Shown piece after piece: positions 1 through 64,000 of a DNA stretch of 64,000 nucleotides. The notes below the pieces were generated by a model. That model worked only from the letters and a program-made list of their open reading frames with translations, searched no databases and was not told the DNA's origin. Within the stretch, counting starts at the first letter, position 1. Every line of letters begins with the position of its first letter. Origin of the DNA: Tetradesmus obliquus (Eukaryota > Chlorophyta > Chlorophyceae > Sphaeropleales > Scenedesmaceae). The position numbers were made by a program, and so were the translations under genes. The stretch spans positions 496,001-560,000 of the forward strand of contig CP126200.1 of NCBI GenBank assembly GCA_030272155.1, written 5' to 3'.

Positions 1-1
1 C

Positions 2-3000
2 ATGCGGTCCCTGACATCATTGACTGTAGCCGGCAATCCCAACATAATCGGCCCGCTGCCAGCATCCTATGGGGCGGCCACCTGGGCAGCCACAATCGCT
101 GAGCTGGATCTGAGTGAGGACGGCGGGCTGGGTGGGAGCACTATACCCAGCTCATGGGCCAACCTCAAAGTGGGGAGGTTGAATCTGGATGGCACAGACA
201 TTGTAGGCTGCATCCCTGATCAGCTGCAGAACGCTGTTGTCAGCGGGTCCAGTGTGTTTGATGCCCCTGCTTGCTCTGAAGGCAGCCCAGAGCTGTTAGC
301 CCTGCTGCAGCTGAAGGCGGTGTTTGGGGGCAGCAACCCAGGCCTTGACACATGGGTGGATGCCCCTCTTGGATACACGCCTGACCCTCTACAAGGTGAG
401 CGTACAGGCGCTACCACGCATGGCATGCCACGATGCACTGCATCTGGAGCTGTGCCACGGCACCATGGCAATAGGTGCTGGTTGTTGCCCACTGAAAAGA
501 CAATGCATGTGCATGCTGCTGATGGCATGATGGGCGCATCTGGCTGTGTGTTGCGGCACCATGTCAGCAGCGACTGGCCGCTATCCCCTCGCAGGACCAA
601 ATGCACACATACGTCTGTGTACTGTTGGTGACATGATGGGGATTGTGCAGTCAAACAAATCAAAGTTTGAGGTGCCTTGGCGTTGTCCATGTGGTTGCTC
701 TGCTGCACTGTGCGTGCGGCTTCACTTGCAGTTGCTGACATAACAGCTGTGGTGCAGCTAGGCAAGGCATCCAAAATTCAAAGCCTCTATGCTGCTGCAC
801 ATGGTGCCCTTTGCACTTGCACAGGCGCCCCGCCCGGCCCTGCTCCCTACCACTGCAGGAACTGGCGGGGTGTGTCATGTGACGCGTCCAATCGCGTGTC
901 AGGCCTGGACCTGAGCAGCACAGCATGCAGCGGGCGGCAGGGCACGCCGCTACCACTGGCAGGGGCGCTGCTGGATGTCCTTTGCAAGCTGCCCTGGCTG
1001 CAGGTGAGGCGGCACATCATTCGCGTGTGCTGTGCTCAGCATCGCGCATTTGCAGCAGTGCATTGCGGTGAACGACATGTTGCACAGAGCAGTACCTGCA
1101 ATGGCCTGCCACACCACGCAGCGCTGCGGCAGTCACTACCGCAGCGCTTGGCCATATGCAGCCCCACACCCTGGACACATGTGCCGCGCCAGCTTTGCGT
1201 GAGTTCAGCTGCGGCTGTGTTTGTCTGCAATGCTGCCCTGCAGACTATCAACCTCGCCAGCTGCAGCCTGCAAGGCCAGCTCCCAGAGGCCCTCGCTGAC
1301 CTGGCAAACCTGCGGCAACTAAACCTCAGCAGCAACCCCGCCCTGTCAGGCCCCCTGCCTGCCCTGTGGGCAGCCATGCCCCACATGCAGCTGCTGGATG
1401 TGTCTGGCTGCGCATTGAGTGGCAACCTGCCTGCGGAGTTTGCTGCGTGGCAGGAGCTGCGGGAGCTGCGCGCAGCTGGTAACAGGGGGCTGGTTGGGCA
1501 GCTGCCTGGCAGCTGGGGGCTCATGCAGAGCCTGCAGGTGTGTTGGGTGTGTACAGGTTGCAGCTTATAGTATGTCCAGATGTCTGCACCATTGCCCAGC
1601 TGTGACGCATGACGACTGCACCCCTTGATGTGCTGGTGCAGTGGCGTGTGGCTGCAAGCAGTTGGCAGGTTGTTGGACATCAAGCAACAGCCGCATGTGT
1701 GAAGCGGCACAATATGCTCGTCGACAGACGCGTGTCAACAACTGCTGCTGGCGTGCCCTGCAGGTGCTTGACCTGAGCAACACCTCACTCACTGGCCAGC
1801 TGCCAGCCGCCTGGTTTGAGAGCAGCGCCAGCAATGCAGCAGGCGCTGCGCTGCTGGGGCGCTCTCGCAGGCAGGCTGCTGGCCGCAACTCCAGCATTTC
1901 CGCAGCGAGTGCAACAGGTGCAGAAACAGACAGCGTCAGTTCAACCTCCCTACAGGCCCTCAGCCAGACTATTGGGCCTGAACCAAAAGCGTTGCTGGGC
2001 CTGACGCAGCTGCAGGTGCTGCGGCTGGCTGGCAACAGGCTGAGCGGCAGCCTGCCCGCCAAGGTCTCCCTGCTGTCACAGCTGAGGGTGCTGGACCTGT
2101 CAGGCAATGCAATGGAGGGAGTGCTGCCACTGGAGCTGGCCACACTGACACAGCTGCAGGTGGGTGGTGTTAACATGGAGTTCTCAGAGTGTTTTAGCAT
2201 GTAAAGCAGATGGAAGTAGTCGAACGAAAGAAGCAGCACAAACGAAAAGCACAAAAAGCAGATGGAAACCCGATCCCAACAACCTGGTGTGCTGCGACCT
2301 GTACAATGAATGTTCCTCAGGCAACAGTGCCAGTGGCAATGCACAGGCTACTGAACAGGCAACAGGTCGAGGGCGACCATGCATGCAACCTGAACACAGC
2401 AGGGCACTAGCACTGTTACACCTGCACAACCACTGCAACCTCATTACAGCAGAGCACTAGCACTGTTACACCTGCACAACCACTGCAAACATGTACATGT
2501 TTCTGCAGGAGCTGCAGCTGTCAGGAAACATGCTGCAGGGCAGCCTGCCTGATGCACTGGTACGCCTCACACAGCTCAGGGCGCTGGACTTGTCTGGCAA
2601 CAACTTTACAGGTGGGTGCGCACCGCAACACCAGCCATGCTGCAAGCAGGCGCACGACACTGTTGATTTGTCGGTCTAAGCTGCAGCTACTGCATGCGCT
2701 CAACTCAGTGGCATGAACATGCGTTTGTGCGTCTTCACCTGCGTGCAGTGCGCCGATCAACAAATTCGTTGCCACAGTTGTGCATATCGTCTCATTCCAG
2801 CTGGTCTGCAGACCCCTGACCCCTGCATTTTGGGTGCCGCAGCATGTCTTCACACATCATTTAAACCACAATATTATTAAATGAACACAAATGGTGTTGT
2901 TGCGTGTGCTGCTTCTGTCGCTGCTGACCTGTTTATGTCTGCCTGCTGCAGGCCCGCTGCCCAGCCTGTGGGTGAGCCTCACGCAGCTGCGCAGCATGCA

Positions 3001-3223
3001 CCTGGGCTCCAACATGCTGTCAGGGGGAGTGCCGCGCCTGTGGGGGCGCATGGCAAACGCAGCAACGCACAGCCTGCAGCTGCTGGTGCTCACAAACAAC
3101 CCCTGCATGCAGCCTGCAGCTCTGCAGGAAAGTATCCTGCAGTCAGGCATCACACAAGGCGGGCGCGTTACTGTGCAGGTCTCAGCCGCATACACCAGGC
3201 AGTGCACAGCGCCGCAGCCATAG
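2..3223 (+). CDS. Leucine-rich repeat protein, 3' part (5' end outside window)
   Basis: Six exons fit in phase: 2-395, 825-1003, 1244-1537, 1764-2159, 2509-2611 and 2952-3223 (TAG), giving 545 residues in the window. All introns are GT-AG with TGCAG- or ACAG-type acceptors. The protein is a run of plant-type LRRs (LxxLxLxxNxLxGxLP), for example LRVLDLSGNAMEGVLP and LRALDLSGNNF. An LRR N-terminal cap-like module (PELLALLQLKAVFGG, then NWRGVSCD across the first intron) sits in the middle rather than at the start, so the protein is built of at least two LRR blocks. No transmembrane segment or kinase domain follows the last LRR; the chain ends in a short Cys-containing tail. Plant proteins of this type are usually extracellular recognition or scaffold proteins. 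The role here is unknown, and the start and any signal peptide are not visible. Confidence 0.85.
2397..2489 (+). repeat. Tandem duplication inside LRR intron 4
   Basis: About 50 bp (core GCACTAGCACTGTTACACCT) occurs twice in direct succession just before the acceptor of exon 5. It is intronic only. Confidence 0.8.
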
Positions 3224-4679
3224 CACAGCTGGCAGTGCACTTCAGTACATTCGCTGTTTTTTGACAGATTTCTTGCAGCTATGATCGCTGGTGTATCACT
3301 TGGTGCCCGTGTGCAATGACCTTTCCATTCAGAGGGCGCTTTCACATCCAAGCCATGCTTTTTAGCTGGCAGTGCACATCGCCGCAGCCATAGCACCCTG
3401 GCATGCTGCTGCGTCACATCGACTGCGCAGGTATGTTGTACCTTTGCAGCTGTGGTGGCTGGAGATGTCACTTCGCCACGATGTGCGGTTACACTTTTTG
3501 TTGTAATCGGCCTTTTGCTCCAAGCCGTGTGCGTTTCAGAGTACGCTCATCGTCACATGTCACTGTGATTGGCAGTCTCTGTGTGGTGAGGCGCACCCTT
3601 CCGGCTGCACCCACTAGAGTCTAGAGCAGCCGTTGCTCTGCTGCTGCAGCAGCCGTATTGTCACAGCGCCTGGCAAGTGCGTGGGCACCCGGTGGGCCAT
3701 GAACAACACGGCACAGTGCCGTGGCTGTTATGTACCAATGACCAGACAAATGATTGCACGCCGCATAGGCCGGTGACGCCACTCAAGCGAGGCCGCACTG
3801 TATTATGCGTGATGATGGATCTTCATTCCTTGCATCAAAATCCTGGCGCCACAGACCACAATCTGCAAGCATTTACATTGCTCTAACAGTTGGTTGTTGA
3901 GCTCCACAGTGGTTGGTTTAGCTGAGCATGTGCAGCCTGTGCAGGGGCATATCTTGAAGGCAGATGATTGCCTGTACTGCCACTGCTCAAACCTGTGAAT
4001 CGTGTTTGAAGGGATACAGGATGCCTCGCCATGCCTCGCCAGGCTTGCGTGGGTGATGCGGAGCTAGCAGCGGCCAACATGTGATTGCCGCAGCTGGCAC
4101 AGCCTCTGTTTTTGGCAGTGATCTGTTCTACAGTATTGTATAGTAGGGCTACCCACACGCTACATTCCTGAGGTCACCGGCACTCGCACATGGCCAACTA
4201 GCAGCATAGTTTCTTCTCCTCCTGACGACTACTGTACTAGAGTACAGCTAGCTAGTGGGCGTTGACCTGACGTCATCTGCAAATAACTTGCCTACGCCTC
4301 CTGGCTAGTGAGTTGACACGGGCTGCTAAGAAGCGCTGCATGCGGCTTGAACAACAGTATAGCCCTGCACTTAGCAATGAGCGCATTCAAGGTACACTTC
4401 AATTAGCTTGTGCTCCGCGAAACTAGGCACTAAGTGCAACGGCCTGCAGCTACATGTGTAATAAGCCGTTGCACTGCAAAGGCAATGCCAGAAAACAGGC
4501 AGACGGACGTTTTCCACGTTGTTTTGTGCAACAAAACTGACATTGTACGGCAATTGCAGCAACAACCCCGGGCCAGCCAGCATCATGCTTGGCAAGCAGC
4601 AGCCACTCCCAACGTCATCGTAATGCTAATTTGCATGTCACCAAGCTAAAGGCAGCCAAACTCGACAGCGGCAGCGCCA
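3224..4679. other. Intergenic region between convergent genes
   Basis: No supported gene. It separates the 3' end of the LRR gene from the 3' end of the beta-helix gene. A degenerate repeat of the LRR stop region (GCCGCAGCCATAGCAC at about 3211 and again at about 3382) shows a local duplication of the 3' UTR. A TGTAA, the usual green-algal poly(A) signal, lies near 3503. Confidence 0.5.
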
Positions 4680-7600
4680 CTACGCTTGATCTACTTCCGG
4701 CTTCAGATCATCAGTGCGCAACATGGCAGCACTGCTCCTGCTGCTACTGACATCGGCAGCTACAGCGCCACCACGCTTCTTGAGGGCGTAAAGCTCTCCA
4801 ACTAGGACAGGCGCCGGTTTCACCCGCTGGCCTTCTTGCTGCTGAATCTGCCGCTCATCAGCGGAGATAAGCCGGTCTGGCTGCCCCTGCTGCTCCTGCT
4901 GCTGCCGTCCATGCTGTGCTGCGGCAGGCCACACTATGGTCACCGAGATGTCCAGCTGCATGTCCAGGCATGTCCAGTGGCACCAAATCGTGTCCAGTTG
5001 GTGGGTTTGCATGTCCAGTTGCAGGTCCACTGGACTGGCAGTCTGCCTGCAACTGGACATGTGCTGCTGCTGATGCGTCGTACGGCACGATACCCGGCTG
5101 AAACGCCGCAAGTAGGTGTTGTTGCATGTATGCCGCTTATACAGTGTCGCTTAACAGCCAGCACGTCAGCTGGCCAGCCCATGGGCTTGCTGTAGGGTTT
5201 GTCGATATCATGTCAACACCGGCTTGATATTCCGCCAAAGCGTGCGTTAGAGCAAAGCTTTATCCTATAAAGCAGCATTTATGGTGTCTTATGGCACGAC
5301 AGTGCCTCAAGGCGAAGATCAGCATGTCACTACAGCATTGCACGACTTTCCCCCGCTGCCGAAGCAGCAGCCTTTCCAAACACATCGTTTACTTCTATTA
5401 CAGTAATTTTAGTGGCCCATATGGCCCCATTGCGCGCTGCTGCAAGCTGTGTCACTTGTTAAAATACAAAATGGTCAGATGGCATACGCTCGTGAACTGT
5501 TTGTCTACTGGTAAGCAAACAGCTGCAAACGCTGATCAATATGATTACTGCTGAAGCATTACAGCGATCGCACCTGTGTCGCGCACTGCTGCTGCGTTGC
5601 ATATGGTGCACGGGGCTGAAACAGACTGCAAGCTCGTGTCCACTGGCAGAGACCATCGCTGAAAGCGTTAATGAATGACAACACATCAATGCGGTTATTG
5701 GGCGTTTGTGAGGCTGCAGACGCCTGCTCATTGAGCAGCAGCAGTCCTTGAAGCACTATGCAGCTGCAAGGTTGATCCTGCAGGATTTCAATGCTGTAGA
5801 AAGCGCATGGAGCTGCTACTGCTTATCTTGATACTTTAATGACATGGTGAGCGACTCTTACCCAGATCTGCAGCGGCTGAAACGACAGCACCCAGACCTG
5901 CAGCTGCTAGGGCGCCCAGCTCACAGCAGCAGCAGCAGCAGCTACAGTTGCAGCAGTGTAGCAGTACTGTCGCAGGAATGATCACACCATCACCAGATCA
6001 AGATCAGTTTCAGGTACAGCAGCATCAGCCGTGCTATGTCAGCTGTAGAGGCTGGGTGCATGCAGGTTGTCCACAGGTGCAGTTGTGTGTCACCTGCGTT
6101 GCTGCTGCTGCTGCTGCTGTGTGCAGGCTCCTGTCAGCTGCCCGTCTCTCAGCATCACAGGTAGGTCAGAATAACGAAAACGTTAAGACCTAACAGGTAG
6201 CAGGTTACAGCTGCTGCTACTGCTGCTGCTGCTGTGAAGTGACAGCTCTCCCAATCAAGAGCATGCCGCTTGCTGCAGGGCTTTTCGTGATCATTCTTGG
6301 CAACGCGTGCATGAACATACGCACGCAGCAGACAGCATGCCCAGCAGGCCAGCAGTTGCATAATGTGGAACGTGCTTGCGACGCACTTCACACACACCAT
6401 ACTTGCTCGCAATGCCCTCCATGTGGTGTGCGCGCCACCCATCCAGCTTTTACTTCCTGCGTGCATGGGTCCTACTTGATTGCAGTCAGCATGGCGCCAC
6501 TGTATCTAATGCAGCAGCAGACAGCCCGCTTGGAGACCACCATTGTGATGTATTGACATGAGACCTCTGTTGGTGCGCAGACCTTGCCTATAGAGACACA
6601 GGGGCCGACTTTCCGGCAGCGTGGCATGGCTGATGCACTTCCTGGTGAGCTTGAGCGGTGTGGCATTGCAAGCAGTCTGCCTCATATGTGCGATTCAGTG
6701 GCAGCGATTATGTTGGCGCAGATGCTGCTGCTCTGTAGTGTTGCATGTAGTGGTGCGTGGCGGGCGCCAATCAATGCGCAAACGCCGGTTGGCCCAGACC
6801 TTGATTGAGATAACGCCAACCTCAGCAAGTGCCACATCCTACGCTGCAGCATGCAAATGTAAGTGCAGCTGCTCTGTTTCTGCTGCACTGCTGCAGGGGT
6901 GTTCTTTGAAACAACCGCTACACTTGTGATCAATGCAGGCAGTGGCAGCCTGCCAACTCGCAGTTGATGCCGGCTACGCAGACACCAGTGCGCGATCAGC
7001 AGCTGCTGGAAATTGTATGTTTTTGTTGGCAGATGGTGGCATGCAGCGGTAGTGGCAGCTGGTGCATTGCTGTGCTGGCGCTGCCTGCAACAGGATGCAC
7101 AGTGAATGCAGTTGGCATAGGCATCACCTGTACAAGTGGTAGAGACGCAATCTTGTCAATGCAGTTCTTGGCAGCTGTTCCGCGTGGTGTCCTCACTGCT
7201 TATGTTGTGATTGCAGCAGTTGGGTGCCTTTGCTGTCATGCAGCAGCTGCGTGCTGTTGATGTTGTTGTGATTGCAGGAGCTGCCAGACTCTGTTTGTAC
7301 TGCAGCAGCTACATGCTGATTGTGTTACAGCCCATGGGTCACTTGCCCACTTGGCAGTTGCAGCTGCAGTGACTTGGTACCAGGGGGTCGAGGGCGCCAA
7401 CCCAAGCACCTCGACATTGCTGTCCTGCCGCGAACATTTGTTTACTGCATCAAATACGTTTGATATAACGGTAATAGGCAGTTTATGAAAGTCCAATCGC
7501 CGCGTCCAGTATCGTGTCCAGTCACCTACTCGATGTCCAGCAGCATGCTGGACATGGCCATGTCCAGTCTCACACTGGACATGCCACATGGCATGTCCAG

Positions 7601-10600
7601 TTGCACACCATGCAACTGGACATGCCTGGACATGCAGCTGGACATCTCGGTGACCATAGTGCCACCACCGGAACGGCGCGAGCAGCTTTAGCAACCACCT
7701 GCAGATTATCAGCAGAGCACTAGTCACCCACCAGGGCTGCGCATCATGTGGCACCACTGTGCTCTGTTCAGCCTGCCCTTTATCGGTCCAGTGCCCTGCA
7801 TGCACAACCGGCACGCCAAATGTGCTGCTGTCATTGAGGCCCAGACCCAGCATCCAGACAGGTGCTTGGCCCTTGCGGTCTGCCAGCTGCAACAGCTGAC
7901 CACCCTTGCCCTTGCCACGCCAGCCGCGGGTCCACAGTGACAGCAGAATCAAGAGTGCCACAACAACAAAGAACACGTTGGCAATGATCATCAAGATGCT
8001 TGCAGCAAGGACGGTCCTGCTCACATTGTCTTCACCTGCAAGCTGGTCAGGGCAGTGCTGCTGCATGGCTGCTTGGATGATTTGCAGCTCTTGCTGGTTG
8101 TGAGCACTTCTGGGGCCTGGCCGGGTGTTTGCTGTCATAGCAACCATGCCAAGCACCACGTTGATGACCAGCACAAAGTATGCAAGTGCCTGCAGCTGCT
8201 GCAAGCATAGATCTTTGTACGGCTTCTGCATATCATGCCAGACGATGAATGCTGCAAGCACACTACCGAATAGGATTAGCGTGTAGTATGGGCCCAAGCG
8301 AGGTGATGCCACACTGATCAGCACAATCAACACCAGCCGTATCTGCAACACCCCTTCCCACGCCTTATACCTTTCCCTGTATGCAACAAAGAGGTACTGC
8401 TGCAGCTTTCCAAGGGCATTCAACCCCTCTGTGTCATCGTGTATTGCGGCAACTGCTGCGTACATGCGGACCTCAAGCACTGCAAGGTTCACTGGCACGA
8501 TGCACACCAAAATTATCACACCAGCAACGCCCGTGAAAATCACCCAAAACAAATGGGCTCCTGTCTAACAGGTCATCGACATGTCAATGGACCAAAGCTG
8601 TTGACCTTCTACTCCAATGCATATGAAGCTGCCGAGGCTGATTCGCAACAGTACAGGGTAGAAATGCGCCAACATCACATATACAAGCATGCGCAAGCGG
8701 CCCCACAGCTCCGCTCCCCAGGCTTGGAAGCTGTTATCCAGGCCTACAGCTACACCCAGAAAGTTGAACGCCCACTTAAACTTGCCACGCACGCCACGGG
8801 CGTCGCGAAACCGCATACCGGCCGCCTTCACACCACATTTGGCCAGCAGGCCGACCACCAACACATGTGCAACGATGAGCACAAATATCCAGGCGACAAT
8901 GAATGCCGCAGACAGGATCCCGCGCCACAAACCCCAGAGCATCAGGGCCGTCAATCTTTTTTGCCAACTAAGCACTGCATTGCTGGCACAGAGCCTAGCT
9001 CACCTTGTGCAAATCCTAACGCCACCCAATTGAAACGTCAGCGCAAAGTCAGCCCACGCAGCTTCACTTGACCTGCTCACAATGACCAGGACCTGGAAGA
9101 ACCAGGATACCTGCTTCAGGACATCACCCGCACTGAAAAAACAACCAGGCTTGGAACGCCAAGCTACGATCCATAGTACATACACAACACCGATGGTCGC
9201 TGCAGTGCTGAGTATCAAGTTGCCAACAGGTGCAGCGCTGCACTGCTTGCATTTAAAGGGGGTGGGACTGTTGAAGCCTGCATCACATTCAGAGCACAAG
9301 TGACCTGTATAGCCCCGGCTGCAGTTGAAAGAGCAGACAGGACATGCTTCGTATCCAGGGCACCAATACACTGCAGGAGCAGCTGCTCTCAACTTCGAGG
9401 CATACCCAGCTTGTGTATAATCTGGCATCCAATAGTGTGGCAGAGGACGCACTATGTCACCCCCTGGGCAATGATACCCTGGGGTAGTTGGGCAGGCCTC
9501 ACATCGCACATTGTCCGTATGTGTTGCGTTCAACAGCCTGTATGTGCCATATGAGCACTTTGCGCACACACCGGCACTAGTCCAGTAAAACCCGGCCTCA
9601 CATGTGCCTGGTGTTTGAACCAAGCTGCTGGAGGCTGCAGTGTTTGGCACTGTACCCAGCTCACGCAGCGACAACACTGCAGTTGTGTTGCAGAGCACAT
9701 ACTCGCCTATATACCCTGCTCCACCTGCCCTGGCTGCAGTGTTGCCCTCAAACGCGGTGTCTCTTTGGCTGATCACGAGAATGGCCATTCCTTGTTCCCA
9801 CCTGTCTGAGCACCCTGATTGCAAAGCTGATGATCTACTGTGCTTGTTGACAGGCTGCGACTGCAGGCCAGAAGCAGCGTAAATGGCAAAGCCCCCTCCA
9901 TCTGCAGCAGCTGTGTTGCTCAGAAACCTAGTACCATCGCTAATGATCAGGTGCCCGCCATCTATGTTGACAGCCCCGCCGTTGCCGCGCATGGCGGTGT
10001 TGCTGAGCAGCATGGTACGCGACAGCTGTACATGCAGCTGAGCAATGCCGCTTGCAATCGCTCGAGACCCGACAGTGTCGTGTCTGGAGGCTGTGCGTGC
10101 AAACACAGCACCTCCATCAAACAGCGCCCTGTGCAGCAAGACAGCATAACAAGTAATCAGCAGCTAGCACTCAAACTCTGAACCCATAACAGCTTTGTCC
10201 ACAGTGTGAACACACCCCTGCATGCTATATGGCTGTGTATAAGCCAGCACAAGTAGTTATAATGTGGAGCAGCAGAGTGCTTGTAGCTGAAGTGAAATTC
10301 ATGATCACCACCTGGGCTGTCCAGCAAAGGCTGAAAGGATCAGCAACAGCAGCAGCAGCAGCAAACTGAGCAGCAGTACCACAGCTGCGCAGCAACAGAA
10401 GCTATAACACCAGCAACTGCGGTGCAGCACTGCTGCATACAGCAGCAGCAACAGCCGCACATGCAGCAAACGAAGAACACGGATGAAACGCGAGTCACCT
10501 GTTGTTGGAGACTGTTGATGCGTTGATGCGCAGCGCGGCGTTGCCTGTTGCAACGGCATAGATGGCTCCCCCATCGTACTGTGTGGCAGAGTTGCCGGTG

Positions 10601-12213
10601 ATGCTACAGTTCTCTAAAGTGACCCGAGCATCGTGCATGGCCACTGCTCCTCCAAACTCTGCGGCGTTGTTGTGCAAAGCACACACGCCATCTGTCTGCA
10701 GCATCACGTCCTCGTTTATATACATGGCACCACCTTGACCAAATGGGCCAACAACTTGATTGTCTTGCAGAGTCACGTCCCGCAGCTCCATCGTCACAGA
10801 CGTGTTGGTAGATATTGCGCCGCCTGCAGGTGCGGTGACATCGAAAAAAATGTCATCTACAGCTACGCCGTGGCTGTACATGTCACTGCAGTACAGTACT
10901 GACTACATGTCACTGCAGTACAGTACCCACTGCAGTACAGTACTGACTATTCCAGGTTGCAACATGGGTAACACAGCCTGCAAAGACAAAGCTGGCACTC
11001 AGCTGTACGGCAGACGACAAGGCGGCGTCTACTGCCTACATGCTGCTAGATTGCCAACATGTAACAGTTGCAACGTAAGCAAAGCTGCCGCTGCAGCTGG
11101 CGAAGCTGCAGGGTTTGTGTGTTGCAGCAGGCCATCATTATGAGTGTGCCATGCAGCAGAACCAACCCCTGCAAGCAGTGCAGAGCTGCACACCACCAGC
11201 TCACCTCTGGCGCGCTCGCCTACAGCCCTGTTGCGCTCTAGACTCCCACCAAACATACTAATGGCGCTTTTGCTACGTCCATATATTGCTCCACCCTCGC
11301 TGGCGTCGCCCTCAACCCAATTTCCTGTGAAGCTGCTGTTCTGCACCAATATGCCAACCAACGCGTCCACCCAGATTGCACCGCCACCTGCCATAGCACC
11401 AATCACATAATTTTCCACAAAGCTGACTGTGTAGAATGTCATGTTTAGAGCTGTGTAGATGGCTCCCCCACCACTGGCGACCCCTGTAGCAAAATTATTG
11501 GAGAACGTGCTGTTGCTGATATCCACTGCACCTGCAGCCTCCGCATAAATTGCTGCTCCGCCGCCATACGACTTTCTGAGTGCATAGTTGCCAGCAAATG
11601 TTCAATCTGTGATGGTCACGTTGCATGATGCTCCCGTGCTATTAACGAACAGCGCGTAGTGGTTGTTGAGGAACTGACACCCAGAAATGGCAGCCCTGCT
11701 GTTGCCAGCAACGCGCACTGCAGCAATCGAACGCCCTGGTCTACTTCTAGGCGAGCCTGGCGCGCCGTTGTCAGCCACCATCATACCGCGTATGGACACA
11801 GTGGTGTTGCCGCTGATGCAGAGTTTTGCATATTCTGATCCTGTGCTCAGCAGCTGGCTGCCTTGGTCAATAACAACCGGCGGCTCGCTGCTACACAAAG
11901 CAATGATGCATGAATAGGCTTGATCATCAGGTAGGCAGTCAGCGCCAGGTTCCTCAAGCACTTTTACTCCTGAGGTAGCCAACACCGATGGGCCATACTC
12001 ATCTTGGCGTATGTATGCTTTTACAACAGGCCCAGAGCACGTGAAGTTGATGGCCAGGGACCCCTGGCTGTCCCCTTTCATCTTGAGGATGCACCTTGCA
12101 GACCTCTGGCCGTGGGCCATATTTTGGGCGGTGCCATTGGCTGCTGCAAACAGCTTGGGGGTGCTTATGACTGCACCAGCAGCAAGCACCAGCAAGAGGA
12201 TGCAGCTGCGCAT
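4680..12213 (-). CDS. Right-handed beta-helix / Cys-rich / multi-pass membrane protein, split by a transposon
   Basis: Exons on the minus strand in phase: 12213-11205, 10823-10499, 10128-9004, about 8967-8613, about 8564-7662, then, beyond the transposon, 4928-4680 (TAG). Start chosen at 12213 (MRSCILLLVLAAGAV, a signal peptide); a TTTCCTGCAG acceptor lies just upstream, suggesting a 5' UTR intron. About 1320 residues. The first ~800 residues carry many GGAIY/FxxN motifs typical of parallel beta-helix (PMP-like) repeats, then a Cys-rich ephrin-receptor-like stretch (GYTGHLCSECDAGF), then roughly seven or eight hydrophobic segments and a Q-rich cytoplasmic tail. Beta-helix plus Cys-rich plus polytopic membrane proteins are a large algal surface family of unknown function. 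Oddities: an in-frame TGA at 11604-11602 inside the beta-helix, two very short candidate introns (36 and 48 bp), and a CACTA element in the last exon. It may no longer be functional. Confidence 0.75.
4932..5075 (+). repeat. Left TIR (4932-4978) and subterminal CATGTCCAG cluster
   Basis: The 47-bp inverted repeat is followed by further GTCCAG/CTGGAC motifs in both orientations up to about 5075. These are the presumed transposase-binding sites of the CACTA element. Confidence 0.85.
7495..7661 (-). repeat. Right TIR (7615-7661) and subterminal CATGTCCAG cluster
   Basis: Exact reverse complement of the left TIR at 7615-7661, preceded by about ten GTCCAG/CTGGAC motifs, several paired as palindromes (for example CCAGCAGCATGCTGG). 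Confidence 0.85.
10870..10949. repeat. Short tandem repeat in intron of the beta-helix gene
   Basis: The unit ACTGCAGTACAGTACTGACT (about 20-30 bp with a variable CATGTC spacer) recurs three times just upstream (gene sense) of the exon at 10823. Confidence 0.7.
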
Positions 12214-12589
12214 GGCCTGCAGGAAACACAGTACCGGGCAGTTGCACAAGTTTCATATCAGTGCATGACCGTGGGTGCTTGCAAGCACAAATCAATTGAT
12301 TAAAACCCACGAGCAAAATGGGACTGAGCTGCCAGGCAGCTATTAAACTGCAATACAGCTGCAATCAAGGGAGCTATTGTTATACATATTGCATGTGTTT
12401 ACAAGTTGCCGACTGCAAGCGGAAGTTCGCTTGCAAATCCACTGCAAAACCCAGCAACAGCAGCAGCATGCTGCAGTAGCACTGACGCAGCACCTTCTGC
12501 TGGGTGCGATCACTGCAAGTGAGCCAGAGTAGCTGATATGCTGCCGGCCTGCATGCTGAGCTGCGCTGGATGTCGTGAGTGTGACAAGC

Positions 12590-12648
<59 letters not shown>

Positions 12649-14638
12649 TGCTGCTCCTGCTGGTGGTGGTGGTTGTGGTAGTGGTGGTGCTGCTGCTGCT
12701 GCTGCTGCACTCCTGCTGCCCAGTGCGCCAAAATATGCACGCTGCACTATTTTTACACTGCTAGCAGCAACCTAGGTGCAGGCGTGCGCTGTCATTAGCT
12801 CTCGTATATTGTTCGACATCACAGATTTCAGAAGGCAATGCATGTCCCTGCATGTGTGGGCTACTGGTTTCCACCCTGGCACTGCCTGGCGTCCACACAG
12901 CTTCTGCGTACAGCTGGCAGCGCCGCTGCCAGTGCATCACGGCTAAGTTGGCGATTTGCAACCCAAGAGCGCGGAAGCTGACGCATTTAGTGCCTTACCT
13001 GTGCTTGGCACTTTCAGCTTGAATGCACTATGTGGGCACTGCTAGCTGCTGCCAGCGCTGTTGGCTGTCGTTGTCCTGCTGACAGGCGAATCCAAAGGGT
13101 CCAACAGTGATGTACTGCCAGTACGCGTGCGGCACAGTACTGTGCAGTACCACTGTGACAGACACAAATTGGCGCCCTGCAGAGTGCACCAGAACGTGCA
13201 GCACAGCGCATAATGGTTGATAAACCTATATTGCCATCACGATACCCGCTGATCGTAGCAAGCGTCAAGCGAGCTGACCTCGCTGTAGCATCCCACTCAC
13301 TGCCGCACGCCTGCCTGCCAGGCCATCACGTTCATCAGAACACGGTACGCTGGTGGGCTAGTCAGCAACCACGTGGCAGAACATTCACAAAAGGCGTGCT
13401 GCAGCGGCCTTGCACAGGTCAGTCTGTGAGAACTCACCAGAGTGACAGCAGCTTTGCCTCGTATGACGTGCTGCCTAGGATTTCGTGCTGTTAGTTGCTA
13501 GAAAGAAGCACGTGACGCGTGAGAATGGCCTCAGCTGGCTTCAGTGCAAGCTCACGTGCCACCTAGTATTTCCTCTCACGGCGCTGCATTGCGGAGTGCA
13601 TCCAGGTGTATGAACGAGTAACTCACTAACAGGCTTAACCACGGACGTTGTTCTGTTGGAATGCGAGGAGAGATCCCAAACCCCGCCACTGATTACTACC
13701 GTATTGTCTCGGTACGAAATCCTGGCGCTTCCAGCCATGGGCGCCAGCTTCGGATGATGTGTTTCGACAACACTAGAACTCAGAGGAACGAAACCAGCTT
13801 CTCCACTGCACGCAGTAAGAGCTTCTGCACTGGGAGCAAGTTCACAGCTCAGATTGCATAATTTGTGTGGTACACGACGGGAACACAGCCCGTTTCCGAG
13901 CCAATGACAGGCTCATTGGGCAACCACTACATCAACCATCCTTGCAGCAGCATAGAGAGTTGCAGGCTGCCAGCTGTCTCGGCATCAGTGTGCATGATGC
14001 CTGAGCCCACCCCGACCCCTGAACAAGGCCGCATGCCTCACACGCCCTGGACCCATGTGCAAAGCTTTCATACAACAGTGCAAGCCTCAGCACTCGGTAC
14101 TGAACCCCGCTCAGCTCAGCACAGCACATTAGAATTACACGATGCCCTGCTGGCTCACTTGCGCCATGCTGCAGTACAAAAGAGTTCCACTTCATCTGCA
14201 GGCCGAACCAACAGCAAGCAGCTCTATCTACGTTATGAGAAGCACAGCCACGATGCAGCAGCATCCTAAATACGCATCAACTTGGTTGGACCCACCCTCA
14301 CAATGCCAACAGGATTCATGTGCATGATGCGTACAAATGTCCGCAGCAGCGGGGCAGCAACAAAAGCAGCAGTGGCAGCAACACAGCCGCACAGTACGCG
14401 TCACACAGCACGCACGCGTCAGCCTACGCTTGCTGCAGCAGCTGCAGGCTACACAGCACCAGCGCTACCGAATGCCTGCCTGCCAGAAGCAGGTTTGCAC
14501 CGCTTGCGCACTAAAGCCTCCTGCAGGGCAACTGCTGCTGATCAGTGCCGACACTAAGGCGCAGCAGTGCTGTCGCTGCTCCAATGCGCAAGCCGCTGCA
14601 GCTCATGCCTGCGCGCCCAGCAGTCGTGGCTCCGCTGC
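12214..14638. other. Intergenic region with CTG microsatellite
   Basis: No supported gene. It lies between the 5' end of the beta-helix gene and the 3' end of SKP1. It holds a (CTG)n tract at about 12591-12644 continuing imperfectly to 12709, and scattered GCAGTAC repeats near 13110-13150. ORFs here are low-complexity readings of the repeats. Confidence 0.5.
12591..12709. repeat. (CTG)n microsatellite, imperfect right half
   Basis: About 18 pure CTG units, then CTG/GTG variants. Confidence 0.95.
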
Positions 14639-16695
14639 TTAGTCGAAGGCCCACTGGTTCTCGCGGCGCACCTCCTCCTCCTCCTCAGGGGTGAAGTCGT
14701 TCTGCGGCAGCAGCAGCAGCAGCAGCAGCAGGAAGATACAGTCAGCACAGAGTAGGCTGACATGCCTGGCATGGTGTGCACCTAGGCAAGCTGGGGCGCA
14801 TGTAGCCGGCAGGATGACGAACTGCATGTGAGCAAGCAAGGCTCTGAGTATGCGGTTACTAGCGTGACAGACTCATGTCCTTGCATGACCTGCTTGAGCA
14901 TGCACTGCCTGCACTGTCTGCCGCTGCAGACTGGCACCACTGCCTCACCTTGATGTTGAAGGTCTTGCGGATCTCCTCGGGAGTCTTGCCTGCAAGCAGC
15001 AGCAGCAGCAGCAGCAGCGGTGTGAAACATAGGAGGCCTTGTTCGTTGTGGACGTGTGCTTCCAGGCAAGCAGACAAAAGGGATGCACAGCAACACGTGC
15101 ATTGCAATGCAGGCAGGCATGACCCCGAGCTGAGCTCGCTGCTTACACTTGTGTAAGCTGCACAGCTCAGGAGTGTCCACTAACCGCCACCACACACGAC
15201 TACACCACTGCAGTTCCTGCTGTTCCCGCTGCTGCCGTTTATGGCCAAGGTCAAAGCGCCAACTGCTACCCGACTGTTGCAATACCCTGCAAAATGTACA
15301 ACTGCCGCATGCTGCTGCTGTTGCCGTTGCTGCTGCTGCCGCTGCGCACCCTTGATCATGTTGGCCACTGTCTGGCAGGTGAGGTCCAGCAAGCCCTTGA
15401 TGTTGAGGTAGTTGGCTGCCTGCGCGGCGGCGGCAGCAGCAGCAGCAGCGGCGGCGCCAAACACACAGCAGCATGAGCACACACAGCCCATTGCAGCACG
15501 GCAAGGCATCTGCAAAGCAGACGTGCTAAGAAGATCAACACAACGCAGACAGCACACCGCGGGCCTGTCAACCATGATAGAAGTGCATGTAGCGGCTTGC
15601 AGGACAGCCGCATGGCCGCGCTGTACAGCCACCGCCTAGTTGCTGGCGTAACTATGTTCTGAACTCAGACAGCAGTGCATTTCCAGCGACATCTACCTGG
15701 CACATCCATCCAAGGTATCAGGCAGCAGTAGATGCAGCCGGGTGCTTGCACGCCAGCAATTATCCACTTGCACACAGTGCTCGCAGGACAACCGTGCGCC
15801 GCGCACCAACAGGATGACCTTGATCAGCTTGCAGGACAACCAGCATTGCACCACACACAGTGCTTGCAGAACTGCTATTGTTTACTTCTATGGCATTGTG
15901 GTGATCTGATGATGGGGATGAGTGCTTGCAGGACAGCGCTGCACCCTGCCACTCACCAGGATGAGGTCGAACAGCGTGGCCTGGTCCACCTTGACAAACT
16001 CGGTGTCCCACTGCTTGATGTCGTCCTCGCTCTTGGCGGGCTTGTCGTCCACCTTCTTGTTGGCCTCCACGTGGAACTTGCAGTACTCGATGACCTTGGC
16101 CAGGATCTTGCCGGGCACATTGGGCAGCGGGATGATGTCCTCAGTGCCCGTGTCTGCAGGAGGCAGCAGGAGAATGCAGCAGCAGCAAGCGCATGTGGTG
16201 CAAACAGAGGAGAGTTACAGGTTGGATGGTTATATGTGATTAGAGGTGAATCCTGCAAGTAAAAAAGTGGGTGGCATGATGTGCTGCATGCACAGCTGCT
16301 GCTGTTCATGTAACGACAGCAGCTGCTGCTCCAGAGGGGGGAAGCTTGGAGTGCCAAGGCGCATGCAGGCATGCAGCTGCGGTTTACAAATCAAAACATG
16401 CAGCTGATCAACCTGTTGCCAACGCACTCAGACGTGTGTGTGCTGAAAGCACAGCACGCAAGGCGTTGGATGGTTGCTGCTGCTGTTCTGCTGCTGTACC
16501 CCTTCCTGCCGTCCCCTCACCCTCAATCATGTTCTTCACTGTTTGTGACTCATTTGCGATCTCCTCGTCCACCTCGAACATCTGGTTATCACTGCTGGTA
16601 AGCTTCACCTGCAGGCCCACGCGCACTGTTCAGCACCTGCTGCTGCATGCACGCAGCGAGGCTGCCACCAAAGCGCATTGTACCTTGTTCGACAT
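14639..16695 (-). CDS. SKP1: SKP1 homolog, SCF ubiquitin ligase adaptor
   Basis: Six exons in phase on the minus strand: 16695-16684 (MSNK), 16608-16521, 16153-15957, 15419-15350, 14989-14949 and 14701-14639 (TAA), 156 residues, the usual SKP1 length. SKP1 bridges CUL1 to F-box proteins in SCF E3 ligases in nucleus and cytosol. Visible: the N-terminal BTB/POZ-like SKP1 fold ([16 protein letters not shown], then [18 protein letters not shown]), an acidic/Lys linker around residues 70-85, the F-box-binding helices ([20 protein letters not shown], then [13 protein letters not shown]) and the conserved C-terminal ENQWAFD. The 12-bp first coding exon is very short but supplies the only good ATG and keeps phase. 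The F-box gene at 39278-42082 is a possible partner, by family only. Confidence 0.95.
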
Positions 16696-18112
16696 GGTGC
16701 CTGTGTTTGATCAAAGCGCTACTGCTGATCCTGCTCTCTGGCCGCTGTACAACGCACAGACTGCAGGGCCGGAGTGTCCTTGCACCAGACGCTGCTACTT
16801 TAAACACGTCAAGAACACGTCAAGTGGAGAAAGAGCAGAGTGGAGTGCTTCGCAGCAGCCCTTTCTGTCCTGTGAATCACAGCAAATAGTGACCTGGGGT
16901 GTTGCTGCTGCAGAGAACAAGAAAGAGGCACGTAGAACGGCACTGTAGACGTTGAGGTTTGTCTTTCTGTTTGGGCCGCACGCCGTGGTTCTTGAAGTTA
17001 CAAGGCGGGAAATTTGTAACTGGCTGACGCTCCACTCGCTTCTGTCGCAGTGGCCGCTGCTCTTGCAAGGCAGCAGGTTCTGCTTGCAGTCCTATGATAT
17101 TGGCCTGGGGCTGCTCGCTCCGGGTGAATCTCGCTGAGCTGCGCTACAGGCTTCAATCACCATCAAAAGCCGTCTCAGTGAACCAGCTGTCCATGGTTTC
17201 CTGCAGGCTTGCTGCACTGCAAGCCTTGCAAGATCCTTGCATACCAATCAAGTACCAATGGCTTACAAAGCAATGCACCATATAATCAGGCAGACTGAGA
17301 GATAGAGGGGACATGGCTGTACTTCACCCTAAACGCTTTCCCCTGCAGAGCAGACAACAGCAGCCACACCTGGCAGATCACCACCAGCATCTGCAACGTT
17401 GACCAACATCGTGAATCAACAGCACGTGCTGACAGTGGCGTGCAGTGATACACCATTAGCACTGTACCGGCAAGAAGTGACCAGCACCGATACCACATTC
17501 ATGCCGGAACCCAGGCGCTGAGCATCACTGCTCCATCTAACCTCAGGAAAACATAGTGTAGGACTATCAGCAAGGCAGCCGTACAATGCCCACAACATGA
17601 TACTTGTCCAGTGCTATAATACACCAAGATAGCGCACAAAACTAGTAGGCTAGCTGGCCTGGCCTGCCAACTGCACTATCAGCTGTTGACGATACATAAT
17701 CAGCGAACAACCTACATGGCAAAACTGCATACAAGGTCGTGGCGCTGAAAACTTGCTCTTTACTACAGCTACGAGAGCAGCGAAGATGGGCCAAGCAGTT
17801 GCTGAGTTCTACTCAGTAGCACGCTACAGACCTCTAGAAGAGCCATGCCGCATGCAAAATGGCATGGCAATGCGCACTTGCTGCACTGCTGAATCCTGCA
17901 TCAACTCAGGAAGGCTTCCTGCAAACACCCTCCTGCATACTACGAGGCCAGCGCTGCAGTACTGCTGAGCATCAGAGCACTCGCGGCTCTTCACATCTGT
18001 ACGAGCGCGCACCACACCCTATTCTAACACCCGCTTGCCAGCGGCTGCACCATCGCATCTAACAACCTGCCAGCAACCTCGCAAGCAGTTCAGGCTCAGC
18101 ATCAACCACAAC
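16696..18112. other. Intergenic region upstream of SKP1
   Basis: No supported gene. It contains the SKP1 upstream region and the presumed 3' UTR of the PP2C gene. No clear repeat was seen. Confidence 0.45.
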
Positions 18113-19074
18113 TCAAGCCTGCTGTGCCTGTGGTGCTGCAGCAGGGCCAGGGCCACCCCTGCCCCTGCCCCTGTAACCCCCACCCCCACCACGAGGCCTA
18201 CCAGCATACCCCTCACCACCCCTGCCGCCACCACGACCACCTGCATAAGCATGGTTGTACCCCGCACTGCGCTGCTCGCCTGCACCCTCAGCACCACCGC
18301 CGCTGCCGCCGCCGCTGCTGCTGCCACGGCCAAAGTCGTTGCCAGCCGGCCGAGGCACTACCCTCACCGCTGCCGGCGGCTGCTGCTGCTGCTGCTGTGG
18401 CTTGGGCTTGTGCAGCGCTGCAGCGGCGGCACTGCTCGCTGCTGCTGCTGCAGCGGCGGCAGCATCTGGCGCGCCTGCCCCCGCATCCGCACTCGCACGC
18501 GGCGCGTGCTGCTGCCGCTGCTGCCTCGGGAAGTGCCCGCCTGCGGAGTGAGCCGCAGCACCTGCGTGCTGGCGCTGGTCAGACCCTCCCAGGCCATGGT
18601 GTGCTGCATCTGCTGCAGCATCAGCATGGTAGCCGCCATCTGCTGCAGGCCCAGGCCCATACCCGCCCCTGCCACCCCTGCCGCCGCGCCTGCCGCCGCC
18701 GAAGCGGCCGCCGCGGCCGCCGGCAAACCTCTCCCCTGCATGCTGCTGCTCCCTGCCAGGCGCACCCTCAGCTCCATAGCCGCCCTGCTGCTGCTGTGGT
18801 TGGTGCTGTTCGCTGCCGTCATGTTGCTGCTGGTACTGCTGCCGGGCAGGGCCAGGCCCACGCTCCCTCCTAGGCGGCCTATCAGGCCTCTCTCCCCGCT
18901 TCCCATGCTGCTGCTGCTGCTCACTGCGATCGCCCCTACCACCAAACTCACCCCTACCCCCAAAGCCCCTGCCTCCTCCCCTGCCACCACGCACCCCGCC
19001 CCTGCCACCCTCACGCCCCAGCCCCACAGCAGCAGTAGATGCCGCTGCAGAGGCCTCTGCAGCCTCACCCCCAG

Positions 19075-19109
<35 letters not shown>

Positions 19110-19907
19110 GGACCGCCTGCAGCATCCCTAGGAGGCCTGCCATCCCGCCTGAAGCCACCCCTGCTGCTGCTGCTGCGCTCACCGCGGCGCCTGAAGCCAT
19201 CCCTAGGGCCCTCTGCAGCACCTGCCCCCTCAACAGCCCCCGACAAGCCAGCAGCAGCAGCAGCAGCAGCGCTGTCCAACGCATCCTGGCCTGTCGCATG
19301 CGGCTCTTCTCTGTAGCTAGTGCTGTCCCTGCCCCTACCCCTGCCCCTGCCACCCCGCCCGCCCCTGCCACCGCGCCTGCCGCCAGGGCCAGCCTGCTCC
19401 TGATCGGATTGCTGCTGCTGCTGCCGCGGCTGCCGCTGCAGCCCACCGGTAGCTGCTGCCTCTGCCCGCAGCTGCTGCTCAAACGACACATATCCGTTTG
19501 CAGCCACGCCGCTGCCACCCACAGTGGTCCATCCATCATCTGCTGTTGCCGCTGCTGCTGCTGCCTGCTGCGCCTCAGCCTGCTGCTGCTGCTGCAGCAG
19601 CAGCTCCTGCTGGACCTCTGGGATCACTGCATCCACATCAATGCGCAGCGCTGCAAGCTCCTTGTATGTATCAGACAACCCCGCCCCACTCGCCTCTGCC
19701 TCAGCAGCAGCAGCCAGCTCTGCCAGCCTTGCTGCCTCAGCCTGCTCAGCCTCATATGCCCGCTGCTGCGCCGCCCGCAGCAGCCGCAGCGCAGTGCTGC
19801 GCCGCGCAGCAGCAGACTCGCGCCAGTGCCCCGTGCTGCCTGCTGCCATTGCCGTGATGCTCGCCGCAGTCTGCAGCTCCCCTGCCGCATCTGCACTCTC
19901 TGCACCA

Positions 19908-19941
<34 letters not shown>

Positions 19942-22900
19942 CCACTTCAAGCAGCGGCCGCATGATCTGGCAGGGCTCCACAGCATCCCTTGCAGGGCCC
20001 AGCATCAGCGCAGGGGGCCTGCTGTCGCTGCTGCTCGGGACCAAGTCCACAACTAGGACAGAGATGTCGTCACGCAGGCCCTTCTTCTTGAGCGCTGCTG
20101 CTGCCAGCTTCTTGGCGGCGGCGTCAGTGGAGGAGTTGCGCACCTGTGAGAAGCGGCGGCAGCAGCGGCGTGAGGTGAGTGAGAGCACGTGACATGGACG
20201 CAGCAGGAGCTGCGTTTGATGATGATGAGGCAGCATATGAGCAGCGCACTGCTGGTGAAGCAGGGCATGTACAATGGGAGACACAGTGCTGTGCAACGCC
20301 GCAGTGTGACCATACCTAGGAGCAGCTGCTCTACAAAGTGCATGAGCTGCCCCTGGTGCATGTGCTAACTGTTACAACTGCATGTGCTGCCACAGAGAGC
20401 ACTATTTGCATATGCTGCTGCTGGTGTATGAGGCACAGGACTCACCTGGTGTATCATGGACTTGGGCTGCATGTGGTCCCACACGCCGTGCAAGAGAATA
20501 TCAACATATGCCGCTGTTGCTGCCGCTGCTAGCTGTGGTGCTCACCTGGTGGATCATGGACTTGGGCTGCAAAGTCAACAGTAACTCACAAACTAACTAC
20601 AGCAATGAATCCATCAGCGCTCACCTGGTGGATCATGGACTTGGGCTGCATGTGGTCCCACACGCCATCAGATGCAATGACCAGCCGACCGCCGGTGGTG
20701 GGCAGCGTGACGTGGCGGATCTCAGGCACAGCAATCACCTGCGACAGCAGCAGCAGCAGCAGCAGCAGAACACCACAGGGTCAACAAGCGGAGGCGAAAG
20801 GAGAGGCAGCTGCGTTGCTTCAGCAGTAGGAGCTGCCAGCACTGCGCATGCAACCGACAAAATGCAGCAAACACCAGGTTGAATATCAAGGCCATGCGCA
20901 AGGCGCCTGCTGCCCCCGCCAAACTCACCAGTGCTGGCAACAATGGCTTTGCCAGCAACAACTGCCCGCAACCGAAGCGCCACGCAAAAGAACCTGTGGC
21001 CCTGCCATTGCACTGCCAGCATTAACTGGCAATGCATGCTTTCACACCTGTGGCGCGTGTGGGTCGCCCAGGCTCCTGCTCATGGCCAGCCCGCCCGGCC
21101 ACACGCGGTCGGGGCCCACCGGCACGCCGTCAGCAGTGGACTTGCAGATCTCGCCTGCAGATAGGGGTGGCAGCAACGGAGCCAAGTCAGCAGGAATGAA
21201 GGTGGCTGCGCAAGGCACACAGGCACGGCAGCAGGACCTTCTGAACCTACAGCAGCACGACCTCCGGCAGCCAGGGTGCGCGCGCGCTCCCTGACGTTGT
21301 CGTCGATCCTGTGGTTGCCACTCAGCGCGATGGCCACCTTTCCAGTGTCCAGGAACGCCGCGCTATCTCCCACACTGGCCACGATCGGCTCCCAGCCCGC
21401 CACCAGCGCCAACACAATCACACAGCCCAAAACATATCATCACACGCAGCTGCAACATAGCACAGCACGCACAGCCAGTGCAACAAAGCAAACACAGCGA
21501 GCACACACAGCAGCAGCGCCACGCACCACCAGCAGCCAAGATGCGCATGCGCCCTGCAACATTATCATCAATCCTGTGGTTGCCGCTGAGCGCAATCACT
21601 TCCTTTCCGGTGTCCAGGAAGGCAGCGCTGTCTCTCGCATTTGCCATAATCAGCTCCCAGCCCACCACCAGACACCCACACCACCAACGCTAGGCGCAGC
21701 CAGCGCACTGTGCAAAGAGCAAGCCAAGCCGCAGCTTCAAACGCACCTCCTGCGGCTAGGATGCGTGCGCGCTCCGCGACGTTGTCGTCAATCCTGTGGT
21801 TGCCGCTGAGTGCTATCACTTCCTTGCCAGTGTCCAGGAACGCTGCGCTGTCGCCCACGTTTGCCACGATCAGCTCCCAGCCCACCACCAGCGCCAGCGT
21901 GGCAGTTGCACCGCTGGAGCGGTGGCGGGCACGGCACGCCTTGTCTGCTTCCAGGAATCCTGCAAACAGCGCCTGCGGGGCAGCAGAACAGGCGGCAGCA
22001 GCAGCAGCAGCAGCCGCAGCAGCGGCGGCGGCGGCAGCAGGCACAACCCAAACAATGAATAGATGTGTGGCGGGCGCGGCATGCCTGGTGGCCCTTCAGG
22101 CGGCCCGCAAACAGCTCCTGCTGGAACAGGTTCGCAGGACAGTGTCAAGCAGACCGCACCAGGGCAGCAGCCGGACAAGCCGCGCTGTTGCCGGACGCAA
22201 AACGGCGAGCTGCCGACGCAGCACAGCCGGAAAGTGCTGAAGGACACGTTGAAGGACACGTCGTTCATGGCCTATGGCATCATTCGCCTCACCTTAGGCA
22301 GCCGCTCCACCAGTGCCTCCTGTGCAGCCCACACCGCCCTGTCCTCCTCAGTCACATCCACGCCCCACGCCTCACTGCACGCCTCATCATCCACGCCATC
22401 CGCTGCTGCTGCTGCTGCTGCTGCAGACGCCTGTCGGCTGGGCCCGCTGCTGCTGCTGCTGCTGCCGTCTACGCAGCGGTCTGCCAGGCGCATGACCATG
22501 GGCAGCAGCTCCTTGGAGGCGAAAGTGGCTGCAGGCTTGCCGCCGTGGCCGTCAAAAATGCCAAAGGCGGAGAAGGAGGTGGCCACTGCGGCAGCAGCAG
22601 CAGCACGCAGGCGGAGCAACTGACAGTCAGCAACCTCCACATGCAACGGGTGCGCGGGCACGACCAGACAGCACGCAGCACGCAGCATGCAGCATGAGGG
22701 CGGTGACAAGAGGATCTGCTGCAGCTGCTGCGGCAACCCCGTACAGCTGACCTTTCCTCCACAGGCACACTGCCCTCGCCCATGCACTGCAGCACAACGG
22801 ACGCAACCCACACGCAGACCTTACTGGCTCTCCTGTACCACATCTGCCCCGCCACATTCACACACACCCACAAACGCACCGTCGCTGCCTGCAGGCGTCC

Positions 22901-23277
22901 AGCTGCAGCCCTTCAGGTTGAGCCCCTTGTCCTCCCCCTTCACATCATGCTTGTCCAAGCATGAATGCACAGTAGGGCCGTGCAGCAGCGACTGCGGCAG
23001 CAGCAGCGGCACCTCCGGCGACGCTGCGAGCTCGCTGCTGCCAGCGACAGCCTCCTCACTGAAATGCGACATGTAGTTGTCCGAGGTGAAGAGGATGGGA
23101 GGTGCAACAGACCCTTGCCGACTTGGTTGCTGCTGCTGTCTGCTGCTGCCAGCCGGGCTGCTGCTGCTGCTGCTGCTGCTGTTGGGCTGCTCCTGCTGTT
23201 GCTGCTGTTGTACTACAGTGTCGTCGGCGCCTTCGCTGCTGATGGCATCAACAAACACTTCGTCCTCCTCAGGCTCC

Positions 23278-23354
<77 letters not shown>

Positions 23355-24926
23355 AGGTGCGGCTGCTTCAGCTGCAGCCGCTTCCGGCTCTGCATTATCT
23401 GCCGCTGTGGCGTCATCCCCGGCCTTGGACTTCTTCTTTTTCTTTTTCTTGGCCCCGCGGCGCTTCTTTGCCTTTTTCTGCTGCTGCTCGGTGTCGCCTG
23501 CTGCCTCAGGCTCATCATCGTCTTCATCATCCTCGTCATCTGCAGCTACATCCTCTGCTGCTGCTGCTGGTGCTGCTGCTGCTGCTGCTGCCGGCACCTG
23601 GTCTGCAGCTGCATCAGCATCATCAGCCGCCTCTGCTGCTGCCTGCTTGAGCTGCTGCTGCTGCTGATGGTTGCCGTTAGCTGTTGGCGCTGCTTGCGAC
23701 TCTGGCGCTGTGGGCGTGCTTGGGGCTGTAGAGCACAGAACATACAAAAGCAGCAGCAGCAGCAGCAGCACCAGCAGAAGATCAGTGGTGTCTTGTCCAG
23801 AAACTGTTAGTCACATTTGTGCGCTGCGCTGCCAGGAGTGCACGAATGGTACTGGGGCGTAATGCGCCATGCAGATCACGTGTGTACACACAAACTAGGC
23901 ACCATACAAACAGCTGCGGTGGAAATGTATTTGCTGCATCGCTCAGCAACAAGCTGCTCAGTTCACCCTTATCTGCAAAGGATCACGTCTGAACAGCAGC
24001 ACCAATGCATAACTGGCACTCGGCTACCGCTGCAGCTGCAGCTGCACACGCCATCTGTAGCAGCTGCTCACCGCTGCTGGTTGCGTCGCTGAAGTGCTCT
24101 GGCCCGTCAACGTCCTGCTCAGCAGCTGAGTCCCTGTCTTCCTCGGCAGCTGCTGCTGGTTCTGCCTTGCCTGCGCGCAGCAGCCTGCAGGACAATAGAA
24201 GCAGGGCATTGCCAGAAAGTTCTGTGAGCGCCTTGTTCATGTCACCACGCTGATTGACTTTGCAAAGCATAACAATATATGTTTGCAAGTAACGGTAGGT
24301 GCAGTAAACGGTCAATGGCAGCGTCCTTCTCGGCTTGCAGGAGGGTGTTGAAGGCAGTCCATAATATGTGCTGGCACAGCTGGCAGGCACATTTCCTTGG
24401 CAGGCACAACAGCCTCACCTGAACGTAAACCTGGACTGCTTCTTGCTGAACTTGGCCTCTAGGTTATCCGGAAAGACGTAACCTGCAGAGATCAAGCACG
24501 GCAGGTTGCTCAGCATGCAGCAGCAAGGCTGACTGCTGCTTGACCAGTGCCCGCCAGAAACAGACTATGTGGCTTGCACCGGCTGCAGGCAGCGTGAAGT
24601 AAATTCGATCGTTGTACTGATACCTACCGTCAAGCTTGACGCATCCAAGCCTGCCCTTGACGGGTGTCTCGAAGTGAATAGCAATCTTGCCTTTGCTCAA
24701 GGGGTCCAGCTCGTAAGAGAGGTCGACCTCCCTGCTCGAAAATACCAACAGTGTTGATTAGATACCAGTGCGCTAGACACCGAGGGCAAAAGGCACCTGC
24801 TAGCAACAAGCCCACCCACCACACTCACCTGCCAGGCACATCCTTAGGTATGTAGCAGTGCAGCAGGGCCTCAGATGGTGTGTCACTATCTTGAAGCTCA
24901 TATCGAACTTGACCTGCAGCCTGCAT
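18113..24926 (-). CDS. PP2C-type protein phosphatase with N-terminal extension and long RGG-rich tail
   Basis: Ten exons in phase on the minus strand: 24926-24829, 24731-24628, 24482-24419, 24184-24072, 23725-22880, 22585-22293, 21972-21747, 21154-21048, 20738-20625 and 20143-18113 (TGA), 1331 residues. PP2C phosphatases are metal-dependent Ser/Thr phosphatases. The domain runs from about residue 380 to 690 with FGIFDGHGG (about 418), GATATLALVVGWELIVANVG then DS (about 530-550), AMSRSLGD (about 605), IASDGVWD (about 640) and RDDISVLVVDL (about 680), so the metal-binding Asp residues are present. Before it lie an unrecognised ~110-residue segment (LSKGKIAIHFETPVKGRLGC), an acidic/Lys-rich low-complexity region and a poly-Ala run. 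After it come Gln/Ala-rich sequence and some 400 residues of RGG/RG repeats as in RNA-binding proteins. Less certain: the start (first in-frame ATG of a longer open frame) and whether the first four exons belong to this gene; phase supports it. Confidence 0.8.
20441..20570 (-). repeat. Two partial copies of the 3' end of the PP2C exon 20738-20625
   Basis: At 20489-20441 and 20570-20541 the exon end (MQPKSMIHQ) recurs with its GTGAGT/GTGAGC donor. The first also keeps the preceding GVWDH codons. Both lie in the intron downstream of the real exon. Confidence 0.85.
21259..21672 (-). repeat. Two partial copies of the PP2C exon 21972-21747 (NVGDS exon)
   Basis: Minus-strand segments 21672-21525 and 21415-21259 each encode a version of VGWEL...DSAAFLDTGK...LSGNHRIDDNV...LAAGG followed by a GT donor. 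The first reads NARDS where NVGDS is needed; the second keeps SVGDS. Neither has the 5' part of the exon (ALFAGFLEADKACRARH). Confidence 0.85.
22067..22135 (-). repeat. Partial copy of the 5' end of the PP2C exon 21972-21747
   Basis: An AG acceptor followed by a reading ELFAGRLKGHQACRARH, clearly related to ALFAGFLEADKACRARH of the real exon, lies just upstream in the gene's sense. Confidence 0.75.
23286..23354. repeat. (CTG)n tract coding poly-Ala in the PP2C gene
   Basis: About 22 CTG units within the 846-bp coding exon; on the minus strand they are read as GCA, giving about 24 alanines. Confidence 0.95.
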
Positions 24927-25479
24927 GCTGAGGCTGGGCCTGGTTTCGCTGGCCTGGTCACTGCTGACCTTGCTGTCTCTTGGTTGGGCGTGTTGTTCAC
25001 CGTCCGTTAGTGTAGGTCTTTTGTTTTGTTCGACGCCAAGTGATCCCACCGTGCAGAACTGATAGAAGAGGGCGATCACCCTCCAGGAACGGAAGGACAA
25101 GCAAATGACAATGACTGTACCCAAGCAGCGAATCAGCGACTACTACAAGCTTTTGACTTTATAAGAAACTATAATTGCAGCAAATTATGTTGTCTAAGAC
25201 TGCAGGTCACCTCACCACCGACTGAGTATTGTGTGCTTCTCAAGTGCATTGCCTGATGCACTGCTGCTACCAACCTGATCAACTGCCGATTGTTTCTTGC
25301 TTTCTTCTTTCTTGACAACAGCCACTAGTCATCATAGTTTCTGCCAGCTGTTTCAGCAGTAGCACTTCCTGACAACACAGATCTGCCCTGACACAGCACA
25401 GGACCACTGCCACAGCAGGTCTGCAGAGGCTGCAGCACAGCACAGCTGCTAGTCAACCCAACAGCCCAGCTTTGCAGGA
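24927..25479. promoter_or_regulatory. Divergent upstream region of the PP2C (-) and AHL (+) genes
   Basis: 553 bp between the chosen start codons of two divergent genes; presumed to hold both promoters and the 5' UTRs. TTTATAAG near 25158 is TATA-like but not proven. A TTTGCAG acceptor just before the AHL ATG suggests a 5' UTR intron. Confidence 0.45.
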
Positions 25480-27887
25480 ATGGACGCAGGCACAGCCACA
25501 GACAATGGAGCAGCTGTACAGCCTCCCAAGCGCAAGCGTGGCAGGCCGCCAAAGGTGGGCACGCTTCACAAACGCATGTGCATGTACATGCAGCTCAGCT
25601 GGGCTTTTGGAGTGCGGCTGCATGCCGCACCATGTGCCATGTGCCACATATCAGCACACGGAACAATGCAGTGATGTCTGCACGCGTTGGAATGTATAAT
25701 ATGACTTAAAAGACGGGTGCACGTCCACAGTCTGCATTTTCACATGTGTCAACCATCATGCAGCACTGCTGCATGCCCGTAGCATGAGAGGACTCTCCGT
25801 CCGCCTGCCTGTCTGCCTGTCTGCCTGCCTGCCTGCCTGCCTGCCTGCAGGACCCAGAGGCTGCTGCTGCAGCAGCAGCTGCAGCCAAGCAGGCCGCTGC
25901 AGCTGCAGCGGCGCAGCAGAAGCCTGGCAGTGACGATGCCGCCACGCCAGCCAAGCGCAGGGGCAGGCCCCCAGGCTCCAAAAACAGCAACAGGCTGAGC
26001 AAGACCTTTGGCAACGCCATGGTGCCCCAAGTGGTGATGGTGGCTGGCGGAGAGGTGAGGCGGCAGCAGTAGCAGCAGCAGGAGAACCACCACCACCAGC
26101 AAAGTATAGGTCATACTGCATGGTATGGTGTAAGCGCCACCGCAGGTCTCCTCCTTGGCAGCTCACCCAGGTGGGCCACCTGCCACACCACACCCATCCT
26201 CGCCACTCACAACCGCAACGCATGGCTGCAATGTACCTTGCAGGATGTGTATGCCAAGCTGCGCGAGTTTTTGCACACTCACCGCCGCTCGCTGGTGGTG
26301 CTGGCTGCCAGCGGGCTGCTGTCATCAGCTGCCCAACCACCCCTCCTAACCACTTCCAACTTCACCACAATCCCTTGCAGGGTGGCTGAGCAAGGCTGCA
26401 TGATCTCATGTCACACACAACACATCCTCACCACCTGCCCAACCACCTGTCCCCACTAAGGATGTGCTTCCTACTGCACCTCATGGCCTCATTTTGCCTT
26501 GCAGGATGTTTATGCCAAGCTCCGTGAGTTCTCCCGCACTCACCGCCGCTCCCTGGTGGTGCTGGCTGCCAGCGGGCTGCTGTCATCAGCCACGTTGATG
26601 CAGCTCAGCGACAGCGGCAGCAGCAGCAGCGGCAGCGGCGTGACCCTCAGCGGCAGCTTCACCATCCTCTCAATCAGCGGCGCGCTGCTGCAGGTGCGTC
26701 TTCTTGTTTGTTTTTCCAGGACAGCAGCCTGTGAAATTGAATGTTTCTGCGTTTGTTTCGTGCCTTTTTCGTTGCCTGTTGGGCTGCAGGCCGGCAGTGC
26801 GTACACTGTGCGCTATGCATGTTTGTAGCAAGCATGCGGCGCGGCCTTCAGTGGCAGCTTCACCATCCTGTCGATTAGCGGCGCGCTGCTGCAGGTGTGT
26901 GTACTGTTGGCTGTGGGCCTGCAGCCTGGCGTTATATACATCGTGCCTGGTGCCAAGTGTCTAGCAAGCATGAATTCATGTTGAAAGGTGCTTCAAGGGC
27001 AGTCTAACCTTGAGGGGACAGCTGGGGATGCAGTGCAGCTTCACAATGCAAGTACTGCCAGCATGAGGACTTCCCTACATATGCAGCTCCTGTTGCTGCT
27101 GCTGATGTCGCCGACACTCCTTTCTGAACTATTGCCTTTTCACGCAAACTTGAGTTCTGCATTGTCGTCAACTGCAACCTCTGGTTTGCTGCACTGCCGT
27201 GGCATTGACCTCCCCTGGCTGCTACAGCCAGCAGAGCCCCCAGGAGCCGGCGGCAGCAGCAGCAACAGCAGCAGCGGCGGCGCGCAGCAGGGCCCCCGCA
27301 CGCAGTTCCTGTCTGCTTCACTGGCCAACCCCTCCGGGGGTGTGGTGGGTGGCATGGTGGCTGGCCCACTGTTGGCAGCAGGCCCCGTGATGGTCATTGT
27401 GGGACACTGGCAGCCCGACCAGCAGCAGCAGCAGCAGGCAGGGACAGCTAGTGATGCTGCAGCCGCAGCACCTGCAGCAGCAGCAGCAGCAGGTGATCAG
27501 GGTGATGTGGATGATGTGGGTGGTGGTGGTGATGCAGTGGTGCTGCAGCAGCTGGGTGGCATGGACGTGGCGGCGGCTGTCGCTGCTGCTGCTGCTGCTG
27601 CCGCTGCTGCTGCTGCTGGTGGCAGCGGTGACGCGCTGCTGGGGCTGCCGATCGAGCAGCTGCAGGGGCTGCTGAGTGCTGCTGCTGCTGCTGGGGCTGA
27701 GGCTGGCAGTGATGCTGTGGGTGGGGATGGGCATGCAAACGGTGCTGGTGAGCCTGCGGGTGCAGGCTGGTGTGGTGGGCTGGGCCTGGCTGGTGAGCCA
27801 GGTAGCTCTGGCCAGCTGCATGATGGTGATGATGATGGTAATGACGAGGAGGAGGAGCAGCAGGCTGGTGATGAGGAAGATGAGTAG
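25480..27887 (+). CDS. AT-hook motif nuclear-localized (AHL) protein with PPC/DUF296 domain
   Basis: Four exons in phase: 25480-25554, 25851-26054, 26505-26693 and 27228-27887 (TAG), 375 residues. AHL proteins bind AT-rich DNA through AT-hooks and assemble through the PPC domain; in plants they act in the nucleus as chromatin-linked regulators. Two AT-hooks are visible: KRKRGRPPK (residues 17-25) and KRRGRPPGSKN (about 60-70), separated by poly-Ala. The PPC domain runs from about residue 84 (VVMVAGGEDVYAKLREF) through VVLAASGLLSSATLMQL and SGSFTILSISGALLQ to GGMVAGPLLAAGPVMVIVG. A Gln/Ala-rich and acidic C-terminal tail follows. The first PPC exon edge is duplicated upstream and the second downstream (see repeats), so alternative splicing is possible. 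Confidence 0.9.
25802..25848 (+). repeat. (TGCC)n microsatellite forming the acceptor of AHL exon 2
   Basis: CTGCCTGT/CTGCCTGC units run straight into the CAG acceptor, so a simple repeat serves as the polypyrimidine tract. Confidence 0.9.
26244..26331 (+). repeat. Partial copy of the 5' half of AHL exon 3
   Basis: A CTTGCAG acceptor plus coding for DVYAKLREF and LVVLAASGLLSSA, about 260 bp upstream of the real exon; it ends in intron-like sequence without a clear donor. Confidence 0.9.
26846..26893 (+). repeat. Partial copy of the 3' end of AHL exon 3
   Basis: Coding for SGSFTILSISGALLQ plus a GTGTGT donor recurs about 200 bp downstream of the real exon end at 26693. Confidence 0.9.
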
Positions 27888-29463
27888 ATGGAGGAGGTTG
27901 GACTATGCAGCAGCAGCAGCAGTAGTAACAGCAAGTGCTGATTGTGCTCGACAGTGCAGCAGCAGCAGAGGATGTGTAGCAGGATGTTCAGGGCAGCTGC
28001 AGCTGCCAGTGGTGGTCTATGTGAGCGAAGTTGATGCGCGAGGGGACAGTTGCAGTAGGGGTGGTGGTGATTTATGGCTGAGGCTTGCAATCAGGCAGCA
28101 GGGAAAATGATGAACAGCAGCGAGTACGCAGGCACAGCCGCGTGTAAGGTATAGGCCAGACCAGGGCGGCATCAGCAGGGCAGAGAACAATGCCACGCAT
28201 GCGCTATGCACTTCAGCTGTAGCAGCTGCCAGGAAAGTGAGGCGTAAACTTGCTGGCACGCAAACATGTGACAGCTGTTCCTTTGCTGCCCAGAATTGTG
28301 TCAGGAAATGGGGAATGATTGGCCTTTTTGACAGTCGTCTAGCAGTGTGAGAAGCATTTCATGGCTGGCACCACTTGAAGCAGGTGCTGCATATTTATGC
28401 ACTGACGTTGCAATTCGCACTGTACATGTGCTGGTGCGCCAGGGGCCAACGGAGCCCGCAAGTCAACAGTTGCAGCATTGGGTTTTGCAATTGTCTCGGA
28501 ACGTCTATGCACAGCGCACCGTTCATGCACACACCTACACGTCTTGGCGCAGATGCATTGTAGCTGCAGGGTCGCTCCAGAGGGCTGCACCTGGTCACCA
28601 GCCAGCCATTGCTGTGGAGATGTAGCTTGATTGTCCCTATTCCAGAGTAGAGGGAGAGGGGGGAGGGGCAAATTACGATATTGCGATAGCGACAGTGACC
28701 ACGATTGCGGCTGTGCTTGTGTATGATGCGCAGCAGGAGAGCATGTGGCGATGGATCAACGCATCAGCATGCAGGTGTAAGGGCTTGCGTTCAGAGTTTC
28801 GTGTGCAGCATGTGCCAGTCATGTGTTGATGGTTGTGCACACATTTGAAATCATCATTTGCGTGCAGTGTCCACATTACAGTGGCCTTGCTTATGTGAGT
28901 TACGGCACGGGGCGGCATGCGTGGCTTTGTAGACCAACCTAATGGGTCTAGGTTTGTCACACCAGATATGTTGTCAAGGGGGTATGTGCCCGTGCTCAAA
29001 CCATCGTGTCGTCGGTTGTATTGTGGCTGCAGACTCTGTTGCATGCGCTGTGAGCAGCGCTCAGCAGTCTACATATTCATGTGTGGGCAGCGCTCAGCGC
29101 GGCAGTGTTGCTGCTACTTCAGCCAGCTGACACATGGTGACACGTTATGCACGTGGTGTACAGGTCAGCTGTGTGGCTGACTCGGACATGCGTAGGTAAT
29201 CAAGCGTTCCACGTTGTGCTTCTGGCGCTTGCTCTTGGGCTCCTTGGACAGCAAGTGGCGTACGACTGCTCCACGAAGCTGTCGTAAAACGTATCCTTGG
29301 CACGTCATACGTAGCATGACACTATCAGTTTGAACAGTGTCAGGCTGCGTTGAGGTGGGACTTTCAGCTATATCGAGACGCGTAGTGTGTCAACGTGCGC
29401 CAATCAACTAACAACAGCAACTGCGCCAACGTCACAGCAGAGTGCGAGAAGAGGTCGCTCAGG
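27888..29463. other. Intergenic region downstream of AHL
   Basis: No supported gene. A TGTAA at about 28142 may be the AHL poly(A) signal. A dispersed repeat lies at 28632-28700. Confidence 0.5.
28632..28700 (+). repeat. Dispersed repeat, copy 1
   Basis: TGTCCCTATTCCAGAG, a G-rich stretch, then GATATTGCGATAGC match 47361-47425 in order and spacing. Confidence 0.75.
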
Positions 29464-29933
29464 ATGCTGCAACTAAAGCTGCCACGCCCGGCTTATGCCG
29501 AAAACTGTGGAGCTGCCTCTGGCCGCAGCACAGGCCAACTTTCTGTGCCGGGTGGCAGAGGCGGGTGCCCGGCCCGGGTGCGGGCAGCAGCGGTCATGGC
29601 TACCTCATCTGCAGCAAACGACAGGGCACAGCCTGATTGGACAGGTGAGCCTGGCAAAGGGTGGGTACCAGTGCAACTCCCACCTCAAGCTTCCTCGCAA
29701 ACATAAACTGCAGCTGCAGTACTGCAGACTAGTCTGCGCAACTCCACGCACACCACACACAAGAACCACGTTGGCGTAATGGAGGGAACGCAGAACACAC
29801 CATAAATTCAGTGCATTCAGCATCATGCTGATGATCCAGCTGTTCATTACGCAATGCTGCAAGGCAAAGCAGATGCTACCCCCCTCACCCAACATCTTGC
29901 AGGCGACAAGCTGCTGTCCAGGGCTGTCAACTG

Positions 29934-32598
29934 CGTCTCAGTTTTTGCAGTGGGGTATGCACCGATCTGCACCGGTATGGCATGCTCGGCCGACCTGAAC
30001 ATACCGGCTCTGCAGAGCTGGTGACCTGGCATACCGGTGCGAGATACCGCAGGGTCTGATTACGACCTGACATACGACTGCCAGATCGTGCGGTATGCAG
30101 CCGGTATGCGATAATTAGAGACCCAATATGCTGTACTGTGTGATCCCTGATACCGAGGTGCAGATCGGTTGAGCTGGTATGTCATCAGTCTCTCGGCACA
30201 ACTGAAGAATCCTAGCTCCAGGGCGTGCACAGCACACCTGTCCACACTAGTTTGATGTTTGATGACATAAAATTCAGGTTCTCCAAGTGAAATGGGTGCT
30301 GTGCACATGTATGAAGAAGATCAATGATCACACATGGGCTTTGAGCAGCAGAAGCAAGTTGATCGCCTCGATGCACTGCCTGCAGCGTATCGCTGCTCTG
30401 GCCTTTTTGTTGAAAAGCCTTTAACATCGACAACATTTGATCATTTACGCCTGATCCCTTAGTCAGCGTCCGATCTCGCCTGACAAGTAACAAAACTCAA
30501 ACTGGCTGTCCACTTCTGTCGGCCAAGGATAGACGTCCGGTGGCTGACTTGTATATATGTTTATCGTATATAACCGATGTATGCTGTACATCAAGGTCGC
30601 ATGTTCTTCTGTACCACCACGGGTGCAGTCCATTCGCAAAACGCGGCCGGTACACGCCCAGCTGCTGATCTGGAGTTGAGAACTGACTTTTGTTTTGTCG
30701 GATGGCAACATACATGATGTGGAAGAAACCTGCACGGCGACGATGCGCTGCTGGAGCTGCCACCACATGTGCCCAGCAACCAAGCAACCCTGACTCAGGG
30801 CCTGCGATTAAACTGCACGAGCAATTCCGCTGAGGGCATCTTGGACTCATATGGAAACACGCAACGCGCTGTCATACCTTGGTGGTGTGAGCTGGCCACA
30901 GGTGAGCACCATGGGCTTCAGGGCAAAAACATTCCTGCTGCTGCTGTAGCCTACAGCTGCGGCAGCTACCAGCGATACAGAGAACAGAACTTGAAGTGCC
31001 AACAAACCAATAATCATATTGCAGCTGTGGCACTCAATGTCCTTGTCTGATCGGCCCACCATGCAGTGGTAACGGCCTGTTGCCGGCAGTGCCGCACTGG
31101 TGGGTGAACGCAGGCAGCAGCAGCAGTTACTACAGCAGCAACAGCCAAAAAAGCAACATGCAGCTTGCAGCCTGTACAGCCGGTGGCTGCATGCTGTGCT
31201 CTCAAACGCCTGGCAGGTGCCCTGCTGGTCTGCAGCAGATAGCAGTGGGACAGGTGGCTCTTCTAGCTGCCATGGCCTAGCTGTGACTGTGCTGCTGCTC
31301 CTTGCCTGCAGATGGTGATGATGCTGCTGCTCTAGCTGTGACCAGGGATGCCTTTACTTGTTGCGAGCAAATGACTTCATCAACTTCGGTGTGTTGCTGG
31401 GTAGGTATTAAAATCAGCATTTGACAGTGTGCTGTCTACTGTGTCAGCTGTGCATGCATGTGCTACAAAATGCCAAGCAACATGTGGCACAGCCATGGCT
31501 GAGTACACCTGACACGTCCCTGCTGCCCTTGTCAGTCGGACACTGCAGCAACACGCCTTGCCGCCATGCTTCACCAACATGCTGCTGCCACTGCTGCCAC
31601 ATATTCTGGCTTTGTTGCAGGTTGCTGCAGGTTCCATTGTTGGTTGGCAATTGAGGAAGTGCAGCAACGGTGCGGCAGCTCCGGCAAAGGAGGTGGCTTT
31701 CAGAGATCATGAAAGCGCAGGGCCCAAGCCATCCGGCAAGAAGACCAGAACAACGGCAGTGCAGCAGCAGCGTGGAAAGTGTATGCATGGGAGGCGACAA
31801 GTCAAAGACAGACTAGGCACAACAGGTGGATTGTGTAATGTCATGGCAGCCTGTGCTGCATAATCAGTACTCATATTGATGTTTGCGCACTCTTCCCGTT
31901 GTATGTTGCTGTCATGCAGCAATTCGGATTCAGTGTAGAAGGACAGAAATAAGTGAGGCTGAGTGAATTTGCACAGGTTGTATGCAGTGCATGCAATTTT
32001 GCTGGCTGTACCACTGGCACTGCTAGCACAATAGCAGTTTACGTCCAGTTGGTGCCAGGCCCAGCTGCCGGCTTATTGTGAAGCGTGAGCGCAGCTGGTG
32101 TTGGTTGTTTGGCAGACAGCCGTGCTACCTGGCAGGTATGTTGCTACCAGCCCAAACAGAACGGCACCCACATAAGTTGTTGAGTTTTATTTGATTAAGA
32201 ACTTTGTCTGCATCAGTGATGCAACTTGCTGGAAGCTGAACTTACACGGTGCCGGTGGTGGCTGTGCCGCCAGCATGCATGTTGCTTGGCATACTGCACC
32301 AGTGTAACACCATTCACCGACCATGAATTGTGCGCAGATGCGGGCTGTGACACACAGTACTGCCAGAAATGACCAGGGGCCACAGCAGCGGTATACGTCC
32401 GATCTGTTTCCGGTATGCAATACCGTGGGGTCTGCCCCGGTATACAACACCGGACTCCATACCGCACGGTATGCAGCCGGTATGCGCATACCGGCTGCAT
32501 ACCCCCCGGTATGCAATACCCCTATCATTCTTCATACTATACCGGGTGATACCGTGGGACCTGTGCCGGTATCGATACCGGCGCCAAAAACTGAGACG
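29934..32598. mobile_element. Probable DNA transposon with GGTATGC subterminal repeats
   Basis: CGTCTCAGTTTTTG at 29934-29947 recurs inverted at 32585-32598. Inside both ends are clusters of CCGGTATGC/GCATACCGG in both orientations (about 29950-30180 and 32390-32580), including a shared CGGTATGCAGCCGGTATGCG. The left end coincides with the point where the methyltransferase duplicate loses homology. No target duplication was found and no transposase is visible, so family and right end are uncertain. The interior (30.2-32.3 kb) holds no supported gene. Confidence 0.5.
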
Positions 32599-32703
32599 TA
32601 CGTGCTGTTTGAGAAGTGCACCAGCAGTGCCTCGCCTGCTTCACTGCAAAGCCGCCTCTGCACTGCAGTGATGTTGCTGTATTTGGCGCAGTCGCAGGGC
32701 TGA

Positions 32704-32704
<1 letters not shown>

Positions 32705-32780
<76 letters not shown>
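32705..32780. repeat. (GCT)n microsatellite, about 25 units
   Basis: Pure trinucleotide run between the probable transposon and the remaining methyltransferase exons. Confidence 0.97.
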
Positions 32781-32781
<1 letters not shown>

Positions 32782-33579
32782 CTCGTGCTTTGCTACCACC
32801 GACTCCCGGAGTACAAGCTTGTAGCTTAAGGCTTGTAAGATCATGAGATCGTGCGCTGCCTGTTGCCCCTGGCCTGGCTTTGCCGCTGCAGGCCTACCAT
32901 AGTCAGCACGGCCTGCCCGCCCCCGGCAGCATCCTGGACATCGGCTGCAGCACGGGCATCAGCAGCCGCTGGTACCAGGCTGCCTGGCCTGATGCTGACA
33001 TCACCGGGCTGGACCTGAGCCCCTACTTCCTGGCAGTGGCGGAGCTGGAGGAGCGGTGCGCAGGGCAAGCGCAGCAGCATCTGTTATACTAGCCCGGTTT
33101 CAACATGTTCACAGTTGAGTTGCTGATACTGCACGCTTTACATTGAAACAACGATTGATGGCACAGCTTATGTAAGCTGGCGTGGCAGTGGCGCCGCTGT
33201 TACAGGACTCAGTCACCCCGTGACAACCCATCCCCACTCTCAAACCTGCCGCAGGCGTCGCGCCGCAGCCGAGCCCTCCTCCAAGCGCATCAAGTTTGTG
33301 CGGGGGCTGGCTGAGGCCACCGGGTATGATGACGCCAGCTGGGACATGGTGGTGTTCAGCTTCATCGCACACGAGTGCCCTCAGGCGGCGCTGGCCGCGT
33401 TTGTGAAGGAGGCGCGGCGCATCGTCAAGCGCGGCGGCGTGGTCTGCTTCGTGGACATGGACCCAAGGTGCGGCTGCCAGCCATGGCCGGTACCTTGACT
33501 TATCACATAGCTAGTAGCACAGCTACCATGTGATAGTGTGGCTGCAACCCTGACAGTGCGCTGTCCACAGCGCTGCTGC

Positions 33580-33909
33580 GTTGTCTACCTGGCATGTGTA
33601 CATGTCCTGAATGTTGTCTACCTGGCATGTGTACATGTCCTGAATGTTGTCTACCTGGCATGTGTACATGTCCTGAATGTTGTCTACCTGGCATGTGTAC
33701 ATGTCCTGAATGTTGTCTACCTGGCACGTGTACATGTCCTGGATGTTGTCTACCTGGCATGTGTACATGTCCTGAATGTTGTCTACCTGGCATGTGTACA
33801 TGTCCTGAATGTTGTCTACCTGGCATGTGTACATGTCCTGAATGTTGTCTACCTGGCACGTGTACATGTCCTGAATGTTGTCTACCTGGCACGTGTACAT
33901 GTCCTGAAT
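33580..33909 (+). repeat. 33-bp minisatellite, exactly 10 units
   Basis: The unit starts GTTGTCTACCTGGCATGTGT and ends ACATGTCCTGAAT; units differ at one or two positions (GCATG/GCACG, GAA/GGA). Because 33 is divisible by three, several frames stay open on both strands. It lies in the intron between exons 6 and 7 of the methyltransferase duplicate. Confidence 0.97.
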
Positions 33910-33957
33910 GACGCAGTGAGCGGTGATCCCTCCACCTCCAAATCCTGCTGCTCCTCA

Positions 33958-33988
<31 letters not shown>

Positions 33989-34168
33989 TCTGAGGCGCTG
34001 CAGAGCCTGCCGCCAGTGCTGTTCACACTCGCCAAGTCCACGGAGCCGTGGGGAGACGAGTACTACAGCTTTGACCTGGAGGAGGCGCTGCGGCAGGCTG
34101 GTTTCAAGTGTGTGGAGTCCACACAGCCAGACCACAGGAACCGTACAGTGTTGGGTATCGCTGCATGA

Positions 34169-35569
34169 CCACTCATTGAAACGGCAGCTTGCAAATAACT
34201 GCATGGAGCTGGCACATGCATCAGCATGATGCTGGTTGGACTGAACGGGTCTCAATGCTGTGCACGTTGCTGCCATATGGTGATCAAGCGTTGGATGACG
34301 TCACAGAGTACTGATCAGTACCCTCATGAGGGGCGGCGGGACGATGTTCACAACAATCAACGGGCTGTCGTTTTTACATATATAGACAGCTGCATGGCAG
34401 CCATGAATCAAGATATGCTGATGTGTGTCCATGGCACTATGTGTGCATGCACAAGCTGGCTTGTGAGCTACATACCTTGGGGTGAAGCATTCTGCAGCAG
34501 GTATAATCTGTCTGCATGCGGCACTTTGCGCTGCGCCCGGAGCTGCAGTTCATGCACAACGTTGGTGGCAGTTGTTATTGTGCTACATGGGCAATTCACT
34601 CCGTGGTTATTGACATGTATGTCCAGTGACTGTTGGGTCACTAGCTGTTACACTCGATGGCGCCAGTGAGGCTTGCATTGCCGCGCATGTCAGCCATTAC
34701 AATCAGCCTGCAATCACGGCGGCGCATTACCAAAGATATAAAGGTGGGACATATATTGAGAGGTTGAGTGGCAGCATGGCAGGGTTCGCGGCTTTGTGTT
34801 GTTCCGCCAGTTTGTCCAAAGTCGGCAGTGTCCAAAAAAAGGATCCGCATGACTTGCGTTGCACGTCAGGCTGCAATTCAGCCATATACAAGCCATACGT
34901 GCATATTTTCACCTGCCCGCCACCAACCCTGCATATGAGTTCATAGGGTGTTGGCCAGCTGGCCTACTGTACAGTAGCAATTGACGCGCCGTCAGATGTT
35001 CCAGGACTGTCAGGACACTTATTGGCGCACTGCTGTTACACCAGCAGTAACGTCCAACCTCACTTTCTCATGTGCAGTATGGGCACTCAGTGTTATTGCA
35101 TTTTTTTGGTGCTGCACCGGCAGACTACCTCGCCTCTGCTAGCGAGTCCAGTCAGCCGACTGCAGTCACTGATGTGCGCCCTTAAAGAAGTTCATGCCCT
35201 ATGTGTGACACTTTGTGTGGCACGATGCACGGTTAGATGGCCGTTGATGGGGCCGAAACAGCGGTGGTTCGACATTTTATGCCGTTGTATGGCACACGCT
35301 ATGCCATATATGCTGTGCCTTGTCTGAAGTGTCCTGGTGTCACAGCAGTGCGTCATCCTGACTGTTAGTACAGCTCACATGCATTGCTAGCCCTCGTACA
35401 CCCTGTTGTCAACGCTCGCCCTTGCAGAACGGACTCATTTGCTGCCCTTGGTTTAGGTCACTAGCAAGACAGACACTTCGATCTTTCTTGTGGAGGAGTG
35501 TCATCTGTGTGCTGTAAAAATCTCACTTCGGGATCTCTAGGAATTTCGACGTTCAGCGCACAACAAACA
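34169..35569. other. Intergenic region upstream of the intact methyltransferase
   Basis: No supported gene; short ORFs lack splice or family support. Confidence 0.5.
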
Positions 35570-38289
35570 ATGTTGAACATGCAAATAAAGCATCAGCAAT
35601 GCGCACATGCGCAGGGCAGTGCGCGGGGGTGCAGCAGAGCTAGCCGAGTGCCTGCAGTATTAGTGAGAGCCACAGCATCGACAGCAACGGACAAAGCTCA
35701 GCCGGACTGGACAGGTATGTACGCCATGTGACTGATTACGCTGCCAGGGTCACGTGTATGGTCAGTGCTCCTGTACTTCCCATGCTGCAGCAGTAGCAGT
35801 GGCACTTGCAGCAGCAGCACTGGCATCTCACCAGTCACCAACAGCGTCGTAATCATCCAGTAGTGCTGTGAGACGCCTCTGCTGTGCTTGCTGTAAGTAA
35901 AGCACCACACGCAATTAAATTGGAACCCCTGCAGGCGACAAGCTCATGTCAAAGGTAGTCAACTGGATGATCAACACAAAGCCTATCTTTGCGGTCATGA
36001 AGTTTGGCGCCAAGAATGCAATGAAGAGCACAACACTGAAAGCAGGCATTGACTGGGACGGTCATGTACAGAAAATGCAGCAGACAGCAGAGGTAGGAGC
36101 AGGGCCTGTGGCACGAGTACGGCAGCTGCCGTAGCACGAGCATGGCAGCTGCCGTAGTGTACTGCATTACACTTACTGCAGTGGTGCAGTTGATCAGCGC
36201 GTCTGGCTATGGTTGCCAGCGTATCGTGGGCACCGCTTGAGCACCATTACCAATATGTGCACCAAGTGCGCTGGATTGTGTGCGACCTTGTTGTCAATTC
36301 CAAACAACCAACAGCAGTTGCCAGATTCAACTGCAGTAGGAGGCTACAGCATCCCTGCATTACACATACATGTCAGCAAAAGGCTGTTGCAAAGCATGCT
36401 TCAACGCTCACACCACTGCTGCTGCCTGCCGCTGCTGCCACATGCATGCCGTTCCACCTGCAGCTGCAGCAGCTGTGCCAGGAGTTCAGCCAGCAGCCGC
36501 ACCCCGACCTGCAGTACCCCTCATACTACACTGTGCCCTTCCACTCATATGATGATGGCAACCTCAACTGGCAGGTGTGGCCTGCACCACAGCAGCGCAG
36601 AGTTGCGCACAACATGTGCGCTTTTGTGTTACGCAGCTTATACAGCTTCTGCATCTGGGTGCGGGTAGTGCTGGCCGCAGCGATTGCCGGTCCGCTTGGT
36701 TTGGCGCTGCACAAGGCAGCATAACATCAATTGCAAAAGAGCTGTGCCGAACTGAGCCTCAGCATACGGTTGTCCTGCTGGCTGCTCTATGGATTGCATG
36801 CTGTGCGCACAGGCTGCGTATGAGGTGGAGCCAGCCAGCTATGCCATGGCTCTGCGCACCTTCAAGACAGAGACTCTGACAGGCGAGCAGGCCATGCTCA
36901 AGCTGCGCAAAGGCATCAACGACGAAATCCAGGTGCCGCGCAGCTGTGATTTTCTTGAATGGCATGCTTGCTGCTGATGATCCGAGTGCATGCAGTTTCA
37001 ATCTGAAACCCAAATTCTGTTTAAATGTCTGTGGAAATGGTTGAAATGCGCGGTACAGGTGTTGACATGCTCTGATTGCTACTCAGCTTTGACCTGAGGG
37101 CGCCAACCTTGCCGCTGCAGGCCTACCATGCGAAGCACGGTGTGCCTGCTCCTAGCAGCATCCTGGACATCGGCTGCAGCACGGGCATCAGCAGCCGCTG
37201 GTACCAGGCTGCCTGGCCTGATGCTGACATCACCGGGCTGGACCTTAGCCCATACTTCCTGGCAGTGGCGGAGCTGGAGGAGCGGTGTGTGCATTCTGAT
37301 GTTACACATCACAATGAGTTACCTTTCGCACCGCTGTTGCATGTAGAAAGAATTGGCTGCTATATGAACGGAGGCTCTGTGTGGCAGCCTACACAGTTTA
37401 GATCTCAGGGCAGGTGGCAATTAAGCTGAGAGGATGCACACCGCAAACCTGACTGCACGCAAAGAGCAAGCATCTGCAGCATGCGTTGTACTGTTTTTGC
37501 TGATCTGCTGGCTGCTTACATTGCCTGCACTGCTTGCGGCGATTGTACCGCTCGCTGCAGGCGTCGCGCCGCAGCCGAGCCCTCCTCCAAGCGCATCAAG
37601 TTTGTGCGGGGGCTGGCTGAGGCCACCGGGTATGATGACGCCAGCTGGGACATGGTGGTGTTCAGCTTCATCGCACACGAGTGCCCACAGGCGGCGCTGG
37701 CCGCGTTTGTGAAGGAGGCGCGGCGCATCGTCAAGCGCGGCGGCGTGGTCTGCTTCGTGGATAACAACCCCAGGTATGCATCTGGGATTCATTTAGTCGT
37801 AAGAGCAGCGCACACAGCAGGGTTGCGACGTTTGTTTGTTTTATCGTGCACTTTCCATGATGCTGCGTTTGGTGCTGCATGCACTTGTGAGTGCCTTGTC
37901 TGATGTATGCTTGTACTGCCACACACAGCGCAACAGACCCTTGCTCAAGTTTTCGCCATGCCGCCTCCATCTGCAGGTCCAAGACCAGCCAGAATTTGCC
38001 ACCGGTGCCAGTTCACTCGTTGTTGCCTGTTCTGCCTCACGTTTGTACCACCACACACAGCACATCATACCCATGCTTATTTTTTGCTGTGCCTGCCTCC
38101 ATCTGCAGGTCCAAGACCATCCAGAACCTGCCACCTGTGCTTTTCACCCTAATGAAGTCCACGGAGCCGTGGAGTGACGAGTACTACAGCTTTGACCTGG
38201 AGGAGGCGCTGCGGCAGGGCGGCTTTGACCGGGTTGTGACAACAGAGGCAGACCACAGGCACCGCACTGTGTTTGGCATCGCTGTATGA
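35570..38289 (+). CDS. Plastid-type SAM-dependent methyltransferase
   Basis: Seven exons in phase: 35570-35714, 35935-36092, 36464-36574, 36813-36932, 37121-37284, 37561-37773 and 38109-38289 (TGA), 363 residues. The start at 35570 has a good context (ACAATG) and gives a basic, Ser/Ala-rich leader ending VRATAS, which looks like a chloroplast transit peptide. The middle reads YPSYYTVPFHSYDDGNLNW. The class I methyltransferase core follows: motif I LDIGCSTGISSRW (about 195), GLDLSPYFLAVAE (about 220), DMVVFSFIAHECP, RIVKRGGVVCFVDNNP and the C-terminal PPVLFTLMKSTEPWSDEYYS. This arrangement is shared with a family of land-plant plastid methyltransferases of unknown substrate. A decayed copy lies immediately upstream. 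Confidence 0.92.
37918..38048 (+). repeat. Partial tandem copy of the acceptor and start of methyltransferase exon 7
   Basis: CTCCATCTGCAGGTCCAAGA at about 37964 recurs 132 bp downstream at the real exon. The upstream copy keeps the acceptor and about 40 bp of decayed coding sequence, then returns to intron-like sequence starting CCACACACAG. Confidence 0.85.
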
Positions 38290-39277
38290 GGGCATTCTGG
38301 AGGGTGCAGAGGTGGCAGCGTTGCAGTGGAGTGAAGAGAGGTGGGACATTGTTGCTTTGTGCGAGAAGACGTGGGGTCAATTTATTTCATCGGCAGCACA
38401 GCAAGCTGTCCGCATATGCATGGGTTCATGTTTGGGGCAGCAGCATGCGCTGTGTGGGTGCGGGTGGTCGAAGGAGTGCTTGCAGGAGACCTGGGTGATT
38501 GTGCAAGGCCAGGTCATCTGTCACTGGCAGTTGGTGGCCACCTGCAGCTCCGAGCTGGTGTCTTGTGCTTTGGACGTGAATCTGTCACCAGCCAGTAGTA
38601 GCCATCAGTTTGATTCCAACAGCATGTGTGTGGTGTGGCTTGTACGTGGCACGTGGCGTTGTTTGGTGGTGAATACAGCTTGGATGCAGCCTGCTGTGTT
38701 CCTTAAAGGACCTGGGGCCCCCACCAGTGTCCGTTGAGAAGGACGCGTCTGTCAACAATGCCGCAATGCCAGGCCTGGCCCAGCCGCTGCCATCCGCAGT
38801 CAGCTCGTGGCAGTCAGTGACCAATTGGTGTTGCAACACAATTGATGCATGTGGCCTATGCAAGGGGTGTGTGGGTGGTGTAGTGCACCTGGCATCGCAG
38901 ATGTACGTGGTATGCGCAGTTGTGGTTGACTGCATCACCTGATCATGCTTTCCCATGGCACAATCATCGTCCATGGCCATGGGGCATGGCCTACCGTGCA
39001 TGTGGTGTGCTGATCATGGCGTGGAGCAACATGCCATGATGGCCCATTCGTATGACGCTTGTGCCTTTCTGCTGCGATCGTTGAGCGCAATTCACAACTC
39101 GATGCGTTTCTGGGATCGAGAAGTTGCCGGTCAACGAGACCTACCCCTGCTGTTACGGTCAAAGTAACGTCTCGGAGCACACAATGTACGCTGGTTGACA
39201 AGAACTTAGTCCAGTTTGTGGCATGTTTTTCTGCTGTCCAAGACTTCTCGACGTTACCAACGCCGCTGATTAGTGCC
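38290..39277. other. Intergenic region
   Basis: No supported gene. A 154-residue open frame at 38273-38737 overlaps the methyltransferase stop and has no family features. Confidence 0.5.
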
Positions 39278-39705
39278 ATGGAAGAAGAGCAGGATTGCAT
39301 CATGTCGCTGAGCGACTTTCCAGAGCCCATATTATTCAAGGTGTTTAGGTAAGTGTAATTGAGGCCGTGGAAACGTTTCGCTAATGCGCATTGGCCTCAC
39401 GCAGCACTGCGTGGTTTCCTTGCAGGCACCTGGAGGGCGCAGAGCTGGCCAAGCTGTGCACGCAGGTGTGTGAAAGTTCCATGAACAGTCCGAGCTGACA
39501 ATATAAGTTATGCGCGTTCTGGCATGCGCCTGTGGGCATTGGACTGGTACCCGTTGGTGCACCAGGCGTAGGCATAGCGTCCTGCCCACGGACTCGAATT
39601 GCTGCCGCTGCTGACCTGCAGGATCGTAGGCTACGTGTAGTGGCCGGAGAGCAGACGCTGTGGCAGGCGCTGGCCTTGGACAGGTGAGTGAAGGCACTGC
39701 TGCTT

Positions 39706-39757
<52 letters not shown>

Positions 39758-42082
39758 AATGCTGGTGGCTGTGCCTGGTGCAGCAGCAGACCTCAATTAT
39801 CAAATATGATGTACCTGCAGGTGGCCCAACGCAACAGCATGCCATCATGGAGGCGACTGGCAGCAGCTGTACAGGTGGGGTGACAGCTGCGGTCAGCAGT
39901 GCAGCAGAGGTCTCTCCATGCAGCCATTCTCCGCAATCCCGCCATCAGCATCGAGCTCTTCACTCTGCAGTCGGCACCCAACCAACGTAGCTCATAGTTT
40001 GTTGCTGCTTTGATCTACCAACCTCTTATCTGCGCACACAAACCTGCCAGCAACCACAACCAGGACAACCTGGCCTCGTGAGTGAGGCGTCCACAGCTTG
40101 CCGCTCCCTCACCAACCACTTTTGTATCCACTGCTTGCAGGACACGTGCCCGGCTGCCCAACACCTTCACAGCAGGCATTGACCGCCTGCACCAGCTCAC
40201 CCGGCAGGCCGCAGGCAAGCAGCAGCTGCGCATGAACAGCGACAGCCTGCCAGGCACAGCCAGCAGCAGCAGCCCTGCAGGAAGCCCGCTGCGCACCAAC
40301 GTGTATGGCTTCAGCCAGGTGCCATACACACGCATTCCACACATGCTGCTGGACAAGGTCATGGAGGTGGGTGCAGTGCTATGTGTGCAGTACTATGGCT
40401 GGTTGCTGTGCATGTACAGAATCAAGAGCTGCATGGGTGGCTGGCATGTACGCCAGATGCCTGGTGTTGAGGAGCTTGCTGTTGCTTGCCTGCCTGTCTT
40501 GCAGTGACCATGTTGTCTCAAGGGCGCATAGCTGTTGGTGTGCGTGCGCCGAGCAGCAGCTGCCCTGAAGCAGCAGTGGCAGTGACCAGCACAGCACATG
40601 CAGCCCATGGTTAAGCATCACTCACATAGCCTGTCTTGCACAGAAGCGCACACGCCAGCATGCCCATAACTAGACGTGTATGCTTGCCGCTGCTGTTGCG
40701 TGCTGCAGAACCTATTCAGCCTGTGTGCCTGGAGCGCTGGCCGCGGCAGCACAGCCAGGCGCAACCTGTTTGCTACCAGCAGCAGCAGCAGGGACGCGTG
40801 CAGCGTCAACAGCAGCGAGCAAGCTGCTGCTGCTGCATCTGAGATGCGGCTGGTGCGGCAGGACATGGCTTGGTGGCTGAGCAGCAAGCCTGAGGTGAGC
40901 AGCAGGAGGAGCAGCAGCAAGAGGTGTTGGCCAACCCATGGGTAAGGGTGCCATGTAGGGGTTAGGGAAGCCACAGCAGCAGCAGTGTGCGTTCAAGGAG
41001 CGCAGCAGGCCCAGCAGAACAACCATAGGCAGCAGGGCAAGCACATGCGAATATGCGTACACGAGCACTCGCAGCAAATGTGTTTGCTCTCAGGTCGTGC
41101 AAGCTGCTCACCACAACAGCGCGATGTCTCTGCCAGCTGCTTTTGCACTGCTTGTCGCCCCAGCCTCGCCTGAACATGCCCACCTATCAGCTGCACCGCC
41201 CACCCCACAGGCATGGCAATGCACGATCGCTCACTTTGTCGCCCTTGGCATGTTGTATCTCCATGCGCGCAGGCCGTGCTGCAGTACGTGCGCCGCAGCA
41301 GCAGCATGCTGGACGACTGGGACATGTGGGGCAGCGGCTTCAGCGCCTGGCCCGAGGTGGTGTGGCGGCGCAGCGCGCTGCAGTTCCTGGCTGACTTGCA
41401 GCTGGGCCCGCAGGAGGGCGTGTGCCCTAGCGTCACCGAGCGCCTGCAGAGGTGCGGCTAGGGCTGCTATTGCTGCCTGTGGTTGTGGGTGCCTGTTGTC
41501 TGTTATGATATGGTACAGCATGCAGCTGGGGCTGCTGGAAGGCGTGTGCCCAGCGTCACCGAGTGGCTGCAGAGGTGCGCGGTGCGGCTTGGATGCCTAA
41601 GCTGTCTGTGGTCTGGGTGTTGTTGGCTGTTTGCAAGTAGCGCAGCATGCAGCTGGGGCCGCAGGAGGGCTTGTGCCCCAGCGTCAAGGAGCACCTGCAG
41701 AGGTGCGGCCAGGGTGCTATAGTTTTGCCGATTCATGTGGTTGTGTCTGTCCGTATAAATGTAGCGTAGCATGCAGCTGTGTATGTCAGCGGGCTTGGAC
41801 GGGCTTCTGCTCTGATTTTCGCTCTTCATTGTTGTCTCTTTGCAGCAGTGTTTCTGCTGGTGGTTGCGCATGCCTTGATGCTTGCGCTCACGCGTCTTTC
41901 ATACAACTCACAACAAGTGCGCATCTCCTTCCTTCTGCAGGGAGCTGGCACACCTGGACGACTGCATCCGCAGCGTCGACGCGGAGAGCACCGACCTGCC
42001 CACGCCCACGCGGCCGCAGGGCCTGCCAGCCAAGCACTGGTGGTACAGCTTGCGCGGGCAGCTGGCCGGCTGCGCCTGCTGA
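39278..42082 (+). CDS. F-box protein
   Basis: Eight exons in phase: 39278-39348, 39426-39465, 39622-39683, 39821-39874, 40141-40366, 40709-40894, 41273-41451 and 41941-42082 (TGA), 319 residues. F-box proteins bind SKP1 and bring substrates to SCF ubiquitin ligases. The N-terminal F-box spans about residues 10-60: SLSDFPEPILFKVFRHLEGA, LAKLCTQDRRLRVVAGE, TLWQALALDRWPN, then WQQLYR. The rest has no domain I recognise; it includes a Ser-rich stretch and a C-terminal region (VRRSSSMLDDWDMWGSGF, then LQLGPQEGVCPSVTERLQR). Intron 3 contains a (CTG)n run. Two decayed copies of the end of exon 7 lie in intron 7. Confidence 0.85.
39700..39753. repeat. (CTG)n microsatellite in F-box gene intron 3
   Basis: About 16 CTG units, with one CTT CTA interruption at the left. 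Confidence 0.9.
41520..41707 (+). repeat. Two partial copies of the end of F-box exon 7
   Basis: 41520-41575 and 41646-41707 repeat the coding for QLGPQEGVCPSVTERLQR plus the GTGCG donor. The second stays open (QLGPQEGLCPSVKEHLQR); the first has lost frame by a small deletion. Confidence 0.88.
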
Positions 42083-43857
42083 GCGCAGCACTGTGATCGT
42101 CGGATGTATGGTGAGGCAGCAGGACGGGTGGTGCACTGCGGCACAGCTGCGCTGCAGGGCGGTCAAGGAGGTGGGCAGGCCGTGCATCGGTATGCACGCA
42201 TGAGGTAGTGCTCTAGTGCCAGCAGCGCTGCCTGGACTAGTGCTTTGAGCTCTAGCGAGCTAAGGCTGTGTTGTTGCTGCTTGAGGATGCTCCTTGGCAG
42301 CGCATTGGGGCTGAGCAAGCAGCAGCGCAAATGCGTGCATTTGATTTGATAAAGACAGCGCGCATGATTGCACAAACATTTGATGTGGTGGGCGTGATTA
42401 TCTGTTGCGGTTGCGGTTGCGGTACTTGCTGACTGGAAGGTGCTTGCCTTAGCAAAGTGCATCCGTCATGTCATGACAGCCGGTGGCATGATGCGAGGTG
42501 CTGTCCTGCAAGCAGCAGACTAGCCTGCTGCTACATCAGCAGGACAGCGGCAGTGCACGAGCCTGATCTGAAACAGTTGACAGCTTCAGCACGAGCTGTT
42601 GCATGACAGTATCTATCGCACGCAGCTTGAGCTCCGTGTGAGTGCTGGATAACCTAGCACATCTTTCAGCTCGAGTTGGGGAAGGACACAGCTGCATGCA
42701 TGAGCTGTATGTACCATACTTTGTGCTTGGTGTCGGTTTTGCTATCCCAAATTGGCTGGCTTGCTGGCAGTTTTGGGCTGGTGGTTGGTTTAGTGTCTGG
42801 CAGAGATGTGGCAGGTTGGCGGGGTTGTAGTGCGGTTGGTTCTATTGAAAGCAGTGCTAGGGTGGCTGAAGGTGTGGCTGCGTTGGTTGAGTTGATGCAT
42901 GCTAGAACGGGGTGACACATCGCTGAAAAACAAGCCTTTCATGGCGGCATTTTGTGCATGTCGCGGCAACAACTGGATTGTGTTGTCAGTGACCGTTGAC
43001 ATTGACAGCAGGCTGCAGTCTTGACTTGACAAATGTAGCAGTGAGGGTGCAGGGTTCGTATGCTGCCATGGTTGCTGTGTCTAATTATGCGCGGCGAAAG
43101 CAACTGGCAAACCTGCATAATGTGATGATAAAGTCATGTTTGGTGCAGGCTGGGGGTGCTTGCTACGTGCAACACACCTTGACTGGGTATACAATGTATC
43201 ATGTATTGGATTACGATTATTCAAATGATGGGTCTTCACAACATGGTGAGGGTGCAGCTGGGCTCAGCTGTTGGTTGTGCTGTTAGTGAGTGACTTTGCA
43301 GCCACCAGCAACCCTCAGGGCCTGGCGTCAACCTGACAGCATGCTGCAGGGCTGGTGTTGCTCATTGCCAGCCCATCCATCGCGCAATCTTAATGTCACT
43401 CAACAAGTGACGCTGGTCATCGCTGTGTAACATTTACGTGAGTGCTGGTGTTCCTTGTTGGTGTGGCGTGGCATGCACAGCATGCTGGGCACCTACGTCT
43501 GGCAGCAGCTGGCACTGCTGATCAACATCAACCAACAGTGTAATCTTACAGCACTGGGATGTAAGCAAAGCAAAACCTCCGGACGCTTTTGGTTGTCGCA
43601 GGTGCGCTAGTGGGTAAGCGGCAACCGCTGCAGCCCGCATCTGACGTCGACGAACTTGGCGGGTTGAGCACCAGCCGGCGCGTGCCACACCCTTCGGAGC
43701 CACGAGCAAGTGCACGCAGCGATCAAAAAGTTAATCACGCAGCAAACCAATTATTAGCGTTGTTTACTTGATGTAATCATGCCCGAGTGACCCGTCATCC
43801 CAGTTTTGATATATTTTGACACACTCACTGTGCTGCTGCACACGTATTCGCATCAAT
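42083..43857. other. Intergenic region
   Basis: No supported gene. A 96-residue open frame at 42996-43286 (LTNVAVRVQG, then YTMYHVLDYDYSNDG) was considered but has no flanking exons or family match that I can see. Confidence 0.45.
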
Positions 43858-45582
43858 ATGCTGGGCCAAACGAAGGCCACAGCATGTGGCCTGTTATTGC
43901 TGCTTGTACCTCAGCTGCTCTTGCTGCACAGCCAGCCCTGTGCAGCTCAGACAGGCTCTGCCATCGTGCCTCTGGCTCAGCTGGCTGGTGGTCTGCTGAA
44001 TGGCTTCACTGACCTGTCTTCACTGGGAGGTGCGGCACGATGCTGCTGCTGCCGACACATTCACCCACCTATATAGATGTGGTGGCACCCAGGAGACAGT
44101 CATTCAGCAGGTGGAGGTTGCAAGCCACAGCCACAGCCACAAATATGATGCTAGCTGGTGCTGGCCAGCTTGGCCAGCGGCAGCACCTGCCATGCGCAAC
44201 TGAGAGCAGCTGCAACCTGCCAGCCCGCTGCCAGCTGTCCGAAAAATGTGATACTCGTCTGACACCAGCAACACGTGGCGCATTGCAGCTAAGTGTCGGC
44301 TGCAGAGCACTCTAGGCTCAATGTTCCCATCCACGAATAGCACTACGAGCTTTCCAAACCTGGATGCAAGCCTGGTGCAATGCTGCTGCTGTCTCTGCTG
44401 CTGCTGTTGCCTCCGCTGCTGCTGCTGCTGCTGCTGCCGCTGCTGCTGTACGCAGGTCCCTCCTTCGCCATTGACTCCGGCCTGCTGTCATGGCTGCAGA
44501 GTTCCCTGCTGGACATCTTTGACAACTTGGGCAGTGACGGCTCAGGCATATCTGGGCTGATGCAGGAATGGTTCAAGTCCTCCAACCCGATGGCACTTGG
44601 CGCTGTGGCAGCAGGCAGCTTTGCAGCTGGTGCTGTTGTGGGCGGCGCGCTCGGCGCATCAAAGGGGCCTGGCATGCTGCCTGGGCTGCCTCCGCTGCCG
44701 CCGCCGCTGCCGCTGCTGCCAAGTGGCCACCCGCTGGCCCCTTGGACCAAGAAGCACGACCTGGTGAGTGGCAGGTGCTGTTGTACACTGTCGCTGGAGA
44801 GTAAATATCTAGCAGCAGTGTACACGGTGTACGCTATTGCTGCCAGCATATGCTTGCACTTCTTGGTCAGCAGCACTGCATGCCGCTCGGCATGTACAAC
44901 TAGCAGGCAAGGTTGCCAAGCGGCTGTGCATTTGGGTTATGCGCAGGACAACCGAATGCATGTGTGTGTACAGAGGCAGCGCTTGTAGCAGCGCAGCGTG
45001 AGTGCCATCAGCAGCCGTGCCACCTGCAGATGCAGCACTGCATCTCAAAGCATCTGCCGCGCGCAGTTTCACACAGCAGGCTGTGCACTGCAACTGCTGC
45101 CTGACATGATGCAGCTTCAAGCACAACATACATCATAAACAGCAACATGACCGCACTCTCAAGTGCGCAAGCTTCTGCTGACGCACCAGCCGCGCTGCTG
45201 CTGCACAACTCTGCTGCTGCAGCCGCTGCGCCTGCTAGCAGACAAGTGGGGTGGTGCCCTGACCAGGGCTCAGTTCAGCCCCGGGCTGCAAGGCTTCCTG
45301 CAGCTGCTGGGCCTGGCAGACGAACAAGAAGCACTTGTCAAGTGGACCTGCATCCTATACCCCAACTGGAGCAGCGCGCTGCTGCCTCAGGCGCTGCAGG
45401 ATGTGCGGGACTCGTACTGCGTGAAGGCGCTGCCGGCTGCTGCTGTGAGCAAGCTGCTGCAGGGCCCTCCAAAGCCTAAGCCTGCAGGGTTAGGGTTTGG
45501 CGTGCCTGGGGGTTTAGGCAAGCCTGGCCTGGCGGGGCCTGGGCCGCTGCCCAAGCCTGGGCCTATGGGGGTGCTGGGCTAG
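43858..45582 (+). CDS. Secreted or membrane protein of unknown function
   Basis: Three exons in phase: 43858-44029, 44456-44763 and 45223-45582 (TAG), 279 residues. A clear signal peptide opens the protein (ACGLLLLLVPQLLLLHSQPC, cleaved near residue 30). A Gly-rich hydrophobic stretch GAVAAGSFAAGAVVGGALGA (about residues 106-125) looks like a glycine-zipper membrane segment, followed by a Pro-rich stretch (LPGLPPLPPPLPLLPSGHP). The last exon encodes a helical segment (LADKWGGALTRAQFSPGLQG) and a Gly/Pro/Lys-rich tail (GKPGLAGPGPLPKPGPMG). The acceptor of exon 3 is the least certain; 45175 is an alternative in the same phase. I do not recognise the family. Confidence 0.65.
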
Positions 45583-45586
45583 CACC

Positions 45587-45708
45587 TAGAGGTTTAGGCA
45601 AGCCTGGCTGCCTGGGGTTTAGGCAAGCTTGGCCGCCTGGGGTTTAGGCAAGCCTGGCCTGGGCCGCTGCCCAAGCCAGACACTGGGCCTATAGGGATGC
45701 TGGGCTAG
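45587..45708 (+). repeat. Tandem duplication of the 3' coding end and stop of the preceding gene
   Basis: The stretch GGTTTAGGCAAGCCTGGC...GGGCCGCTGCCCAAGCC...GGGCTAG is repeated after the stop, with a second TAG at 45706-45708; the core GGTTTAGGCAAGC occurs four times between 45511 and 45650. Confidence 0.9.
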
Positions 45709-47041
45709 AGCTGTGCAGATGCATGTCATGCTGATGGTTCGTGCAGCCAAGGGAGCGCTGCTGGCAGTCAGCTGTCTGCAGCGTTGAGCGTGAAGCAAAT
45801 ACGTTCAGCAGATGAGAAGTGGCGCAGTTGACCTGATTGATGGTGTTGTGCAACAAAAACTGTGCAGTGTGCCGCTGTTTTTCATGCTGCGGCTGTCACG
45901 GTACAACAAGCTCTGACTGCCAGGCCCGATTATCATGGATAGTATTCTAATGAGGACAATGGGCGCTTGTATTTGGTGCCACCGCTCGGAGTGGCATTAA
46001 ACAACAATTCTTGTGCATGGTGTGCACGCTGTGCACGCCCTGCGCAGGGTGTCAAGAGTATTGACTGGAACATTGCATGACATGCTAGCTTATCTGGCAG
46101 CGTTGCCAGCATCATTGTGCGTCTTGAGTATGAATTTGGAGTCTTGAATATGCACAACTTGACTCATTCAGTGAACAGGCTGTGCTGCATTGCTGATTTT
46201 GGATGAGGTGCTCCAGCTTTGCCTAGTGACCTGTTGTTTGCAGAGCATGCAACAGTACCTCCCTGTGTACCACAAGTGCAGTGCAATGTACTGGGGCATG
46301 GCAGTAGCATGCAACCACAGTGTGAACACCCAACATGCACCAAGCCTGCTTCTGAGCAAGTCAGTTGCGGCGTAGCGGCCTGAACACATTCATAAAGATC
46401 ATGTTCAGCCCGTTACTTGAACAAACAAGCAGCTCTGACGCATGCCTTCGTATGTTGCAATTGCACACCCACTGTACTGCGCTGTACATCAGATGCAGTC
46501 CTGTTGAATCTGTCAAGCGGCATCATGGTTGCAGCTGAACTCTGCGACACCTGAGGTGATACTCATGGCCTGAGCAGCGCTGCTAGCAGAAGGAGATGAT
46601 GGTTATGGGGTCAGGCCTCACCAGAAGAACACGGTGAGGGGTTGCATTGTGTGCACAGGCAACATCACAGTGCAATAAACAAGAGAAGGGCTGAAACGCT
46701 GAAGAAAAGTCAGCAAAAAGGCTGTCAGGACTTCAGCGGAGTGACACTCAGTGACTGAGCCTGGGGATTGACACTTGTGAAGTAAACAGCTGCAGCAGCA
46801 TGGGGCGGGCCGCTTTTAGAACCGCAATGCCACCGTTGTGCGACAGCCGTCACTTGGCAGGCATCTACGACGGGGCTCGCGCATTGGGCCCACCCACACC
46901 GAGGATCAGCTGCCATGCAGCCAGGCCCTCGCTGGCGGCCATCCCAGGCTGTCAGAACATAGCCCATGTTGTTTCCCCTTGAATACTGCCACGAGCACTG
47001 CCTCCCGATGCGTATATTATGAGAAAACTGAAAAATTCGCC
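45709..47041. other. Intergenic region
   Basis: No supported gene. Confidence 0.5.
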
Positions 47042-47236
47042 GGCTAAACCCTAAAACCTGCTTGTTTGCAGTTATGACCAGCGTGCAAACTTCACCGGCA
47101 TCAATCATGACACAGCCTCGACGAAAGTTGAGGAGTGGGGCTTGATAGCTCAGCTGGAAGAGCGTTAGACTGAAGATCTACAGGTCCCCAGTTCGATCCT
47201 GGGTCAGGCCATTTTGTCCCCTGGACAAACTGGCAA
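47042..47236 (+). repeat. Left arm of a tRNA-containing inverted repeat
   Basis: About 195 bp, the reverse complement of 47929-48124 with only a few mismatches. The arms start GGCTAAACCCTAAAACCTGC and end GGACAAACTGGCAAT; each contains one tRNA-Phe gene. The spacer is about 690 bp. Confidence 0.93.
47139..47211 (+). tRNA. tRNA-Phe (GAA)
   Basis: 73 nt fold: acceptor GGCTTGA/TCAGGCC (one G-U pair), D stem GCTC/GAGC, anticodon loop CTGAAGA giving GAA, T arm CCCAG-TTCGATC-CTGGG, discriminator A, no intron. The outermost anticodon-stem pair is a mismatch. No CCA is encoded, as expected for a nuclear gene. Confidence 0.93.
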
Positions 47237-47928
47237 TATTGCAGGAGAGACATTTAAAAGCTTCCCTCTGTACAGAAAATGCATCAGGTGGGCACCATCA
47301 CGCTTGGGCACCATCACGCTATGCTGGGCACAGACGGTCTGGTGCCTGTGACAGACCTATCTGTCCCTATTCCAGAGGGCGGGGTGGGAAGGACAGATTG
47401 TGATATTGCGATAGCCACAGGGCTCCCATGCTAGAGATCACGAGACCACCTTGCGAGAGCGACTTTGTGCGCTGACCCAGGGCATCATTCTATCCTAACA
47501 CTTTAAACGTTGTAAAGGGAGAGTTGTACAACTAGAAGTGAATGCTACACTGGGCTACTGTTGATGCATTTACTGCATTTGCATTTATCAGCATTGCATT
47601 TTTTTGTTACCAGCATAGCATTTTTTTGTTACCAGCATTGCATTTGCTCTTGTTGCAGTGCTCCAGAATTGTCCTGTGCCCACCTCTTGCCGGGCAGCCT
47701 CGTCAACATGCCCCAGCAGAAACCAAACAGAAACTACACAGCAAAATCACTGCCAACAGCATTACACTTTCCCTCCTGATCATGTGCAGCATTGCAGCAT
47801 TGCAGCGTTGCAGCAGCGCAGCACTGCTTGTGCAGCAGGGCAGCACCAGCAGACCCATCGTTTACGTCTGCTGTTGCTGCAGCATGGCGTGGTCTGTTCT
47901 CCCCTAGCTAGCCCCCCTGGTCTCCTGG
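47237..47928. other. Spacer between the tRNA inverted repeats
   Basis: No gene. It contains the dispersed repeat above and a short tandem repeat GCATTTTTTTGTTACCA at about 47586-47640. Confidence 0.6.
47345..47425 (+). repeat. Dispersed repeat, copy 2, with LINE-tail-like start
   Basis: TGTCCCTATTCCAGAG ... GATATTGCGATAGC matches 28632-28700. Immediately upstream, GCCTGTGACAGACCTATCTG resembles the LINE 3' tail CCCTGTAACAGACCTCTCTC. Confidence 0.65.
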
Positions 47929-48124
47929 ATTGCCAGTTTGTCCAGGGGACAAAATGGCCTGACCCAGGATCGAACTGGGGACCTGTAGATCTTCAGTCTA
48001 ACGCTCTTCCAGCTGAGCTATCAAGCCCCACCCCTCAACTTTCGTCGAGGCTGTGTCATGATTGATGCCATTGAAGTTTGCACGCTGGTCATAACCGCAT
48101 ACAAGCAGGTTTTAGGGTTTAGCC
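47929..48124 (-). repeat. Right arm of the tRNA-containing inverted repeat
   Basis: Pairs with 47042-47236. It ends directly against the CGCATC and the LINE fragment that starts at 48131. Confidence 0.93.
47955..48027 (-). tRNA. tRNA-Phe (GAA)
   Basis: Identical in the tRNA body to the copy at 47139-47211 but on the minus strand, so the two genes are convergent. Anticodon GAA in loop CTGAAGA. Confidence 0.93.
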
Positions 48125-48130
48125 CGCATC

Positions 48131-48519
48131 GTGCAGTGTCTCCTGTCGGTCCCGCGTGCTCCTGCTTGCTGCAGTCTGGTGTGTACATCAGTGCCTTGGT
48201 GCAATCATGCCAAACACCTATGGTAAGCAGCACCATTGTGCATCCCGCTTGCTGTTTGGACCATGCCTGCCTTCCCTTGTGCGTTTTGTGCCCTGTGCTT
48301 TGAGCACCCTGCTGCTTTTCGTGCTGCACTTCGCACATGCTGCACTGCATGTACTTGTTGGTTTATGGGGAGGTAGGGGCTGCAAGATGCCTCTGGAGTA
48401 TTACTTTGGTTGCATCTTGTGGCTTGCTATCGGGTTCTCATGATATGTGAGCTGAAAGAGGGGCAAGTGACTCGCTCTAGGGCGATAGCTTGCCCACCCC
48501 TGTAACAGACCTCTCTCTC
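48131..48519 (+). mobile_element. LINE 3' fragment (copy D)
   Basis: Nearly identical to the 3' UTR of the full LINE (from about 57673). It is 5'-truncated, preceded by CGCATC (48125-48130) and followed by CGCATCT (48520-48526). A further tail-only piece CTAACAGACCTCTCTCT (48527-48543) is followed by another CGCATCT (48544-48550). Confidence 0.9.
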
Positions 48520-50393
48520 CGCATCTCTAACAGACCTCTCTCTCGCATCTCAATTGTAAACAAGCAAGTGGTTGTCAGCGACCCAGGCAGCGGTACGTAA
48601 GGAGCCTTAGACGAACGTGAAGTCCTTAACAAGGATGACTAGTTTCGGCTTTTGACAGCCTCATCAGACCCTGCGTAGACCACATGCGTGTAAGGCTAAG
48701 TATAAGTGCTCACGAAGGAGCCGTACAGCTGACAAAGACACTGACAGTGTCAGCTGTACGTGTACTGCCTCCGGCAGTGAAAGTACGATGCTGCCATGTG
48801 ATGTGATCATGCATGGCAAGCAGCATGCAAGCATGGTAAATGCAAGCACATGTAAGGCACTTAAACTTCAGTGCCGCGCGCGAATTAGGCGCGATGCAAT
48901 GGATTTGTTTTGCCCTGAGCAAGGCGTAAAAAGGCTTGGCTTGCTTTGCCCTCTGGCCCAGCCCGGCTGCGCCAGTTGCGGCCCGCGAGTCGGAAGATCG
49001 TCTAGTACAGCTTCTTCTAATGCTGGAAGCTATATTAGATAAGAGGAGTGGCGTCCTGCAGGCCGATACTGCCTGCCTACGCAGCTACGCCGGGTCACCG
49101 AAGAGACAGCACAGTTGACAGCCGTGCAGCACGCAGTGGACGCCCAGGCAGATGGCTACAACCGGAGGAAGATGTGCTCAGCAATAGTTTAGTTTTGGGC
49201 GCTCGTCAGCAGCAGCTGGCGCCTGTGGTTGCGTCATGGTCCCCAGCAGCAGGGCTACAGCAGAATAAGGCAAGGTGCTGGTAATGCTCGAGTGTGCTGC
49301 GGCGCCCTTGCAAATGTCGTCCACCAATGTGTGTTCGATTACGGCAACCCCCCCATGACTGTTGAGCGTGCTGGACTGCTGGCCCAGTGTCTAGAGGTGC
49401 TCAGCTGTTCACTCAGCAGTGCTGCAGCGCGCCTGCAGCAGATTTCTAGACAACAGCTGGGCCAGTGGATTGCCTGCCATTAGGGTTGTCTGGGTGTTGT
49501 ATTCTACTTGATTTTTCATCTGCTGTGCGCAGGGAGCAGCAATGTGCTTGCATTCATATTGCTGCACTCACATCAGCCGGTTGTCAACTGCATTGCTGGT
49601 CTGGCAGCTACCTGGGGCGGTGGTGGTGCCCTTGCTTGTGGTGACAGTGTAGCCACACAGTGGAGTTGCTGCATGTAGTCAGCGGTAGGAGTGGTTTTTT
49701 GTTTTTGTAGGTCAGCTTAGCTAGTTGCAGCGGTAGGAGTGGTTTTCTTTGTGCTGGGATGTAGTGCAGCCTAGTGCTTTGTCATGCAGCAACAACAGTG
49801 TGGTGTTGCAGCCAGGTCTCTGTAAGTGTTGCTTGCATGCTGTATCATGCCATGCGCTTACATGCTTGCTTTGCCATGCCATGCTGTCCCTTGGAGGCGA
49901 CCACTCGGTTTTGCTGCAGCATTGTGGTCATTTTGCTAGGCGGGCAGTGAGGCTGCAGACTTGCTGTTCCGTCGTGATGGTGGTGGGGGACGGAGTTGGA
50001 CTGAAACCCTACCTGGCTGGTATGATACGCCAGTTCAAGAGGCTGGAATTGCCTGGCCCCCATGTGTAACAAACACAAACAAACATCTGACAAACAAAGC
50101 GGCGCCTCTCTCCGCAAACCTCTTTTCTTTTCTTCTCTTCTCTTCTCGATCGCCATGCAGCTCCTGCTGCACGCGCTCTTCTTGGGCCTTCTCGACCCAT
50201 CTTTTTTCCAGCCCTAATCACACCTAAGCCATCCATTACTCTTTGTCATAGCGTTTCGAGCAGCGTAGGCGGGAGCTGGCGCTCCTGCCCGGCTGGCCAC
50301 AACCTGCCGGCCCGGGGCCTGCTGGACGCCCCTGCCGTGCCTGCTCGCCAACTATGGGCGCCTTAACCACCCTTTAGCTTCACATTACGTTAC

Positions 50394-51973
50394 TTGCAGA
50401 TGCCTCGCAGCAATAGCCCCTCGCGGAAGCCGCAGCAGCAGCAGCAGCAGCAGCAGCGCAAGCCGCAGCAGCAGCAGCAGCAGCAGCAGCAGCGTAACAA
50501 GCTTAAGAAGCCTCTGATCCTGCTCAAGGTGCCGACAGAGGATATAGCAGGACTGGACTGCTCCACGGCAGCTTTCACGGTGCGGTATCCTGCTCTTCTG
50601 CCTGAGCAGCGCCAGCTCGTCAGCAGCAACCTGCTACGAGCAGTAGGCGCGGTGTGCAGCGCTGCGTGCGGTGCAGCACAACTTTCAGCAGATGAGGTGC
50701 AGCTGCACATCAACCCCCCTCGCTTCAGGGACACAGCAGACAAGCATGATACGTTCGTGGAGGTGCAGGCGGTTGGCCCAGTGGCCATGGCCAGCGCCCT
50801 CGCTGACATGCTCTCTGCTGAGGGCACTCTGCCCCTCCCGGAGCCATACTCTACCCCAGGCTTTCAAGGCGCCGCCATGCTGACAGTGGGACTAACCACG
50901 GGCGCCAGGCCCACGCTCAGTTACAGAGCCACGCGTGTCACAGGTGTCAATGTCTCGCTCAGCAACGCTGTGCTCCGCCGCTGCCTGGAAGGCGCCGGCT
51001 TCCGCACAGCAGGCTGCTTCCCAGTGCCCAACGACGGGTGCGCAGCCAACATGGCTGACCGCCGCCTGGTTGTCGCGGTGCTGCCCCCGAGCACGGCCGG
51101 CTCCGGCTTGTTCGACCTGCAGGTGGTCGACAGCTCTGGCGCCAGCCCACTGCCGCGCTTCCAGCACAGCCAGGCCAGCATGGCTGTGCTCCCGCATCCA
51201 GGGCCTAGCATGCCGCCCTGGCTGTGCACGAAGCAGCAGCAGCAGCAGCAGCAGCAACAGCAGGGAGCTGGCGCTGCTGCCACAGCCGAGGCAGCCGCAG
51301 CAGCTGCTGCCGCCGGCAGCAGCAGCAGCAGCAGTAGCAACAGCGACAGCGGCAGCAGCGCCACAAGCGGCACGTACGCCAGCGTTGTTTCTGGCGGTGC
51401 AGGCGGCGCCGAGCTGACCGGCAGCAACAACAACAGCGGCAGCCGCAGCACGAGCAGCAACAGCAGCAGCAATACGGCTGCTGTCAGTCCTGATGACCAG
51501 CAGCAGCAGCAGCATGCGCAGCAGCAACAGCAGCAGCCGCCACCGCCGCCTCCTCCAGCAGGTGGTGTGCCTCCGGCGGCGCCAGGTGCCACCACTGCAG
51601 TGACGCCGCCGCCGCAGCAGCAGCAGCAGCAGTCCACGCCGCCTCCAGCAGGTGGTGTGCCCCCGGCAGCCTCAGCTGCCACCACTGAAGTGCCACCCCA
51701 GCCGCAGCAGCAGCAGCAGCAGTCCACGCCGTCTCCAGCAGATGGTGGGCCTCCGGCAGCGTCAGCTGCCGCCAGTGAAGTGCCACCCCAGCAGCAGCAG
51801 CAGCAGCAGCAGCAGTCCACGCCGTCTCTAGCAGATGGTGCGCCTCCGGCAGCGTCAGCTGCCGCCAGTGAAGTGACGCCTCAGCCGCAGCAACAGCAGC
51901 AGCAACAGTCCACGCCGTCTCTAGCAGATGGTGCGCCTCCGGCAGCGTCAGTTGCCGCCAGTGAAGTGCCACC

Positions 51974-52020
<47 letters not shown>

Positions 52021-52084
52021 CCACGCCGTCTCTAGCAGATGGTGTGCCGCCGGCAGCGTCAGCTGCCGCCAGTGAAGTGCCACC

Positions 52085-52116
<32 letters not shown>

Positions 52117-52180
52117 CCACGCCGTCTCCAGCAGATGGTGTGCCTCCGGCAGCGTCAGCTGCCGCCAGTGAAGTGCCACC

Positions 52181-52227
<47 letters not shown>

Positions 52228-52931
52228 CCGCACCGGCTCCAACAGATGGTGTGCCTGCTTCCTCGCCTCCTGCAAAGCCTGCTGCCGCACCTAAGGCGAC
52301 GCCCAAGCAGCGACAGCAGCAGCAGCAGCAGGGGAAGACCAAGCAGCGGCAGCAGCAGCAGCAGGGGCAGCCTGCACAGCAGCAGCAGACGCAGCAGCAG
52401 GTGCCGCCTCCAGCTGAGGCCGCGCCTGCTGCCGCGCTTGCGCTGTTGGCTGTTGAGGACCCGGAGGACTGGTATGAGTATGGGGCAGCCCCGCCGCGGC
52501 GCCAGCGCAAGCGGATGCGGCCACGGCGGCGGCCGCAGCAGCAGCTGCCGGAGCCGCCGCTGAGCCTGCGCCTGCCGCGCGCCAAGCGCCCAGCTGACTT
52601 CTCTGCCTCGGATTTTGTGTATTCGAGCAAGGCCGTGCAAGTCAGCCAAGGGCAGCGCGCTGCAGTGGTGGCGCAGGACATGGTGGTGGCTTCAGCGGCG
52701 CCTGCGGCGCCGCGCCTTGGCCGGCCCCCGGTCCGCAAGCCCTCAGGGCACCAGGAAGAGCGCTGGAAGCTGCTGCAGCAGCTGCAGTGGCAGCCTCACG
52801 ACTTCCAGCTCTACCCTACCCCACAGCAGCAGCAGCCGCAGCAGCAGCAGCCGCAGCAGCAGCAGCAGCAGCAGGCCAGCACTGCTGGCGCCACGCCTCC
52901 CGGCGCGGCACCCCCCTCCCACGACGCCTAA
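50394..52931 (+). CDS. LINE ORF1 protein
   Basis: ATG preceded by TTACTTGCAG; hence it may be a splice product, though a direct start is simpler. The frame opens at 50394 (translated from ...AG|ATGCCTCGC near 50400) and ends TAA at 52929-52931; up to 845 residues. N-terminus Q-rich and basic (QRNKLKKPLILLKVPTEDIA), then a possibly folded ~180-residue region (FTVRYPALLPEQRQLV, then VEVQAVGPVAMASALADML). Next come Gln, Ser and Ala runs, then about eight tandem copies of a ~110-130-bp unit coding PSLADGAPPAASAAASEVPP plus poly-Gln (51540-52255), and a basic C-terminus (RRQRKRMRPRRR). LINE ORF1 proteins bind the element RNA; no RRM, coiled coil or zinc knuckle was recognised with certainty. Confidence 0.85.
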
Positions 52932-55900
52932 ATGCCCGGTGCAACCGGGCCTACAAAGGCTGGCATGCGCAAACACGCCCTGCGCATTGCCAGTCATAAT
53001 GTGGGTGGCGTGGGCTGTGCGGGGCTCCTGGCCTGCGCAGCGCAGGCGGCAGCAGGTTGGGTGGACCTGGATCTGCACGTCGTTGCCGTGCAGGAGTGCA
53101 GGTTGCAGTATGATGAGATTGCACAGGTGGTGGCGGCGCTAAATGCAGCAGCAGCTCAGCGGGCTGCTGCTACGCAGAAGCCCCATCATGCAGGGTTTGA
53201 CTTTAAGTACAGCTTCAACTCTGATCCTTTGCACCCCTACTCAGCTGGCAACCTCATCATGTGGCAGCGACAGCTGGTATCCAAGGGCTCCCTACAAGTG
53301 CTACCTGAGGCTGACGCCGACAGGGACGCCCGCGGCCGTCTGATGGTGCTCCACTTTAAGTGGGGTGGCCATACTGTTCATCTTGTTAATGTATACTGTC
53401 CTAATGATTCTGTGGACCGCCAGGCCTACATCACAGGCACGCTGGCGCCGCTTTGGGCGGCCGACCCTACAAGCAGCATCTTCATCGGCGACTGGAACTA
53501 TGTTGATGATCCTGTGGCCGACAGACGCTGCCTTGCTGGCCAGCCCACCACGCCCGACGCCCCATCCATGCGGGCTTGGCAAGCAGCGGCACCAGGTGCT
53601 GCTGATGCGTACCGGTGCTTGCACCCTACGCGCCGCACCTACACGTTCATCCATCGCAACCCGCAAATTGGACATGTAGCGCGGCTGGATCGAGCTTATG
53701 TTGGCAGCGCGCTGCGCGCCAGCGTGGTGTCATGTGCCACAGCTCCCTCGAGTGTCTCTGACCACTTCCCCTTGGTGCTTGAGCTGGCTCCCGTGCAGCC
53801 CCCTCACCCCACTGGCCCTGGCCTTGCCCGCGCCCGTGTGGACTTCTGGAGCAGCCCCAACCACCGCGCCCTGCTCAAGGCTTGGGTGCTCATCGAGCTG
53901 CAGGGCGAGCCAACGTCCGACTTTGCCCGCCTTGTTTGGTGGCCTGGCTTCAAGCAACGGCTCCTGGCCAGGTGCCGGGAGATTCGCAAGGCCTGGCGCG
54001 CTGACACAGCGCTGCCGACGTACGCCGCTGCCCAGCATCAGGTGCAGGCAGCCCTGGAGCAGCTTGGCGCAGCTGCAGGTCAGCCGCAGATCAACGCAGC
54101 GATGGCGGCGCTGACGGCTGCCCGCGCAGCCCTCCGCGCCGCCCAGCAGGCAGCATGGTCAGCCAGCGAACGACTGCAGCGGCAGCAGTGGCTGCACCGC
54201 GGGGAGCAGCCCAACCCCTGCATCACGGAGCAGCTGCGTGCCCTGGAGCGAGCTCCTACCTCCAGGAAGGTGGTTGCCCTACGCAGTACAGCCGGCGCGT
54301 ATGTCTGGGAGGGAGCAGGGCCTGCCAAGGTGGCCATCACGCAGTGGGCTGGTGTGAGTGCGCAGCCGGCAGTGGACCCAGCCGCCCAGGCTGCCATCCT
54401 CGCAGCCGTCACCAGTTTGCCTCGGCAGCCGGCAGCAGCAGATGGCAGCGAAGTGGTCACCGCAGCCGCAGTGCTCCAGGCTATGTCAGACTCCAAGCCG
54501 AACACGTCCCCAGGCCTGGATGGCCTGCCTGTTGCAGTGTACAAGCACTGCAAGGAGCTGCTCGCGCCGGTCTTGGCGCGTGTGTTTACAGCAGTAGGCA
54601 CGCTGGGGCAGACACCGGCCGGTTTCCTGGACGGTGTGGTGATTGGCATCTTCAAGGCTGGCGATGTTACCCTGGCAGCCAATTACCGCCCCATCACCCT
54701 GCTCAACACCGACTACAGGCTCCTGGCCAGAATTTTGGCCTCCCGCCTGCAGGCAGTGCTAGATCAGGCTATCTCTCCTACGCAGACAGCTTTCATCAAG
54801 CGCCGCAGGATCGGCCACAACATCATCACCATGCAGCTCCTGCTGCACGCGCTGCCAGAAGACAGCACAGTGGTGGCAGCACTGCTGGATTTTGCCAAGG
54901 CGTACGACACCTTGGACAGGCCCTTCCTGCTGTCTGTCATGAGTGCTATGGGCGTGGGGCCTGAATTCTGTAAGTGGGTGAAGTTACTGCTCACCAACAC
55001 GCATGCGTGCGCGTGCATGAATGGCTTTGTGTCTGGCATGCGCAGGTTTGATGCTGGCGTGCGGCAGGGGTGTCCCCTGTCTCCTCTGCTCTACTTGTTT
55101 GTTGGTGAGGCATTGTTGCGATTTTTGCAGAGTAAAGGCATCAACATCACCGTGCAAGGTGTGCAGTTGTCAGCGACTCAGTTTGCCGATGACACGCAGG
55201 TCTACCTGCGCTCCCCTGCACAGGTTGCACAGTTTTTGCTACATATGCAGGTTATGGCAGCCGCGTCTGGGCAGCAGCTCAACCTGCACAAATCCAAGTT
55301 GCTTTTGCTGGGTGCTACTGCGCGGCAGCAACACGCGACGCTCTCCCAGCAGCACGCTGCTGGTGTGTTGCCGCTCAGCCCTGTCCTGCAGGCCGATGTG
55401 TTGGGTGTGTGCGTGGGCTCTGACTCTCCGGTGGATTGGGGTCAGAAGCTGGCTTCTGTGGATGCTGCGCTCGCGCGGCTGTCGCACGTTCCGCAGCTTT
55501 CGGTGTTTGGCAGAGGTATGGGTAGCGCTGCTTATGGTGTGAGCACCTTGCTTTATGCAGCTGAATTCTCTGATTTGCCGCCTGATGTTGATCGTCAGCA
55601 CCTTGTTGCGGCGGTTGGGAAGCTAGTGGATAGAGGGTTGGCACCTGCTTCGTCTGTGCGGCGTTTCACTGGTGTGGCTGCTCGCTTTTTGGCGGGCAGG
55701 CCGGCTGAAGGTGGCTTTGGTGCTTTGCCATGGCTTGAACACATACGTGCACGGCATGCTTGGTGGGGCGCGCAATTTGCTACTGCGCCGCCTGACACTG
55801 AGCTGCCTTGGATCCGCATTGGGCGGGAGCTATTGCGTTCTAAGCATAAATGGTGGGGCCCATTGTCCTTGTTTGACAGCTTTGAAGACACGCAAACGCC

Positions 55901-57491
55901 GATGGAGCCGTCGCAGGCGTTCCCTCAGCAGTCCCTCCCTCCCCCGCCGCTGCGCCGCATGATTGCTGGTCTTCAAGCGCTAGGCAAAGTTTGTGATGTG
56001 AAGGCTTTGGCGCCTGCGGCGCCTGCCCCTGCACTGCCGCCGCCACATCCTCAACAGCTGTCAGACGTGCAGCAGTTGCGTGCACAGCTACAGGCTGTGC
56101 AGGATGCGCCGGTGCTGCAGCCCGGGGCTTGGTGTAGTTTGGCTCCTGTCTTTGCTAACCCTTTTTTGCAAGCAATGGTTGGGTTTGTGCCCGGTGGGCT
56201 GCAAATGCATCCCGTGCCCTCTGTGCGCGGGCCACATGCATGTTCTGGCGGCAAGTGTCGGCCGCGCATCCGCACTGTGGCCGATCTCTGTCGCGCTTGG
56301 CATGTGATCCAGCATGCTGCACGGCAGCAGCTGCCACACCCATTGCTGCCGTACGGCTCCAACTTCAGCAATGCAGACAACGAATCGGCAGATTTGACAG
56401 ACTTGGTTAACTTGTTGCCCATGCCGTGGCATCGGGCTGCCTTGGCTGTTGTGCGGCATCCTGCAGCAGACCGGCCCTGGCCGCCTGCAGCTGTGCCAGA
56501 CCCGCCATGTGTGCCTTCTGCAGCAGAGCAGCATGTTGAGGCCATGTTGGTGGCGCGGCTAGGCTGGCGGAATCATCGCGGCAAGACGGTGTCTGTTGCG
56601 CAATTGTCTGTTCGTGAAGCTACCTCATTGCAGCTTGGTCCCCTGCGTGCTGAGCGCCAGGAGCGGCGCACTAGGTTTGTCAGTGCTGCGATCGGTGCGG
56701 GTGCCCCGCCCGCGGCGTTGACTCGTGGTTTGCAATGTGTGGCGGCCGCCCAGGGCGCACTATGGAAGATGCGCTGGGATAATGCGTACAAGGAGACGTA
56801 TTGGCGGCTGATCATGGATGGCTTGCCTACGTCGCAGCGCATGCACCAGCAGCATGATACATGCATGTGTGGCGCTGCGTGCCCTGGTCTGGTGCACCAT
56901 TTTTGGGAGTGCCCAGTTGCGGTAGCGGTGATTGACAGCCTGCTGTCTGCGTTGCCTGCAACATGGTGTACGCGGGCTGCAGGCCGCCCGCCGCTTGCTA
57001 TGCGGCATGTCTGGTTGATGCAGCGGCCTCCCGGCCCTAAGCGGCTCCACCAGGGTGTTTGGGGGGTTATTTGTTTAGCTGCTCTGAATGCCATGGATGT
57101 TGGCCGACGGCAGGCTAACACGCTGCACATTCCGCCGCCCGCGCCTGCTGCGCCGCGGCCGTCTGCGCCGCCGCCGCAATGGCAGGTACCTATTACAGAT
57201 GTGTTTCAGCCTGCAGCTCTCACGGCTGCGCAGCAACAGCATAACCAGCTGGTTGAGCAGCGTAGGCAGCAGCAGCTGCTGCAACAACAACAACAGCGAC
57301 AGCAACTAGTAGCGCAGGTGTTACAGGAGGCGAAGCAGCAGGCGGTTTTGCGGTTTTGGGAATTGCTTGCTGATTTTGTGGCAATGGAGGCTGCGCCGGC
57401 TCATTGGCGTGTTGCGGTGCCTGGAGATCACCCGTTCTTGCGATCTGATCCAGCACAGCTGCGCATTGTACTGGCGCCCCGCTCTGGTTGA
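52932..57491 (+). CDS. LINE ORF2: endonuclease and reverse transcriptase
   Basis: 1519 residues. It nicks the target DNA and copies the element RNA into the nick (target-primed reverse transcription). Domains: EEP/APE-like endonuclease, residues 15-290 (RIASHNVGG, VQECRL at ~53, IGDWN at ~184, SDHFPLVLEL at ~274); reverse transcriptase, about 540-800 (GIFKAGDVTLAANYRPITLL at ~568, ALLDFAKAYDTL, RQGCPLSPLLYL, catalytic QFADDTQVYL at ~749); C-terminal Cys/His cluster CMCGAACPGLVHHFWEC at ~1309, a zf-RVT-like knuckle. No RNase H domain seen. The ATG follows the ORF1 stop without a gap (TAAATG), pointing to coupled termination and restart. The frame is intact, so the copy looks recent. Confidence 0.95.
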   Translation: MPGATGPTKAGMRKHALRIASHNVGGVGCAGLLACAAQAAAGWVDLDLHVVAVQECRLQYDEIAQVVAALNAAAAQRAAATQKPHHAGFDFKYSFNSDPLHPYSAGNLIMWQRQLVSKGSLQVLPEADADRDARGRLMVLHFKWGGHTVHLVNVYCPNDSVDRQAYITGTLAPLWAADPTSSIFIGDWNYVDDPVADRRCLAGQPTTPDAPSMRAWQAAAPGAADAYRCLHPTRRTYTFIHRNPQIGHVARLDRAYVGSALRASVVSCATAPSSVSDHFPLVLELAPVQPPHPTGPGLARARVDFWSSPNHRALLKAWVLIELQGEPTSDFARLVWWPGFKQRLLARCREIRKAWRADTALPTYAAAQHQVQAALEQLGAAAGQPQINAAMAALTAARAALRAAQQAAWSASERLQRQQWLHRGEQPNPCITEQLRALERAPTSRKVVALRSTAGAYVWEGAGPAKVAITQWAGVSAQPAVDPAAQAAILAAVTSLPRQPAAADGSEVVTAAAVLQAMSDSKPNTSPGLDGLPVAVYKHCKELLAPVLARVFTAVGTLGQTPAGFLDGVVIGIFKAGDVTLAANYRPITLLNTDYRLLARILASRLQAVLDQAISPTQTAFIKRRRIGHNIITMQLLLHALPEDSTVVAALLDFAKAYDTLDRPFLLSVMSAMGVGPEFCKWVKLLLTNTHACACMNGFVSGMRRFDAGVRQGCPLSPLLYLFVGEALLRFLQSKGINITVQGVQLSATQFADDTQVYLRSPAQVAQFLLHMQVMAAASGQQLNLHKSKLLLLGATARQQHATLSQQHAAGVLPLSPVLQADVLGVCVGSDSPVDWGQKLASVDAALARLSHVPQLSVFGRGMGSAAYGVSTLLYAAEFSDLPPDVDRQHLVAAVGKLVDRGLAPASSVRRFTGVAARFLAGRPAEGGFGALPWLEHIRARHAWWGAQFATAPPDTELPWIRIGRELLRSKHKWWGPLSLFDSFEDTQTPMEPSQAFPQQSLPPPPLRRMIAGLQALGKVCDVKALAPAAPAPALPPPHPQQLSDVQQLRAQLQAVQDAPVLQPGAWCSLAPVFANPFLQAMVGFVPGGLQMHPVPSVRGPHACSGGKCRPRIRTVADLCRAWHVIQHAARQQLPHPLLPYGSNFSNADNESADLTDLVNLLPMPWHRAALAVVRHPAADRPWPPAAVPDPPCVPSAAEQHVEAMLVARLGWRNHRGKTVSVAQLSVREATSLQLGPLRAERQERRTRFVSAAIGAGAPPAALTRGLQCVAAAQGALWKMRWDNAYKETYWRLIMDGLPTSQRMHQQHDTCMCGAACPGLVHHFWECPVAVAVIDSLLSALPATWCTRAAGRPPLAMRHVWLMQRPPGPKRLHQGVWGVICLAALNAMDVGRRQANTLHIPPPAPAAPRPSAPPPQWQVPITDVFQPAALTAAQQQHNQLVEQRRQQQLLQQQQQRQQLVAQVLQEAKQQAVLRFWELLADFVAMEAAPAHWRVAVPGDHPFLRSDPAQLRIVLAPRSG

Positions 57492-58066
57492 CCTTCCTGC
57501 TTTTACATGATGTGCTGTCAGTAGTTGTCCAATCTCCACTTTCTGGCAAGGCCATGTTGCATGTCGTGTGTCACTGTGCTTGATTTTCCAGCTCTGTGTG
57601 TCGCATTGCGTGCTTCTGTGCTTGTCAGCCATGAGGATTGCAGAAGCAGTAGCACCTTAGTTTGCATGTCACGTGCAGTGTCTCCTGTCGGTCCCGCGTG
57701 CTCCTGCTTGCTGCAGTCTGGTGTGTACATCAGTGCCTTGGTGCAATCATGCCAAACACCTATGGTAAGCAGCACCATTGTGCATCCCGCTTGCTGTTTG
57801 GACCATGCCTGCCTTCCCTTGTGCGTTTTGTGCCCTGTGCTTTGAGCACCCTGCTGCTTTTCGTGCTGCACTTCGCACATGCTGCACTGCATGTACTTGT
57901 TGGTTTATGGGGAGGTAGGGGCTGCAAGATGCCTCTGGAGTATTACTTTGGTTGCATCTTGTGGCTTGCTATCGGGTTCTCATGATATGTGAGCTGAAAG
58001 AGGGGCAAGTGACTCGCTCTAGGGCGATAGCTTGCCCACCCCTGTAACAGACCTCTCTCCGCATCT

Positions 58067-58867
58067 GCGTAGGCAGCAGCAGCTGCTGCAACAACAACAA
58101 CAGCGACAGCAACTAGTAGCGCAGGTGTTACAGGAGGCGAAGCAGCAGGCGGTTTTGCGGTTTTGGGAATTGCTTGCTGATTTTGTGGCAATGGAGGCTG
58201 CGCCGGCTCATTGGCGTGTTGCGGTGCCTGGAGATCACCCGTTCTTGCGATCTGATCCAGCACAGCTGCGCATTGTACTGGCGCCCCGCTCTGGTTGACC
58301 TTCCTGCTTTTACATGATGTGCTGTCAGTAGTTGTCCAATCTCCACTTTCTGGCAAGGCCATGTTGCATGTCGTGTGTCACTGTGCTTGATTTTCCAGCT
58401 CTGTGTGTCGCATTGCGTGCTTCTGTGCTTGTCAGCCATGAGGATTGCAGAAGCAGTAGCACCTTAGTTTGCATGTCACGTGCAGTGTCTCCTGTCGGTC
58501 CCGCGTGCTCCTGCTTGCTGCAGTCTGGTGTGTACATCAGTGCCTTGGTGCAATCATGCCAAACACCTATGGTAAGCAGCACCATTGTGCATCCCGCTTG
58601 CTGTTTGGACCATGCCTGCCTTCCCTTGTGCGTTTTGTGCCCTGTGCTTTGAGCACCCTGCTGCTTTTCGTGCTGCACTTCGCACATGCTGCACTGCATG
58701 TACTTGTTGGTTTATGGGGAGGTAGGGGCTGCAAGATGCCTCTGGAGTATTACTTTGGTTGCATCTTGTGGCTTGCTATCGGGTTCTCATGATATGTGAG
58801 CTGAAAGAGGGGCAAGTGACTCGCTCTAGGGCGATAGCTTGCCCACCCCTGTAACAGACCTCTCTCC
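58067..58867 (+). mobile_element. 5'-truncated LINE copy (C1)
   Basis: Begins in the ORF2 C-terminal coding region (matching A from 57260), keeps the ORF2 stop and the whole 3' UTR, and ends CTCTCTCC followed by CGCATCT (58868-58874). It starts directly after the CGCATCT that ends copy A. Confidence 0.95.
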
Positions 58868-58874
58868 CGCATCT

Positions 58875-59303
58875 GGAGGATTGCAGAAGCAGTAGCACCT
58901 TAGTTTGCATGTCACATGCAGTGTCTCCTGTCGGTCCCGCGTGCTCCTGCTTGCTGCAGTCTGGTGTGTACAGCAGTGCCTTGGTGCAATCATGCCAAAC
59001 ACCTATGGTAAGCAGCACCATTGTGCATCCCGCTTGCTGTTTGGACCATGCCTGCCTTCCCTTGTGCGTTTTGTGCCCTGTGCTTTGAGCACCCTGCTGC
59101 TTTTCGTGCTGCACTTCGCACATGCTGCACTGCATGTACTTGTTGGTTTATGGGGAGGTAGGGGCTGCAAGATGCCTCTGGAGTATTACTTTGGTTGCAT
59201 CTTGTGGCTTGCTATCGGGTTCTCATGATATGTGAGCTGAAAGAGGGGCAAGTGACTCGCTCTAGGGCGATAGCTTGCCCACCCCTGTAACAGACCTCTC
59301 TCT
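58875..59303 (+). mobile_element. 5'-truncated LINE copy (C2)
   Basis: Matches A from 57633 (3' UTR only) with a few substitutions, ends CTCTCTCT followed by CGCATCT (59304-59310). It starts directly after the CGCATCT that ends C1. Confidence 0.95.
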
Positions 59304-59310
59304 CGCATCT

Positions 59311-62300
59311 GCGCATTGCCAGTCATAATGTGGGTGGCGTGGGCTGTGCGGGGCTCCTGGCCTGCGCAGCGCAGGCGGCAGCAGGTTGGGTGGACCTGGA
59401 TCTGCACGTCGTTGCCGTGCAGGAGTGCAGGTTGCAGTATGATGAGATTGCACAGGTGGTGGCGGCGCTAAATGCAGCAGCAGCTCAGCGGGCTGCTGCT
59501 ACGCAGAAGCCCCATCATGCAGGGTTTGACTTTAAGTACAGCTTCAACTCTGATCCTTTGCACCCCTACTCAGCTGGCAACCTCATCATGTGGCAGCGAC
59601 AGCTGGTATCCAAGGGCTCCCTACAAGTGCTACCTGAGGCTGACGCCGACAGGGACGCCCGCGGCCGTCTGATGGTGCTCCACTTTAAGTGGGGTGGCCA
59701 TACTGTTCATCTTGTTAATGTATACTGTCCTAATGATTCTGTGGACCGCCAGGCCTACATCACAGGCACGCTGGCGCCGCTTTGGGCGGCCGACCCTACA
59801 AGCAGCATCTTCATCGGCGACTGGAACTATGTTGATGATCCTGTGGCCGACAGACGCTGCCTTGCTGGCCAGCCCACCACGCCCGACGCCCCATCCATGC
59901 GGGCTTGGCAAGCAGCGGCACCAGGTGCTGCTGATGCGTACCGGTGCTTGCACCCTACGCGCCGCACCTACACGTTCATCCATCGCAACCCGCAAATTGG
60001 ACATGTAGCGCGGCTGGATCGAGCTTATGTTGGCAGCGCGCTGCGCGCCAGCGTGGTGTCATGTGCCACAGCTCCCTCGAGTGTCTCTGACCACTTCCCC
60101 TTGGTGCTTGAGCTGGCTCCCGTGCAGCCCCCTCACCCCACTGGCCCTGGCCTTGCCCGCGCCCGTGTGGACTTCTGGAGCAGCCCCAACCACCGCGCCC
60201 TGCTCAAGGCTTGGGTGCTCATCGAGCTGCAGGGCGAGCCAACGTCCGACTTTGCCCGCCTTGTTTGGTGGCCTGGCTTCAAGCAACGGCTCCTGGCCAG
60301 GTGCCGGGAGATTCGCAAGGCCTGGCGCGCTGACACAGCGCTGCCGACGTACGCCGCTGCCCAGCATCAGGTGCAGGCAGCCCTGGAGCAGCTTGGCGCA
60401 GCTGCAGGTCAGCCGCAGATCAACGCAGCGATGGCGGCGCTGACGGCTGCCCGCGCAGCCCTCCGCGCCGCCCAGCAGGCAGCATGGTCAGCCAGCGAAC
60501 GACTGCAGCGGCAGCAGTGGCTGCACCGCGGGGAGCAGCCCAACCCCTGCATCACGGAGCAGCTGCGTGCCCTGGAGCGAGCTCCTACCTCCAGGAAGGT
60601 GGTTGCCCTACGCAGTACAGCCGGCGCGTATGTCTGGGAGGGAGCAGGGCCTGCCAAGGTGGCCATCACGCAGTGGGCTGGTGTGAGTGCGCAGCCGGCA
60701 GTGGACCCAGCCGCCCAGGCTGCCATCCTCGCAGCCGTCACCAGTTTGCCTCGGCAGCCGGCAGCAGCAGATGGCAGCGAAGTGGTCACCGCAGCCGCAG
60801 TGCTCCAGGCTATGTCAGACTCCAAGCCGAACACGTCCCCAGGCCTGGATGGCCTGCCTGTTGCAGTGTACAAGCACTGCAAGGAGCTGCTCGCGCCGGT
60901 CTTGGCGCGTGTGTTTACAGCAGTAGGCACGCTGGGGCAGACACCGGCCGGTTTCCTGGACGGTGTGGTGATTGGCATCTTCAAGGCTGGCGATGTTACC
61001 CTGGCAGCCAATTACCGCCCCATCACCCTGCTCAACACCGACTACAGGCTCCTGGCCAGAATTTTGGCCTCCCGCCTGCAGGCAGTGCTAGATCAGGCTA
61101 TCTCTCCTACGCAGACAGCTTTCATCAAGCGCCGCAGGATCGGCCACAACATCATCACCATGCAGCTCCTGCTGCACGCGCTGCCAGAAGACAGCACAGT
61201 GGTGGCAGCACTGCTGGATTTTGCCAAGGCGTACGACACCTTGGACAGGCCCTTCCTGCTGTCTGTCATGAGTGCTATGGGCGTGGGGCCTGAATTCTGT
61301 AAGTGGGTGAAGTTACTGCTCACCAACACGCATGCGTGCGCGTGCATGAATGGCTTTGTGTCTGGCATGCGCAGGTTTGATGCTGGCGTGCGGCAGGGGT
61401 GTCCCCTGTCTCCTCTGCTCTACTTGTTTGTTGGTGAGGCATTGTTGCGATTTTTGCAGAGTAAAGGCATCAACATCACCGTGCAAGGTGTGCAGTTGTC
61501 AGCGACTCAGTTTGCCGATGACACGCAGGTCTACCTGCGCTCCCCTGCACAGGTTGCACAGTTTTTGCTACATATGCAGGTTATGGCAGCCGCGTCTGGG
61601 CAGCAGCTCAACCTGCACAAATCCAAGTTGCTTTTGCTGGGTGCTACTGCGCGGCAGCAACACGCGACGCTCTCCCAGCAGCACGCTGCTGGTGTGTTGC
61701 CGCTCAGCCCTGTCCTGCAGGCCGATGTGTTGGGTGTGTGCGTGGGCTCTGACTCTCCGGTGGATTGGGGTCAGAAGCTGGCTTCTGTGGATGCTGCGCT
61801 CGCGCGGCTGTCGCACGTTCCGCAGCTTTCGGTGTTTGGCAGAGGTATGGGTAGCGCTGCTTATGGTGTGAGCACCTTGCTTTATGCAGCTGAATTCTCT
61901 GATTTGCCGCCTGATGTTGATCGTCAGCACCTTGTTGCGGCGGTTGGGAAGCTAGTGGATAGAGGGTTGGCACCTGCTTCGTCTGTGCGGCGTTTCACTG
62001 GTGTGGCTGCTCGCTTTTTGGCGGGCAGGCCGGCTGAAGGTGGCTTTGGTGCTTTGCCATGGCTTGAACACATACGTGCACGGCATGCTTGGTGGGGCGC
62101 GCAATTTGCTACTGCGCCGCCTGACACTGAGCTGCCTTGGATCCGCATTGGGCGGGAGCTATTGCGTTCTAAGCATAAATGGTGGGGCCCATTGTCCTTG
62201 TTTGACAGCTTTGAAGACACGCAAACGCCGATGGAGCCGTCGCAGGCGTTCCCTCAGCAGTCCCTCCCTCCCCCGCCGCTGCGCCGCATGATTGCTGGTC

Positions 62301-63820
62301 TTCAAGCGCTAGGCAAAGTTTGTGATGTGAAGGCGTTGGCGCCTGCGGCGCCTGCCCCTGCACTGCCGCCGCCACATCCTCAACAGCTGTCAGACGTGCA
62401 GCAGTTGCGTGCACAGCTACAGGCTGTGCAGGATGCGCCGGTGCTGCAGCCCGGGGCTTGGTGTAGTTTGGCTCCTGTCTTTGCTAACCCTTTTTTGCAA
62501 GCAATGGTTGGGTTTGTGCCCGGTGGGCTGCAAATGCATCCCGTGCCCTCTGTGCGCGGGCCACATGCATGTTCTGGCGGCAAGTGTCGGCCGCGCATCC
62601 GCACTGTGGCCGATCTCTGTCGCGCTTGGCATGTGATCCAGCATGCTGCACGGCAGCAGCTGCCACACCCATTGCTGCCGTACGGCTCCAACTTCAGCAA
62701 TGCAGACAACGAATCGGCAGATTTGACAGACTTGGTTAACTTGTTGCCCATGCCGTGGCATCGGGCTGCCTTGGCTGTTGTGCGGCATCCTGCAGCAGAC
62801 CGGCCCTGGCCGCCTGCAGCTGTGCCAGACCCGCCATGTGTGCCTTCTGCAGCAGAGCAGCATGTTGAGGCCATGTTGGTGGCGCGGCTAGGCTGGCGGA
62901 ATCATCGCGGCAAGACGGTGTCTGTTGCGCAATTGTCTGTTCGTGAAGCTACCTCATTGCAGCTTGGTCCCCTGCGTGCTGAGCGCCAGGAGCGGCGCAC
63001 TAGGTTTGTCAGTGCTGCGATCGGTGCGGGTGCCCCGCCCGCGGCGTTGACTCGTGGTTTGCAATGTGTGGCGGCCGCCCAGGGCGCACTATGGAAGATG
63101 CGCTGGGATAATGCGTACAAGGAGACGTATTGGCGGCTGATCATGGATGGCTTGCCTACGTCGCAGCGCATGCACCAGCAGCATGATACATGCATGTGTG
63201 GCGCTGCGTGCCCTGGTCTGGTGCACCATTTTTGGGAGTGCCCAGTTGCGGTAGCGGTGATTGACAGCCTGCTGTCTGCGTTGCCTGCAACATGGTGTAC
63301 GCGGGCTGCAGGCCGCCCGCCGCTTGCTATGCGGCATGTCTGGTTGATGCAGCGGCCTCCCGGCCCTAAGCGGCTCCACCAGGGTGTTTGGGGGGTTATT
63401 TGTTTAGCTGCTCTGAATGCCATGGATGTTGGCCGACGGCAGGCTAACACGCTGCACATTCCGCCGCCCGCGCCTGCTGCGCCGCGGCCGTCTGCGCCGC
63501 CGCCGCAATGGCAGGTACCTATTACAGATGTGTTTCAGCCTGCAGCTCTCACTGCTGCGCAGCAACAGCATAACCAGCTGGTTGAGCAGCGTAGGCAGCA
63601 GCAGCTGCTGCAACAACAACAACAGCGACAGCAACTAGTAGCGCAGGTGTTACAGGAGGCGAAGCAGCAGGCGGTTTTGCGGTTTTGGGAATTGCTTGCT
63701 GATTTTGTGGCAATGGAGGCTGCGCCGGCTCATTGGCGTGTTGCGGTGCCTGGAGATCACCCGTTCTTGCGATCTGATCCAGCACAGCTGCGCATTGTAC
63801 TGGCGCCCCGCTCTGGTTGA
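59311..63820 (+). CDS. LINE ORF2, 5'-truncated copy
   Basis: Open to the TGA at 63818-63820 with endonuclease, reverse transcriptase (QFADDTQVYL) and C-terminal Cys/His cluster all present, but it lacks the first 16 residues, the start codon and ORF1. The first in-frame ATG lies well inside the endonuclease, so a normal product is unlikely. Confidence 0.9.
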
Positions 63821-64000
63821 CCTTCCTGCTTTTACATGATGTGCTGTCAGTAGTTGTCCAATCTCCACTTTCTGGCAAGGCCATGTTGCATGTCGTGTGT
63901 CACTGTGCTTGATTTTCCAGCTCTGTGTGTCGCATTGCGTGCTTCTGTGCTTGTCAGCCATGAGGATTGCAGAAGCAGTAGCACCTTAGTTTGCATGTCA
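59311..64000 (+). mobile_element. 5'-truncated LINE copy (B), continuing past the window
   Basis: Starts directly after the CGCATCT of C2, at the position matching 52982 of copy A (RIASHN of the endonuclease). It is practically identical to A over 4.7 kb; I saw only two substitutions in ORF2 (near 62335 and 63553), both synonymous. The 3' end lies outside the window. Confidence 0.95.

Follow-up and report, generated by a model that had tools for sequence, protein, structure and literature searches.

Why should retroposon copies stand head to tail, in a single orientation and with the word CGCATC(T) recurring between them, in the genome of the green alga Tetradesmus obliquus? The array occupies the end of the window, the 64,000-nucleotide stretch of contig CP126200.1 analysed here, and begins beside a tRNA gene. 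We consider it probable (roughly 0.83) that the array is a pile-up of non-LTR retrotransposons directed to tRNA genes, which resemble the TRE5 elements of Dictyostelium in their action and have re-used one site. The parts of the locus are listed below.

47139..47211, + strand: second tRNA-Phe(GAA) gene, other arm of the inverted repeat (ARAGORN)
47955..48027, - strand: tRNA-Phe(GAA) gene, proposed anchor of the landing site (ARAGORN; Rfam RF00005, 62 bits)
48124..48130, + strand: tRNA-proximal landing word (C)CGCATC, starting 96 bp upstream of the tRNA-Phe 5' end (48027)
48131..48519, + strand: D, a 5'-truncated fam1 LINE copy with a (TC)n tail
48520..48526, + strand: landing word CGCATCT
48527..48543, + strand: fam1 mini-copy, tail-only, 17 bp
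48544..48550, + strand: landing word CGCATCT
48551..50083, + strand: copy of f2, another retroposon family, with 3' end GTGTAACAAACACAAACAAA and no ORF of at least 150 aa
50084..50116, + strand: short remnants between f2 and the full-length fam1 (CATCT, f2-like and fam1-like tail pieces, CGCA), assigned by eye
50117..58059, + strand: full-length fam1 LINE, 7.9 kb, its 5' end set by one other copy, on C2
50394..52931, + strand: fam1 ORF1, Q/P-rich, without a Pfam match
52932..57491, + strand: fam1 ORF2, 1519 aa, intact (RVT_1 at aa 582-806; endonuclease match at aa 46-278)
58060..58066, + strand: landing word CGCATCT
58067..58867, + strand: C1, a 5'-truncated fam1 copy
58868..58874, + strand: landing word CGCATCT
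58875..59303, + strand: C2, a 5'-truncated fam1 copy
59304..59310, + strand: landing word CGCATCT
59311..64000, continuing past the window, + strand: B, a 5'-truncated fam1 copy with most of ORF2 present

The initial annotation had described six LINE copies with no foreign DNA between them. The word positions that it gave (CGCATC at 48125-48130 and the five CGCATCT words listed above) were confirmed, as was the common orientation of the copies on the + strand, with 5' ends that differ from copy to copy. The pyrimidine run before the word does vary in length, and a (TC)n tail precedes every word from the second onward. Each word directly abuts a copy start. The element taken as a single copy at 48551-58059 is instead two insertions, f2 (48551-50083) and the full-length fam1 LINE (50117-58059): the f2 end GTGTAACAAACACAAACAAA is found apart from fam1 elsewhere in the genome, and the fam1 start at 50117 was judged from the second, near-identical copy on C2. 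The chain thus holds at least seven insertions of two families, with remnants at 50084-50116, and therefore the absence of foreign DNA was wrongly stated. Beyond the window, the tail of B is followed by CGCATCT, ending at contig position C10:560394. The number of CGCATCT words counted in the window, 15 vs. 9.3 expected, is not very unusual (4 of 100 shuffles reach 15), and its non-random feature is its position.

Several families take part in such arrays. The fam1 ORF2 matches RVT_1 in Pfam with an E value of 1.2e-29 and an APE-type endonuclease with 0.0011, the latter under the Pfam cut-off, and its best PDB match is LINE-1 ORF2p (E 3e-40, over aa 131-796). In f4, both RVT_1 (1.2e-26) and the endonuclease (1.2e-13) score above the cut-off. 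Judged from these domain matches, fam1 and f4 would both be L1-like non-LTR elements, with an ORF2 predicted to combine an APE-type endonuclease and a non-LTR reverse transcriptase. The two ORF2 proteins are 32% identical; f4 is a distant LINE, and f5 is a relative of fam1. Genome-wide, 209 of 237 fam1 tails, 100 of 103 f2 tails and 100 of 230 f4 tails were listed for analysis; the 209 fam1 tails form 103 clusters spread over 17 of 17 contigs. Fifteen of 104 mapped copies are at most 30 bp long without the pyrimidine tail. TGTAA, the chlorophyte poly(A) signal, is present near element 3' ends and, like an LRR ORF, hints at a green algal host; around 34 fam1 sites it gave no signal, occurring upstream at 6 and downstream at 10.

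The nature of the word was evaluated across the genome. CGCATCT occurs within 25 nt after the fam1 19-mer in 5 of 237 copies, all five of them in the array of the window (the tail-only mini-copy lacks the 19-mer and falls outside this count). Because these five all belong to one array, the word is a property of the locus and not of the element, as the initial annotation had argued in calling it target DNA. Other loci carry other words: GGTAGGG stands behind the tail at five places, four of them in one array, and GGCCGC likewise at five, four of them in one array. Moreover, the longest stretch common to the 5' and 3' flanks of a copy averages 5.57 nt vs. 3.23 nt in mismatched pairs, and a flank match of at least 5 nt was found for 64 of 104 copies vs. 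10.6% of mismatched pairs. In mixed-family arrays, tails of quite different sequence carry the same following word; consecutive tails of different families had a common word of at least 5 nt in 31 of 52 pairs, vs. 5.5 expected. The junction words are therefore target-site duplications, common to several families within mixed arrays. These data support the proposal that every insertion leaves a new copy of the word, the landing site being in effect self-renewing.

The factor common to many sites of several families is a tRNA gene about 80 bp away. Thirty-four fam1 copies lack an older tail upstream. In 15 of these the 5' end is 63-142 bp away from a tRNA, with 14 tRNA genes involved; two of the 15 lie about 100 bp downstream of the tRNA and not upstream. 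A tRNA within 160 bp was found for a single fam1 3' end. At 14 loci, the word or LINE start was located 56-126 bp (median 77) upstream of the tRNA, and the corresponding distance at the window locus is 96 bp. The position of D at the end of the tRNA inverted repeat, noticed in the initial annotation, was the right clue. Sampling of tRNA genes gave the same picture: a listed tail lies within 1 kb upstream and points away at 15 of 62, vs. 0.11 expected, with counts of 1, 0 and 2 for the other placements. After removal of the 7 tRNA genes in DNA that had prompted the idea, this placement was found at 10 of 55 vs. 0.16 expected (other placements 0, 0 and 1). By family, within 1.5 kb of the 62 tRNA genes, the counts were 10 for fam1, 5 for f4 and 7 for f2, vs. 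0.17, 0.0 and 0.07 expected. An insertion window thus exists upstream of tRNA genes, with the 5' end of the element facing the tRNA. Among the tails listed, 35 of the 62 sampled genes have no upstream tail pointing away within 10 kb, and no LINE was seen in the first 150 bp of the upstream flank of the second tRNA-Phe gene in the window.

Insertion is not confined to tRNA genes: of the same 34 fam1 copies, a tRNA lies at 40-160 bp in 15 and within 500 bp in 17, and the other 17 have none inside 500 bp. By reading, 7 of these 17 lie inside mixed arrays. For the remaining 10, no tRNA, 5S or U6 gene was detected in the examined stretches, and two of these sites (C2:4279003 and C2:6513383) still begin small arrays. 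ARAGORN run with introns, for intron-containing tRNAs, gave the same 21. In 20 of 25 stretches without an ARAGORN tRNA, Rfam showed no match at the gathering score; at E values up to 1, 11 of those stretches gave 22 matches, all below the gathering score and none to tRNA, 5S or U6. B-box-like motifs lie within 300 bp at 3 of 12 tested tRNA-less sites (control positions, 6.6%). Two of these motifs, at distances of 165 and 168 bp, are on the opposite strand, as expected for a B box; we take these findings as a weak, post-hoc hint.

The arrays are strongly polar. Of 148 neighbouring pairs within 1 kb, 147 share a strand, as do 39 of 39 cross-family pairs, whereas 71 of 117 control pairs at 20 kb-2 Mb do so. 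A correctly oriented tRNA gene lies 10.8 kb from a one-way run of 32 f2 copies (C7:3405994-3466609). Insertion order can be read at one junction, in the tRNA-Ala array at C4:2190130. Here the junction after the fourth tail is GAAACC+GGCCAAAC; GAAACC is the tRNA-side flank, and the 5' side of the fourth copy has GGCCAAAC only. The third copy was therefore inserted later, between the fourth copy and the tRNA, so that at this one junction the array grew at its tRNA-proximal end. Age order estimated from divergence in 12 arrays showed no direction (the first copy minus the last gave a positive difference in 4 and a negative one in 7; P 0.24).

Could the existing tails themselves be the target? In Zepp-style tail homing, any existing copy, in whatever surroundings, would receive new elements at its 3' end, and the word would be passively re-copied. 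An older tail does lie within 45 bp upstream in 67 of 101 usable fam1 copies, 45 of the same family and 22 by a GTAAC rule that 2.4% of control windows pass; among these 22, one (C4:2758665) appears to be a chance hit and two appear to be variants of fam1. In addition, 78 kb of mapped element sequence contained only one insertion into the body of a fam1 copy, arrays without a detected tRNA exist (C2:4279003), and Zepp clusters are described as arising from nested insertion into existing copies (PMC8226300). However, homing to tails accounts poorly for arrays that keep to one side of tRNA genes, with one polarity and at 56-126 bp, for the same word after unlike tails, and for tRNA-side flank bases within an inner junction, which place the insertion on the tRNA side. 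We regard this explanation as unlikely.

Tandem duplication or unequal crossing-over of one insertion is suggested by some stretches: same-start copies stand 551 bp apart on C4, and on C6 five fam1 tails follow one another at intervals of exactly 1,182 bp. As the general explanation it is very improbable, given that 42 same-family array copies have 36 different 5' ends, that tails vary and that families are mixed within one array. Repeats of 0.4-8 kb that are nearly identical are easily misassembled, but an assembly artefact is equally hard to credit when the same organisation recurs at many loci with unrelated words and flanks. Concatemers formed by template jumping of the reverse transcriptase would suit the head-to-tail order and the very short pieces, but a single event does not place the flanking target word between copies, leaving this a negligible chance. 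The same holds for an endonuclease specific for CGCATCT, as first proposed, each insertion renewing its own recognition sequence: the 7-mer marks the junctions of one array, but the genome-wide count of 5/237 rules it out as a recognition sequence, isolated fam1 copies checked for CGCATCT-like duplications have unrelated ones, and, of the 34 sites that lack an older upstream tail, the 26 with a duplication of at least 5 nt showed no consensus beyond G+C-rich duplications. A pyrimidine-rich target preference was also rejected at these 26 sites (the 8 nt preceding the duplication are 50% pyrimidine, no signal).

Returning to tRNA-directed insertion, we propose that fam1, f5, f4 and f2 are brought to a spot that precedes a tRNA gene by about 55-130 bp, the element 5' end being turned towards the tRNA. 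The guide may be the Pol III initiation complex, TFIIIB/TFIIIC. The elements would nick and insert at this spot, probably by target-primed reverse transcription, duplicating about 5-11 bp (CGCATC/T in the window). Insertion would leave the tRNA-side flank unchanged, and therefore the next element would go to the same bond, separating the older copies from the tRNA gene; arrays may generally grow at the end nearest the tRNA. Repeated insertion at one spot before tRNA genes would therefore pile up head to tail, yielding a one-way, mixed-family array with one locus-specific word at its junctions.

A 2018 review tabulates tRNA-targeting retrotransposons; every non-LTR entry in its table comes from social amoebae, and neither 'alga' nor 'plant' occurs in the main text (PMC5911963). 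Search listings of the open-access literature showed no relevant report of tRNA-targeting LINEs in green algae. The present families therefore look like an independent case of tRNA-gene-targeting LINEs, in another branch of eukaryotes. In these arrays several families would have struck the same bond again and again, and the target word would act as a barcode from which the order of insertion and the choice of site can be read in the sequence; the arrays also suggest a testable reason for the one-way clustering of LINEs in algae. A bolder extension, which we think rather improbable, is that runaway LINE clusters originate at tRNA genes, two lineages of LINEs together with f2 having converged on one exact spot per tRNA gene, and that the largest pile-ups, such as the f2 run on C7, became the Zepp-like centromere blocks of green algae.

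R1-type site-specific LINEs form tandem arrays by re-insertion at a duplicated target; the arrays described here are alike in this respect, but have no fixed target sequence. Zepp has a poly(A) tail, whereas fam1 tails are (TC)n, the comparison with Zepp being one of descriptions. Zepp and ZeppL of Coccomyxa and Chlamydomonas are described as LINE clusters of mostly 3' ends (PMC8226300, PMC3446292), a likeness to the present clusters; unlike them, fam1 is dispersed, many of its clusters lying at tRNA genes, and is not confined to one centromeric site per chromosome. NLTR-A and NLTR-B of social amoebae, tabulated as L1-type elements inserting upstream of tRNA genes, differ in their hosts and in their windows of 2-6 and 39-64 bp upstream (PMC5911963). 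In Dictyostelium, as described in PMC5391098, TRE5 elements insert upstream and TRE3 elements downstream of tRNA genes, within a window. By the same account, the TRE5-A 5' end always points towards the tRNA 5' end, target duplications vary in length, and tandems without insertion into each other are typical at occupied tRNA genes, a new TRE5-A having been observed 46 bp upstream of a tRNA gene with a TRE5-A already in place. The window here (about 56-126 bp) is wider and farther out than the roughly 47 bp given for TRE5; no tRNA is present within 500 bp of half of the fam1 copies that lack an older upstream tail, and two lineages plus f2 share one exact site in long mixed arrays. The likeness to TRE5 is one of behaviour at tRNA genes, set by the TRE descriptions and not by sequence relation, and it comprises the upstream tRNA window, the 5' end facing the tRNA, the variable duplications and the tandems.

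The source genome of the window comprises 104.7 Mb in 17 contigs (C1, C2 and so on below), and the window corresponds to C10:496001-560000. The array and the copies of its main LINE, fam1, and of a second tail type, f2, are placed in the window as follows.

48124 to beyond 64000, + strand: retroposon copies, head to tail
48551-50083: f2 copy, 1.5 kb
50117-58059: full-length fam1, extent judged against another copy, on C2

What the initial annotation had read as one 9.5-kb copy (its copy A) consists instead of this f2 copy, short remnants and the full-length fam1. ORF1 of fam1 (845 codons) is Q/P-rich and gave no match in Pfam, and the intact ORF2 (1519 aa) has a reverse transcriptase (RT) and weakly matches an APE-type endonuclease, with LINE-1 ORF2p as best PDB match. 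The 3' end of the element reads CCCCTGTAACAGACC(TC)n. Elsewhere in the window, an ORF at 677-1570 encodes leucine-rich repeats like those of plant receptor kinases.

The short word CGCATC(T) was present at all junctions named in the initial annotation. The genome holds 237 occurrences of a 19-mer close to the 3' end of fam1, and CGCATCT lies within 25 nt behind it in five cases, all in the window array. We mapped 104 fam1 copies in the window and 40 further stretches, which span the fam1 clusters on C1 and onwards as far as C4:5.27 Mb; together these cover 94 of the 209 listed fam1 places, and the word varied by locus. The longest sequence common to the 5' and 3' flanks averaged 5.57 nt vs. 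3.23 nt in mismatched pairs, and a match of at least 5 nt was found in 64 of the 104 copies (10.6% expected), counting as misses those copies with a 5' flank truncated at a stretch edge. This excess over mismatched pairs marks the word as a target-site duplication. Two further words, GGTAGGG and GGCCGC, were tested across the genome, and for each of them four of the five occurrences behind the tail fell in one array. At C1:1019346-1019824, CGCATCT recurs five times at 118-bp spacing, apparently as a tandem repeat unrelated to the window array. Among the shortest LINE insertions here are three consecutive tail-only fam1 copies at C4:1770474-1770543 (L062), which measure 15-18 bp without the pyrimidine tail and are followed by GCCGC, GCCGC and GCTGG.

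At least four non-fam1 tail types occur within the same arrays.

f2 tail: ACAAA-rich
f3 tail: (AATGC)n
f4 tail: CCCCTCTTCTTC
f5 tail: GTAACAAGCC(TC)n

The f4 family is a separate LINE, whose ORF2 stays open over 1430 codons, is 32% identical to that of fam1 and ends ~530 bp upstream of the tail in both copies where this is visible; it matches endonuclease and RT domains and, weakly, zf-RVT. The f5 family belongs with ORF2s 78-87% identical to that of fam1. Consecutive tails of different families had a common word of at least 5 nt in 31/52 pairs (5.5 expected), and those of the same family in 43/74 (8.6 expected), the duplicated segment at C4:2.93 Mb being counted twice. Moreover, among listed places (at least 209 fam1, 100 f4 and 100 f2), neighbours within 1 kb lay on the same strand in 147/148 cases (cross-family, 39/39) vs. 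71/117 where the spacing was 20 kb to 2 Mb. The 5' ends were distinct in 36/42 same-family array copies, and therefore most of these copies are separate insertions. One case of fam1 inserted into a fam1 body was found.

Other LINE blocks were also observed. At least 32 f2 copies, all on the - strand, span ~60 kb at C7:3405994-3466609, a possible centromere, and a tRNA gene lies 10.8 kb from this block in the expected orientation. A second subfamily (86-87% identity) forms runs of full-length ORF2 at C8:1496011-1539230 and C1:4959823-5005686; the C8 run has a spacing period of 19,333 bp and looks like a tandem duplication. Five fam1 tails at exact 1,182 bp intervals (C6:5857454-5862207) are apparently a LINE piece amplified as a tandem repeat. 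The fam1 copies less than 5 kb from the start of C9 (C9:3272-4704) and less than 1 kb from the end of C4 (C4:7754764) are perhaps subtelomeric.

ARAGORN identified 21 tRNA genes in 36 joined stretches, two of them within the window. Upstream sequence was sufficient for 101 of the 104 fam1 copies (three were dropped); in 67 an older tail lay no more than 45 bp upstream, and the other 34 had none. Among these 34, the 5' end lay 63-142 bp from a tRNA in 15 copies, at 14 tRNA genes (13 copies upstream and divergent, two ~100 bp downstream), and a tRNA was found within 500 bp of 17 and was absent from that distance in the other 17. One fam1 3' end lay within 160 bp of a tRNA.

Because these loci had been picked by fam1, the test was redone from the tRNA side, using at least 62 tRNA genes from a genome-wide Rfam search (63 of 1714 candidates scored). 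A listed tail lay within 1 kb upstream and pointing away at 15 of the 62, and the other placements (upstream towards, downstream away, downstream towards) gave 1, 0 and 2, vs. 0.11-0.17 per placement in shifted controls. Within 10 kb, the four counts in this order were 27, 5, 5 and 4 vs. 0.9-1.2. Leaving out seven tRNAs in DNA already examined gave a set of 55; here the counts within 1 kb were 10, 0, 0 and 1 (control 0.15-0.18), and those within 10 kb were 22, 2, 3 and 3 (control 0.6-1.0). By family, the counts of tRNAs with a tail within 1.5 kb upstream and pointing away were 10 for fam1, 5 for f4 and 7 for f2, out of 62 (expected 0.17, 0.0 and 0.07).

At 14 loci, the word or LINE start preceded the mature tRNA by 56-126 bp (median 77), and in the window array on C10 the word lay 96 bp upstream; words were picked by eye, and the LINE start was used where the duplication was short or unclear (C4:1284805, 2627438, 4075829 and 4848439). 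In a duplicated inverted tRNA-Phe pair (window 47039-47237 and 47929-48127), upstream-flank similarity stops at the LINE landing point, as it does in an inverted tRNA-Ala pair (C4:2190130/2198533; L063 and L064), as if the duplicated unit in both were the tRNA plus ~70-100 bp.

The simplest account would be that the insertion complex is recruited to tRNA genes via their Pol III initiation complex, cuts at a spot favoured at the given tRNA and then proceeds by target-primed reverse transcription with 5' truncation. Such recruitment would lead different families to re-use one bond. We infer the Pol III step from TRE5-A, which, according to PMC5391098, needs a functional B box and has an ORF1 protein that binds TBP of TFIIIB in vitro. 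The model does not account for ten fam1 insertions outside arrays with no detectable tRNA, nor for the two downstream of a tRNA. Among 12 tested sites of the former kind, 3 had a B-box-like motif, which in two cases lay where it would be expected; the 12 include C4:2758665, from the class with an older tail upstream, and one site 283 bp from a tRNA.

With tRNA-directed insertion, new copies would be expected to enter adjoining the tRNA. The tRNA-Ala gene at C4:2190130 has a flank consisting of CTTCGAAACC followed by GGCCAAAC. In its array, the fourth listed tail is followed by the junction sequence GAAACCGGCCAAAC, and the fourth copy itself carries GGCCAAAC alone on its 5' side, after the third tail; therefore, at this one junction, the fourth copy bordered the tRNA flank when it inserted with the long duplication, and the third copy is the later arrival. 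Divergence within arrays gave no direction of growth.

A literature search for tRNA-directed non-LTR elements in green algae found nothing relevant, and the accessible part of a review of Pol III-targeting retrotransposons gives non-LTR cases from social amoebae only. Zepp, a LINE of Coccomyxa, forms clusters that have the array form in common with the present ones, although in Coccomyxa they are described as one per chromosome, unlike here. TRE5 and TRE3, the non-LTR retrotransposons at tRNA genes in Dictyostelium, are described as working alike, tandems included. By analogy, the present system appears to work like TRE5, a likeness of mode, descent aside.
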